This document shows, one piece after another, positions 1-64,000 of a stretch of 64,000 nucleotides of DNA. Made by a program: the position numbers and the translations under genes. The stretch comes from Branchiostoma floridae (taxonomy: Eukaryota; Chordata; Leptocardii; Amphioxiformes; Branchiostomatidae), in contig NW_023365788.1 of assembly GCF_000003815.2 (NCBI RefSeq), positions 186,001 to 250,000 of the forward strand, given 5' to 3'. A model generated the notes under the pieces. That model did not search any database and was not told where the DNA came from. It was given only the letters and a program-made list of their open reading frames with translations. Every line of letters begins with the position of its first letter. Within the stretch, counting starts at the first letter, position 1.

Positions 1-290
1 ATTTGGGCCTGTAAGAGCAATGGAACATGGCCCTGCTACTACAATAGAATCCTGTGTTTGTTTTTTTCTGTTCTGAGCATTGCCAACACCCTACTGTCCA
101 GAATAGTCTGTATTTATTAGTCAAGATCATCGATAAAGGTATTACATATATTATATATGTATCCCCCAACAGCAGTTACTCAAGGTAATGGATATTATGA
201 TTGTATATATCACCTGTAGCGATGGTCTTGAAGAACTAAAGCAGACTATTCTGGATCTTACTACCTTTAGGTTTATCATTCGTTGACATA

Positions 291-655
291 TCAGGGCTCG
301 AAAAACTGGGTGCATGTGCACCCAGGTGTACCCAAAATTGGAACTGTGCACCCAATTTTTTTCAGTGGGTGCACAGGGTGCACCCAAATATTTTCTTAGG
401 TTTATTTATGGAAAGATATCATGTATGCTAGTATACATCATATTCTTGACATCTAAGTGTTAGAAAGATAATAAAAATGTCGGTCATGTTACTTGTATAA
501 GCCTTTGATAGCTTGTAACTAAGTTTTGTTATTAGGTTTTCTTGACATTCTACTTAAATTTAAGTGGTGCACCCAACTTTTTTTTTGGTGCACCCAATTT
601 GTTAAGCTGGGTGCACCAGTGCACCTAACCCCAAAATTGAATTTCGAGCCCTGCA
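291..655. mobile_element. hAT-like palindromic element
   Basis: Begins CAGGGCTCGAAA (292-) and ends TTTCGAGCCCTG (642-653). The interior is rich in GGTGCACCCA and its complement. No exact target duplication is seen. Confidence 0.65.
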
Positions 656-720
656 TGTAAACTTTGAGTTCTTTAGAATGGACTGAGATCTAGAGGAGAT
701 AGGAGAAATAAAACAGTCAC

Positions 721-3700
721 CTTCGTACGACTCCAGACGATCAGGTACCATCCGCATGACCTCCCGATAGTGCAGGATAGCCTCTTGTGTCTTCTCTATC
801 TGCTGCAAGGTGGAACCTGGGGGACAATTGGGCTCTCAGTAAGAATTCTTGATACTCCTTTCTTTTTTCTTTGCACTGCACCATGCTCTTAACCACCTCG
901 ACATGGTGTAACACACCAGGTCTGTACTGAACATCTTGACAAACTCATTTGATCCACTCACACCGGAAGGTACTCTTTTTGATAAGTTTCATGCTTTTTT
1001 CATATACTCAAGGTGTGGTTGTCCTCAAACACCTTGAGCATGTAAAAGAATTAATCCAAGTCTGTATTCAAAGTTTAATTAGACTTAGAGCCGGTTAGAA
1101 CGACCAAAGTTCTTCATAAATCATTAAAAGCGTAGGTTGTGAATCAAAGTCAACTAAAACTTTCTAGCAGATCTACGCATATCACAATGCTCACAAAGTT
1201 GAAAAGCATTGACATGTAAGACAGTAACAGTGACTGATACCTTTGAGAAGAAGAGCCTGGACACTTTCCTGATTAAGCTGGTATGCCTGTGAAGAGTAAC
1301 AAATACTCATTAAGCTACATGTAAATCTGTGCAAAAGACGCAGTCATAAGCAGAATGCAAAAGAAAGATTATTCTAAAGCAGTCATTATCGATCAATTTG
1401 GGGTACACGTACATGTGAATGATCGGTTTTAAGTTTCTATATATGAGGCTCAGTGCAATGTGACTTTGGTTTGCATATCAGCCAAGCATGCACATTGGGT
1501 CATCCACAGGGTTGGACTACTAGTGTGATTGTCCACTAGTCAGATTGTCCCAATGCTGCAAGTACATGTGTCATGTGTCACCTGATCGGGCAAGCAAGAG
1601 TGAGATTTGATTCCTAACTTGTACACATTTCAAAGTCATGGCATGTCATTTAGAGTTAAGTTGGTTTGGGCAAGTAAATTATGTAGTTGCCCAATAGGAC
1701 AAGTGAATTTTAGATAACCTGTCCAACTCTGAGCCCTTTTCTTCTTGCAACTGGTGTATTGGGTTCTTTTACTCTCATGTTTGATGCCTGCAGGCAAACA
1801 CCTGAACAGAGTTTAACAAGTTTTCTGAACTTTTCACTTGCCCAAAATTTTCCTACATGACTGTTTTAACTTCCAGCAATAGAATTCTTTTTTCATTTGT
1901 GATTTGGCTGTATTTTTCTTGATATTTGCTTGATGCCATGATTGTGAAAAGTAACAAGTAGATCAAAATCTCATTCATGGAAAAATCTGACTTGCCCAAT
2001 CGGGCAAGTGGGGAAGGACATGCACTTGTCCGATCAGCACTTTCACTTGCCAATAGGGCTGGTAGACTTGTCCAACCCTGCTGAATCTCCCTCAAATGGC
2101 TTTATGCAATCTCTCACAGTCACACCAGCAACCTCAGCCCTCTTTAGACACAGAATGAAATTTATTTTTAGCTTGGAAGAAATATATCCAGTGGAAGAGA
2201 GTAAACGACGCCTGTGTTCACCTTTGCTGCGAAGTAGATGGCTCGTGTGTGTCTCTTGACGCAGGCACAGTGGTACCCCAGGGTGATCCACGGCTCAGGC
2301 TGTCTGTCTGACACCTGGAACAGAGCTGTTCCCAGCCTGACAAGAAAAGAAAATAAGACAAAAGTTAATCTTTGTTGCTGCATTTTCACAGTGCAGAGTG
2401 GCCTCGGTTTTAAACTGTCCACATCTTTTTTAGTTCTCTTGACCAACTTGATCCCAATTGATTTTACAGCAACATGATAATTAAACTAACTACCAGCCCT
2501 TTCTTTTTTTCTTCGTACTCTGGGGCTGTAGACCCCAAGTATCACAATATCTGTTGAAAGAAATATAAATGTATTTATTATAATAAGCATGTGACATTCC
2601 TGTCCTGGCTTTGCAAAGTCATGCACATTTGCACACTATGAAATCAACCAAGGACGTCCGGATTGCTGTAGCCTCACGAAGTTTCCACGAAATCGTCTTC
2701 CGGGAGGGACGTAAAACGGGGGTCCCGTGCTCGAGGAGGTGCCTCGACCACGTTAATCAGCCTCATTACTCATAATGGGTACCTACTGGCTGGCAAAATA
2801 CACCTGGTGATTATTAAGTTATTACAACACTAATCCATCATCCCTTTGACAGGGATCTAGCTGTTGCGTTTTCAGTGTAATGGGCCACTATGCTATTATA
2901 TTTGCAACCATCACGCTAAATGAGGACCACTACTAATACTCTTGTCTTCAAACAGTGTACAACTGTGGTAATCTGCTAGTTACTTTATTCATGGAGCGAT
3001 GTCTGATCAACTGCACATGTAAAAAATGTTGATATAAACAACCAACCAAACAAAAAAACATCCATCAAGTTACAAAATAATGTACATGGGTACCCTTACA
3101 GTGTCAACTTCTTACCCTACATTTTCAAAATGTTTTTACTGTGGAAGTGCGAAGACCCCTCTTCACACATCCCCCGATTGGTGGTTTTGCTACCTCACCA
3201 TACCATAATTACACTAAAATAAAATATGGGCTAGAAAACGGTGAAGTAGCTTCCAGTTTATACATCAGAATGTAAAAGATAAGCTATTTAGGATTTGTTG
3301 AATAGTTACTGTTGGAGTTCATCAGCCTTGTTCTCCTTGGCCAGTAGGGAGGCATACAGGTCCATACCCTTCAGCAGGTACGGGTCCAGCATGTGGATCT
3401 GAAACACACAGACCAGAAAAAAGTTAGAGTAATTTCCGCTTTACTGCAAACTCAAAAGCACCAAGACAATTTTTTTATTACATAATTATATACTATCTGA
3501 CTACAGTATCTGACTAGACATTTTCCTGCAACCGTGAAATGAAACTCTTTTAGTTGCATTTATAGCACTCACCCTTTTGTTTGTTTGTTTGTGCCTTTAT
3601 TTTGACTCCATTCCGCCGTTGGGTCGCTTTTCGAGAACGTCGAGAAGGGAGGAGTGTTAGGGGTCAAATAAGAATGTTCACAACAAAATTTCTATCGATA

Positions 3701-6700
3701 ATACAAAGAATAGACAAATGCTCACCCTTTCAAATTTGGCAACAGCGTTCTTGTAGTCATTTGCCTTGTAGAAGCTATCGCCCAAGGCTCCTAGGACTTC
3801 AAGGTTATCTCGTAACAGCGTCTGCAATTACAAAATATGGCAGTGTGTAAGTCTGTATGTGTAACACAAACTCTAACAGGGCTCAAAATACCACCTGCAT
3901 ATGCAGGTTAGTACAGGTAAAATTAGAGCTGTGCAGGTATTTCTGGTGTCTAACTGCACCTAACCTGCACTGGCGGTCCATGTACTGGGTTTTATACATA
4001 AATGTCTTATGATGTAGGTGTACATTTTTGTATATGGATTGTTCTTACATGTAGCTGCATTGACTATTACCACCTATAAAGTATAAATTTTAAAGAAAAA
4101 ATAGCAATCATTATGGTTCCTGAACAATTTCTGACAGTACAATCCATACTTTCTAAATTCAGTGTGGTGCAGGTAATTTTCAATATTACCTGCACCAGTG
4201 CTATGCAGGTATGCAGAAAAAAGGATTTCGAGCCCTGTCTAATGAACCTCTCTTTGCAGAGTTTGCACACGTTGAAATCTGAGACAGGATTTATAAACAT
4301 GAGAAGTATCAACAGGAGCTAATCAGGTTTCTTTGTCACTTTGAAAATCTGTCCAAAAAGAGTTCAGGGTTTTCTGTCACTATAGAAACAAGTGATCCCA
4401 GCCACAAACAACATGAAAACAGTGTTAGAAAATTTATGTAAAAATGTTTTATGGCCCGACCCTCCTTTTCACCCTATGCTTGGGAGTTTGGCACAGGGTC
4501 CATTCCTACACGTACCTTTTTATCCAGTGTGTTGAATGTGTTGATGGCCCTGCTGTAGTCCTTAGTGGTGATATAAGCATGGCCTTTGATCCAAGATGAC
4601 AACCTGAACGGTAGACAAGAGACTTGGTCAGAGTCTACAGCAGTTATTTCTCACATCAAAGAAACTGCACTTGAAAAAAGCCAACCCCCTTGACCGAGGC
4701 AGATGGGGAGCAGCAATCAGACCGACAAGACTTGGCGAAACGTCCAACCCTTGCAAGACAGGGAACAACAGACGCTAAACCGGGTAGTGAGTGAGTAATT
4801 GAAAGGAACACCAACACAAATGTATGTTGTAGAGGTGGAATATTTTTGAGTACGAATCCAGAGGGTAGATATGGCTAGATCTGTGACAGGTGATAATGCC
4901 AGCACTACAAGAACACACTCCAATGTTCAGCCCATCTGTATTTACCCAGTCAATAGTACATGTAAGTTGTTTCCAACTGGCTGGCTGTTCCAGAAGTTCC
5001 CATTGCTTTGTAGTATATGACTAGAGTCGCAAACCTGTATTTTCTCCTTACAGTGAAATAAAATCCCCATAGACTTAGATACATTTACAGTACTATCATG
5101 AGTTTGAAGTTCAATTACAATGTATACTCGGTGTCTACATTTACCATTCTGAGTTCTGGAGACCTTGTACGCCTGCCATGGTCATCCCGGCCACCTCGGC
5201 CACCTTGACCCCCAGGGCCAGCAGACAGAGGATGGCCTCCAGGGAGAGTGGACACTGCCTGAGGACCTCTTTAAAACAGGAGACTGCTGACCGCTCCATT
5301 CCGGCCTTCTGGTACAGCTTCCCTAAGGCCATGTTGACCTTGGCTGTGCGCTGCTTGGCTGGGACACTCTCCAACTGGACACAGAGAAAACTTAATTGTG
5401 CGACAATTGTAACAGAACTGTTACATGTATTCCGTTACGTTGTGTTTAATGGAAAATAGCAAGCACACGTACGTGCATCCACCGGCATCTTTATTTTGAA
5501 CTTAACATCATAATGGTAGTCATAATCCGACGCAAACTAGCCGGATTCGGCACAAAATCGCGCTAATTATCATTGAAATTCGATGACACCTCAAGACTTC
5601 AAAATGACACAGTCGTTATGGGCAGGGATTTGGTCCCAATTATTGGCGGTCGCCATGGCCAGGTGGTCGTTGTGAAGAGGCCGCTTAATTTTAATGCTTA
5701 TGTCAACGGAGAAAATTTTCAGGACCGAGAAAAAGCGGTCGTAATGGCCAGGTGGTCACTAAGTAGAGGTGGTCGCTTGCGCAGGTTTGACTGTACATGC
5801 GAAACTCTCTCCACAACTCACAATAGACATGGCATCCCTGTTCTCCTTCAGGTGCATGTGACACTGGTAGATCCTGTACTTGAGGTCCACCTCTGACGGC
5901 TGCCACTGCTGTGGGGGGGTGGAGGAGCTGGTCTTGGCACGGTTGTTCTTACTGGCTGCCTTCCTCTGCTGCAGGGCCTTCCTGTACATAGCCTGATGCC
6001 AGAAGATATATACATGATCATAGATCATAGACCTTAGACCTTATATAGTTATACATGATCATCATGTAAATTGACAGACTGATATTTTGCTACTACTAGT
6101 ACTAGTATTACTGTAAATGAACCGGGGCCAGACGTATTTGTGAAGATGACAGAGGAGACTCGGAAACTACATGTATAATACGGCTGGATGTATTTGCAAA
6201 GAGGACAGAAGAAACTCGGGAGCTATAATACGGCTAGATACCAGGCTAATGTGAACATACCTCAGCCCTCTTGTACTCCAAGGTCTCATACAGGGAGTCA
6301 GCGAAGTACGCCTGCAGCTGGTACTTGCACATGGGAGGGAACATGTCTGTACTGTGGTCACTCATGGTCAACAACATGCTGGCCTGGAGGACATAGAATA
6401 AAAACAACACCATTAATGGTCAACATGACATATATGTAAGCAGGAACATGTCTTTGCTCTGGTCACCCATAGTCAACGGCATGCTGGCCTGTAGCTGCAG
6501 TGCAACTGTTGTTTTTTGGCTCCCGCTTATACAAAACATGTAGCTCCCGCAAACAACAGTTGCTGACCCCCACATTTAAAGAAATGAAAATCGACCCGCC
6601 ATTGTTGCCCGTCAGGGTTCCTCTCGTGCCTAGAGTAGTTACATATTGCACTCACTAACCACTAGAACTACCCTGGGAACGAGACCAGCAACAACAATGG

Positions 6701-7898
6701 CGGGTCGACTGATGATATGAAAATAGTGGGGACAGGCCGTAAACAGTGCCGGCACGGGTAGCGCAGGGAGTTTTGGACCCCCAAAACCCAGCGGCTCGCC
6801 AGGTAAAGGCTGTTAGGAAGTGAGGGACATCCAGAGATCCGAGGATTAGTGCAGCGGGTCGTTTATTCAGCGATTTTTTCATTTCGTTAAATGTGGGGTT
6901 CCGCAACTGTTGTTTGCGGGAGCTATAAGCGGGAGCCAAAAAACAACAGTTGCACTGCAGCTAGCTGGCCTGGGATCAGGGAAGGGAACATGTCTTAACG
7001 GGCAGAGCTAAATAGTTACAGGGCCTGGAGCATCTAAACATAATTTGCTCCTAACTCAGTCATACTCATGAGACATAAAATGCAGGCTCATTATACTTTA
7101 TAACTATACATTTCTTTATGGGAGACCAACCAAGGACGACCGGATGCTGTAGCCTCGCGGAGCATAATGTCCACTAAATCATCTTCCGGGAGGGAAATAA
7201 AACGGGGGTCCCGTGCCTCGACCACGTTAATCTGCCTCATTACTCAACACAATGGGTACCTATAGCTACTGGCTGCAAATATACCCGGTATCATTATTAT
7301 CATCATTTATTATTTCTGTACTAGTAGTGACTAGTACTTGTCTAGTATAATATATATTAGTAGTAAATATTGCATGAAGATCATTATTATATACTAAAAG
7401 TCACCCACTCTGTCACGCCTGTACTGCACTCTGTAAATGACCTCTGTACTGGCTCACCGCCGCTCCGCCGGGAGTTCAGCACTGGTAACCGAGTGCTGAC
7501 AACAGTTCAGCACTGGAAAACCAGTGCTCGCATTGGGTTCAGCACTGGAATGTCAGTGCTGAGGAAGCTTCAGCACTGGAACAATTCTTCAGCACTGGGC
7601 GCCCAGTGCTGAGGCCGATTCGACCCGTTGAACACCAGTGCTGAACCTGCTACTTTTGTACACTTACCCAACATACTCTCCATTATCATAGTCTGCATCT
7701 ATTTTCATTACCAACTATGAGTTATTAGTATAACGTTAATTCATTTAGTCATTTAGTAGTCTCAAATTTTCAAAATCAAGCCTCCTACCTTTTCTTGACG
7801 TCCAAATTATAAACACAAATCAGATTACTTACCAGGATTTTAAGGTTGGAGTATAGTCCCTCCGCGTGCAGCTCTTTCACCTGTTCTATCAGCGTCAT
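721..7898 (-). CDS. ANAPC7: Anaphase-promoting complex subunit 7 (5' part, runs off left edge)
   Basis: TPR scaffold subunit of the APC/C ubiquitin ligase, which drives cyclin and securin destruction in mitosis. Ten coding exons read on the minus strand: 7833-7898, 6261-6383, 5822-5992, 5145-5374, 4516-4603, 3726-3821, 3310-3398, 2222-2336, 1241-1286 and 721-816. Each has AG/GT borders and phases that join without a shift, giving about 373 residues from Met1. The start (MTLIEQVKELHAEGLYSNLK) matches the family N terminus. Later blocks match vertebrate APC7 closely: RTAKVNMALGKLYQKAG, FKEVLRQCPLSLEAIL, IHMLDPYLLKGMDLYASLL and AILHYREVMRMVPDRLESYEG-like text. The family is usually about 565-600 residues, so the last third, with its final TPRs and acidic tail, lies left of base 1. 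Introns are full of small DNA transposons. Recognition is by family similarity that I recall, not by a search. Confidence 0.93.
1507..2080. mobile_element. hAT-like element or pair of nested elements
   Basis: Ends CAGGGTTGGAC and GTCCAACCCTG are inverted. The interior repeats 'ttgcccaat..ggcaagtg' motifs on both strands. It lies in an ANAPC7 intron. Confidence 0.5.
2637..2800. repeat. Dispersed repeat, copy 1
   Basis: Shares 'aaccaaggacg.ccgg', 'gctgtagcctc', 'atcttccgggaggga' and 'aacgggggtcccgtgc' with 7125-7290, same orientation. Both lie in ANAPC7 introns. Confidence 0.7.
2850..3241. mobile_element. hAT-like element related to the one at 14238
   Basis: Starts CAGGGATCTAGCTG and shares interior blocks with 14238-14581 ('gggccactatgctattat', 'aagacccc.cttc', 'gattggt..ttttgc', 'tacactaaa'). 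Ends are degraded. Confidence 0.6.
3877..4237. mobile_element. hAT-like palindromic element
   Basis: CAGGGCTCAAAA ... GATTTCGAGCCCTG, with internal ACCTGCAnnTGCAGGT-type inverted motifs. Flanks share TCTAA. Confidence 0.65.
5615..5800. repeat. Dispersed repeat related to 11118-11200 and 11517-11592
   Basis: Contains 'atggccaggtggtc' twice and ends 'gcaggtttgactgtacatg'. The same text occurs in reverse ('acagtcaaacctgcccaagc') at 11120 and forward near 11577. Confidence 0.6.
6492..6963. mobile_element. Mutator-like MITE with 9-bp target duplication
   Basis: 472 bp with perfect 40-bp terminal inverted repeats (starting TAGCTGCAGTGCAACTG), inner partly inverted arms, and an exact 9-bp duplication GCTGGCCTG at 6483-6491 and 6964-6972. 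It lies in ANAPC7 intron 1. Confidence 0.82.
7125..7290. repeat. Dispersed repeat, copy 2
   Basis: Second copy of the 2637-2800 repeat, including 'acgttaatc.gcctcattact' and 'aatgggtacct'. Confidence 0.7.
7473..7646. repeat. Array of short hairpins in ANAPC7 intron 1
   Basis: TTCAGCACTGG and its complement CCAGTGCTGAA alternate about every 30-40 bp: four complete or near-complete hairpins with 3-6 base loops and two half units. Confidence 0.8.
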
Positions 7899-8333
7899 GG
7901 TGAGTGGGCAGAAACGGACAATCTGGGGGATAAAGATGTACAAAATATCCTCGAAATTCAAATCCAGAAATGTCAAATATGAAAATGGCGCCCAGAAATA
8001 TACCGCATCCAAACTACAAAAATTCAAATAACTTCACCTCAGTGAAACACAAAAGAGATTAAATTTTAGCATTTTAAGATACCATGTCGATATATATTTT
8101 TTTTTAAATTGAACATAAAACTAGATTATATTTAAAAACATTATTAAATGTTCGACTGTGTTAAAAGTTGTGTTACATTTTTAGCGGTTTGATGCTGTTA
8201 GGTCGAAGGGTAAAGTTGAACGGTTCCCCGCCAAGAAAGTTTGAATTGATGCACACGATTCCTACTTTTCACTCAAATTTTGTTAATTTTGGCCCAATTT
8301 GAACATTTTTGTCCATTCAGAAATCTTGAAAGA
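7899..8333. promoter_or_regulatory. Shared divergent promoter region of ANAPC7 and PTRH2
   Basis: The start codons of ANAPC7 (minus, 7898) and PTRH2 (plus, 8334) are only 435 bp apart and point away from each other, so this stretch must hold the 5' UTRs and promoters of both. I see no clear TATA box placed for either gene. The stretch is AT-rich, with a poly-T run near 8097-8105. A head-to-head pair of housekeeping genes this close usually shares a bidirectional promoter; that is inference. Confidence 0.6.
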
Positions 8334-11300
8334 ATGTTAGAAGGATCGGGTCTCCAACTCTTGGCTGGTGTTGGGTTTGGGATCGCGCTAGGCTGGCTGC
8401 TAAGGTCCAGAACTGGGAGGAAAATTCTTCATAGCGCCGACATGCAAGATGACCAGGTAGATGGCACGTGTTAATCTTAAAGCAATAACTGTTATAAGGT
8501 TTCCTCCTGTTTTCCTTGCATGTTTTAAAGTCGTTTTACTCTTTTTACCCTTATTATGGGCAGGTGAGGAAACGTAACTGTAGAGAGATGTTAAAAATGG
8601 TCAGTCAAAAGCTTACCCTACGTCTGCTTGGAGTTGGAGGCATATGAACTGTTGAAATTTTGGGGGTTGTTTATTGTAGTTTCGCATCTCTTTTTTTGTG
8701 AACTCTTCACTGGAATTCTGATAAGCCCTTCTGCATATTTGCAAACGCATGCGCAAGGGACACAAATTCTGGGTAAATATATGTCAAACTCAAAGGTGAA
8801 ACTGATGGAGGCCCCTATCTGAACATGCCTCCATTTTGAAGACACCATTAGGTTCTGGATAACTGTTATACAAATCTAAACAACAAGCCCTTTTATAGTG
8901 ATCAGAACACATGTTCGGCGACAGGATTCATAAGCAACGTGTCATTTTGAAGTAGCCTGGAATCCAGCCGTGTTGTGCTTTGGTCGCTCTGCTTCCTATT
9001 GGCAGGAAGCGTACCTCAAGGGAGCGACCAAAGCACAATACGGCTGGATTCCAGGCTAATTTTGAAGGGGCCTTGTTTCGACCATTGTTCCGATTTGCAT
9101 AACAATGTCCAGATGGGGTTTCTTTTCTTTTTCAGGACCTTTACCTTTGACATATTGCCTAGAATCCCTGTCACTACACCTGCGTTCTGATCTCTGTGAA
9201 AGGGCTTATAGTTGAGTTGAGACAAGACTGTTTATCCCTCATGATCAAGAGTGTTTCACAATCACATCTCTTCATGATGACTTTCCAGTCAGTCCCCATT
9301 CCTGTCCACTTTCACCCTAAAGGTGTCCAGTACTTCCTCTTCTCTTTAGTCTACCGTCTACTGATCAAATAGTGGTGACCTCTGACCCAGACATGTCAAT
9401 CATTGCCAACTCATCGGCAGTTGGACTTTACCGGAAGAAGAGAAGAAGAAGAAGAAGACTTCACCTTTTCCACCATTGCTTTCCTCCTTACAGGACTCTA
9501 CCATGGGTGAGATGGGGGAGTACAAGATGGTGTTTGTTGTGAGACAAGACCTGAAGATGGGGAAAGGAAAAGTTGCTGCACAGGTCTGACACTTCTTTTA
9601 AAACATCTTTTAAAGGAATGGTTGGAGAAGAGGGCCCCTCGGTGATTTAACTTAAGTTTTGGGAAATACTCGTCTAATTATATAAACATTACACACATAA
9701 ACATATCTTACTGACACTCACTCACTCTCCGGTTAAACGTCTGTTGTTCCCTATCCTGTACATATAGACTAGGAGTGAGTACCAGTAATCACCGGTATGG
9801 TGTACCCATAAAAAAAGTTTTTTCTTGTTGGATCGGTCTAGACNNNNNNNNNNNNNNNNNNNNNNNNNNNNNNNNNNNNNNNNNNNNNNNNNNNNNNNNN
9901 NNNNNNNNNNNNNNNNNNNNNNNNNNNNNNNNNNNNNNNNNNNNNNNNNNNNNNNNNNNNNNNNNNNNNNNNNNNNNNNNNNNNNNNNNNNNNNNNNNCC
10001 CTCCTTCACCATAATCATGTGCAGGTCAGGTCAGGCAAACAGGCTGCCAAACCAACTGACAAATGCCTGTCTGCCTGCTCATCTGTCAAATCGACAAGAG
10101 AATCCAACATGTACACAATGTATGTTGGTTTGAAGCTTTGAATTGTTGTGTTGTTGTTGTTTCCCCAGTGCTCCCATGCGGCAGTATCACTGTACAAGAA
10201 GATGTCCAGGAGTAACCCAGACTTGTTACAGCTGTGGGAGTTCTATGGACAGCCAAAAGTGGTGGTCAAGGCACCAGACGAACCTACATTGTAAGCATGG
10301 AATGACATAATCTGTGTAGAAATTTACAGAACAGAAAGAAACAAACATGCCGACACCCGGGATGGAACCCGGGTCGGCAGATTAGAAATCAAGCTTGCTA
10401 CCTGTGTCACCACAAAAGCTCAGAGTTTCTTGGCAAAGACGGTAGGCGGTACTTGAACCCCACTGTTACGTCTGTGTAAAACATTAAATTTCACTTTGGT
10501 TCTATGGAGCTTTTTCCCCACAAATCTTGTGGCCATTCACTTCTAATCAGAAGACTGGTTTGAAAAATAAGAAGCTCCAATAGGAGCTCAGGATTTTATG
10601 TCTTTGCATTTGATTTATTTGATAAACTGTGTAATTCAAGTACTGTAAATGCAGAAACTTTCCTGGTGGTTTAATGTACGCAGTTTTCACGGTGCCCACT
10701 TCACCGCGAACATTTTTCCATGGCAGTAAGAGACTACAATGCATGGTGCTACCCCGAACTTAAAACCACCGCGAAAAGTCCTTTTCCCACTTCCATGAAA
10801 TTAAATCCCTGCGAACTTAAATGCATTTACAGTATAATAACAAGTTATCATCCGGTCTAGAACATCCTTATCAAAAGTTATCATGGCCCTGGCAGGTATG
10901 ACATAAATGTATGATATAATACTATCATGACTTGATGTTTTCTTGCTTCAGAATTGAGCTTGCCCGTCAGACCAGAGGAATAGGTCTGCAGACAACCCTA
11001 ATACAGGACGCAGGCAGAACTCAGATCGCACCAGGCTCCAAAACTGTACTAGGAATTGGTCCAGGTAAGACTTACTTTGAGATACATTGTATTTCTAGTT
11101 CTGTAATAGTAACTAATACAGTCAAACCTGCCCAAGCGAGCACCTCTTCTTAGCAACCACCTGGCCATTTCGACCGCTTTCTCACATTGATGTAAGCATT
11201 GTAAGGAGCCTCTATGCGGATGCACGTGCGTGTGCTTGCTATTTGCCATTAAACACAATGAAAACCATTTAAACTATGCATCGGGCATGTTGTGAGACAA

Positions 11301-13588
11301 TACTGTAAATGCATTTAAGTTCGCGGGGATTTAATTTCGCGGTAGCGGTAAAATGGACTTTTCGCGGTGGTTTTAATTTCGCGGTAGCACCATGCACTGT
11401 TGTCTCTTACTGTTATGGAAAAATGTTCGCGGTGGTTTTAAATTCGCGGTGAAGCAGCGCCGCGAAAACCGCGAACATTAATCCACCGCGAACATTTCTG
11501 CATTTACAGTACTCTTCTAACCGAGCACCTGACCAAATCAACTGTTTTTGCCCGGTCCCCCGGGTGGTCGTCTTTGGCAGGTTTGACTGTGCATGTATTT
11601 CTGTAATAGATTGACCATGATCATAACTCTGGTGGATATTTTGATTTGACCCCCCGCAGCAATTAAGTAATTATTTTAGATGTCTTAAACACCTGATTAT
11701 TATCTGATGTGTGCACACCTAGGTGATTACTGATGCTGCATGAAGAGCTCTCTTTTAATTCACTATGTTTTCTTTATGGTGACACTTTCATGTGCTAGGC
11801 GTGATTTTGAGATAGAGTTAACGTTAAACCAGGGCTTCAGCCAGCTCGAAATTTTTTTCCGTCAGCCAATTACAATCGTCGCGAAAACCGCGAAAATTAA
11901 TTAGAAGGACTGAACTGAGACCTTGAAAAACGGGTTTTAATGAGATTATTGTATGCGAAAGGGCGCCGACACACATTGTCAACAATCATAACAATAGCAA
12001 AACAAACAGTGTGTGGCTTTTACAGCCGTGGACGGCGTCCCCAAGCCGCCTGTAGCTTCCACCAAGGATTTTTGTCCGTCAAGGTTGACGGATTGGTTTT
12101 CAAATTTTTCCGTCAGACGCAGCAAATTTCCGTCAATTGACGGAAAAACGGACGCTGGCTAGAGCCCTGCGTTAAACTCTGTTCTGCATTTTGTTTTCAT
12201 CCAGTGTTCCTATAAAGGACATGTATATCCAAGCATTATGGCATATAGAGTAAGGCCCCGTTCATGATGCAAAAAATGAAAAGGTTCTATCGGTTAGGCC
12301 TGGAAATCCGACAGCAAACGACAGGAAACGGTTTGCATTTTGCGTTCACGATGCAAAATTGCAAACCGTTTCAGTTCCTTGAAAAGGCATGGTAATGCAC
12401 GGTAATGCGACCTCTGACCCCTGAGGTTGTTGTGATCTTGCCCAAACTTCTGTGTCAGATTATTGGTCTTTGATCGAAATTGAACCAATGTCTTACTGTA
12501 TTCGAAGCTGGGTTCTGTTATGACCTTGAAAATGCCTCTGAAAACATTGTGGTCCCGATATATGCCATGCTATGACATTGCCACTGGATCTCCTGACACA
12601 TTCCCGTTGCGATATCAGGACTGCTGGCTCCTCACTCGACTAGGAGGCGGCCAGATAATAAAAACGAATTTTACGATTAAAAACACAGCCGAAACACCCG
12701 AATGACGGATTAAAAATTGTACTTTTCCCCCGTGGCGCCACCAAATATGAACGCACATTACCCGGATGTAAAACGGATCGCGCCGCTTTTGCGTTCATGA
12801 TACAAATTCGCAATTCCGGATAAGGAAGAAACCGTTTCAATACTACCTCGCGAGGAGGTTCCGAACAAAACGTTTCCTATCGCTTCAGATCCGTTTCGGA
12901 CTGTCCATGATGACAAAACTTATCCGTTTCAGCTGGCCTAACCGATAGTAACCGATAGAACCGTTTCATTTTTTGTATCATGAACGGGGCCTAAGACTGT
13001 CACAGTACAATTCTATTCAACAACGGTGTTGATTCAGTTTAACACCTACATTTGTAAAGCAAACAGAAGGAGCGATTGACAGAAACGTGACCAATCAGAA
13101 TAGCACAGAGTAATGAAGAAAGGGAGGAATGATCATTAATACAGTACTAAACATTAATTGTAATAACACAGTACTGAACAGTAAAAGTTACAAGATACAA
13201 GATAACTTTATTGGAGGTCGCAATGAGTTTGAGAAGGTTTGAAATGCCAATACTGCAATATTTGGAATATTTTCTGTGGAAATTTTGATTTCAAAATGCT
13301 ATTAGTATTCTCCTTACAAATGTATGTACCAAAGAACAAATGTGAATTTTCACAAATTCGACAAAGAAATTAAAACGTATAGTACCAAGGCCAGGGATCT
13401 ATAGATACAGGAGTTTGCAGGTTTGGGTAGGCTATATGATAATAACGTGAATGACCCGCCTGTTCCTCGTTCCTAGTTTGTGAAACTACCCCATCTAGCA
13501 GAGCCATGTGGCACTACATCCCTCTATATTTTCTGCAGGTCCAGTGGAACTGATAGACCAAGTGACCGGTCATCTAAAGCTGTACTGA
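8334..13588 (+). CDS. PTRH2: Peptidyl-tRNA hydrolase 2 (Bit1 family), complete
   Basis: Releases peptides from peptidyl-tRNA; in animals the protein is anchored to mitochondria and linked to anoikis signalling. Five exons: 8334-8456, 9494-9583, 10169-10290, 10952-11064 and 13539-13588, 498 nt in all, 165 aa plus stop, every junction GT/AG and in phase. The N terminus has a hydrophobic anchor (about residues 8-22, [15 protein letters not shown]). The catalytic domain shows the family blocks [40 protein letters not shown] and the invariant C terminus VTGHLKLY. These contain the conserved Lys, His, Asp and Gln residues of Pth2. Human PTRH2 is 179 aa, so the length fits. The start at 8334 is the first Met before the anchor. 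Intron 2 contains an assembly gap. Confidence 0.95.
8953..9058. mobile_element. 106-bp foldback element with 9-bp target duplication
   Basis: Near-perfect 37-bp arms (TAGCCTGGAATCCAGCCG... and its complement) around a short loop, flanked by exact ATTTTGAAG at 8944-8952 and 9059-9067. It lies in PTRH2 intron 1. Confidence 0.82.
9844..9998. other. Assembly gap (155 N)
   Basis: A run of N inside PTRH2 intron 2. No exon is missing, because exons 2 and 3 join in phase across it. Confidence 0.99.
10333..10480 (-). mobile_element. SINE-like dispersed repeat, copy 1
   Basis: Shares 'gaacagaaagaaacaaacat' and a tRNA-like module ('gccgac...ggaacccgggtcggcagatta') with 19137-19290, ending in both with 'cttgaaccccactgttac'. 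Confidence 0.6.
10641..10834. mobile_element. 'TACTGTAAATGCA' palindromic MITE, copy 1
   Basis: Ends TACTGTAAATGCA and TGCATTTACAGTA, with several internal TTCGCGG/CCGCGAA motifs. Full or partial copies in this window: 11301-11511, 14927-15100, 28708-28919, 44099-44326 and 48619-48789; short remnants at 17085-17111 and about 22030-22205. Confidence 0.8.
11301..11511. mobile_element. 'TACTGTAAATGCA' palindromic MITE, copy 2
   Basis: Intact inverted ends; opposite orientation to the copy at 10641. Confidence 0.8.
11830..12169. mobile_element. hAT-type non-autonomous element (MITE), copy 1
   Basis: 340 bp, starts CAGGGCTTCAGCCAGC and ends GCTGGCTAGAGCCCTG, flanked by the exact 8-bp target duplication CGTTAAAC (11822-11829 and 12170-12177). 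It lies in the last PTRH2 intron. Confidence 0.85.
12254..12991. mobile_element. PIF/Harbinger-type non-autonomous element
   Basis: 738 bp, terminal inverted repeats beginning GGCCCCGTTCATGAT with about 45 bp of matching arm, and a TAA duplication on both sides (12251-12253 and 12992-12994). No transposase frame is seen. Confidence 0.78.
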
Positions 13589-14237
13589 CCACTGCTGCTG
13601 CTGGGGTTTGGTGCCAAGGTCTAAGTCTCCAAGCAGATGTTTGCAATAGATTTTTTGTTGTTGTTCAGGGTCAATTAAATATCAAAATCTTTCATAAAGG
13701 ACATATTTTAATAATTAAGGTTGGTGACCAGAAATGTGTGATAGCAATTATATAATACTACTACAATATATGGAAGGCACACAAAGTAGCATAATATGAA
13801 CAAGAGTTCCGAGACCTCATACCTCCATTAAATATTAAGAGTTTTTACAAATTTCTTGTTTTATCTTGTCTCATCAATTCTGCAAATAATGACTGTAATT
13901 AGCATAATCTATTTTAGATGATGGTTTTGTCTACTAAAATGGAATGCATTGTAGAATGACATATAAAATTCTATTCCTTTGGCAGAATTCCATATTATAT
14001 ATTTATAGGGGATTATACAAACAGCTATCACATTTACACCATTGTCTAAGCGTTGTAATTTATGCCTTTAACTGCAAACTAATTTACACATGACTCACAA
14101 GTAGAAAATTGATATCATTTCCCAAGGAATTATGTTCACATTGCCAATGCAAATCCTTATTTGCATAATTTGTAACCTGTAAATGTTCCATTTGCCATAG
14201 GGTACAAATGTTACACATTATTACAAGTCCCATTATG

Positions 14238-14581
14238 CAGGGTTCTAGCTAGTGCATTTTAGCGTAGTGGGCCCCTACGCTAAAATTTGTGACAACTACG
14301 CTAAAATAAGAGCCACTACGCTAATCTTTAACCAGTGTAGTGCTGCTCTGCTATTATTTGCTTGTTCACCAATGTCTAATCAATGTCTGAACAATGAAAA
14401 ATGATAGTATGCCATTCAAAACTGACCAAAAAATCCTTCAAATTACATGTGATATTAACAGGGTGCCAACTTTTAACTCTACATTGTCATAATCTCGTAT
14501 CAAGACCCCCCTTCTCCTGATTGGTCATTTTGCAACCATGCCATTCCCACTACACTAAATGAAATCCTGGCTAGAACCCTG
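14238..14581. mobile_element. hAT-like palindromic element
   Basis: CAGGGTTCTAGCTAG ... CTGGCTAGAACCCTG terminal inverted repeat; the interior repeats 'acgctaaaat'. Located downstream of PTRH2. Confidence 0.7.
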
Positions 14582-14926
14582 TTATGGTCATCCTCCTGGC
14601 CATGGTCCCCAACGGCTTAGCCAACTGCCTATGGAGTTTCGACACGACTGTGGTCCTTCTGCGTAGGAGAATGATTTTGATAAACATTGCAATATATAGA
14701 CTAAGTTGAAGTTCACAAAAATGCCTTTAAGTTTGCAGTTTCAGAACAAGCTCCTTGATGGCCAAAACTGATTTTAATCTTCCCCAAACCTATCCACATA
14801 CTCTATAATAACAATCATTACATACATCAAAATAAACAAATTTAAAGACACAGAAATCCAGAAGCAAAGACATGCCCCTCTTGGTGAATGGCATAGCCTA
14901 CTCCAGCTGGAGGAATGTTCATAAGG

Positions 14927-15100
14927 TACTGTAAATGCAGAAATTTTCACGGTGGTTTTAAGTTCACAGTGAAGTGATCAGTGCGAACATAAAACCACCG
15001 TGAAAATTTTTCTATTGTAGTTTGAGACTGCTCTCTATTGCGCTAGCGTGAACTTAAAACACTCCGTTTTCCCGCTACCACGAAAGTAAATCCCCGCTCA
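14927..15100. mobile_element. 'TACTGTAAATGCA' palindromic MITE, truncated copy
   Basis: Left end intact, right end lost after 'aaatccccgc'. Confidence 0.7.
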
Positions 15101-18100
15101 GTAACCCTAAGTCATGTTTCGGCCTTTCAGCCTAATTAACTGCTGCCCTTACTTTCATGCGTTGTACAACGGTTACTTGATGTTTCTGTCTGGAATTGCT
15201 GACATGTTTTGAAGCTAACTATTGATTAGATGCAATCTGACTACATTCATTTCACATATACCTTATGCATATCTCAATATCAATATAATAAGCACTTGAC
15301 AATGTTGGTACCTTCAAACACCTTGTGCATCGCACAGAAATATTTTTTCAATACAAATTTGGTATGTACATATGCAGCTAAGACCAATCTACAACATCCT
15401 GTTGAGACTATATCTATAACTGTAACTAGAAGAAAAATATCTCATGATATTTACAAAATTTTGACAAAAACAGACCCTTGGAAATATTCATGAAGCCATA
15501 GCTTAGCACTGGAACCCTCTAAGAAAACAGTCTCAACAGGAGATTGTTGTGCAATTTGTCTCCTTTCAACCCATATGCTTTGTAAGTTGGAAAAATGTTG
15601 CCTCAGCGTGCACAACTTTATAAAAAAAGTACTACAAAATTTTAACTTTTGGCATCTGTAGATGTGAAATCTGATCTTCTTGTTGTGATTTGTGAACAAT
15701 ATGGCCAATTAACTTGTTGACATAGCACCCTCACGGTAGGAAAGCAGACTACCTGGCCAGAACAATGGGTAGTTCATGGCTTGTTTACACCTTTACCTGG
15801 CTCCAGACGCAGCTTGGGTTGCTTTTAAAAACAATGCTAAACATGTTTTCAAGCTAGGTGGTGTAAATAACTCTCTTTACCCTATTACATGTTTTCAATT
15901 ACAGTTATAAAACACTACTTTCCAAGAAAATTATGGTCAGGCCTTTGCAATATAAGAGACTATACAAATAAATGACAACAATGCATTTGATGATCATAAA
16001 ACTAAGCAAATTGTACATGTGTATCCACAATTTTAACAAAGGAAAGAACAGGGTTCGTGGGCAATTCGTCTGAAATTTCTAATGTTTTTCTCTCTGCAAT
16101 TACATCGAAGAAATCACTGAAAATCTTTTTGAGTCTTGAATCCCTTGTTCTATTGAAGACGACTATCTTGCGCAAGCGAGCAACTTTCCATGGGTTTTTA
16201 AGTCAAGGAAACCCCAGATTTCTCCGAACTGTTTGGTACAATAGAATGTTTGAAGTAATTTGAAGTTATTATTACTATGCTGTGTGAATTGTCAAAATGT
16301 GGATCTGACGTTACCAAACTTACAAACTAAAAACACTAGAAGTTTGTAGACACAGTAAACGTTTTTGAATTTGAACAGATTGTTATGTTTCTGAAGGAAA
16401 AAGATACTTAGCATTGTTTTTACTGGCCTACTGGCTTGTGTTGTTTTTGTTTCTTCCGTCGCAAGCCAGAAAAAAAGTACTGTGATGTAGGCTAAAACAG
16501 ATTATAACATTTTTTTAAATCGCTATCCTGTAATGCTGGTACAAGCAAGGAGGTTATATAGATCCACATCGGAAGTTTTCTATCTTTTCTAACCATAACG
16601 TTTTATCTTATACATGGAACGCTTTCATCTGCGAACAGGGCATCAAACGTTTGACAATGTTTTTTTTTTTAAATTCCTTTTGTGACGAATTTTCTTTTCC
16701 CTTTAGAAACACCCTGCATTTTCTTTCAAACTGTGGCCTTTCTAGTTAGTTATTGTTATTGTTTAAGTTATTGGGTGGGCCGACTACTCACTCTTTGCAG
16801 CCAGGGGCTAAATTGCGAGTTCAATTTCTTTCAATACACATCCTAGCTTGGATTCCCAGATTGCCCTGTATGATGACCATTCACACTACACGGGGAGCCA
16901 GGTACCTTCTCACCTGGCCCAGCAGCACCCCACCTGAAAAGTTTTCACAGTAGGCGGAGAGGGGGCAATTATTGAACAATAGGGAAAATCTGTGAAAATT
17001 GGGGTCAAAGTTGGTTGCTATGTGTTGCTAGGGGAGCCAACACCCACTTTGCTGGGGGTCCCTGAACATGACTTAACTGCTGAGAGCGCGAACTTAAATA
17101 CATTTACAGTAAATGTAACCTGGCCAACGGGCAACAGAACTTACCCTCCCAGGCCTTCTTATTGGGGTATGGGGATTGTAGAATTCGGAACAAAAATCCG
17201 GGAAATTGGCCAGTGGAGTCAGTCCACAATGAGGTACATGTTTCCCCTCCATGCAACTTCTCTGGTAGCAAAACTCTTCTGGTAAATTGTTCCATATGTC
17301 AATAAGCCATTAGCTGACAATGACACCATTGCGTCCAGTACGGCATCTGATGTCTTAGAACAGTTCAGGTGATTGGCAAAGAACTTTCCGACATGAAGCG
17401 CCGCCTGGCGAGATTTGTGGGAGATGCAGTACGGCGCGGTCAACATGATGGCCAGTTTGAAGTCCATATTTTCGTCGGAAATCTTCTGTGTCGCCACTTA
17501 ATCTGACCCAGTGCCTTTTCTGAATATGGTGCCTTTTTTTGTCGCCCCCTAAGCTACCAATGTTCTGTAGGACCCGTTTCAACGCTTCTACTTAATCTAT
17601 CAGTTCATTGTTCCATTTCACGAAATGTGGCAACGCTTTATAAGCTTGGTGTCATCAAGACGCTAGTCCACAGACCTGGCACCATCATAACAGATCCACC
17701 TGACAGGGAGACAGATATAAAAGCTAACGGCACAACCCGCCGTATGTGCAAATGCGTGCTGTCTACGTGCCAAAACGTGGGCAATCTTTTCGGATCTGTA
17801 AGTACCACCTCCGTACGAACTCGTAGGGAATTCGACGGATTTTAGAGCATTACGTGCAGGCAAAACTTTGTGTCCATCGGTCTGCGGATTCGCTCCCCGA
17901 ATCAAGAGGCGGGCGAATTTGAACCTACGAACAAATGTACGGCGGGTCGTGACCTTAGCTTAACACTGCAACATCTTCTCGTGGCACCGAAGAACAAAAC
18001 TATCAGAGAATAGAAATGTGCATGCGGCGTTGCACATCAGATTCCGTGCCAGGAAACTACTAAGAAAAGGACTTGCGAGGATTCCTTTATTGGCAAGACA

Positions 18101-18597
18101 GTACTAAGAACTGAAAAAAAGAAATCAGAAGTATGCAGGAACACAATTCTTTTCACCTTGGACGAACATATCACAATGTCTTTTGTTGATGTTGTTTGTG
18201 TAAACAAAACTTTTCATAAGATCACATTGTTACATATTTTGTTGTTTATCATAATTTTCTATTTTCAACTCGATATTAATACTGCCTACAAATGCCACAT
18301 TAGAAAAATATGACTTTATCAAGGCCTTCTCAATGATATCCAACACTTGTATATTTGAAGTGTACATACGTTGGAAATTACTGATACTGTAATACTTTAC
18401 TTTACTTTATGATGATAATTGATTAATATGTAGTAGAATTTAACAATTCATAATTTGTTTTTGTGAGAGTCTTCGGCTATTCGTAAAGATTACATGTATA
18501 ATAGTTTACATTGCTGATCTAGACTTTTATGCAGGCTGTTTATTCATTGTGATATTTTCATTTATCTAACCTTAAAAAAAGCATATCATGTGCCTTA

Positions 18598-18712
18598 TTG
18601 TCGGAGTCTTCGGCCGAAAATTCATGGTGAGTTTTTTTGGTGTTGGATTAAAGATTAAACTTTTTACTATGGTATTTACCAACACAGATGAGCTTTCATT
18701 CGGATTTCATTA
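18598..18712. mobile_element. Degraded fragment of the palindromic element at 26517
   Basis: Contains 'cggagtcttcggccgaaaat' and 'atttaccaacacagatgagc', downstream of the PEMT stop. Confidence 0.55.
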
Positions 18713-18752
18713 TTAGTTTCAATTCTTTCTTGGTTCTTCGTCTTTTTCTTCG

Positions 18753-21700
18753 TCAAACTTTTTTCTGCTCCAAACCACGCTTGCTGTATATATCTGCAGT
18801 GAAGGGCTCCTCATATGTGAGTAGGATTTTATAACACAGCACAATCAGACCACACAGGAGCAAGCCGGCAGGACTCCCCATCATGAAGGCCACGCCGACA
18901 AAGTTGAGGGTGGTTCCCCAGTACATGGGGTTGTCCAGCACGCTGAACGGGAAGCTGCCGATCCGCTCGTCAAGATGGATGCCGAAGTAGTCCCCCATGA
19001 AGGTGCAGTACCAGCCGAGCCGCCAGAAGGAGCTAAGCACAAACAGTGATCCTGTAACGGTATATGAAGAACACGTGTAGAATTCGAGGTCTAGAGGGGA
19101 CCAATGTAGAATTTGAGGTCTAGAGGGGCGAGTAAGAACAGAAAGAAACAAACATGCCGACATCCGGATCGAACCCGGGTCGGCAGATTACAAATCCAAC
19201 GTGCAAACCACAACACCAAAAGCTCTAGAGCCGTTGGCGTGGTCAATTTGGCAGCGCTTGAACCCCACTGTTACACACGTAATACAAATGAGATCAAAGA
19301 CGAACGTCATAGATTGTTCACGATTTAATGATAAACTCACACTGCTGTTCACATCACTTTCCGCTTGCTCTACAGAATTTGCTACTCTCTGTTCGATAGA
19401 TAGATTTAACTACATTCTGGGAGGCGATAATCCTCACTGAGTAGGCAAATATATCCTCGAATGCTTGTACCATAGAACCAATAGTGTAAATGATATGCTA
19501 GATCCAATATGTTGACTTATTCATACCTATAGATATCCATATATGTCCGTTTAGTTGTACTGTAAGTAGTTGTAATACATATAGACCTTACGAAAGTCGC
19601 TGTACTTTTGTCGTGTCAATAAAGATGTCTTTTTATCTAAATATTGGAGTGTTGCATTGGATTTCAGGTGGATATTAATAAATCGCTGTTGGGGATTAGA
19701 GTTTAATACACACTTTCCTCATTATTTCCATTTTATGCTAGATTTGAACTTTATTGTCTTTTTTAGGGGGGATGGGCCCCATAGGACTCATATAGCGGGA
19801 TATTTTGGAGCTCGGGTGGCAAGGTTCGATTTTATTCCGACTAATCCTTTGCGGCACCCATACACTTCACTAACCAACAGTTTTCGGTCCATTTCGCTCT
19901 CTCTTTATGTTCCATTTCGTTCTTTTTTTTATTTATTCGCACATATCACATGGATTAAAAACAAATTGATATACAGAATTGAAATATATGCAGGGGTGGG
20001 CAAAAGCCTACGTAGCTTTTCTTGCCATACCCCCCTCCCCCCGAACTAAGTAGCATGAAATAATTGAATTATACATAATGAAATTTAACGAAAAAACACT
20101 AAACATCAGTTAAAATCATAACATAAACTATACTAATGGAATAGAAGTTATGGTACAAATAATCAAAAGAAATGATAAATATAGAACATAATTTACAAAT
20201 CATATAGAATTAAGTCGAAATTTCACAAAAAAGGAATGATCTAATTCGAACTTTCTGTACTATGGATCCCCATTGAATTAGACGGAGGCATTTAGTATAA
20301 ATTAACTTACCAATGCCGGCAATAGCATATCCTACTACCGGTAGCTGTATGGCAGAGAGGGATGGCTGGCCTTGCAGGGCTGTCATGTACAGGGAGTCCC
20401 TCACCATCCCCATCAGGAGAATGGTCACGGCCATCACACTACAGGCGGTATATTTGGAACGGAACAAGTTGGTCATCCAGCGGGTGCGATACTCCGACCT
20501 GGGGACGGAAAATAGAAAATATGACACCTTTGTAGTCTGTCAACATTATGTATGTAATCATACCAAGTTTTTCCGAGTCTTTTTCAACATCATTCCCAAA
20601 CACAATGACACTGTATCAAAGAGTAGCGACACAACAATGTACTTAACTCGTATAAGTTTATCTAATTTTTAATTGTAGAAAAACACCTATGAAAAAAAAG
20701 TTGTATTGACTTTAGAAGTAGACCTCAACGGCCAGTTTGTAACAATGCCTACGCGTGCGCTTGCATTGTTCTTCTATAATGCCCTTCTATTTTATGTTTT
20801 AAGAGTTAATGGTAATATTATCATGCATCCCAGTTTTTACACATAACGGAATCACAGTTGTTGAGTGGTAAGTTAATGATTTACATGTTATATCATGGTC
20901 CTGACGGAGACACCCTGATTTTCCCAGCCTGGAATCCTGGACTGTTTCCGGTGCATACGCAGCCCGGCGGCGGCCAAAGGGCTACATGCCCCCGACGATT
21001 TTAAATTTGTAGCCCCTGGAGTTAAATCTTAATTTCTTAGAGAAGCCATGAGCAATTGGGAGCTAATAGAGATCGAGTTCCAACTCTAAAGAAGGATTGT
21101 TGAAGGGGTTATGATTTAGCGCGAGGGGTCTTGTATCCTGGCTATGAGAATTCGATCTGCGAGGGTCCTTGAAACCGCCTGAAGTCAAGGCTACCACAAT
21201 CAGTGTGTCACCATGAAACAGTGCCCCTCTGATCTCTATTAGAAGCCTCCGATCTCTATTGGGAGCCAATAGAGATCGGGTACCGGTGTCAACTCTATAC
21301 AAGGCTTGTTGAAGGGGTTATAATCTAGCGCGAGGGGTCTTGTATCCTGGCTAAGAGAATTCGGTCCGACGGTTCTCGAAACCGCCTGTAATCAAGGCTA
21401 CCACCTAATCTCGAACCAGATCCACGGTGCGTTATGTATAGTATCAAACTCTGCCCGTTGGACTCCCTTAGCCGGCTATAGTCCCTGGCCAGCTTTGATA
21501 CTATCTTATGGCACCGTAGGATCTGCTTGGAGATTAGCTACCACCCACAATGAGGGTGTCACCATGAAAAAGTGTCCCCCGAGGCATTATTTCAATGGCC
21601 CTTTGCCAAATTTGCATGTCTCCACCCATCCGCCTGCACCATGCAATACGTAAACCATTACCCGTGACCGGTACCCACCTGCACATTACCGTCCATATCC

Positions 21701-21839
21701 CAGGCTTGAGGATGATCCCCAGCGCCGCTATCAGCATGTTGGGGTCCTCCAGACGAACGTACTCCTCTAAAGCAGCCATTTTGTCGGTGCCCTGAACCTT
21801 ACACTTTGAGAGGACTTCGTACCCTCTGCGCAGACCCAT
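18753..21839 (-). CDS. PEMT: Phosphatidylethanolamine N-methyltransferase, complete
   Basis: ER membrane enzyme that methylates phosphatidylethanolamine to phosphatidylcholine with S-adenosylmethionine. Three exons: 21679-21839, 20311-20498 and 18753-19051, 648 nt, 215 aa, phases closing exactly. The first motif of the family is G115-I-G117 (codon 117 spans intron 2), followed by the conserved VLSSF. GDYFGI, LDNPMYWG and YEEPFTADIY with the diagnostic Glu197-Glu198 pair follow; in human PEMT the GxG and EE motifs bind SAM. Four hydrophobic segments are visible. The start could be the Met at 21837-21839 or the in-frame Met 20 residues later (MAALEEYV), which aligns better with the human N terminus. 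The catalytic C-terminal half is a single exon. Confidence 0.93.
19137..19290 (-). mobile_element. SINE-like dispersed repeat, copy 2
   Basis: Second copy of the repeat at 10333. On the minus strand it holds a consensus B box, GGGTTCGATCC. It lies in PEMT intron 2. Confidence 0.62.
19657..20049. other. Probable retroelement remnant in PEMT intron 2
   Basis: On the minus strand the block reads 'aaaagctacgtaggcttttg', 'cccacccctgc' and then an AATAAATAAA-rich tail near 19918-19935, like a polyadenylated 3' end. The open frame on the plus strand (130 codons) has no family features. Confidence 0.4.
21062..21590. repeat. Tandem duplication with a nested MITE
   Basis: Unit 1 is 21062-21240 and unit 2 starts at 21269 ('ggggttat.at.tagcgcgagg', 'ggtcttgtatcctggcta'). 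Unit 2 is interrupted at 21404-21535 by an inverted-repeat element ('ctaatctcgaaccagatcc' / matching right end) flanked by CTACCAC, after which the unit resumes. It lies in PEMT intron 1. Confidence 0.7.
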
Positions 21840-22254
21840 CGTAATGTTTTTCTTGATCTTTGACCGGACACGAAATACCGAGCAAACAAACAGTTTCTGT
21901 AAGGTTTAGCCATTCCCTCTTCTGCCTACGTATAAGCCCGCGCCATTTTTTTTCGAAAACCTGTTAGTCGGGTGATAGGAGGCTAGGGCTGTGGATCCAT
22001 TGTTATTGAGTTACCTTGTTAACGTTACTGTGAATCTTTAAAAAAATGTACGTGGTAGTTTTATTCGTGCTGTAACTTCGTAACTTCACCACCGCGAAGA
22101 TGCATTTCCAAAGCGTCACAACATATCAACAGAAAGTTTTAATCACGAACACAGGGTTTGCCGAGTTTTGCTCCTATCGCAAAATTAAATCCCCGCCAAA
22201 ATTTAGTATTTATGGTGTATTTTTACCTGCATGTATGCAGGTATGGTTTTGATG

Positions 22255-22885
22255 CTGGTGGAAACTTTTCGGTAGCCGGGGATGTAGGGCGCTGTATCTC
22301 GTGAACGGATGGTGCGAGCACGACGATTTTTGGTACGTGGGTTGGGGGTGGTAGCCTGACACTCAGGTGTGATTTTGGGCCTCCTGGCGCTTGACCTTGA
22401 CATCGAAGGTGGCATTTTTTGTGTTTTTGGGGCACTTTTGGCGCTGTGTGTCCGGAACGATACGCGCGATTGCGACGATTTTTGGTGCATGGGTGGGGGG
22501 TTGTTGCCTGTTGCCTAGGATTGACTTTGGGCCTTGTCGCGTTTGAACTTGACCCGGCAGGTCGAATTTTGTGTCCGGGAGGGGTGTTTCCGGAGTTATA
22601 TCTTCTGAACGGCTGGTGCTGGCGCGATGATATTTGGCACATGTGTCGGCGGTGGCTGAATAATGCTCAATTTTGATTTTGGCGCCCTTGGTGCTTGAAC
22701 TTGACATTTTAGGTTACTTTTTGTGCGGGCACGGGGCGTGCGCTGTATCTCCGGAACGCAAGGTGCCATTGTGTTGCCATTTGGTACGTGAGTTGTTTGT
22801 GGTGTCCTGGTGGTCAGGTTTGATTTTGGGCCTCCTAGTGCTTGAACTTGATACTGTATAGGTTGACCCTGTTTTAGTGTGGTTG
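22255..22885. repeat. Four-unit tandem repeat, period about 150 bp
   Basis: Each unit has, in order, 'gtatctccggaacg'-like text, 'gacgatttttggtacgtg'-like text, 'ttgattttgggcc' and 'gcttgaacttgac'. Units start near 22262, 22430, 22580 and 22730. The GC content is clearly above its surroundings. Confidence 0.75.
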
Positions 22886-23143
22886 GGGCATCCTCCCAAT
22901 ATCTGCTTGGTTTTAAAAACAGATTATGGTTGGGTGTAGAACCATCATCTGGCCTGGGCCACCTTCAATGTATCAGGTTACTTAGTGGCACTGACAGTTT
23001 GCCAGATGACGGGAGTGTACAAGATTATATATCTGTTGGTCAGGTATAATTGAAGTTTGCTTATTACTCTTTGTGGTGTTTCTAGAGCTGTATAGTACTG
23101 AGTTTTAAGTTCCGGTACAAGTTCCTTTACCCTGTTGGCAATC

Positions 23144-23227
23144 ATGGTTGAACTTGAACTTAAACAGAAGAAGATGCAATTTTCTAATGTGGAGGAGAAC
23201 TGTATAGAGTGTGGGCATAAGAGAAAG
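23144..23227 (+). other. Possible orphan exon with a Cys-x-x-Cys motif
   Basis: An ATG opens MVELELKQKKMQFSNVEE, then NCIECGHKRK, followed by a good donor (AAG|GTATGT). It could be a first exon of a plus-strand gene or a transposon remnant. I find no convincing downstream exon up to about 24.2 kb. Confidence 0.2.
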
Positions 23228-24225
23228 GTATGTGTATGATTTGTCCTGTGTTTCTTTTTGTTTCTTTGGTAATGCCATTTCCATACTGTATACAGGTAAT
23301 TTGTTGTTTTGGGCTAGTCATATTCGCTTGGTTTTTGGGCCTGCTTAATCTATGGTACAGGCAGGGTTAAGTGGTGGAGGCTTAGCTTTGTTCTGTTTTA
23401 AATTCAGTATCGTTTGTTGCATTTTGTCGCGGCAAATATATGATGAAATTTCCCTTCTAAGCAACTGCTCATTGGTTTGCGGGGATGTTTGCTGGGTGTT
23501 TGCTTTGACTACAACAGCTTCTGAACTTTTCAAAGCTTCCATTGCCAGCAGCTTGCCATCTATAAATGGGATTGACAAGGACATTTTTCATAGTAAATTA
23601 TGCTGTTAAATTTGGCTTAGATACTACAGGAGATTTAGGTTTGGGTTGGATGGATTGAATGAAAATATCGTACCACCCTGGGGACTAACTGTTGCTGCTG
23701 CATGGGGGCTACCACTATTCATGTTGTCTAATGTCTATGGAACTACAGATAAAAGTATCATTGGTCAAATTATGCGAGTAAAACATTCCGATGTCAAGTG
23801 AATAACACCCCAGAAATAAGTCTTTAATGAATATCATTGGAAGAACACAAACCAAGGAGACTTAGCAGCTGCATTAGGTCAGTACATTGAAATAGGAAGA
23901 TATTAGTATATCATGTGACAGAGTAACTACATGTGCATGGGCCATCTGAGACAAAAAAAGGTAGCGTCTCAACAACTTCAAAGTACTGTGGTTGGTTACA
24001 TACTTAAGAAATCCAAAATAAGTAATGTTCATCCCTGTCCAAACTTACAAATTCAGAAAATGGAATTTCAGAGTCAGACTTTTGCATGGTGCACAACCAA
24101 CACAGTAAAAAGCTCATTTTTCCAACCACGTACCACAGACAAAAAGGCAAAAATACACAAGAGGTCTACAGAAGCCCAATACATTTCATGCAGGCCTGAG
24201 GTCTACGAACTCTTGTTGGTCACTG

Positions 24226-24366
24226 TTTTTGTGTTTGTGTGTGTGTTTGTGTATATATGTGTGTATGTTTATGTATGTGTGTGTGTTTGTGTGTATGTGT
24301 GTTTGTGTGTATGTGTGTGTGTATGTGCATGTGTGTGTTTATGTGTTTGTTTGTTTGTGTGTATGC
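24226..24366. repeat. GT-rich microsatellite
   Basis: Imperfect (GT)n with GTTT and GTAT variants. Confidence 0.9.
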
Positions 24367-24718
24367 TTATCATGAACCAGTCAGACGAATCTAGAAGAGT
24401 GATTTAGTGATACCAGCTTACGCCGGAGGCCTTTTGATCCCATGTTGAACTCCGTCTGAAGCTGTATTGTTCTCTAACGTACTACGCCCAGTGCATGGGT
24501 CTGAATAATAGGAACCGATCGCGAAGTAATTATATATAATGGTTGTCTGGTTCTGTAAAGGCCATTGAACTGGCGCGGTTTGACAGAGATTTACTTCTAG
24601 AGTTTGCTGATCAAATAACCATCGTACAAATCATAGCAATTCCTCGTAATAATTTATGTATATTATAACTTCCTTAAACAATCTTACATAACCATTTAAG
24701 AGAACTAACTGCAGTCAA

Positions 24719-25047
24719 GAGACTATGTAGTAGAGAATAACATTAAAATGTTTTTGCATGAGAAAGTTCGTCGACCGCAGCTTGACCGCAGTTTACCTGG
24801 ACATTTAATCGGAGCCTTTTTTTGTATAATACCTGTCACACAGGCTGTTGAAATCATGGTACCAGCTAACCGTAGTATTAGCTTTGTTGCACCACAATTG
24901 TTGGTACAAGATACAAAGTATTTCAAACTTTATTTCTGGGCACTTTCAAGTACTGTACCAGACTATGTAGTACTGAATGGCACGAATATGTACTTGCACC
25001 AGAAAGTTCATTGACCGCAGGTTGACCGTGGTTCACCTTTACATTAA
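24719..25047. repeat. Pair of diverged direct repeats
   Basis: About 90 bp at 24719-24809 recurs at 24959-25047 ('agactatgtagta', 'gagaaagttc', 'tgaccgcag', 'acattaat'). Confidence 0.65.
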
Positions 25048-25412
25048 TTCACCTTACCGGTAACTGACTAATGTAAATGCCTTTGGCTATCATGCAAATA
25101 AATACATATTTGGTTTATTAAGACAGTTCTTTATTACGTATATATTATAATAATACAAACACCTTATCATTGCTGTCAGCGCAGTCGTTAGCATACTATT
25201 AGTAAACAAAAATCCCCACTTTACAACACGTGAAAAGTAGTCAAAATTATATATAAATAATAGAGATAACCTTATCAACAATCTTCCGTACAATATAAAA
25301 CAGTTAGATTGAAAAACTAAAGTAAATTCACAATATTCAACAATTGCATTAACATAGAATAGTTTCAATATATAATATGAATCAGTCAGAACTACATTTA
25401 CAAGCAAATATT

Positions 25413-25620
25413 TAGACAAAGTTGGTAATAAGGACCAAGTAGTACGTAGTACCCACGCAGTTAAGAAAAGAATACACAGTATTAAACGGCAAAATAACAT
25501 GCAAATATAATATATGCTCCAGACAAAGTCGGTAAGGACCAAGCAGTACGTAGTACCCACGCAGTTAAGAAAAGAATACACAGTATTGAACGGCAACATT
25601 ACATGCAAATATAATATATG
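25413..25620. repeat. Recent tandem duplication, two units of about 104 bp
   Basis: Units near 25413-25515 and 25517-25620 are nearly identical ('agtacgtagtacccacgcag', 'aagaatacacagtatt.aac'). Confidence 0.8.
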
Positions 25621-25978
25621 TTCAATTCCCATTATGTATAATGTAAGCCATTAAAATATGACTTAAAGAAGACATGTTGGTAAAAAAAAGTTTGTTTTTA
25701 CAGTGATAGTAAATGTTCTTTTGAAATAGTCTCTACAACTTTCCTTTTGTTATAGAACATCATAATACAATATTTTATCCAATCCTAAAATTCGCTTGTT
25801 GGTCAAAAGTTGTCATTTACATAGATCAAGTAACTTTGACTTCAAATGTGGCAAAGGAATAATGTCATTTCAATAACCCATTCGAACAATGACATGATTT
25901 GAATAATGTCATTCAAATATTGGCATTCTTCTAATGCCATTCGGAAAAAAATGTATTCACAAAACGAATAATATCATT

Positions 25979-26309
25979 CAGGGCTCTAGCCAGCTCGAAA
26001 TTTTTTCCGTCAGCCAATTCCCATTGTCGCGAAAACACTATTCCAGGAGTTAGAGAGACTGAACTGAGACCTTGAAAAACGGGTTTTTAATGAGATTATC
26101 GTATGCGAAAGGGCACCGACACACATTGTCAACAATCATAACAATAGTAAAACAAACAGTGTGTAGTTTTTACGGCGTCCCCAAGCCGCCTGTAGCTTTC
26201 ATCAAGGACTTTTGTCCATCAAGGTTGACGGATTGGTTTTAAAATTTTTCTGTCACACGCAGCAAATTTCCGTCAATTGACGAAAAAACGGACGCTGACT
26301 AGAGCCCTG
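25979..26309. mobile_element. hAT-type non-autonomous element (MITE), copy 2
   Basis: 331 bp, very similar to the element at 11830, with the exact 8-bp duplication ATATCATT (25971-25978 and 26310-26317). It is inserted into a degenerate array of ATTC/GAAT motifs (25855-25978 and 26318-26400). Confidence 0.87.
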
Positions 26310-26516
26310 ATATCATTAAATGATTGTATTCAAATGTCATCGGAATAATGACATTCGTATCATACAATAGAATTCCAATGGACACATTCGAATTAGAATA
26401 GACATGGAAGTGTGATGGACAGCCTATTTCAGTCTGATCTTGTCACTCGATATAATGAAGTCCATCTATAATATGACATCCATACTTATGACATCCACCT
26501 ATATACAGATTTTTTT

Positions 26517-26840
26517 AATAAACTAAACTTTAACTGACCAACACTAAATTGATTTGGACTTACCCCAAATTTTCGGCAGACTCCGTCAACCTTGATCACG
26601 GAATAGACCCATCTACTCTAGCTTCCGGATGTGACGTCGGAGACACGTGACTACAGCAGAGGGTAGTAAATGCCAGATATCCTGTGCCCCCCCCCCCCCC
26701 CCCCCCGTCTCTGTTCGGCGATGGAACAAGGCTGACGGAGTCGGCCGAAAATTTGGTGTAAGTCCCAATTAATTTAATGTTGGTTTAGTTAAAGTTTAGT
26801 TTATGTCATTTACCAAGACAGATGAACTTTCATGCTTAGC
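26517..26840. mobile_element. Palindromic element with long inverted arms
   Basis: Arms of about 80 bp ('aaactaaactttaact...', 'ccaaattttcggc', 'gactccgtcaaccttg') flank a GC-rich centre with a 20-base C run (26687-26706). Related, partly deleted copies at about 18598-18712 and 43150-43420 share 'atttaccaacacagatga' and 'gacggagtcggc'. The copy ends just before the nicotinic-like stop codon. Confidence 0.7.
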
Positions 26841-26861
26841 TGTACACAGTGTCTCATCACT

Positions 26862-29800
26862 CTAGATCATCCCGAACACCACTACATTTACCACGACCAT
26901 TATCACGGTGAAAATAGCGAAAAAAATCCTGTCAATACGCGAAGCCACCTCCCTCCACTCATACAAGGCTTCATCAATCTTCCTCTTCTCTTCCCGGCTC
27001 ATTCTGGCGGCTCTCAGGTTATTCACGATGACGTCCATCTTGGCTAGGAGAACCGGGTCCATGGAGTTGTTGTTGTTGTTGTTGTTGTAAGACTTGGTGA
27101 GATGAGTCGTCTCCATAGCAGAAGTGCTGTAGGGCCTTTTCATCCTACTGGTTCTGCCGGACAGCGCCGACTCCAGGTTCTTCCAGATGCAGGAGTTCAA
27201 GGTGACCCCAGAGGCGTCCGGAGGAAAGCTGATGGAAAAATAAATGGTATTAGACCATTGTTGCAATTTTTTTTGCCACACTTCGCTAAATACAGGTTAC
27301 AACACAACACTGCTGCGGAGCAGACACAATTACATGAAACAGATACAAAGTAAAATTAACATTAGATAAACTAAACTTCTCCTCTCCATTCAGTTATGGT
27401 AGGGATAAAGGAACAGGCATGTTGTTGATACTCCCTAATCAAACGAATGTATTACAGTTAAGGCAGGCCAACGTTATTGAAAAGTTTTACCCCTTTACTT
27501 TGATATACTAAATAATACGTGTCTGTCATGCGTAGAAAATATTGTTTGGGGCATTTGAGCTCGATTTCAGCTAATATCGTCCTTGTTAATCGTGGTTATG
27601 AATGAAGAAAATAACTTTATTGTATACATTCAAGCCTGGACGGGCTAGGTACAGGTCACTGAGAACAGACATAACAGACATATGCAGAAACAACAAGATA
27701 CAATTTAACTATTTGTAGGTGCTAAGGCCCCCTTTCCACTAGACGGCGATCGCGCTGCGCTCTCACTGCGACCTGAATAGGATTTGTGAGAGCGCCGTCC
27801 TAGTGGAAAGGAGATTTAAGCTATCAGGATGCTCAACACCTCGCTTCTTTGTACAAGGGTTGGCATCCGTCTGTCTCGGAAGACAATGGTAGGCAGACAG
27901 GGTGGGTTTTAAGGCGACCAGTCTGCCTGGCCTGCGCTTGGAGAAGGTGAAGGAGGGGTGTGCACCAGCGTTCCCGCCAGGTTCTTGAAAGTATGCGTCC
28001 AAATATTTGGGAGGGGGGTATTTATCGCATTATATTCTAGGGGCCCTGTGCACTTCCTTCTCCACCTTCTCGTCTACTGGCGCACTAAGTCCTACAGGGG
28101 CAACTGTATGCACCGTGTAAGATGGCCCCAGCAGATGCAGGTTTATTGCTTAGAGTTTCCGTCTTCCGACCAAGGATGCAAGGGGTTCCTCCCACCCCTA
28201 ACTCGTGTGTCATGGCAGGTGCATCATGCCCGAACATGCCCCTAAGGCCTGTCACTGCCACAAAGCCCTGCCACTAGCCACAGCTAGGTGCTCATTCACA
28301 CCTGAGTTAAGTGAGGAAAGTCGTCGTGTAAAGTGCCTGTCCCAAGGGCACAAGATCGGTGACACGGCAGCCGGATTCGAACTCTTGGGACCTCTTGGGC
28401 CTGAGACCAACGCGCTGCTGATTGCGCCAAGCGATCCCACAGTCGCACACTTGTACAAGGGTAGATATAAGTTATAATTAAGATAAGAATATGACGTACC
28501 TGATGCTGCGGCGTCGGAAGCATCTCCAGAAGAACCAGTCGGCCCACTTGGACGGCGCGTCCAGCCGGAGGAACGTCTTGAGCCCGGCCGGGGGAGGCTG
28601 CGCACGGAAACTGCCGAAGTGCAGGCTCAGGATGACCACATTCATGGCGATCGCCAAGGCGTTGACGAACAGAACTGCGCCGAAGTACTTCCCTAAAAGC
28701 AGAAAGATACTGTAACTGTAGAAACTCTCGCGGTGGTTTAATGTTCGCGGTTTCGCGGCGGCCGCTTCTCCGCGAATTTAAAACCACCGCGAACAGTTTT
28801 CTCATTACAGTAAAAGACAACAATGCACGGTGCTACCGCGAAATTAGAACCACCGGGAAAAGTCAATTTTTCCGCTACCACGAAATTATATCTCCGCGAA
28901 CTTCAATGCATTTATAGTAGCTATTTTTTTTTTGTACATCTGACAGGCAAGAATAATCAAATAAAATAACCAAATAAAATGATAACTATTAAAGTAAAGT
29001 ATGTAGTCGCATTGTCCTGACCACAGGTCGAAAGATAGATGGATCCAAGCAGGATATTTGTTTTACTACATACACATTAGCATTTTTGGCCCTGGTTAGA
29101 CTGTGTAAGATCAAATTGGACCAGTTCAATCAAATCGGTGAGATTTCCTGAGTAAGAACAGTACTAGTCCGATTCTGGATTGAATGAATCGATGCAATCC
29201 ACCTCTCGGCTTGTTTTGGGTGGATACAATCGAATTGACCAGCAGCGTTTGATTTGTGTAAAATGGACCTATTGACAACAGAAATTACACTTTAGTGCGA
29301 TAGATATTCTAACATACATAAAACTCAGGAAGCTCAGCCACAGGCGATGCCGATGAACAAGACGAAGTGGGGAGAGATGAAAAAAGACTGATTGTTGATG
29401 CAGAGTGTCCAGACCACTGCATCGGCAGAACGCAGTGGACTAGTACTACTACATAAAACTCAGATGTAGAACGGATCTGGAAGCTGTAAGCACCCTCAGG
29501 TCTTACCTATAATGGGCACGTAAGATGATGTTTTCGGCAGCTGCCCTGCCACCACCTCCATGTTGACTGTGTTGGCCAGTAGCGCCGTCAGAACCATCGT
29601 CATTCTCTCTCCGGACTCGGGCGGCGTCAGGAAACCCAGCAAACTGCAAATACAACAGTACAGATCTATACAATGTAGGTGGCGCTGTTGCGGCGAGAAC
29701 ACAATCCCAGGCGTGGCTAAGTTGGTATTCCCCCTAATCCTAGTTCATCACTATCCCTGGGGATGGCTTTCTTATCTATACCACCTCCTTGACCTGACAT

Positions 29801-31966
29801 TGGTTATATAAAGCAGCGAGAAGCATATACAACTATATACAAAAGAAAACTTTTAGAAGGGTAAAACAAAGCAATGACACCTCTGTGTATTTTCCTAACA
29901 ATGGCTATTAAAACGCTGACGTTTCTTAGGCAATCGTATAGTTGATACTGATTCGATAGTTGTAGAAACGGCACTGGTGTAGTGAAGACTAGGCTACCAC
30001 ACTACTGTCCAATTGTGTATCTTGAAATGTCTGTTACATCAATTCTTGCTACAATGCCTATGGTCAGAGTATTTTTGTTTCTTTGCTCATTTTGTTTCCT
30101 TATATCTTGTTTCTCTCACTCTATATTTAGAGTCTGGATAGGATGTCATCCATTAAAGCTTGCTGTGGCCTAAAACATAGCCATCTTCCAACGCCGGGAC
30201 ATCCAACAGCCAAACTGCCTGTCTGGATGTACCCTGCTTTCTCAACCGTCACTCTTAGTTCCTGACCACCCTGCTTATTAATGTTAATGAGCTTACCCTT
30301 ATATACGCAAGACCCCTTTTAAAAACTGAAAGGCATATTCTCTGATTGGCTGACAGTTGGTTGGGGGGGGGGGGGGATTGAAAGAGCAGGTTGCATCCAG
30401 ACAGGCGGTTTGGCTGTTGGATGTCTCTGCGTAGGAGGATGGACATAGCTAACGAACTCACAAGCCATATGGAGATATGCATACCTGATGAGCATTAAAA
30501 CACAGGCAGGCACAAAGATGTAGTACTGATAGTAGAGCGGCCTCCTCTTCATCACCAGGGTGAAGGTGACGTCAGGAAAGGGTTCGGGACAGCAGCTGCA
30601 AAGAAGAGGAGTAAGTTTAAGTCTGTTGGGTCTCAATTATACAATTTGTAGCTAAGAATATCCCGACAATATTTGCTGAGTCAAGTTCCTCAGCGACACC
30701 CCAATGGGGTTTTTGGAGGGTAAAGAAGATGAAGATGAAGTTTCGTTCTTGCTATGGGTGCTGTAACGTTGACCCACACCACATTGAAAAACAGTGTTTT
30801 TGAGATCATGTCAAAGATATTTGATTTGACTTGATTTATTTATTTGCACATTTAAAAAAAACATAAAGCTTGTACATACTCTTCCCTTGTCAATATTTAC
30901 AGATTACAATACAGTTTAACAACTCAAAAAGTAAGAAAGGTTGAATGGATATGAAAATCATACATTAAACAGTAATGTAACAAGGATATCGTCAAACCCT
31001 TGGAATTGATTGGCATTCTATGACATAAGTATACGTTTTAGAAGTTCTTATTCAATCTAAATGTATTTGCTCTTTTTACAGATGCTTTGAGTGGGACCGG
31101 TAGCCCAATGGCAGCATGTTCGCCACGGGACTGTGAGGTCTCGGGTTCGACTCCGGCTGCCGTGTTACCGATTTTGTGCCACTTTGCACGACTTTCCTCA
31201 CTTTACTCAGGTGAAACATGAGTACCCAGCTTCGGCTAGGACCGTCCCTCGAATAGGACGTTAAATGGAGGTTCCGTGTATGGGGAGAGCCACGCCCCAT
31301 GCACGTTAAAGAACCCCCACACGTGCGATGGTGTGGTGTGCGATGGTACAAATCCTTCCGTCTGGAGTTGGTGATTCACTTCAAATCACCCGGTTGGAGG
31401 CCTGGCAAACCTGTCTCGTATCAGCCATACGGTGATTTACATCATTCATGTACGAAAGTTGATTAAAATATAATATTAAAATGTCTTACTTGTAGTAGTG
31501 AACGTGTCGCTCTGCTACCAGGTCGGTGACTTTCCATTCTTCCATAGAACCCAGGTTGGCGATATCTCCTTTTGGGAATCTGTTGAAGCAAACGATACAT
31601 CTGTTAGATATTACCTACATTCATAACAAAACAACTTCAGGTGCTTAGTTACGCTTTACTTACTTCTGGAGAGGGATCGTCAGATCTGTTGGAAATGAAG
31701 AGAATGTGCATGTCCTAAAAGCCTATTTTTGTTACCAAATGAAATAGTTCGAACACTCGCCTGTAATATCTATCTCCAAAATGTCAGAAAAAAATTAAAA
31801 GGCTTCTTACAAAATGTAATTGTGAGATTTTGTGTATTTACATATATATATATATAGAGTATATAGTAGAGTAGATTCATCCCTCAAGCTACTGACATCT
31901 TGCACACTGCAGAAAGACATCTGGAGCCGCATAGTTCAAGTTTTGAACTTTTTTTCAGCCTGTCAG

Positions 31967-32005
<39 letters not shown>

Positions 32006-32665
32006 CCTCCTTGCTTACACTTATCTTAACAACCTATGATGTCATCAAAATCCACCCACCGCGCATGCCCCCAATTGTGACCTTTCACCTTCATTCGTTA
32101 ATGTATAGGTAGTGACAAAAAGGCACCCGATCTGCGATTGTGACACCTACCGATTCACGAGGTCCATTTTAAGTCCGTCGTACGACCAGGAGCCGAATTT
32201 GAGCGGACAGACTTGGATATCTTCGGGGAAGTACACGATGTTGACCCGGCAGGCGGCCTTGTACGTGAAGGGGTACAGAAAGGCCACCGAACCGTCGGGC
32301 CGGATCGTCGCCTTGAAGTCCGGATTCTCCACAAATCCCTCGTCAAACACACTGTGGAAGAGTTTCAGGAGAGATAGATACATCAAGTCTATGTCTTTAT
32401 GTCTGATAGACTTGATTTTAGTTCATTTGTTGTTTTCTTCGCACGTACACATATACACACAGACACAGAGAGAGCAGAGGGAGATAAAGACTGGAAGAGA
32501 AACGTACATATTATACATGTAAGTAAAAGGGAGAGAGATGGGGGGGGGGGGGCAAGCACAAAAAATAATCAAACACAAACGTATTATGTAATGCGGTAAG
32601 GGAAAGAGAAACACATACATACACGAACGCACACACACACACACACGCATACACACATACACACG

Positions 32666-32718
<53 letters not shown>

Positions 32719-35700
32719 GCACAGACCACAGATGTTCACACAGAAAAACATATCAGAGTAAGGGAGAGAGAGGAAGAGCGATAGCGAATAGTGAGAGAAA
32801 GAGCGATGGCGAGAGAGAGGGAGGGAGGGAGAGTGAGAGAGAGGGGGGGTGAAAATGGAGGAAGGGAGAGGTAGGGAGGGGGAGGTAGGGGCAGTGAGAA
32901 ACAGAAATTTTTGTGAATTTGTGAAATAAACAGGTACCTGTTATACAACAAGATGTCCGGACTCCAGATTTTACTGCCCTGGATTCGAAGTAAGTCCAAT
33001 CCGTTGTATTCCGATGGATCCCACGTTAAAAATGGGTCCGTCCAAAACTGAAAAAAAAATTGGAAAAAATGTAGGTCTTATATTGCACAGAATGAATTAC
33101 GACAAGACATATAATATATATTATCTGAAAAACCTCTGTGTTATCGTGAGGTATCGTGTGGAGCAATCGGTAATGTGTTTGGCCCAAAAGTTTGAAAGGT
33201 ACCAGGTTAAAAATCCCCGATATATCCCGATGTTGTGCCCTTGGTAAGGTAACTTAACACGATTTTCCCACTTCACTCGGCTGTAAACGAGCACGTAAAA
33301 GAACTTATCATTACACATATCAGAAATAGCAGGGGTCTTTCTGGTTGTCACCAGTGGTTCAAATCCCACAGTCCTATACTGGCGGTAACTTGGGCGATTT
33401 AGCCCCGCCTTTTGTATGCTCCTCGCAATTCAGCCCCTGGCTGCGAATAGAGAGTAGTCTGTCCACCCAATTACCAATAACAGTAAAGAAATATAGAAGC
33501 TTTTTGCAAGTTCGTGCCCGAGGGCTAATTGCAAGTGCATGGTATAAACATAGGAGATATACAAGTGACAATGAACAGTTATGAACAATATTTTACTCTA
33601 ATACTAGTGTTGGCTATTTTTAAACAGGTTGGGTTTGACTTCTTTTTTTTGGAAGCAGAGGGAGACGAAAAGCCCCTCAAATTAAGTCGACCCACCGAAT
33701 AACCAATAACAATGCTAAAGACTAAAGCTATGAACATGTAACAGATGATATGTTTAATTTACAAATAAGTAATAAGTGTTGACATACCAGTCTCATCCAA
33801 AGGTTGGCTGTAAGCATATGATTCCTGTCGTCCTGTATAGCAGGCAAAAATTATATTGAATATCGAAACATTTTTTTTTTAATTTCTTGGAGCAAGTTTT
33901 TTTTATCTTTTAATCAACATATCCACGTATGAAATTAAATTTAGTTCTGTGAGGTTTACACAGTAAATATCAATAACTTCCTCGAAAAATGCTTGAAATG
34001 CGATTGACTGAAATACGAGTAGCTTCTTAAGGTGGGTTCACACGTGCGCATATATTTAAGTCCGTATGAGGCGCACATGGGAGTATTTGCCTCCACCAGG
34101 CCCACACAGGTCGTTGTAAATATAATGGAAATTGGACAAACGTAAATAGGTAATATGTCAGACGAGTTAGCTGGGTCGCTAACCATACTTCTCGGCCAGC
34201 TAACTCATCTGGCATGTTATGTATCTATATTTGTCCAATTTGTACTATTTTTCCCGCGACCTGTGGAGCCTGGTAGAGACTAAGAGCTTCCTAAGCACTT
34301 CAAACGGACTTGAATATATACGCATGTGTGACCCCACCTTTAGGCCGCAAAGGCCACAGTAAAGTGCCCTAGCCGGCGATCGCGGTGCGCTCTCTCTGCG
34401 GCCTAAAACGATTGTGTGTAACCGTCGACTTCATAAGTATATCATAAGAAATAAATATCATAAATGTGTGACTGAAATGAAAACAAAACACACAAATCGT
34501 AATAAAAAAAGTCGTTTTATTTTCTACACGCATGTATACAATTCGTTTAGCGATCTGTCAAATTTGAGGTCGCAGAGAGAGCGCAGCGAGGGTGCCGTCC
34601 TAGTGGAAAGGGGGTATGATTAAGGCCTAACCTTCGCTTTCAGAATAGCTATATCATACAAAACGTAAATGTGTGACTGAGAAGACAACAAAACACAGAA
34701 AGTGTAAACAGATTCGTTTCTTTTCTATACAATTCGTTGAGGGATACGTCAAATTTTAGGTCACAGAGAGAGCGCGGCGAGAGCGCCGAACTAGTGGAAA
34801 TGGTTATAAGATCGCCGTCATAGCACTGGAATGGGGAGCGTCCATAAATACAGACATACCATGTGTAGATATTCCGCCACCGCGATGTCGATGGTGACGT
34901 TCACGGCGTCCGACACGTTTCTAACGGGCCGGCGGTCGGTGTTGTACCCCGCTAAGAGATTCGTTATCAGCTGTTCCTCGGGAGATTGTATATCGCTGCC
35001 AGATGTCACTTTAAAAGAAATATATTGGTTATCTTACCACGGATGTACTTGTGTACATTACTCAAATTAGAGCCTGATTTGCATCATCAAAATATTATGA
35101 AGTAATTTTCCAACTTAGCTATGTTTGTGTGTGTGTGTGTGTATGTGTTTGTATGTTTGTATGTTTGTGTGTGTATGTGTGTGCGTGTGTCTGTGTTTGT
35201 GTGAGTGTATTATGTTTGTGTATGTGTATGTATGTATGTATGTATGTATGTGTGTGTGTGTGTGTGTTTGCGTGTGTATGTTTGTGTGCGTATGTGTGTG
35301 TATGTATGTATGTATGCATGTACTAGTATGTATGTATGTGTGTCTTTGTGTATCTTGTGTGTTGCATTTCCTATACCTATAGACACTTGGTTCACCATGC
35401 ACACCCTGAAGGCCAATTGTTCACAATATATCAAATATCACACCACAAGACGAGATTTTTTCCCTATCGCCCTTCTAATTGGCTTTGTGACCAAAGTTTT
35501 GTCAGGCCTTGTCAGACACATTGTATTTAGCCAAATTACTTGGTGACTTTAGTAGAATTCTGAATGTTAATTGATGCACGTGGGACTAGGAGGTATTTGC
35601 TCGTATGATATGAAGTAATATGCATGTTCATTTCCTAAATTTAATATCTATTGGAAAATAACATTTTCTTCTAAAAGTAGGACTTATAGGACAATATGAG

Positions 35701-37916
35701 AAATGGATTTGTAGTGTTATATAAGGGATTGCACGGCTAAGTCAGCATTTAGGGCGCGGTCACATTAGACGTGCGATCGTCGTACGATTTTGACGCCATA
35801 GGATTTTCAAGCAGGCCGTGACAGAGCCAACTACCGACATGGATCCCAAACAGCATTTTGTGTAGTACGAAGACAGTCAAACTTTACAGGAGACGTACAT
35901 GTTTCCCTCCATCCTGGTTATTTTCGATCGTACGACGTTCTCACGACCTATGTGACCGCGCCCTTAATACCCACATTATCCACGATCTTCGGGCGTATCG
36001 ATGGAAGATCGGCCATATTTAAGATCGACAGAAGGTTGCGCGTATTTTTCACCTGAAAATTGTTGCAAAATCGTCGTCCAATCGATTTTAGACAAATGTA
36101 ACAGGGGTACTACGCAAAAGGGTTTGATGGGCAAACAGGTTAAGATGAACAACTCAACAACTCCTACTCTTTGACCTACGACACATGTCATGTTTACTTA
36201 ACAGTGCAGAAAGCATAATCTACGAGGTTTCACTGTAAACATGATGAAATTTGTGTAAGTGTGTACTTGCATATAGGTATATTGAGGTAAGCTAGTACAT
36301 ATTTTAGAAGAAAATGACTGTTTAGACTTGTTAATCTTTAGAATTCTTGAGAGACGAAAATTTGCGACCTAATCGATTGGAAGTAATACTATTTATACTG
36401 GTCTTCTTATTCTTTCATTACTGTCATGTTCAAACCTGCTTGCTTGAGAAAGTCCAAATATTCCTTGATATTGACTTTATCACGTACACGGTTGTATTTT
36501 GATGAATGTCGCAATAAACAGTAATAATTGACAGATCTTAACACCAAAAATTGTCTGTTTTTGCATATCACCCGTGGCTATAATTACAGCGACCGACAAA
36601 TTGAATATCATTTTGCCGCACCCTAGTTTTTCAAAAGTTCAGTGAACCTAGTTCACTTCCCTAAGGCTATACAGTTTACTGTGCGACTGCGTTTTAATAT
36701 CTACCTGTGTGCAAGTATTTGTAAAAATTAAATGGATGCAACTATATCAATATTTTGTCTGTAGGACACCCGGATTGTCATTTTGTCTGAACCCGACTTT
36801 TAGCCATGATCTCAAACTGAGGAGATAATATATATATAGATGGTAGTGCATGGTACATTACCCCCAACTACATTCGACTGTCTTCTTACAAAACAACTCT
36901 GAGACTCACTTCTTTGTCAGAGGTTGGTTCCGTAAAGGCCTGATTAAAAATTTGAACGACAAATGACCGTAAAACATTCATCTTTCGATTGTGCTGGCAG
37001 AGCAACCACTGACAAGGATCTAAAACACTTGTTTACAGTGGCTGAATTTTGTACATACGTTTTCTAAGGGTGCCCCAAGGGTTTACCTTCATGATACCTT
37101 TGTCACATATGGCAACAATCGATCGGACGACGATTCTGCGGCAATCCCCCGAGCCTCTCTCATAATAACTTTATTGCACAACAATTGTACAAGGTACAAA
37201 GTATTGCTTATATGCGACAAGGATGGTTTTCAGGTGAAACTATACGCGCAACCCTCTGTCGATCTTAAATATGGCCGATCTTCCATCGATACGCCCGAAG
37301 ATCGTGGATAATGTGACAGGGGTATAAAGGCCTGATTAAAAATTCTAGGACCTTAAATGTGAACGACAAATGACAGTATAAACTTTTATCTTGCGATTGT
37401 GTTGACCACAGCAACCACCGACAAGGATCTAAAACGCTTATTTATGTTAGCTGAATTTTGCACATACGTTTTCTACGGGTGCACCAAGAGTTTGCCTATA
37501 TAAACAAATCGGACGAAGAATGGTATTAACGTTGAAGTTGCCATTCTCGCATGTCTTTGTACGATTTTCATGCTGTAGTACTTCCAAACAGGCATATTCG
37601 GATTTGGCAGACGAAACCACAAACAAAGATCTCAGACATAATCTTTAAAGGCATAACACATGCACAACCGTGTCAGGTATACCTTGGCTTAGTAATACGA
37701 CCGTATGGTGGTACAGGGTATTCCCCTACGGGAATGATCAGTGGAAAAGTACTAGTAAACAACAAAAGTCTCAATGCCTCAACACACTCTGCAGTATGCT
37801 TGCAGGATCCTGGTAACAACAACAACAAAAACTTCACATTTTAGAAGCCTTTTAGAAGCATATTTAACATTCTCCAAGTTTGTTCCTTTGCACAGAAAGG
37901 ACCCCGGGCGTTCAAA

Positions 37917-37977
<61 letters not shown>

Positions 37978-38242
37978 GGGGGGAGGGGAGTGTTAACGTG
38001 AAGAAAGTCGCATACATCACATCTTGAGGCATAACTAAAAACTACAATGATTTGAAATGTTTGATGCATCTTTACTTAGAGGTTTCGGCTTAGCCCAGAA
38101 ATATGACATATGACCCTTCATCTTAATTCCTTCAAATTCAGTGCCCCTCGTTCCTTAAAGTTTTTATGACATAAATGTTGGACTTACCATGTGAAATCAC
38201 CATGGCAGCAAGGAGAAAAGGCACGATTTTCCACGTCTTCAT
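26862..38242 (-). CDS. Nicotinic acetylcholine receptor alpha-type subunit (alpha9/10-like)
   Basis: Cys-loop ligand-gated cation channel subunit. Ten coding exons: 38188-38242, 34860-35008, 33788-33832, 32938-33047, 32151-32351, 31490-31579, 30485-30595, 29507-29643, 28500-28692 and 26862-27228; 1458 nt, 485 aa. The signal peptide is MKTWKIVPFLLAAMVISH. The 13-residue Cys loop is C154-RVNIVYFPEDIQV-C168. Aromatic-box Trp residues occur in W111-SPD and W175-SYDG, and the alpha-subunit vicinal pair is C218-C219 in YYNCCPEPFPDVTF, which recalls alpha9/10. M1-M3 are clear. M2 runs from E266 (-1') and is unusual, with Asn at 14', Glu at 16' and Gly at 20'. The cytoplasmic loop has a poly-Asn tract from a GTT repeat (27069-27088), and M4 ends FGMI. 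It is first in a row of three minus-strand receptor genes. The alpha9/10 label is a family-level impression. Confidence 0.93.
27600..27715 (-). mobile_element. Probable LINE 3' tail
   Basis: Minus strand reads 'tgtacctagcccgtccaggc' and ends 'atacaataaagttattttc', the layout of a CR1-like 3' end. Confidence 0.45.
27722..27825. repeat. 'CCACTAGACGGCGATCGC' inverted repeat family
   Basis: Inverted ends CCTTTCCACTAG/CTAGTGGAAAGG enclose 'gcgctgcgctctcactgcga' and complement. Relatives lie at about 34345-34615, 34720-34810, 54035-54260, 56070-56120 and 60070-60125. Confidence 0.65.
28205..28445 (-). mobile_element. tRNA-derived SINE
   Basis: On the minus strand it has an A-box-like TGGCGCAATCAGCAGCG and a B box (AGTTCGAATCC) at 28374-28384. 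Next comes 'ggctgccgtgtcaccgat', shared with the SINE at 31090. It lies in the last intron of the nicotinic-like gene. Confidence 0.72.
28708..28919. mobile_element. 'TACTGTAAATGCA' palindromic MITE
   Basis: Complete copy with a few mismatches, directly next to the splice acceptor of the M3 exon of the nicotinic-like gene (28692). Confidence 0.75.
31090..31440 (+). mobile_element. tRNA-derived SINE
   Basis: Head with a tRNA-like A box (TAGCCCAATGG, 31103-) and B box (GGTTCGACTCC, 31143-). A body follows that includes 'gcacgttaaagaaccccc', a block common in marine invertebrate SINEs. It lies in an intron of the nicotinic-like gene. Confidence 0.75.
31966..32003. repeat. (TA)n microsatellite
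   Basis: About 19 TA units in an intron of the nicotinic-like gene. Confidence 0.9.
32618..32890. repeat. (CA)n followed by GA-rich tract
   Basis: (CA)n at 32618-32716, then purine-rich GAGAG/GGGAG text to 32890, ending just before the exon at 32938-33047. Confidence 0.9.
34030..34339. mobile_element. Harbinger-type MITE
   Basis: Inverted ends AGGTGGGTTCACACGTGCG / matching GTGACCCCACCT, TTA on both sides, and an internal palindrome (gttagctgggtcg / cggccagctaac). A fragment of the same family lies near 59950-60040. Confidence 0.72.
35120..35350. repeat. GT/GTAT compound microsatellite
   Basis: Imperfect TGTG and TATG runs in the intron after the first ligand-binding-domain exon. Confidence 0.9.
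35752..35963. mobile_element. Harbinger-type MITE
   Basis: 212 bp, ends GGGCGCGGTCACAT / ATGTGACCGCGCCC with further inverted match (CGTACGA), TTA on both sides (35749-35751 and 35964-35966). Confidence 0.78.
35968..37322. mobile_element. About 1.35-kb element with long terminal inverted repeats
   Basis: Arms of about 90 bp at 35970-36060 and 37229-37320 are near-perfect reverse complements ('tcgatggaagatcggccat' and partner). The interior has no recognisable open frame. A retroelement-like tail ('ataactttattgcaca') occurs near 37163. Confidence 0.72.
36934..37490. repeat. Direct repeat flanking the right arm of the long-inverted-repeat element
   Basis: 36934-37090 and 37327-37490 share 'aggcctgattaaaaatt', 'gaacgacaaatgac', 'gacaaggatctaaaac' and 'acatacgttttcta.gggtgc'. 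Confidence 0.7.
37919..37974. repeat. (GT)n microsatellite
   Basis: About 27 uninterrupted GT units. Confidence 0.95.
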
Positions 38243-38948
38243 AGTTCACAACTTCTTCACAACGCTGGAGCCAGTATCTGTAGTAGGAAGAAAATCAAGA
38301 CCGTCAATGCGACCCCTTCAATAAGCACTATTTCAACTACGATTGATCTAGTGTAACAGAATTAAATATCCGTGTTAATACATTCGATTTGAATGGTTAA
38401 AAAATTGTGTTTGAGATCAACAAGTGCACAGAACTACCATGAATACCATCCAGGTAGTTCGCTCCTACGTTAGCTTCTGCTACTGGAATAACAGAGAGGC
38501 GACTGTCTATACTGTGTATTTTAGAAGTAAGAGCGAAAGGGACTGTAAAAACGTTGGTGTATAATACACGTCGGAGCGAGCTACTATCCGGAAGACACCC
38601 AGGCTAACGCAGAATTATATCTCAATTAAAAACAGAATACAAACACAATGATAGTAAAAGAAAAATTGTACTCAACAAACTCACACCTTACCTCTCTACG
38701 TTCGTGTTTTCAACTGAAGCACTAAGGGAAGAAGAAGTCACACGGAACAGTTCCTTATCCTTAACGAACACGCCCATATCTTGTAGTATTCCGTTAACGA
38801 GATCATTGTGAACCAATAGGGCTCCACTTTCCCACCAACAATCAAAACATACTTTGGGCCACGAGGTTGTCTTTTGTTCTGTGGTTTTGAGCTGTATTCT
38901 TCCATGACTCACTGTGTGCCCAAAGGGGGGTTCTCGGTACCTAACCAA
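38243..38948 (-). other. 5' UTR exons and promoter side of the nicotinic-like gene
   Basis: The first coding exon extends upstream to an acceptor at 38277/38278 (TACTACAG), which makes 38243-38277 untranslated. A good donor (AGAG|GTAAGG) at 38692 marks a likely noncoding first exon beginning somewhere above 38693. The transcription start cannot be placed. Confidence 0.5.
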
Positions 38949-39187
38949 TGGGAAAGGAGCCGGGTCACATACCTTACGACTACACCTATTTTTGTCGTGT
39001 GACGTGACGCAGGTTTTTCCCGCCCTGAAGCACTGTCCCTCTCTGGGACAATAATATTATTGTATTGTGTAGCATGACATACCTGAATGACAGCTGTATT
39101 AACACTCAAAAGATTATTGTTGTTGGTCTTGCCCGCTTGCGTATCTGTATTCGTGTGTGTTCAAGATTGCACATATATGTGTCAGTG

Positions 39188-39632
39188 CTTGCGTGCGTGC
39201 GTGTGTGTGTGTGTTTGTGTGTGTGTCCGTGTCTGTCTGCGTGTGTGTTCGCCCTTGTCTGTCTGCGTGTCTGTGCGTCCTTGTCTGTCTGCGTGTGTGT
39301 GTGTGTGTGTGTGTGTGTGAGTCCGTGTCTGTCTGCGTGTCTGCTTGTATGTGTGTGTCCGTGTGTTTGTGCGTCTGTGTGTTTGTGTTAGTGCGTGTGT
39401 TTTTGCTTGCGCGCGTGTGTGCGTCTCTTTTTGCATGTTTGTCTGTGCATGCTGTGTGTTTCCATGTCTGCCTTTGTGTGTCTGCGAGCTTGTATGTGTC
39501 CTTGTTTTGTGTGTTTGTGTGCGTTTGTGTGTGTGTATCCGTGTCTGTCTGCGAGTGTGCTTGTGTCTATGTGTGTTTATGTGTGTTTGTCCGTCTGTCT
39601 GCGAGTGTGTGCATTTCGGGGGGGGGGGGTGT
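39188..39632. repeat. Long GT/GTCTGTCTGC compound repeat
   Basis: Mixture of (GT)n and 'gtccgtgtctgtctgcgtgt' units, ending in a G run (39618-39628). It creates long spurious Cys/Val and Thr/His frames on both strands. Confidence 0.9.
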
Positions 39633-39924
39633 AGCGTGGTGAACACAGTTACTCGAGAAAGCCTTGGCCGTGACCTCTGGCAGTATGAGAATTTTTTTAA
39701 ATGTCGGAGATAAAGATATAGAGATAAAACTACAAATGAGTGAGTTTTGCAAACAAGCTGGAAAAAAACGGTCAGCACCATAGCCATCCCCTCCAACAAG
39801 TGCATGGACTGGCGACAATGGGGGACCAGAAACCAGGCGAATTCTGGTATAACGTTACGGTACTGCATTGCTCATCGATGCAAACTAAGTCAGCAAATAC
39901 CTAAGCAAAAATGCCAAAAGTTAT

Positions 39925-40170
39925 GCATGTTTTGTACATGTGGACTTTAGCAAAGCCTTTGACTCCGTTTGGCGATCAGGTCTTTTTTTAAACTTAACAA
40001 CCTTGGAATAGAAGGAAGATTCTTAAAGACCAAAAAAAAACATGTACTCAAAAACCTTACAAAGCCTTACAAAGCCTTTTTAACTAACCATGGGGTCCGA
40101 TAAGGCTGTACTTCAAGTCCTACTTTGTTTAATTTATTTAATTCAATGCACTGCTCGATATGTTGCTTGG
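39925..40170 (+). pseudogene. Decayed reverse transcriptase fragment
   Basis: Starts with VDFSKAFDSVWRSG, the catalytic-domain block before the YADD motif of CR1/Jockey-type LINEs. It continues in shifted frames with a GLFFKLNNLGIEGRFL-like block, then a GCTSSPTLFN-like block. Frameshifts and stops show it is dead. Confidence 0.65.
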
Positions 40171-41319
40171 CAGGTATGTGGACCTTTTACTTCCCGGTCA
40201 ACATATGTACTAAATAGCGTGTCCAACCATCTTATGTGGTCAAGATAAAGTCCCTGTAGATGTATGGTATGTCCTAATTTAAATTAGGGCATTTTAAAAT
40301 TACCATCTATTAACACGAAACACCTCGTTGTTTGGTACACCAAGCAGCGACATTAGAACACAAGGCAAATGTCTGGAACTGATTAAGTGTCTTTAGTTTC
40401 TATGGTATTTGCAATAGCTATTCAAATCCTATGGGTACTGGTATGTTAATTGGCTACGAACGCATGAAATTTACGAGAATATTTTTCAGGTCTGTTGCTA
40501 AAGAAATCTTGGAGGCGAACCCATATGATCTAAATATGATAAAAATACCATCTGATCTAAATATGATTTTTCTTTCTTTTAAAAACGGTGACGTCATTTC
40601 ACTTTTCGGCAAATTTCATTTAGGGGCAATTTGCCTTACTCCCTTGATTCTGTCTTTAATCACCTGTGAATTGCTGTATATTTGATAAAACATTTTATGA
40701 AAATCGTATTGGTTTGACGTATGGGAAAGTTTGAAATGTCACGTCTGCTGGGATGACCCTTTTGACTCTTCTTCACCGAATTGTTGCACGTAATTGGTGT
40801 GGTTGATTCGTATATAATCAGCCCAAATTTTGTGGGATTCCAATTTCTATTTAACAGATTCAAAATTTGAAAGGTTTACCAAAATCGACCTCGACAATTT
40901 CTGCAAAGTAAGATATCCCTAACACAAGGTAATGTCAATATATGATATAAAACTAAGCTATAAATTGTATATCTAATTTTCATGAGATTGTTGGTATCAG
41001 ATTCTACAAAACAATACAGATCATGGTAAGTATGCCCCTTGCACCTCTGTTTAATAATTAGGCAACTATTGATAATATGACATTAACATTACAAAATTTA
41101 TACATTAACATTTATCAATTCTAGCAACAACAAAAACCGGAAGATCGTCTATTCTCAGAATCTGGTTTAAAACAGCTTAAATGACAGAAAACAACGCTAT
41201 ATAAACTAAAGTTACGTTGCATATACATCAGGTAATATAGCAGAATAGAATATACCATAACACAAAACAATTTAACTAGAACGGAGTATATATTAAGCAT
41301 ATGTATCAGCTACCACATT

Positions 41320-42235
41320 GTCACATATTAAGCTCCTCTTACGTGATAAGATATAAGATAAAATAAGATAATATTTATTTATTTTTTGTATTAATATAGC
41401 ATACGACAGCGTGACATTGCTTTACTTTACAAAACATTATATTATATCATATTATATATATTGCATTAGGAGACAAAGCAATGCATGGCAACGAAGCATA
41501 CACGCATAAAGCATAACGCAATCTAAGAGTAGCCAAATTTTCCCTTCGAAATAACCCATAGAATCAGAAGCCAAAGTAACAATAACATGGCATAAAGGTA
41601 ACTTAAAGGTAGTATGGCATAACATACAACAACATATGACATAGTATGCAAATTACTTAAAGATGTATAGATGAAATCAATGCACCCTACATAGTAATGC
41701 ATATATTACAAAGTGTCCTTATAATGAATCTAACGAATGTTTAAAGGGTGTAAAATATACGTAACCTGTAATCACTTTATTACTTGATAACATATGGCCT
41801 AAATTATATATCATATGAAACTGTATAGATGAGATACCTGTGTTAAACCTTAATGTCCAAAGATTGAAAGGCTAAATATCCTCGGTATGAATTTTAGAGA
41901 CTTGCGTATTAATGCCAACAAAATTAATTTTTTTCCAGGGCAGATATAATAACATAAATTGTCTGATGTTTCTTTCAATGTCAATACCTTTTGGAATCCT
42001 TGTAAAAGGCCAATCTAAGGTAAAAATTACAGCGTGATATCATCAAATGTTAACTTTCTCTGAATATATATATATATATTGGGTATTATCTATCCAGCTG
42101 CTAAATGTCGAAGCTACCAGTGGTAAAATGTGTATCAAATGCTGTAAAAGTAGAGATGTTGTTTTCACATTGTTACAAAACATTCATCATCTGTCATCAA
42201 AGATCACCTATTGGTTAAATCTTATGATTTTTTTC
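41320..42235. repeat. 3' UTR and flank of the chimeric receptor, duplicated at 62915-63931
   Basis: Noncoding and AT-rich. Similarity to the other copy is highest in the first 140 bp after the stop codon, which suggests 3' UTR. Confidence 0.75.
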
Positions 42236-43860
42236 TTAACTCGGGGTGATCTTTGGGCGTCCAATGAGCAGAGTGCACGGGATGGCCACAGCGATGGCGA
42301 TGATGTAGAGGACCAGACTCAGCCTGTCCAGCACTTTAGCCAACAGAGCGTACTCTCCAACTTCTTCATCATCATCACCGCCACTCGCCATAGCATCGAT
42401 GCTGCCGGACAGTTGTTCAACACTGGCCTTCAACTCATCTACGCTCCCCTTCAATCCGATAAGGGTAGCTCCGACCTCATTCTTCACGTTCAGGGGTGGG
42501 TTGACTCCTCCGATACCAGGGTCTTGGCCGTCCGCTTTTGTGTGTCGTTCGATGTCATTTGTGTATTTTGCTTGGTCTTCCTTTTTCAGCTTCTTGGTCA
42601 AGTCTCCCATCAGCAAGGCCCTAAACAAGTGAAAGATTCCATAAATAAATAAAAAAATAAAGGGTCTTTAGATAATTTCAATATAGACTATTTTTCTGTC
42701 TATTTAAAAAATTGTGATACCTTGCAATGTGTTTCAAGAAGATCGTCCGCGCCCATTTGGGGACGGGTCCCTTCTTGTCGTGTATGATGATGATGAAAAG
42801 AGTCGTCAGCATGAAGAGCGCCATCAGAGCCATGCACACAATGATCAGCATGGCTGGAAGAGAAGGAAATGTACTTTGAATGGGCGACAAAATAACCTAT
42901 ATGACAGTGTAATATAGCTTTGTATGTCAATATAGAAAATTACGGACAGTACATATTCATTGCCACATTTGCTTTCGATAATAACATTTTGTACAATCAA
43001 TGAGGTTAAAATCTTTTTAACCTCCTAGGTACAATGAAAACTGTGTAACAATAATGATAAAGTCACATGCGTGGATCTCAAACTGAAGGCGTCCATGGGA
43101 TAGAAGCACATGACCGTGTTCCGTCAACTATTATGTTTCTTTTCTCAAGAAAAGGTTGCTAAGATCTTTGTCGTTTGAACAGAGACGGGGGGCGACACAG
43201 GTTATCTGGCATTTACGACCCTCTGCTGCAGTCGTGTGTCCCTGACGTCACGTCCGGAAACTACGTCTACAGCAGACGGGTTTATTCCATGAACAAGGCT
43301 GACGGAGTCGGCTGAAAATTGGGGTAAGTCCCAATCTAACTTGGTGTTGGTTACGTAAAATTTAGTCTTTTCCACAATGTCATTTACCAACACAGATGAA
43401 CTTTCATGCTAAGATCTTTGTCGGTGTTGGTTCAGTTACACCCTGTCTTAAAATTCTTGGGATAAGCAAAAACTGATAGTGTACGGCGTATTAATGTTAT
43501 TTCGTATCAGAACTCGCTCACCAATGAAAGGCAGGGTACTGGACACAGGCAGGAAGCCTGTAACGACGACTAGCGACACCACCATGGACAGCAGCACGGT
43601 GACGCCGAACCCGATCCTGTCACCTTTGTCGATGGGCATGATGAAGGTGATGATCATGAGGATGATGAGGATGAGGCAGGGAGAGATGGTTGTGGAGTAG
43701 TGGTAGGTTGGATCTCGCTTGAGCGTAAGAGTCAGACAGGCCGTGTTGTTTCTAGCTGATAGAGTAGTTTTTCCACTCCACTCTCCCGTGACGATGTCGG
43801 CCTCGTCGTTCTGGCAGGTCAGGAAGTTGCTGTCTTTGTGTGTTGTGGAATTGGAACAGT
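42236..43860 (-). other. Channel pore and transmembrane region of the chimeric receptor
   Basis: Exon 43522-43860 holds the end of the ligand-binding domain plus M1 and M2 ([15 protein letters not shown]...). Exon 42721-42853 holds M3 and the start of the cytoplasmic loop ([17 protein letters not shown], the conserved post-M3 helix). Exon 42236-42620 holds a charged loop of about 100 residues with the acidic GGDDDEE, then M4 ([21 protein letters not shown]) and an 8-residue tail. Confidence 0.88.
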
Positions 43861-46800
43861 CTAAAAAAGAAAGTTTCAAAATTTTCTCAATCCAAATTAT
43901 CGGTATCATACGTCGACATAATATGTCTAGGAAGAATAGAGATACTAAGAAATTCCTAATGACGTCTAATCGGACAGATTTACGTATGTGCCATTGGTTT
44001 CTCATATTTATATTATATTATATTATAACATAGATTAGGTTACGGCTCCGATTGGAAAAAGAGACGTGACCCCTAAGTGTCCACATGTCATACCTGGATA
44101 CTGTAAATGCATTTACGTTCGCGGGCATTTAATTTCGCGGTGGCGGATATACGACATTTCGGGACCCGGGTAGTTTATTTAATTTAATCAAGTTCGCGAC
44201 AGCACTATGCACTGTAGTCCCTCACTGCCAAGGAAAATGTTCGCGTTGTTTTTAAGATCGCGGTAAAGCGGCCACAGCAAAAACTGAGAACATTAAACCA
44301 GCACGAAAGCGTCTGCATTTACAGTATACAGTAACGGTCTATTCGCAGTATACTTACTACTTGAGTACGACCAGGCCCTGGGTTCATTTTGAGTCAGACT
44401 TAAACTAAAAAAATCCTCCCGGGACCAGGTAACACCAAAACGCCGATACCTACCCGGAACCTACAATGAAGAGTGCACCTGGTATCCTACAGTCCACCGA
44501 AACAAATGTGTGGCTTCAGAGCCAGACCTGGGCTACATGCCTAACGGATACCCGTGCAATCTGGGCCGTAGCCTTACGTATGCTACCAAGTAGTGTCTTT
44601 TTACCTTCCCATCATGCAATGCGTGCATACAATAATATCACTAGCCAGGGAATTGTGCCATGTAATATCATTGTGCCCAAACTTCACCAAACAGCAGTGT
44701 TTTTCTGAAAATACTATTGATTGATGATATTATACTACTTGTGCATCAGAAAAACACAAATGNNNNNNNNNNNNNNNNNNNNNNNNNNNNNNNNNNNNNN
44801 NNNNNNNNNNNNNNNNNNNNNNNNNNNNNNNNNNNNNNNNNNNNNNNNNNNNNNNNNNNNNNNNNNNNNNNNNNAAAGTATTTTCAGAAAAACACTGCTG
44901 TTTGGTGAAGTTTGGGCACAATGATATTACATGGCACAATTCCCTGGCTAGTGATATTAATGTATGCACGCATTGCATGATGGGAAGGTAAAAAGACACT
45001 ACTTGGTATGCTACTGTCTATATACATGATTTTTATGCGTCTGGTGTAGGAAGACATAGACTTTGATCTATGAATCTTTAGTTGTAGAATTATCCAGACT
45101 ACCATATATACCTATTGCGTACTCTTCCCCAGCTCTCCAGCACACCGCACACGTCATGTTGTCCTGTGGGAAGAGGAAGGGGTCCAGAATGCAGGTCGTC
45201 GTGGTCAGTGATTCAATAGGCCAGGTCACCTCCCCGTTGTTCAAAATCTTGACCTCTGACTGAGGAAACCCGCCACTATAACCTGTGTCAGCACTGATAA
45301 GAAAAAAATAACTTTAAGCTTTCCTCCATAGCTAAATTGGCATTTTGACTTTCCATTTTTTTCTCATTAATGAAATTCAGAAAGAATAGAGTCGAAATTT
45401 AATTTCAGCAGGTTGGTAGGATATAGGATAATTCTTGTTAGATTCTTGTACACAACCAGGATATACTTAATGTGCTTACGTTTCGGTTTCTATCAGACTT
45501 TCTTTAGACCTTCTTTAGAACTTCTGACTAAAGTTCTGCTTCTCGCCGATATATGTAGCCGATGTAGGTGGCGCTTTTGCGGCGAGAAAACTATCCCAAA
45601 CGTGGCCAAGACACCGAAACGTAAGCACTGTCCTAGATGTGTATAAGAATTCTCCTATATACTAACAATAGAGTCGTAACGAATATTGATGGATGAGCAT
45701 GCATGGAAGATTCTAACTATCCCCTGCTGTTAATTTGGAGCATAGATTACTTTAGGTTGCACAAAAAGACCTGACAAAATATTTACTTTCTCTCCAGGAT
45801 CAATGTTGGCTTCCAGACTTGATCATCTAGGATGAACATACGATCCAACCCTCCATATTGTTTCGTTTCCCATTCCAGTCGGTCGTCTTTCCAAGCCTGT
45901 TACATACAAAAACAACATACACAAGACCACATACTTCTGATTAAAAAATAAACAGCCGTGTAAAAATGAATTACAAACGAGTCACTTGCCATATGTTTGC
46001 TATTAGAATAAGTACATTTGAAAAGTATATCTATCTTCTTTTGATTAATGTAGAAGATGCTAATTTAGGTATCATGCTTGTGCATTCGGAACTGCATTGC
46101 TTCTCTGTAACTGAACCTAAGGGTACTCAGGTTTATGTAACTCTTTTCTGTACCTATTTCACAACAATACACACTTTGTATGTGCCTTGTCTTAAGATAG
46201 CAAGTCTTTATCTTTCATAATTAAAACAGGAATTCATCGTCATTACAAGTAATAGCAAAATGACTGTGAGTTGAGGAAAATGAACTTACGTATTCAGCTT
46301 TAAAGGATGTTACTATCTGTTCCGCTTTTTCATCCTGAAAGGAATTAACAAAACAGACGCCATTACGATTGTGAATTCAGAGAACAGAAGCCATCATAGG
46401 AACAGATCGGTGGCTAATGTATGCTTTTTGCGACCGATCTGGTCGGAGATAGTTTTTTTAACGCTTTGTTAGTCAAAACAATGTTTTCTCATCAACGGAC
46501 ACAAGGCTCAATACTAGAAAGACACTGGTGGTCAAGTAAAAATTGCTTGCAACCGTTGAGAGTATATCTGTAAATTCTATTAACTGAAAAATATTGTGTA
46601 GGTAGAAAATGTTTAATTGATTAATCAACATGGCGGAAAAAGTCTTCATACTAATTTATTGAGGACATATATAGCGACGTTTTGAAATTCTGTCATTTGG
46701 TATTTCTCACTTACCAAGTTGATGACGTTGAGGACGTATGCCTTTATATTCAAACTAGTCGTTGGAGACACCGCCTTGTTGTAGACATTTGCGCTCAGAA

Positions 46801-49800
46801 GGTCCTTTTGTAGTTGGAATTTTTGGTCGACTGTAACACAAATGTTAAGACTGGTGGTAAGTTTACTCCATAGCTATGTTTGTGTGCGAGAGATCGTATT
46901 TGGCATCCTTAACGATTTGAACTTGAGAGTTCCAAAGACAAAATGTTCTAGAATTGCTACAATATGTATATCGGCAATCGCAATAGGTACAGAGTGGGTT
47001 GGACAGAAAGTCAGAGAGAGAGAGGGTAAGAGAGAAAGAAGGAGAGAGTTGGCCACAGTCACATTGTGAAATTTATATTTAACAAATTGTTAATTGTATA
47101 CATCACAGCGTCATGTTAAGGTACAAGGTTGTTCCGGTACCTATCTAGTACTTAATTATCCTCAATCAATGATTATCAGAATTACAATTCCAAGTGAAAC
47201 ATATCAAGATACAACAATATTAGATTGATTAAACGAGATGACCTTCGCATTCAGGTTTTACTGTTTCCCAGTCGACTTCTCCTGTTTCGTCATCAGTCAC
47301 ACATAGAGCCCTGTTGGGCGTAGTGTCTTTCTTGAACTTGTAACCTGTATCACACGTGTACGTAATTGTGTCATCAGGCCAGTAGAACTTCAGCTTGGGA
47401 GACCGCTGACCAAACTGTGGTTTTCCGGGATCCTTGCACCCCTTTACTGAAAAACAAACAAACAAACAAGAATTATAACACTGTGAAGCAAAATGTTTGT
47501 GTGCATGTGTTTGTTTCAGATAAAATTCTTCAAATTCTACAATACTTGCGTTGTTGATACGCTGGCGTCATCGTCAACAAAACGATTTGTAAGGACGTCG
47601 CAATAGAACATAATGACCATGTCGTTTAAAACTTGAGGGAAAAATGTCCTATATGTACCCTAATTAACTTGACCGTCGAAAAAGAATTTAACTTGTTGAC
47701 GACTTACTGTTACAAGGCACGATGTCACAATCCTCGTATCCATCTGGTTTGTAGCACCATGGTCTATTCCAGTCGTCCGGGTTACGACATTTGTTGCCAA
47801 CAAGGTTTGCCCAGGGGTAATACGCTATGGTGCCTTGCTCATCGCTCCATGCGCTACAGTCTATTCCGGCTATAGGAGCTCTGGACTCATTCCCTCTGTA
47901 ATTTGCACCATTTCCATCGAAGCACTCCACTACGACGGAAGAAAATGAAATGTACACGGTTAAGATAATTAAGATAACGCACACGACGAAGACACAAAAC
48001 ATTTGCCAATTTTCTCAGTTATTTTTAGATTGTATAATTGACATACATGTATAGCTGACTAAGAACAGACTTACCACCATCCTTCATTGAAGTCTTGATG
48101 TTGTTGCAGTTGGTGTAAGGGAAAATCTCACAGTTGGGGAAAGCTGCCCAAGAGTCCTCATTATTACAGGAGTACTTCACCTCTTCACACCAAGAACGAC
48201 AGGGCAGCTTTTGTCGGAGGTTCGGACTAAAACAACAACAAAGAAGATGGTTGAATGATGATGGCGACATAACAGTCAGTGACACTACCTCTTGATTCTT
48301 TCCCCGTTTTTGGATAAGAAAAACGAGATATGTGATTATTTCTTTGCTTGAATTGCATAACCGGTAAACTGACGATTGGCGTTTGTGTACTGAACAGTAC
48401 AAGTAAGGTGTCAAGTTGTATATTCTTAAAAGACTGACAGATTTAATTAAGTCACACACATGCACTGGGAGGGTCCAATACTCTTGTGTGGTGGATTATT
48501 TTACGTGCTTGAGCTGTGACTCTCTTCCTTCGGATCGAGGGATGACAAAAACTTAAGTTATTATGTACTTATTTTCATCTGAATGAAGCGAGGAAAGGGC
48601 CTCGCGGTCATCGGCATATACTGTAAATGCAGAAATGTTCGCGGTGGATTAATGTTAGCGGTTTTCGCGGTGACCACTTTACCGCGAACTTAAAACAACC
48701 GCCAACATTTTTTTATTATGGTATTAGACTGCAGTCTATGGTGTTACCGCGAAATTAAATCCCCGCAAACTTAGATGCATTTACAATATACGGATTGGAA
48801 GCCAGGACCTCCGTCTGTGTTACGGGCCAAATACTCTACAGTGGCGTCACAAGGCCCGACTGCGTGGCCAGAAAAGTTCACCTAACTACTTGCCATCATG
48901 CCATCATCCATTAGCATTTTATGGAAACGACTTATCCGTATCCAGGTATTGGTGGACCAAACGCAACCAAACCAGCATTCAGGAGTTTGAAACAGACGGA
49001 AACTCCTTACCTGGCCTCGCAGCGCGGTACAATGGTAGCACAGACGAGCTCTTTAACACGGGGGTGGCAATCAGACTCGGCAAGGCTTTCGAGGTCGGTG
49101 AATGCTGCCGAGTTTGTTACCATGTCTACCGTGATGTGACTGTAGTCCAGTGGGTTGGGGAGTGTCATCTTTGAGCCCCACTCAAGGCCCCTGCATATCG
49201 TCAACGACGATGGAATGTCTTGACACGCTAAACAAAGGAAAATGCATCGAGTAATGTTACCATTGCTCTTGAGTCCAATCATCTGAAAACGTTATATAGA
49301 CTTAATAAGAATAACTTCAATCATCGATCTAAGATGGCATGTTGGAATAATTTCAAACTTGAATTAGGCCACGTAACCCTTTCAGAGCCAGAGCCTTTCA
49401 GTTTTATAAAAACATGGCGGATGTAAGGTGAAAGTTTCTCATAAACAAAGAAGAAGTCGTTAATATCACTACGTGGTGCATAAATGTGAAAATTATGTGA
49501 ATTTAGTGCAAGAAAATGTTATATAATGTGAATTCGTTTAGAAAAATGTGAAACTCCAAATGTGATTTATTTTCAAAATGTGAATCGTCAAATGTTATTC
49601 TATGTCGAAAATAACGTGACCCTCCAAAAACTGTGAATCGATTATGCGAAATCGCACAACCCAAAAACTTTACCAACAAAATCAACAAATATATGCATTC
49701 ACCATGCAAAAACTTCTCAAAGATTTTAAGTATGTATTACATACATCCTTGTCATAAACTACGAACTTCGTACGCGTCCAAGACAAAGTTAACGCTGCCT

Positions 49801-51633
49801 TATCTTTTTACGTACTAGTCGAAATTCCTAGATTCCTATGGATTAAGAACTGTACCCACCACAACTGCTCGCATCCTCGTCACTACGGTCCCTGCAGTCA
49901 TTGTTTCCGTCGCACCTTCTCCAGGCGTCTATACAGGTTACACCGTTAGCACACCGGTACTGGCCGACTTCACACTGAGCAAACACTGGAAATCAAAATA
50001 ATTTGTGTATAAAAAGATGCAATTAACTAGCACTGTTTAAATATTTTCATAAAGGTAAACAACACACTACTTCTTTCAAAGAGCATGATTAAAGTCGTAA
50101 CGATAAGAATCATTCCTAGGTCAATGAGAACTACTAGTAAATTGAATACAATTAAGTATACTAAATACTGTTTAGAACTGTTGTCAGGGGATAAAAGGTA
50201 GCAAAAATGCGCCATGCGCGGTTTTGACAAATGATATATAAGAGTACACAAAAGTTTCACATTGACCTGGCAAATATTTACTATCTATGAATAATTGAAT
50301 TTAAACGTTATAAGGCGCAACTAAATTGTCCTTGATAAATCTGATTTCAGATTAGTTATGTTCAATTTGCTTATTGAGATGATATTACCTTTATCTTCGG
50401 CTGCATAGTTGGCCTGAAATCCCTTTCTTGTTTCATACTCATCGGATGTGAATCGCACAGTCATGACGCTGCCACTTGAGGTCGTGGGATCGGGGATGGT
50501 TGCTCCATGGAACTTAGCTGTATGACACAAACAGTCGAGAAAGTTATTCTAAAAGCTGAACAAAGCAGGCCTGCAGGATACGTGACCAAGAAGTGCCGTT
50601 ATATTGGCTACTTTTATCGAAGCAGTAAAAAACAAATGAATTAGACCACATTATAAAATATAATTGCATGTGAACTACACCTATCTCTACAGGGAAGGAG
50701 CCATTCAGTACGCAGAAAGAGAAGAAGGAAGTATGCAAGTAGTATAAACCTAAAGTTATGAATCAAGAAAAGGTTGAAATGGTATTCAGTCACGTCCCGT
50801 ACTTTACATGTATGTAAATGTACTACAAAATTTGCACACATGGTTGCTGAAGAATGTTTGATTCCTTACCTATCTGTTGTGAAGGATCAACTGTGTCTCC
50901 GTCATACACATACACGAAGTCATAATCTTCCTCAGTGTTAAAGTCTGCGAACGTAAGCCTGACGACTTTGGGCGGGGTGACAGAGATCTTGTATGTGCAG
51001 TTGCTGTTGTCAGGGTAGTTGTTTGTGTAGTTCGGACTAGTAAACGACCCACTGTCCGCCGTTAGGCTCAAATCGCATGCTGACAAGAAAGAAGGAAAAT
51101 ATGTATGATGTCTCGTCTTTTCAAGTGACATATCTACAATTGGCAAGGTCTACAAAGCCGTGACTTTCCAATGAACTCCAAAATAGGGGTGGGTACTGGT
51201 ACAGACAATATAGGTCCAGGTCCAGACCTGAAACTGTACCTAATTGTTTTTAAAAAGTTGAGGCTGGGTAATATTCGGAAAAAACGGGCCTTTTTGGTTC
51301 AGAGGATTCTGTTTGGTGGAGTGTCCAACGTTCGAACATTAAATACAATTTTGAATTCCAAACTTTAGACCAAATTGTATGTATTTTGATTTTTTTAAAT
51401 CATCGTAAAATATTTTAAAATACAGGTAAATGTATTGGGTCATTAGAATACAATAAAGCCCTTATTTAATATAAATACCATCTTCATACCAAATCACTAA
51501 GCAAGAAAAAAAAGTAAAGAAAATGCAGAGACAAAGATAATTAAAACAATGACGTTTACTCACCTGTTTGGGAGGAAACGGCATTAGGCAACAGACAGCA
51601 GGCGACCACACTAATCCACACTGGTGACCACAT
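42236..51633 (-). CDS. Chimeric pentameric ligand-gated ion channel with CUB, LDLa, Frizzled, kringle and Sushi domains
   Basis: A Cys-loop receptor subunit with five extra extracellular modules. Fifteen exons: 51564-51633, 50870-51079, 50389-50517, 49860-49985, 49011-49227, 48075-48226, 47708-47929, 47243-47446, 46715-46830, 46290-46334, 45787-45896, 45112-45293, 43522-43860, 42721-42853 and 42236-42620. They total 2640 nt and 879 aa, all with GT/AG borders and consistent phases. Order: signal peptide (1-23), CUB (24-136), LDLa (137-178), FZ (179-301), kringle (302-375), Sushi (376-443), ligand-binding domain (444 to about 649), M1-M3 (650 to about 730), cytoplasmic loop, and M4 (852-872). 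The Cys loop is C568[14 protein letters not shown]582. It lacks the alpha-type Cys-Cys pair and has W525-KPT instead of WxPD, so acetylcholine is an unlikely ligand. M2 has Asp at -1'. The alternative is two genes merged by my reading; the unbroken phase chain across 15 exons argues against that. Confidence 0.88.
43150..43420. mobile_element. Partial copy of the palindromic element at 26517
   Basis: Shares 'aacaaggctgacggagtcgg', 'gtaagtcccaat' and 'accaacacagatgaactttc' with 26517-26840. It lies in the M2-M3 intron of the chimeric receptor. Confidence 0.65.
44099..44326. mobile_element. 'TACTGTAAATGCA' palindromic MITE
   Basis: Complete but diverged copy in an intron of the chimeric receptor. 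Confidence 0.75.
44583..45009. repeat. Large inverted repeat around the gap
   Basis: About 130 bp at 44583-44713 recurs almost perfectly as reverse complement at 44875-45009, including 'cagtgtttttctgaaaatac' and its partner. The unresolved gap sits in the loop. Confidence 0.85.
44763..44874. other. Assembly gap (112 N) in the centre of a palindrome
   Basis: Lies in an intron of the chimeric receptor, between the exons at 43522-43860 and 45112-45293, which join in phase. It is flanked by long inverted arms (see the repeat at 44583-45009). Confidence 0.99.
45112..46830 (-). other. Neurotransmitter-gated channel ligand-binding domain (main part) of the chimeric receptor
   Basis: Exons 46715-46830, 46290-46334, 45787-45896 and 45112-45293; the last strands run into 43522-43860. 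[21 protein letters not shown] and the 13-residue Cys loop fix the family. The 45- and 110-nt exons have exactly the same sizes and positions as in the nicotinic-like gene at 26862-38242. Confidence 0.88.
45472..45628. repeat. Short element with perfect 16-bp inverted ends
   Basis: GTGCTTACGTTTCGGT at 45472-45487 and its complement at 45613-45628. The interior block 'gatgtaggtggcgct.ttgcg' recurs at 29672-29705. Confidence 0.65.
47243..47446 (-). other. Sushi (CCP) domain of the chimeric receptor
   Basis: One 204-nt exon with phase-1 borders. Four cysteines and the CCP core are visible: [40 protein letters not shown]. It lies directly before the channel's ligand-binding domain. Confidence 0.93.
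47708..47929 (-). other. Kringle domain of the chimeric receptor
   Basis: One 222-nt exon with phase-1 borders. Six cysteines in kringle spacing, with the hallmarks [28 protein letters not shown] and EDCDIVPC. The lysine-binding Asp-x-Asp is represented by the DGYEDCD region. The FZ-kringle order is that of ROR receptors. Confidence 0.95.
48075..49227 (-). other. Frizzled-type cysteine-rich domain of the chimeric receptor
   Basis: Exons 49011-49227 and 48075-48226, split by a phase-2 intron. All ten cysteines of the FZ fold are present: ACQD, TIC, SDC, LVC, PRC, LPC, SWC, YSC, PNC and TNC. Landmarks [17 protein letters not shown] and [13 protein letters not shown] match Frizzled, ROR and MFRP domains. 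In those families the fold binds Wnt or related ligands; ligand here is unknown. Confidence 0.9.
48619..48789. mobile_element. 'TACTGTAAATGCA' palindromic MITE
   Basis: Complete copy in the phase-2 intron that splits the Frizzled domain. Confidence 0.75.
49860..49985 (-). other. LDL-receptor class A domain of the chimeric receptor
   Basis: One 126-nt exon, phase 1 at both ends. Six cysteines ([22 protein letters not shown]) and the calcium cage [17 protein letters not shown] are intact. Confidence 0.93.
50389..51079 (-). other. CUB domain (two exons) of the chimeric receptor
   Basis: Exons 50870-51079 and 50389-50517. The CUB hallmarks are visible in order: [61 protein letters not shown] and the closing QANY. 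The acidic FNTEEDYD stretch matches calcium-binding CUB domains. Only two of the usual four cysteines are obvious (ACDL and NCTY), so the second disulfide appears to be lost. Confidence 0.88.
51564..51633 (-). other. Signal-peptide exon of the chimeric receptor
   Basis: Starts at the Met at 51631-51633 and encodes [20 protein letters not shown] before a polar SQT, a typical cleavable signal. It ends in phase 1 with ACAG|GTGAGT. Confidence 0.85.
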
Positions 51634-53199
51634 AATGTGCACTGGCTATGGGCAATAGAAATATCATTTCAAAAGATTCGCAAAAGCTTCCACTGTACGA
51701 CCTGAATAGCATTTATCAAAAACCCACCAATAATAACCTTAGCACAGGAGATTCTATACATCATAAAATGTTGAATAAATGATTTATCTAGACAACTGTT
51801 CTACAGCAAAGTGGCAAAAGAACAATAAAACTCGTATTGCGATTTTTGACCAAAATAATACACTTTTGGCTCATGTACTATGGTAATACAGCCAAATGTG
51901 GAATATTTATTGAATGGGATCAAGTCTAATTTGTGGAATAAACCGCTACTAAAATGATCAAAATGATTTATGATATTTTGAGGAATTTTAGATTTAGTTT
52001 CTACAGGCCAGGAAAGTAACTGACAAAAAGGCCGTTGACCCTTTTGTACTTGGACTGTGGATGTTTCTGCAAGTTAGATTCAATTAGTGAAAAAACAATC
52101 AGATAGCCTAAATCGATAGACTGGTCTATTTTACCGTTTTACGTCGGTTCAGAAGTGTCCATTCTTACACGGGGGGAGGGGGAAAATTCATTCTTGGACC
52201 ACAGGGTGATTAGCAGAAGTCCATTTCGGCGAAAATGCTTCCGGACTGCTTAACTTTACATAGGAGTCTCGCTGGGAGTGGCCATTATTTCACGGATGGT
52301 CGATTTTTAAAATTCGGTTTAGGTCTTGGGTGATAAGTCCAAATCCAATTTTTTTAGCAGAAGTGCTATTTGTCTGATGTATTTAACCATTTAAGATGGG
52401 CTGCGCTGAAGAGTCAATTATTGTACAGGGGGGGGAGCATTTCTCGAATTAATTTTTGGAGTAAAGGGTGATTTGCAGAAGCTATTTTAGCGGACGTGTT
52501 TCTGGACTTATTTTACACACGATTACCACTGAAAAAGTCAAATTTTACATGAGAGTTACTTTGATTTTTAAATGAATTCTTTTACCAGCATGATTTATAT
52601 ATATGAGAAGTCCAAATGGAAGTGTACCGTCTTGCAAAGTATTTACCATTTTGGGGGAAATTCACATTGGGACAGTCCACTTTTGCATAGGGCGGGAAAT
52701 TGGTGCAGTGTGCTGTATTTGCTCGCAAATGTTGCCTGTCTAGTTTAATCTAGCTAATGTTGCTTAAAACGGTACAGCTCAGACCTAAATGGTGGTCACT
52801 GTGATGTAGTCCAGTATGGATTAGTTTGTTTCAGAAAATGCTGTGATCCCACGAGACTGATTTTTACGGTGAAAAAAGGGTCCGAGCTCCTTTTTTGCAC
52901 AATTGCTTTGGGTAATTAGTTTCTTGTGATTGGTTCAGAGGCATAATGCCATGAACCCTGCATGACTTGTGAAGTAATCCATATGGCCTTGGTCAGTAAC
53001 TTTATGTACTGCATAGTCTTCTTGTCAGTTACGTCTAGTTAACATTTTTTAAAGAAACACTTGCGCGATAATTTGAAAACAAAACAAAGATTAAATGTGG
53101 GCATTTAGTTTGATTATCTATTTTAATTATGGTTACGTAGAGCATTGTTAGTTGTGTTTTGTTCCCTGAGATATGCTGCGAAAGGCTGGAATAACCATT

Positions 53200-53400
53200 T
53201 AGATGGTCATATCCCGCCCTCAAGGTCGGCGCCAATTACTGTTTGACTCACAGGTAATTACACGGAGCAGAGGTCTGTTAGGGTCACACGTGAGGAATCT
53301 GTAAGAGATGGTCTTAATACATATGATTCGCCTCGCGAGGACGCGAACCTGTTGAACAGGCCTTGGGTCTTTGTTGAAGGACGTGTGGCCTTTTTATCCC
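53200..53400. repeat. Diverged block shared with 56930-57095
   Basis: Shares 'aattactgt.....cacaggta', 'gcagaggtctgttagggtcacacgt' style text (split here by mismatches) and 'gttgaacagg......tttgttgaa' with 56930-57095. Both lie upstream of the chimeric receptor. Confidence 0.55.
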
Positions 53401-54599
53401 CCTCTATCATATTGAATAGAGTACAGTTGATACAACGTGTTGAATACTCCGTGCTCTAAACGATACAAGATTTGTTCCTGCTCATCGCAGTGGTGTCCGA
53501 CACTGATAAAAGGAGATGGTTATGAATAAGAAATGTCGGAATACATTACAAATATAGTTAGACTTTTAGTAGGCATGACTCTTTGAGTTAGCATTTGATA
53601 TCCGGCGATTCTTTTTTCTATTCGCATTTGCTGGATATCTTTACGACTACGTTTATAAACAATCTACTGAAGCTACATTTGTATAGAAGAGCAGGTATAC
53701 GCCGGGATGGGAGTGATTATAAATCATCGGTTTTCGGTTTAATCTTTCGCAGCAAAGTTTAAACCATAGGGCATTCTTGCTTCGTATACGTAACACACAC
53801 ACTGTAAATTAAAATGAAAATTAAAAAGGAACTGAAAGTGCTAATAGCTACGCATTACACAAACTGTTATAATTCTTGTGTTTTTAAGCTGGGCACAAAA
53901 AAGGCACTATGACAGTACTGAAATGGTACACGTACAGACCCATTCTGTGATTTACAAATAAAAGTAGTTGGATTAACGAACCTAAACTTGCCATGGCTTT
54001 ATTCATCAATTTACACCTGTGTTTCCATTGAGTGCCTCAATGTCCACTAGGACGGCGCTCTCGCTGCGCTCTCTCTGCGACCTAAAATTTGACAGATCAC
54101 TCAACGAATTTTATAGAAAAGGAAAGAATTTTTTCCCCTACGTGTGTTTTGTTGTCTTCTTAGTCACACTTTCACGTTTTGTATGATATACCAACTGTGA
54201 AAGCTAACGTTACACATATCCTATTTAGGTCGCAGTGAGAGGCCGACAGGCTGAATAAAAGTTCAAAAAGTGTGGCAATTAAAATTATTGCCATAGCGAC
54301 GGTTTTAATGTTTATAAGTTTTACAGATTGTTGTTGTTAATGGGTTTTAATAGTCGTATTCCATTCGTTTGGCGATCGATGTTCATAGAGCATTGCTGTC
54401 AAAGGGGGTCCCTTGTGAGTGAAGGGTGAACTAATGTAAATGCTCCTCATCGATTTTACAAATCAGGGCCTCATTTTACATGAATGATATCAGTTGATCA
54501 TCCTCTCTAGCTAAATAACAATATGCTAAAAAAAAGGGTTTTTGCCAGTATCGATATAGATATATATATAGATATATAGATAGATAAAAATATTTTTCT

Positions 54600-55440
54600 A
54601 CTGAATTAATTGTGTTTGTCATGAATTATGCAAATAAGGCTCTCATTTGCATAAACTATATAACTTGATCATCTCCAACAAATTGACATGCGCAATATAT
54701 GTTAAGAAAGGAGACTTTTGTCGCCTTTTCTGCTAATTTATGCAAATTAGGACCTAATTTGCATAGTTAATGTTAAACGATGTTCACTTGTACATAACTT
54801 CCAAATGCTACAAGTAAGAAGTTCCCGTCATTTATCAAAATGACATTATAGCATTTTCTCATTAATTATGCAAATTATGCATTTATTTATCAATATTCTC
54901 CTCTTTCTCAGTTACAAAGGTCACATGTTGTAATGGTCCTTTAATTGAGCTGAGCATGTTTCTCAATTTATTATGCAAATTAGCTTCCACTCTGCATAAT
55001 TCTTCATAATTAATATGTAATTATATTAAGCATCACGTAACCTATCCACATACCAAAAACCATAACAATCCGTCAACCCCTTCTTTAGTTATTCCCTTTA
55101 GAAGTCTGACACCTGTCCTGCAGTTCCAAAATAAGCCGCTAGGGGGCCCAAACCTATACCACTTACTTACAGCATCAAGAGCTGTCTACCACTTAAGATT
55201 CATAGCCGCAGCATGTCCAGAACTCGAGATATCAAACCAAGAAGTTCCGCTGCAGTACCGTAACAGGCCACTAGAAGGCCAAAAATCTTATCGCTTCCAG
55301 GTCTCAACAAGACCTACCCACGTACCGAATATCAATACAATTCATCCAGGCGTTCTTGAGCTATGGTGGTCTTCTACAACCGGCACACACATACAAACGC
55401 TACCCAAAATATAACTTTCTTGGCGAAGGTAACCATCACA
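54600..55440. repeat. Dispersed repeat carrying 'GCCGCTAGGGGGC' motifs, copy 1
   Basis: AT-rich first half with repeated ATTATGCAAAT. The second half holds 'cagttccaaaataagccgct', 'agggggcccaaacct' and 'ggccaaaaatcttatc', ending in 'cacacatacaaacg'. It matches 58700-59690 in order. Confidence 0.75.
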
Positions 55441-56929
55441 TCGCTATCTCACAACCCCCACATGTTTTAAGCTCAAACAATGCTTGTTTCACACATCAGT
55501 TTGTACTTTTGAAAACAGAAAGATATTAAGGGTGAAGAAGGCCACCAAACTTTCCAAACTCCTGGACACATAAACCACGAACGAACCCGGAAGTGATTTC
55601 CACGACTCACAGGTCATTTTCCGAGAAACATATCTCCACAATCTTTTACCCCCTGTTTTAAATGTTTACATTTCCATGACCACCATACTACATACTACAA
55701 TTCGGGTACGTCTGAAGTCCTAGGCTTTTCTCAATTTTGCACGGCTATCAATCAAAAATTGCCTTGCGCGAATACGGAAAACACTGCTGAGCACGTACGT
55801 GCCCTGGGCGACTGGAAAGCTTACCCGTGGAGGTAATGGTAAAAGTCCGGCATGATGCAACTACGCATGCGCGGACTTTTGACATTCCTGACATTCCTAT
55901 ACAGTTTTTAGAATAGTTTGGAAACGGTTCCACACTATACTATTAAGCTCGCCCATCAGGCGTCGCTAAAAACTTGAACTATGCGGCTCCAGATGTCTTT
56001 CTGAGGGACGATTGCAGTGTGCAAGATGTCACGGTAGTTTGAGGGATGAATCTACTCTACTATATACTATTTAGGTCGCAGTGAGAGCGCAGCGCGATCG
56101 CCGTCTAGTGGAAAGGGGGGCATACCTCGTGTCCGGCTGTCAACTGGCGGTGAAAACCAACCCAGGTCTCTCTCCTGCCGCGCCACAACAGGAACCAAAT
56201 TTTGTAGTCACGTGGCTGAACAGGTGCAAAAAAAATGAGTCATTTGAGCATAAGGTCACAACAAGTAAAGTTTATGGATGTTATCGATCCCCGGAAGAGT
56301 CCAACTGTAATGAAAGGAGGTGACAAAATAAGATATCTAGATTTTCATGCAAATGAAAATATACAACATAAATATTATAACAAAACTTTAAGCAATAAAA
56401 TATGGTATCACGGCCAACAAATGATTTATTTCTCTATTCATGAGGTTTACAACGTGACACTAGTGTGGTAGACTGGTATCATTTACCAAGGTGACAATTG
56501 CAGTCATGGATACCACATTTGTGCCACCTTTACTGTCGAACTAGTTTTACTTCTAGTGCTACGGTCATGGCTATAAATTTGTCACTAGTGTCATTCCTAC
56601 ATGTACAATCTAGGCTAGCACACAATGTACTTTCCTATTCCTGTACTTTCTCGTCACGTTCACAATCTCCCAAGGAGGAACAATTCCTTTTTTCTTCTTC
56701 TTTCAAATCAGGTTGAATTTAATGAGTGCACTGATACTACCCATAACAATTACTTGTATGCTGTATCAGTATATTAGGAGTGAACAATGTTCCGTAGAAA
56801 TCGTGTTCAAGCGTGATAAGCAGGGTTAAACATGCGTTTTCGGAATAAACTCTGAGTCATCTCGTAATTCTTTAAATCTTCTATTTTACCTCCAGATGTT
56901 CTGTGACAAGACAAGACAAACATTCAAAG

Positions 56930-57095
56930 TCCCATTCTTCCACCAAGGTCCGCGCAAATTACTGTGATTTATAGGCAGGTACGATAAGCGGAGGTCTGTA
57001 AGGGTCACACGTAAGGTCCCCGTAAAACGTAGTGAAACGAGAAGAATTTACCTCGAAGGGACCCGTAGAGTTGTTGAACAGGTTTCCTTTGTTGA
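56930..57095. repeat. Diverged block shared with 53200-53400
   Basis: Second copy of the 53200 block. A third, weaker match is near 58560-58630. Confidence 0.5.
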
Positions 57096-58648
57096 AACCA
57101 GCAATTTAAAGATAAGACTCGATCAGCACAAGGCTAGATAATTTCACTCGCTATCAAGACGTCATTTTCTTCTGTTTATCATTATAATTGATTGGATTCC
57201 GTCAGCAAAGCAATAACTCGAATAAAATTAGTTACAAACACTGTTATAAATCTGATCTGGATTTGTTAAGTAGACTCTTGACCTGGTTTTGGACTGTTGA
57301 CGAATCCGGTTGACCTTCTTTCACCTCATTTTTGGACATGTTCGATGTGACAGTCTATTGAGAGTCACACTAAGAGCACCTTTACTTGAAACCCACAACA
57401 CATAACATAAATGCGGGAAAACTCACAATTCTATGATTGGTTCAATCTTACGAGTCTGATTTTACGCATCGCAAGGTTTACATCATGAAAGCTTAAGCGT
57501 CTAACAAATACTAAGGACAAAAAAGGTGGAAAAGAATGCGCAATGGAGCGAGAGAAAAAAGAAGAACCGATATTGCTCACAGGAGCGCACTAGAATAAGT
57601 ACGCGTTTTCTAAAGAACGTAAAGCTAAAGCTGGCTACTTATTATCACAATAACAAAAATATTAACAAGGACGAAATAATATTGTCTCCCTAAAAGCTGT
57701 ACTCACTACACGAAAACCCGAATTTCTGGATAAATGGGACTGCGCAAGTCCCGTAAAACCTGGCGTGTGCAGGCGTATGCAGGAATGAGCTAACTGATAC
57801 GCGCGGGTCCCACTGATTACTGCTCCCTAAAAAGCTGTACTTTGTACTGGTGCTGAAAGAACAAAACACGTACATCATTGTTCTCTATCATACTATAGTA
57901 TAGAAAGAATTGCTTAAACACTAAACCACACTGTGATGTTACCTTTGCCGGTCCGGCTGCGTTCACCTAACACAGTCCTCCTTTGTGGGCCCCGGCCTCA
58001 AGTGACGATCACTCCTCAACAACAAACAATGTCCTTGTCTTGTCTTGTCAGGTGACTGAACTCGTGTAAGGAGTCATTCAAGCGAGTCTTCGTTTCTATC
58101 ATTACAATCGTTAAGAGAACACGAATCTATGTATCGTCGAAAAATTGTATTTTTGAGGTACTGAAATCTTTCGTGAGACATGGTTGTAGCTAATGCGAGT
58201 GTTTATTTGAGTAAATATGATAATAAGTGAAATTGTTTTTAGTTGTCCACTTCAAGGATTTTTAGGCGTTTAAGGGCCAACTGAAGGACATGATTTTCAA
58301 TGACAATGTCTTCCGGCAAAATTTCTTGACTGTAAATGTGTACGTGGGAAGATAAGACCTATGATATTATCCACAAACATTCGAGTAGTAGTAATACGTG
58401 GGAGTGTGAACAACTTTTACGAATATTCGTTAAGGAGAAATAAGTTCATTTTTGTAGAATACGTATTTTTTCACCATAGAAAAGTGGTTTTTTTTTCGAC
58501 AAGATTCGGCATAAAATTCTGAACGTTTCATCCGATTACCGATTTTGTCAGGTGTCCTGCTACAAGACGGGAAAGTCATTCAAAATACTCATTCTACTTC
58601 GAATTCCGGCGCATATTACGGGTTGAATCACTTGCAGATACAACTAGA

Positions 58649-59685
58649 TTTCGGCGACCTCATACCTCCATGAAATATTTAGAACTTTTGTAAATTTCAT
58701 GCAATTGACTAACACATTAACATAATTTATGCATGGTGTTGTTCATCCTTGACTAACGTAGACATGTTACAATTATAAAAATTCCTATCATTAATCATGA
58801 AGCGGTTTTGCAATTTTTACATAAATTATGCAAATAAGTTCCTAATTACCATATTTGGATTCTGCCTATCAAAATTAACAAGTGTTACATTTATTGAAGT
58901 CCAATTATTGCAAACAATGGAATTATACCATGTCCTCATTAATTTTGCAAATAAATTCCTTATTTGCATAACATCCATATCATTATGAACATCTTTGCCG
59001 AAGCTACCTGCATGCCTAAAATGATGTCAATGCGTCGATTCTTTCTGCAGTTGGAATGTAGTGACAAAAACGCCCCTGCAGTTCCAAAATTAAATGTTAG
59101 GGGGCTGAAACCTGCCCCACTTTGTCATGACACTGCAAGCTATCTACCAGCCAAATGTCACCATATCACCTCAGGAACAAGAGATACATAGAAAAAACTG
59201 CTATGATAGAATATTCTCATTAATTGTGATGTGCTTCTATTTTTAGTAATTAGTATGTCATTTTGTACAACATTGTCTAAGGTATCTACATACTAAAAAT
59301 CATGAAAATCCGTTGTTCCCTTCTTGAGTTATCGTCTTCAGAAGTTTTTGATAAAAATGCCCCTGCTATCTCAGAACTAGACGCTAGGGGGCCCAAACTT
59401 ATGCCATTTACTCCTGACTACAAGAGCTATCTAAAACCCTAACATCGTGACCATAGCATGTTCAAAACACGAGTTAGCAAACCTGGAAGTTGCGCTGCAG
59501 TACCAAGGGAAGCCGCTAGGGGGCCAAAAATCTTATCATTTCCAGCTTTCATCACACACTATTAACACACCAAGTATGAAACCAATTCACCCTGCCGTTC
59601 TTGAGTTATCTTGTTAACACACAGACACACAGACAAACACAGGGTAAAATATAACCTCCATGACATTTCATGGAGGTAATAATTA
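58649..59685. repeat. Dispersed repeat carrying 'GCCGCTAGGGGGC' motifs, copy 2
   Basis: Fuller copy of the 54600 repeat. It opens with 'cgacctcatacctccatgaa' and closes with 'aacctccatgacatttcatggaggt'. A 5' fragment of the same family is at about 13808-14230. Confidence 0.75.
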
Positions 59686-60734
59686 GCGGTGTTGTCACGT
59701 TGGTTCTTTGTAAATTGCATTATAAACACAAAGGATTGACATGCAAAGGTCTTGTTAAACATTTCTTGTGTGCAAAGCCGGTGTGACATTACGAGGTACA
59801 GTAGCTTGAATACGGAATTACATATAATTAGGAGCTTCCGTCCAATTCTATTTTAAAGGTCACATCTGTTTAGGAATGATTCTAAGACAACAGCCTGTAC
59901 TAGTCTACAAAGGTCGCTGGAAAGAGTAAAAATTCACAAACTGTACCCTCCAGCCAGGTAACTTCTTTAGCGTGTTATGTGTCTATTTTGCCCATCTTTT
60001 CTCTTACGAGCGACCTGTTGAGCCTAATAGAGGCTAAAAGAACGTAGAATTTACTCACAGCTACATTAACGACCCCCTATCGACTAGACGTCGATCGCAC
60101 TGTGCTCTCACTGAGACCTTAAAACGAAGTTGTGTAACGTTTGATTTTATGCTGAGCGCATCACACAAAATGTGAGTCTTTTTGTGCAATTCAGGAGAGG
60201 GATCAGTCAGATTTTTAGAAAAGAGTATTATTTCTGACGACGTATATGTTGAACTGACACTAACGTGGTGTGTAAGAAATATATTCTCGCTTGATTGTAA
60301 TTTTTAAGGTAGGGTTCATATCTAAAACTATTGGATTGGATCACTAATTACCAAACTCAAACATAATGAAACACATGGCTAATATTGTACATTCCATAGA
60401 AAGCTGCATTTTGGGGCTTGGGCAAACAAAACATACACAATGGAAGGTATCTACAGTTTAACAAAGATAGTCCAATTGATCCAAAAAACTAATAGTTTAC
60501 CTTGCTTCTGAGTCTAGCCGCTGACTGTCAAAAACCCTGGCCAGCTCCCTCTTCTGTTAAACTCTCACCTCAAATGACGCTACAGGTACCACAGCAGTGT
60601 CCTTGTCATTTAGATAGGCGCCTGGCCTCGCGCAGAAATAATTGAGCCCCTGGGGCTAATTTTCGTATATACCATTTGGATTGAGCCCTGTCGTATCATT
60701 GATAAACGTTAACTTAATACTTGTAAATGATTGT

Positions 60735-61447
60735 CCAATACTTACTCATCATCATCATCAGTCGGCTGCAGTGCAGTCGGTCACGATTTTATTCCACCTC
60801 AGTCTGTCGGCAGCCAGTGCAGCTATAGCAGTAGGGTTCAGGTCGCCCTCCGCGTCCCCCAGCAGGTTTTGTATATACGTCAGGTAGTTCGTCTTCTGAC
60901 GACCGGGGCGTCGTTTGCCGTGGGAAGGGACATACAAGGCATAAGTCCGCAGAGGCTCTTCTAAAGGCATTCTAAGAGCATGTCCAATGAAGCGTAGTTG
61001 GCGTTGCCTGACTTTGCAGATGAGAGGCTGGGTGTTTGTCACTCTGTATATCTCACTGTTGCTAACACGCTGGAGACGCTTAATATTCAACATGATTCTG
61101 TAGCATGATGTAGCAAACGAGTTTATCTTATTCTCCATGTCAGACGACAGTACCCAACATTCACATCCGTATAAAAGCACTGGCACACAGGTAACATTAA
61201 AGAGCTTGATTTTTGTGGAGGTGGGAAGTGAAGTACTACTCCAGATCTTTTGCAGTTTCCAGAAGGCAGTCCATGCAAGAGCCCTTCGCCTAGTGAGATC
61301 GTTTTTACTGGATGCCATCATGCTACCCAGGTATCTAAAGTTGGTTACATTTTTGATTGGCTGGCCGTACACCTCCAGTGGTGGCTGCGGGCTGCAGTTG
61401 ATGGTCATGTACTCAGTTTTAGGGACGCTGATGACCAGGCCCAGTTA
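60735..61447 (-). mobile_element. 5'-truncated non-LTR retrotransposon (reverse transcriptase C-terminal part)
   Basis: An open frame of 216 codons (60758-61408), extended upstream in frame by LGLVISVPKTEY, carries typical late reverse-transcriptase text: NFRYLGSMMASSKNDL, VPVLLYGCECWVLS, RQLRFIGHALRMP and GKRRPGRQ. The element is cut off near 61447 and ends at a short TGA-repeat tail (60738-60760), as RTE-type elements do. The reading frame is still open, so the insertion may be fairly young. The clade assignment is tentative. Confidence 0.8.
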
Positions 61448-62741
61448 CTATGAACATAGAAAATAAATATTTGTCTAAAGATGTTAAGCGTTTCAGTTTC
61501 TTTCCCCTCCAATGCAAGAATTTGGTCTGCCCCAACCGGTTTTTACCTTGGGTACTACGGACCGTGTTGCCTGGGTAGGAAGAAATGATTTGAAGGGGGG
61601 GGGGGGGCATTACAATCCATACCTCAAAGTTTGCAGAATTATTCCGTTAAATTGGGTGAGATTTAAAGCATGTTGTCTGGCGAAATGGAGAAGCTATTAT
61701 CGTCTGCCAGGCACATAACAATGAGAAAACAGGTGTGACAAAGAGCGGCTTGAAGTTTAGATAGGCAAGGTTTACACGTTTCAAGGGAAATGGATAGCAG
61801 CGGAGACCTAACAACAAAGAACCAATATGGAAATGGCAAAGGAATTCAATTTTTCGTCACTATCCTGTTTAGCAATGAAGAGAAGTATTTATGTGGCATT
61901 CCACTCCAGAAGAGAGTGTTGTTTTATGATAGATACTATTGTTCGGGATATAAAATCAGCAGATTTTTGACAAAATAACCTTATTTGTCTTTGGGGCAGT
62001 AATCCGTTTCTACACCCACCCCCCAATACAGACCCGCTTCTAATTTACTAATTTCCTGTGCCCTATACACCTTTCTTACGCGGCGGCCATGATAGATCTA
62101 AAACGAGTTCAATGCGGCAAACAAAAGACTGTCCATCATAATTAACAGTTCAACCAATGATAGCCTGCCAATTAGAAAAGCGACCAATAAGTGAATGGCT
62201 GCAAATCCGTCAAAAATTTGCATTATTATGTTTTCATTTTGCATCTCTTAATTGACTGTGGGATCAGTCTACACTACTCTAAATTGCTACATCTTTCGGT
62301 GCATAACACTACTTGAAATATTTATTGTTCTATCTTATATAATGAAAATTTGTGTGGTTTGGGGGAAAACTAAATGGGACCTGATTTTAGAAATAAGTTT
62401 TGTCTGTTTGCCTCATTGACCTCGTCTTCGATCTATCATGGCCGCCGCGTGAGAAAGGTGTATAGATGTTTGCATGCATAGCCGCCTTTGTCACAATTTG
62501 TCGCTAACATTAGTCGTGATAAGCACTTAAATGAGTATCTCATATTTAAGAAGATACAAAAAATAAGTTTGGAATACAAAGATGGGGGCACTTTAGTATA
62601 AGACGTTGAAAGTAGATCAACATAAAATGGTAGCTCTTGTATGACCGGCATTGACATTGTTAATCAGATCCCACAAACCAACAAAAAACATGAAGTATGT
62701 CCTTAACACCTTTATTCATTACACAACTATGCATAACAGGA

Positions 62742-62742
<1 letters not shown>

Positions 62743-62796
<54 letters not shown>

Positions 62797-62811
62797 CGTG
62801 TGTGTGTGTTA
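62743..62811. repeat. (TG)n microsatellite with a GCGCGC core
   Basis: Runs beside the duplicated receptor flank. Confidence 0.93.
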
Positions 62812-62914
62812 AAAAGACAGCATAGAATGTTATATAACATAACGTTACGGTGAATGTACATCACGTTATATGACGAAACAGAACAAAGATTAACATGAAA
62901 CAAGCTAGTCATTG

Positions 62915-63931
62915 TTACAGATTAAGCTCCCCATACTTGACCAAATATAAGATAACATAATGCAATATAATATATTACAACGTGCCATAGCTTAACATTA
63001 CAGAACATAATACTAGATTAGATATATTTCATTCTAAGGAATAACAAATCATGGCAACACATGAAGCATAATACATCCTTAAAAGATTATTAATCGATTT
63101 CATGGAAGTCATACACGAATGTTTGCATCCGTTTGACGCAACACATAGAATCAGAAGTCAAAACCAAACTAAAAGTACGTTTGTGAAGATTAGACCTCCA
63201 GGTATCGTCAACATTGAAGAAGAATCACTCTTTACTTCTGGATACTTTAAAAATTTTACTAGACATTTCGAAAGGAAGGAAGGTGGATGCCTTTCGAAAC
63301 GTCTAGTAATTTTTTTAAAGTATCCAGAAGTAAAGAGTGATTCTTCTTCAATGCAAACTAAAAGTAATATGAAATAACATGACGTAAAATTATATGAGGT
63401 AATACTACTTCTTCTTCTGTAATTCTATACAGACAATGACTCTGTGCAAAAGGAACTATGAAGTAATATAACATACCATAAGCAATATGCGCACCTGCCA
63501 AACACCATATGGAATAAAGGATACATTAACTAAGATGAATAGATGAGATATTACACCCTACATATCAATGCATAGAATACAAATGAAGCTTCTTTATATG
63601 CCTCTAGGGCCAAGGATTTTAAACGTAGATAAACCCGGTATAAACTTAAGTGATTTGCGTTTTTTTTCGGCAGATATAATCATCTATTACATATAGTTAT
63701 CTTTAATGCAAATACCCTTTGGATATCCTTGCAACGGAAGGAAGAAATAGCATCATGATTTTATAAAACCTTTACATCCTCTGAATGTATTGTGGGTATT
63801 CATCTGCTGAATGTCGAAGCTACCAGTGGTAGCACAAGTATCAAATGCCGTGAAAGTAGAGATGTTGCTTTCATATTGTTACAAAACATTCATCATTTGC
63901 CATCAAAGATCATACATCATGATGTTTTTTC
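62915..63931. repeat. Duplicated 3' flank of the receptor paralogue (pair of 41320-42235)
   Basis: Blocks in the same order as 41320-42235: 'agattaagctcc', 'atggcaac.aagcata', 'catagaatcagaag', 'caccctacat..taatgcat', and a last 140 bp with 'atgtcgaagctaccagtggt' and 'gttacaaaacattcatcat'. Confidence 0.8.
63165..63366. mobile_element. Hairpin insertion with 64-bp arms and 13-bp flanking repeats
   Basis: Arms 63212-63275 and 63290-63353 pair at about 61 of 64 positions around a 14-base loop. The inserted block is flanked by exact CAAACTAAAAGTA (63165-63177 and 63354-63366). The homologous flank below the chimeric receptor (about 41580) lacks it. Confidence 0.78.
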
Positions 63932-64000
63932 TTAGCTCGCGGAGACCTTTGGGCGACCAATGAGCAGAGTGCACGGGATGGCCACAGCGATGGCGACGAT
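63932..64000 (-). CDS. C-terminal end of a second chimeric-type receptor gene (partial, runs off right edge)
   Basis: Reads [20 protein letters not shown] then Ala-Ser-stop (TAA at 63932-63934). It differs from the chimera's C terminus at only four residues (IVAIAV for IIAIAV, and VSAS for ITPS at the end). This is M4 plus tail of a tandem paralogue, same strand. Whether the extracellular modules are also present lies outside the window. Confidence 0.85.
   Translation of the reverse strand: MVAIAVAIPCTLLIGRPKVSAS

What the first reader, a model, noticed from the sequence alone, without database searches (positions are those of the whole stretch)
42236..51633. An ion-channel receptor fused to CUB, LDLa, Frizzled, kringle and Sushi domains
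Fifteen exons join in frame to one 879-residue protein with a signal peptide, five classic extracellular modules and a complete Cys-loop receptor body with four membrane segments. Each module is recognisable by its own cysteine pattern (LDLa 6, FZ 10, kringle 6, Sushi 4). Plain Cys-loop receptors have only the ligand-binding domain outside the cell. CUB-LDLa-FZ is the MFRP order and FZ-kringle is the ROR/MuSK order; having them on a pentameric channel would put five FZ and five kringle domains around one pore. That suggests a channel gated or clustered by a Wnt-like, matrix or protease-type ligand. Function is inference, and I cannot confirm that nobody has described it.
Basis: partly seen in the sequence, partly recalled or inferred. 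Interest (0 to 1): 0.96.

Follow-up and report, generated by a model that had tools for sequence, protein, structure and literature searches.

The report
Ion channels wearing swappable sensor domains
A gene in this probable lancelet genome joins a nerve-type ion channel to a string of outside-the-cell recognition modules, and it is one of about sixty such gene loci whose outermost module differs from gene to gene, which suggests a large, little-known family of channels that sense or anchor to something other than a plain neurotransmitter.

Summary
Fifteen minus-strand exons (51633-42236) join in frame to 879 residues: signal peptide, CUB, LDLa, Frizzled, kringle, Sushi, then a complete Cys-loop channel. 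The fusion does not look like a prediction artefact. Splice sites for the Sushi-to-channel joint, same place and phase, are present in all 10 copies whose junction I read. Both halves show dN/dS below 1. No start exon for a separate channel fits the intron in the window copy. The window copy's own donor there is weak (gtcatc), which leaves room for a truncated secreted form.

The larger find is a family. Of 87 channel-exon places entered, 61 have a kringle exon 2-9 kb upstream on the same strand and 52 have kringle, Sushi, channel in order. The stalk (LDLa-FZ-kringle-Sushi) recurs in order where read, though not every module was found in every copy; the outer head varies: CUB, C-type lectin, WSC-like, and one YWTD-type. 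The acetylcholine site is largely lost while gating and cation-pore residues remain. Likely a lineage-expanded family of cation channels with recognition or anchoring ectodomains. Ligands and transcripts are untested.

The parts
51564..51633 (-). exon 1: start codon and signal peptide [23 protein letters not shown]
   Evidence: a similar exon MWPLAWIGVVACCLLSNGVSSQT lies at the start of neighbouring copy C (C230:284525-284448); 73% in copy A2
50870..51079 (-). exon 2: CUB, first half
   Evidence: CUB 6.6e-26, residues 25-131
50389..50517 (-). exon 3: CUB, second half
49860..49985 (-). exon 4: LDLa module, six cysteines
   Evidence: 7.6e-10 alone
49011..49227 (-). exon 5: Frizzled (FZ) domain, first part
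   Evidence: Fz 1.6e-12; closest solved chains sizzled, then Frizzled-5, sFRP3 and Frizzled-8
48075..48226 (-). exon 6: Frizzled (FZ) domain, second part
47708..47929 (-). exon 7: kringle
   Evidence: 4.7e-10; plasminogen kringles closest solved chains
47243..47446 (-). exon 8: Sushi; weak donor AAG|gtcatc at its end
   Evidence: 21.3 bits, cut-off 20.7; donor score
46831..47242 (-). intron 8, the junction in question; no phase-compatible ATG exon of 15 aa or more inside
46715..46830 (-). exon 9: start of the Cys-loop ligand-binding domain
46290..46334 (-). exon 10: ligand-binding domain
   Evidence: 93-100% identical in the close copies where found
45787..45896 (-). exon 11: ligand-binding domain
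45112..45293 (-). exon 12: ligand-binding domain with the Cys-loop [15 protein letters not shown]
43522..43860 (-). exon 13: end of ligand-binding domain, M1 and M2
42721..42853 (-). exon 14: M3
42236..42620 (-). exon 15: intracellular loop, M4 and stop
63935..64000 (-). last 22 codons of the next family member (copy B), cut by the window edge
   Evidence: L040

Best explanation
This is one real gene of a large, lineage-expanded family of cation-permeable Cys-loop channel subunits. Each subunit carries a stalk of LDLa, Frizzled, kringle and Sushi modules on top of its ligand-binding domain, and a replaceable outer head (CUB here; C-type lectin, WSC-like or YWTD elsewhere). Supported by sequence: single-gene architecture, family size, conserved splice junction, purifying selection, loss of most of the acetylcholine site, retention of the gating and cation-pore signature. 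Inferred: the head and stalk bind something outside the cell (glycan, matrix or a partner protein) and so concentrate, anchor or gate the channel, which then depolarises the cell. In effect the outer modules do in cis what separate CUB, Sushi and Frizzled-domain partners do for ordinary acetylcholine receptors.
For: Architecture. Splice sites at the same place and phase in 10 of 10 copies read: A, A2, B, C2a, C2b, C2c and C18, C17, C8 and C6 copies, all ten introns. NG86 dN/dS: window copy against A2 0.215 (modules) and 0.125 (channel); against B 0.35 and 0.21; weakest constraint in C2b against C2c, 0.51 and 0.50. Family: 61 of 87 channel places with a kringle upstream, 52 with kringle-Sushi-channel in order; a first pass with the window gene as query gave 39 of 66, 0.06 expected by chance, against 2 on the opposite strand and 4 downstream, both from neighbouring family genes. 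Heads: the 14 CTLD matches of 60% identity or more all lie upstream of a family kringle. Head labels follow the channel tree (12 changes; shuffled mean 31.9, 0 of 200 as low) yet change several times. Site loss: in the printed alignment to nAChR alpha, Y93, Y190, C192, C193 and Y198 read E, L, A, R and C, while FPxD, the pre-M1 Arg, the M1 Pro, an acidic -1' and Leu 9' are kept (numbering recalled). Precedent for partner domains: LEV-9 (Sushi) and LEV-10 (CUB, LDLa) cluster worm acetylcholine receptors (PMC9083331, passages); Wnt and Frizzled control ACR-16 delivery, and a paper on the Ror kinase CAM-1 and ACR-16 is in the reference list (PMC6258899, passages).
Against: No transcript, protein or recording. 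The window copy's own Sushi donor is weak, so this copy may make much truncated product. The loop-B Trp is kept and no ligand was tested, so some small-molecule gating may remain. LEV-10's LDLa is dispensable for clustering (PMC9083331), so each module need not matter. Heads were found exon by exon upstream; only splice phase, order and tree association tie them to the channel. 29 of 65 kringle loci had no head in the rows entered, and a few kringle loci with or without heads (such as C5:4747394, which has a lectin head) had no channel place in the rows entered.
Confidence: 0.6

Rival explanations
1. Two neighbouring genes: a secreted CUB-LDLa-FZ-kringle-Sushi protein, and a plain Cys-loop channel with its own start and signal peptide, wrongly joined.
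For: The window copy's Sushi exon runs on to a stop after four codons and its donor is weak. Mispredicted domain architectures are common in animal genomes (PMC3927609, abstract).
Against: Better donors at the same place in B, C2a, C2b, C2c and C18 and gtgatt donors in the C17, C8 and C6 copies; all ten acceptors have the matching phase. No ATG exon of 15 aa or more in the right phase in the intron of A, A2, C2a, C2b or C2c. B, C18, C17, C6 and C8 do have candidates (at most five per intron were printed); the most hydrophobic, in B, has a poor donor (-3.6), the one with a good donor (C18, 6.8) is not hydrophobic and repeats the Sushi end, and the printed ones share no sequence by eye; C2b has one unspliced ATG. 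Order and strand kept at 52 of 87 places entered.
Confidence: 0.04
2. The window copy itself now makes mainly a secreted decoy (signal peptide to Sushi, ending EGHLV) because its junction donor has decayed, while sister genes make the full channel.
For: gtcatc in A and A2 against gtaata or gtaaga in the five other close copies read; lowest donor score of the gene.
Against: Channel exons of A and A2 still have dN/dS 0.125, although both share the weak donor (exons 9-13 only, since A2 lacks 14-15); another donor of the gene scores nearly as low (-0.2).
Confidence: 0.2
3. The family is a set of chemoreceptors like octopus chemotactile receptors: large expansion from nicotinic receptors, transmitter site rebuilt for environmental ligands in the canonical pocket, outer modules only structural.
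For: Expansion and loss of the acetylcholine signature resemble chemotactile receptors, up to 26 in Octopus bimaculoides (PMC11526382, passages; PMC10338036, passages).
Against: The passages seen mention no extra modules on chemotactile receptors; the variable heads, lectins among them, point to the head as the recognition part. No expression data here.
Confidence: 0.25
4. Synaptic or junctional channels clustered by a Wnt-type or matrix ligand through FZ and kringle, with ordinary transmitter gating.
For: The stalk modules match known acetylcholine-receptor organisers.
Against: Most of the acetylcholine site is lost. A family of about 60 with variable heads would be unusual for a synaptic receptor (judgement). 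Among the 56 solved chains listed for the FZ domain there are Frizzleds, sFRP-type and Smoothened chains but no ROR, MuSK or MFRP (whether such chains are in the library was not checked).
Confidence: 0.15

Closest known systems
Animal Cys-loop receptors (nicotinic acetylcholine receptor alpha, 5-HT3A)
   Same: Ligand-binding domain, Cys-loop, membrane domain, acidic -1' and Leu 9' of M2; E about 1e-35 to 1e-34 to solved chains
   Different: About 420 residues of five module types in front of the ligand-binding domain; most of the acetylcholine site replaced
Octopus and squid chemotactile receptors
   Same: Nicotinic-receptor-derived, lineage-expanded, do not bind acetylcholine (PMC11526382 and PMC10338036, passages)
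   Different: No outer modules mentioned in those passages; up to 26 genes against about 60 loci here
Bacterial pentameric channels with extra N-terminal domains (PBP-I; MCP-N plus Cache)
   Same: Extra binding domains fused in front of a pentameric channel (PMC549065, section 8 read)
   Different: Unrelated bacterial domains; that section treats the animal forms as the simple architecture
MFRP, ROR and MuSK
   Same: CUB-LDLa-FZ and FZ-kringle orders (from the finding and recall)
   Different: Those are single-pass proteins or kinases (recalled); here the same modules sit on a four-segment channel
LEV-9, LEV-10, SOL-1/2 and Neto (receptor auxiliary proteins)
   Same: Sushi, CUB and LDLa modules tied to receptor clustering or gating (PMC9083331, passages)
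   Different: Separate proteins acting in trans; here fused to the channel

Membership tests
Cys-loop receptor superfamily | Neur_chan_LBD and Neur_chan_memb domains | tested here: met
   84.7 and 84.9 bits against cut-offs 26 and 28.1
Cys-loop receptor superfamily | Disulphide loop of 13 residues with the FPxD motif | tested here: met
   [15 protein letters not shown] in exon 12
Cys-loop receptor superfamily | Pentameric assembly and ion conduction | not testable with these tools
   No structure was predicted and nothing can be expressed here; cation selectivity is inferred from the acidic -1' position
Nicotinic acetylcholine receptor alpha subunit | Aromatic box and vicinal cysteines of loop C | tested here: not met
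   Y93, Y190, C192, C193 and Y198 read E, L, A, R and C; W149 kept in a loop three residues shorter (alignment; numbering recalled)
Plain animal Cys-loop receptor | Ligand-binding domain is the only extracellular domain | tested here: not met
   Five further module types in one reading frame; no transcript seen
Octopus-type chemotactile receptor | Expansion with loss of the acetylcholine signature | tested here: met
   About 60 loci; site loss shown for the window gene, not residue by residue for the family
Octopus-type chemotactile receptor | Activation by poorly soluble environmental molecules; sensory expression | not testable with these tools
   No expression or recording
ROR or MuSK receptor kinase | Tyrosine kinase domain | tested here: not met
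   Pfam lists no kinase at E up to 0.001
Plasminogen-type lysine-binding kringle | Acidic pair in the lysine site (K4 Asp55 and Asp57, recalled) | tested here: not met
   [10 protein letters not shown] against NPDADKGPWC: first Asp kept, second replaced by Trp

The most novel reading that the evidence does not exclude
A family of about 60 ionotropic recognition receptors: pentameric cation channels whose variable outer heads (mannose-type EPN lectin, galactose-type QPD lectin, CUB, WSC-like, YWTD) bind glycans or matrix of microbes, food or neighbouring cells, and turn that contact directly into depolarisation, with the Frizzled-kringle-Sushi stalk doing in cis the anchoring that separate partner proteins do for ordinary acetylcholine receptors.
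Probability: 0.35. Interest if true: 0.95.

Novelty: new variant of a known kind. Interest (0 to 1): 0.86.

Why it matters
Animal Cys-loop receptors are usually taken to have only a ligand-binding domain outside the cell. A 2004 survey contrasts the simple animal forms then known with fused bacterial ones (PMC549065, section 8). A 2016 survey discarded the sequence ends and notes that association of these channels with other domains had been seen only at genome level, without experiment (PMC4795631, passages). A whole family with a recurring stalk and exchangeable heads gives a ready test of whether an added binding domain can gate or place a pentameric channel. It also unites in one chain the module types that worms use in separate proteins to cluster acetylcholine receptors. 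For chordate evolution it would be a large receptor class for which the seven paper searches listed in this report showed no description; no collection of animal sequences was on hand to look for relatives.

Tried and rejected
Missing micro-exon between M2 and M3: suspected because exon 13 to 14 looks short; the alignment to nAChR alpha runs through this loop with only a one-residue gap, so dropped. Copy A2 as an independent full gene: its DNA match to A stops about 30 bases after exon 13 and the flank holds a run of N, so it is a truncated copy or an assembly break and was used only for exons 1-13. Separate channel start: sought in ten introns, not supported. Literature: five full-text searches gave 0 papers; one search gave 11 (10 listed) and one search gave 3, seen as listings and abstract starts apart from the papers cited. 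One search was an input error. Further heads are lower bounds: 29 of 65 kringle loci had none in the rows entered. A joined model of the C17 copy was begun and left, since the Frizzled exon ends were not certain. Relatives in other animals could not be searched: the collections on hand are of prokaryotes, viruses, phages, plasmids and metagenomes.

Rows dropped before counts: one search used 66 of the 100 matches (rows of other exons left out) and 44 kringle rows of the 104 matches. One search used 87 of the 151 matches (M3 exons and short or broken fragments left out), 69 kringle rows, and 57 Sushi rows (44, 13). One search used 65 of those 69 kringles, the first 32 of 150 CTLD rows, 37 of 150 WSC rows (picked by eye, mostly from contigs that hold family loci) and 16 CUB rows. 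The genome searches score only the best candidates, so totals are lower bounds. The donor matrix was typed from recall. In one search two of four ordinary-receptor rows fell below the length limit and were left out of the tree.
Full report
What was checked. The stated region was listed in six frames and read on the minus strand. Fifteen minus-strand exons join in frame to 879 residues with GT-AG at all 14 introns. Pfam finds CUB, LDLa, Fz, kringle and both channel domains above cut-off in the joined protein; the Sushi exon passes only when scanned alone and only just (21.3 bits, cut-off 20.7), but its counterpart in the C17 copy scores 4.5e-10 and the four cysteines align. Each module (CUB and FZ as two-exon units) starts and ends in phase 1, the usual mark of exon-shuffled extracellular modules (established knowledge; phases).

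Is it one gene? The doubtful joint is Sushi to ligand-binding domain. In the window copy (A) and its near-twin A2 the donor is gtcatc; in B it is gtaata, and in C2a, C2b, C2c and C18 gtaaga, at the corresponding base. In three members only about half identical, on C17, C8 and C6, the Sushi exon ends with gtgatt and the next exon opens in the same phase, giving V-N-H, V-D-I and V-N-H in place of V-D-Q. So the joint is old in this family, and the window copy carries a weakened version of it. With a recalled human donor matrix it scores -0.91, lowest of the gene's 14, with another donor of the gene at -0.2. Both halves look constrained: A against A2, dN/dS 0.215 for modules and 0.125 for channel (exons 9-13), although both carry the weak donor; A against B, 0.35 and 0.21; C17 against C6, 0.115 and 0.35; the weakest is C2b against C2c, 0.51 and 0.50; A against C17 was too far apart to give a value. 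The intron between offers no ATG-started exon of 15 or more residues in the right phase in A, A2, C2a, C2b or C2c. B, C18, C17, C6 and C8 have open stretches (at most five each were printed) that share no sequence by eye; one in B is hydrophobic but has a poor donor, one in C18 has a good donor but is a repeat of the Sushi end; C2b has one unspliced ATG.

A family. Searching the same genome (513 Mb, 431 contigs; the window is C230:186001-250000) with the channel half and the module half separately gave lists that fall together: 39 of 66 M1-M2 places have a kringle 2-8 kb upstream on the same strand, 0.06 expected by chance; 2 have one near on the opposite strand and 4 downstream, each belonging to a neighbouring family gene. 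With a diverged query (C17) the count rises to 61 of 87, with 52 in the order kringle, Sushi, channel; counting any place with a kringle or Sushi upstream gives 62 on 18 contigs. Of the 25 places with neither, most lie in or near stretches where one search lists Pfam ligand-binding matches (C2:26.4M, C13:10.8 and 11.6M, C17:13.1M, C7, C5:9.8M and others), which I take to be ordinary receptors; C3:9265571 and C11:103907 have a family kringle about 25 kb upstream, beyond the 20 kb limit set; C4:18898467 is unexplained. The copies nearest to the window gene form a tandem set on C230 (A, B, C, D, A2). Some loci may be pseudogenes or assembly duplicates; they were not checked one by one.

Stalk and heads. 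Where I read upstream sequence, LDLa, FZ, kringle and Sushi recur in that order, though not every module was found in every copy: LDLa was not found in the stretches fetched for the C8, C6 and C16 copies, and some FZ exons matched weakly. In front of the stalk the modules differ. C230, C2, C11 and C18 copies have CUB. The C17 copy has an EGF-type module (FXa_inhibition, 1.5e-12) and a C-type lectin domain (3.7e-22) with EPN and WND; the C12 copy has a lectin domain (1.2e-16) with QPD and WHD. By lectin knowledge (recalled) EPN goes with mannose-type and QPD with galactose-type binding. A C16 copy has a WSC-like module, 25 bits against a cut-off of 27.8. A C10 copy has two YWTD-like exons, of which one passes as Ldl_recept_b (33.3 bits, cut-off 21) and one has no match. 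Genome-wide, the 14 lectin matches of 60% identity or more all lie upstream of a family kringle, plus two more at 51-52% (16 of 32 rows entered); 9 of 37 WSC rows and 13 of 16 CUB rows do too; none of the rows entered lies within 15 kb of a family kringle on the opposite strand. In all, 36 of 65 kringle loci have a head in the rows entered.

Do the heads belong to the channels? A tree of the M1-M2 exon (59 rows, 98 columns, bootstrap not fully settled, many forks open, several long branches) has a 100/99 branch between the family and two ordinary receptors, on which it was rooted. Head labels cluster strongly on it (12 changes; shuffled mean 31.9, 0 of 200 as low), as expected if head and channel are inherited together, though near-copies add to this; yet CTLD needs 3 changes and WSC 5 (at least 2 and 3 forced by well-supported branches), so heads were exchanged, lost or gained more than once. 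'None' there means no hit in a capped search.

How it may work. Against nicotinic receptor alpha the printed alignment keeps FPxD, the pre-M1 Arg, the M1 Pro, an acidic -1' residue and Leu 9', so a gated cation pore is likely; but Y93, Y190, C192, C193 and Y198 are E, L, A, R and C, and the loop with W149 is three residues short (numbering recalled). Acetylcholine as the natural ligand is therefore unlikely. The kringle lacks the second acidic residue of the plasminogen lysine site; the FZ is nearest, among solved chains, to sizzled, then Frizzled-5, sFRP3 and Frizzled-8. I take the outer modules to be the binding part and the channel the read-out, with anchoring or clustering as the minimum effect. 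The nearest working precedents are separate proteins: LEV-9 and LEV-10 for acetylcholine receptors, SOL and Neto for glutamate receptors (PMC9083331, passages), and Wnt/Frizzled control of ACR-16 (PMC6258899, passages). The rival is a chemoreceptor expansion like that of octopus (PMC11526382 and PMC10338036, passages).

Known or new. Five full-text searches for such an architecture found no paper; two wider ones showed none in their listings. The library lacks most subscription papers, PMC4795631 says that pLGIC fusions with other domains had been seen at genome level, and automated annotation of this genome may well hold gene models with this architecture; so 'not described' is limited to these searches. 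I file the gene as a Cys-loop receptor by sequence, not as a nicotinic acetylcholine receptor subunit, and the family as a new variant of a known kind.

Confidence: architecture 0.95; family of about 60 loci 0.9; heads belong to the same genes 0.85; acetylcholine not the ligand 0.8; heads as recognition parts that place or gate the channel 0.35-0.4.

Noticed in passing
window about 29500-35030, minus strand: A neighbouring ordinary nicotinic-type receptor gene, seen as exon-sized open frames (LLYN, FGSWSYDG, SGERMTMVLTALLANTV) and as two Pfam ligand-binding matches; it keeps transmitter-site residues that the studied gene has lost.
   Followed up: partly
window 44584-45008 (in the intron between exons 12 and 13): Two 132-base arms, 99% inverted-complementary, on either side of a run of N at 44763-44874: a foldback element or an assembly artefact at the gap.
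   Followed up: no
L021 and L039 (C230:388423-399400): Copy A2, 94% identical DNA across the junction, loses similarity about 30 bases after exon 13; either a truncated copy or a join in the assembly.
   Followed up: partly
L046 C17:6095002-6095394 and L097 C12:16361055-16360627: Two lectin heads of the family differ in the sugar motif, EPN against QPD, which suggests different glycan preferences (motif meaning recalled).
   Followed up: partly
C8:9518652-9519575: A family-type kringle and Sushi pair about 3 kb upstream of the lectin head of the next family gene, with no channel exon assigned to it: possibly a soluble or broken member.
   Followed up: no
C16:14.98-15.22M; C4:2.90-3.02M; C10:21.6-23.8M: Dense arrays of WSC-like modules (C16, C4) and of C-type lectin exons (C10), possible donors of the heads.
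   Followed up: no
window 39889-40011, plus strand: Open frame reading ACFVHVDFSKAFDSVWRSGLF, a reverse-transcriptase fragment by recalled motif.
   Followed up: no
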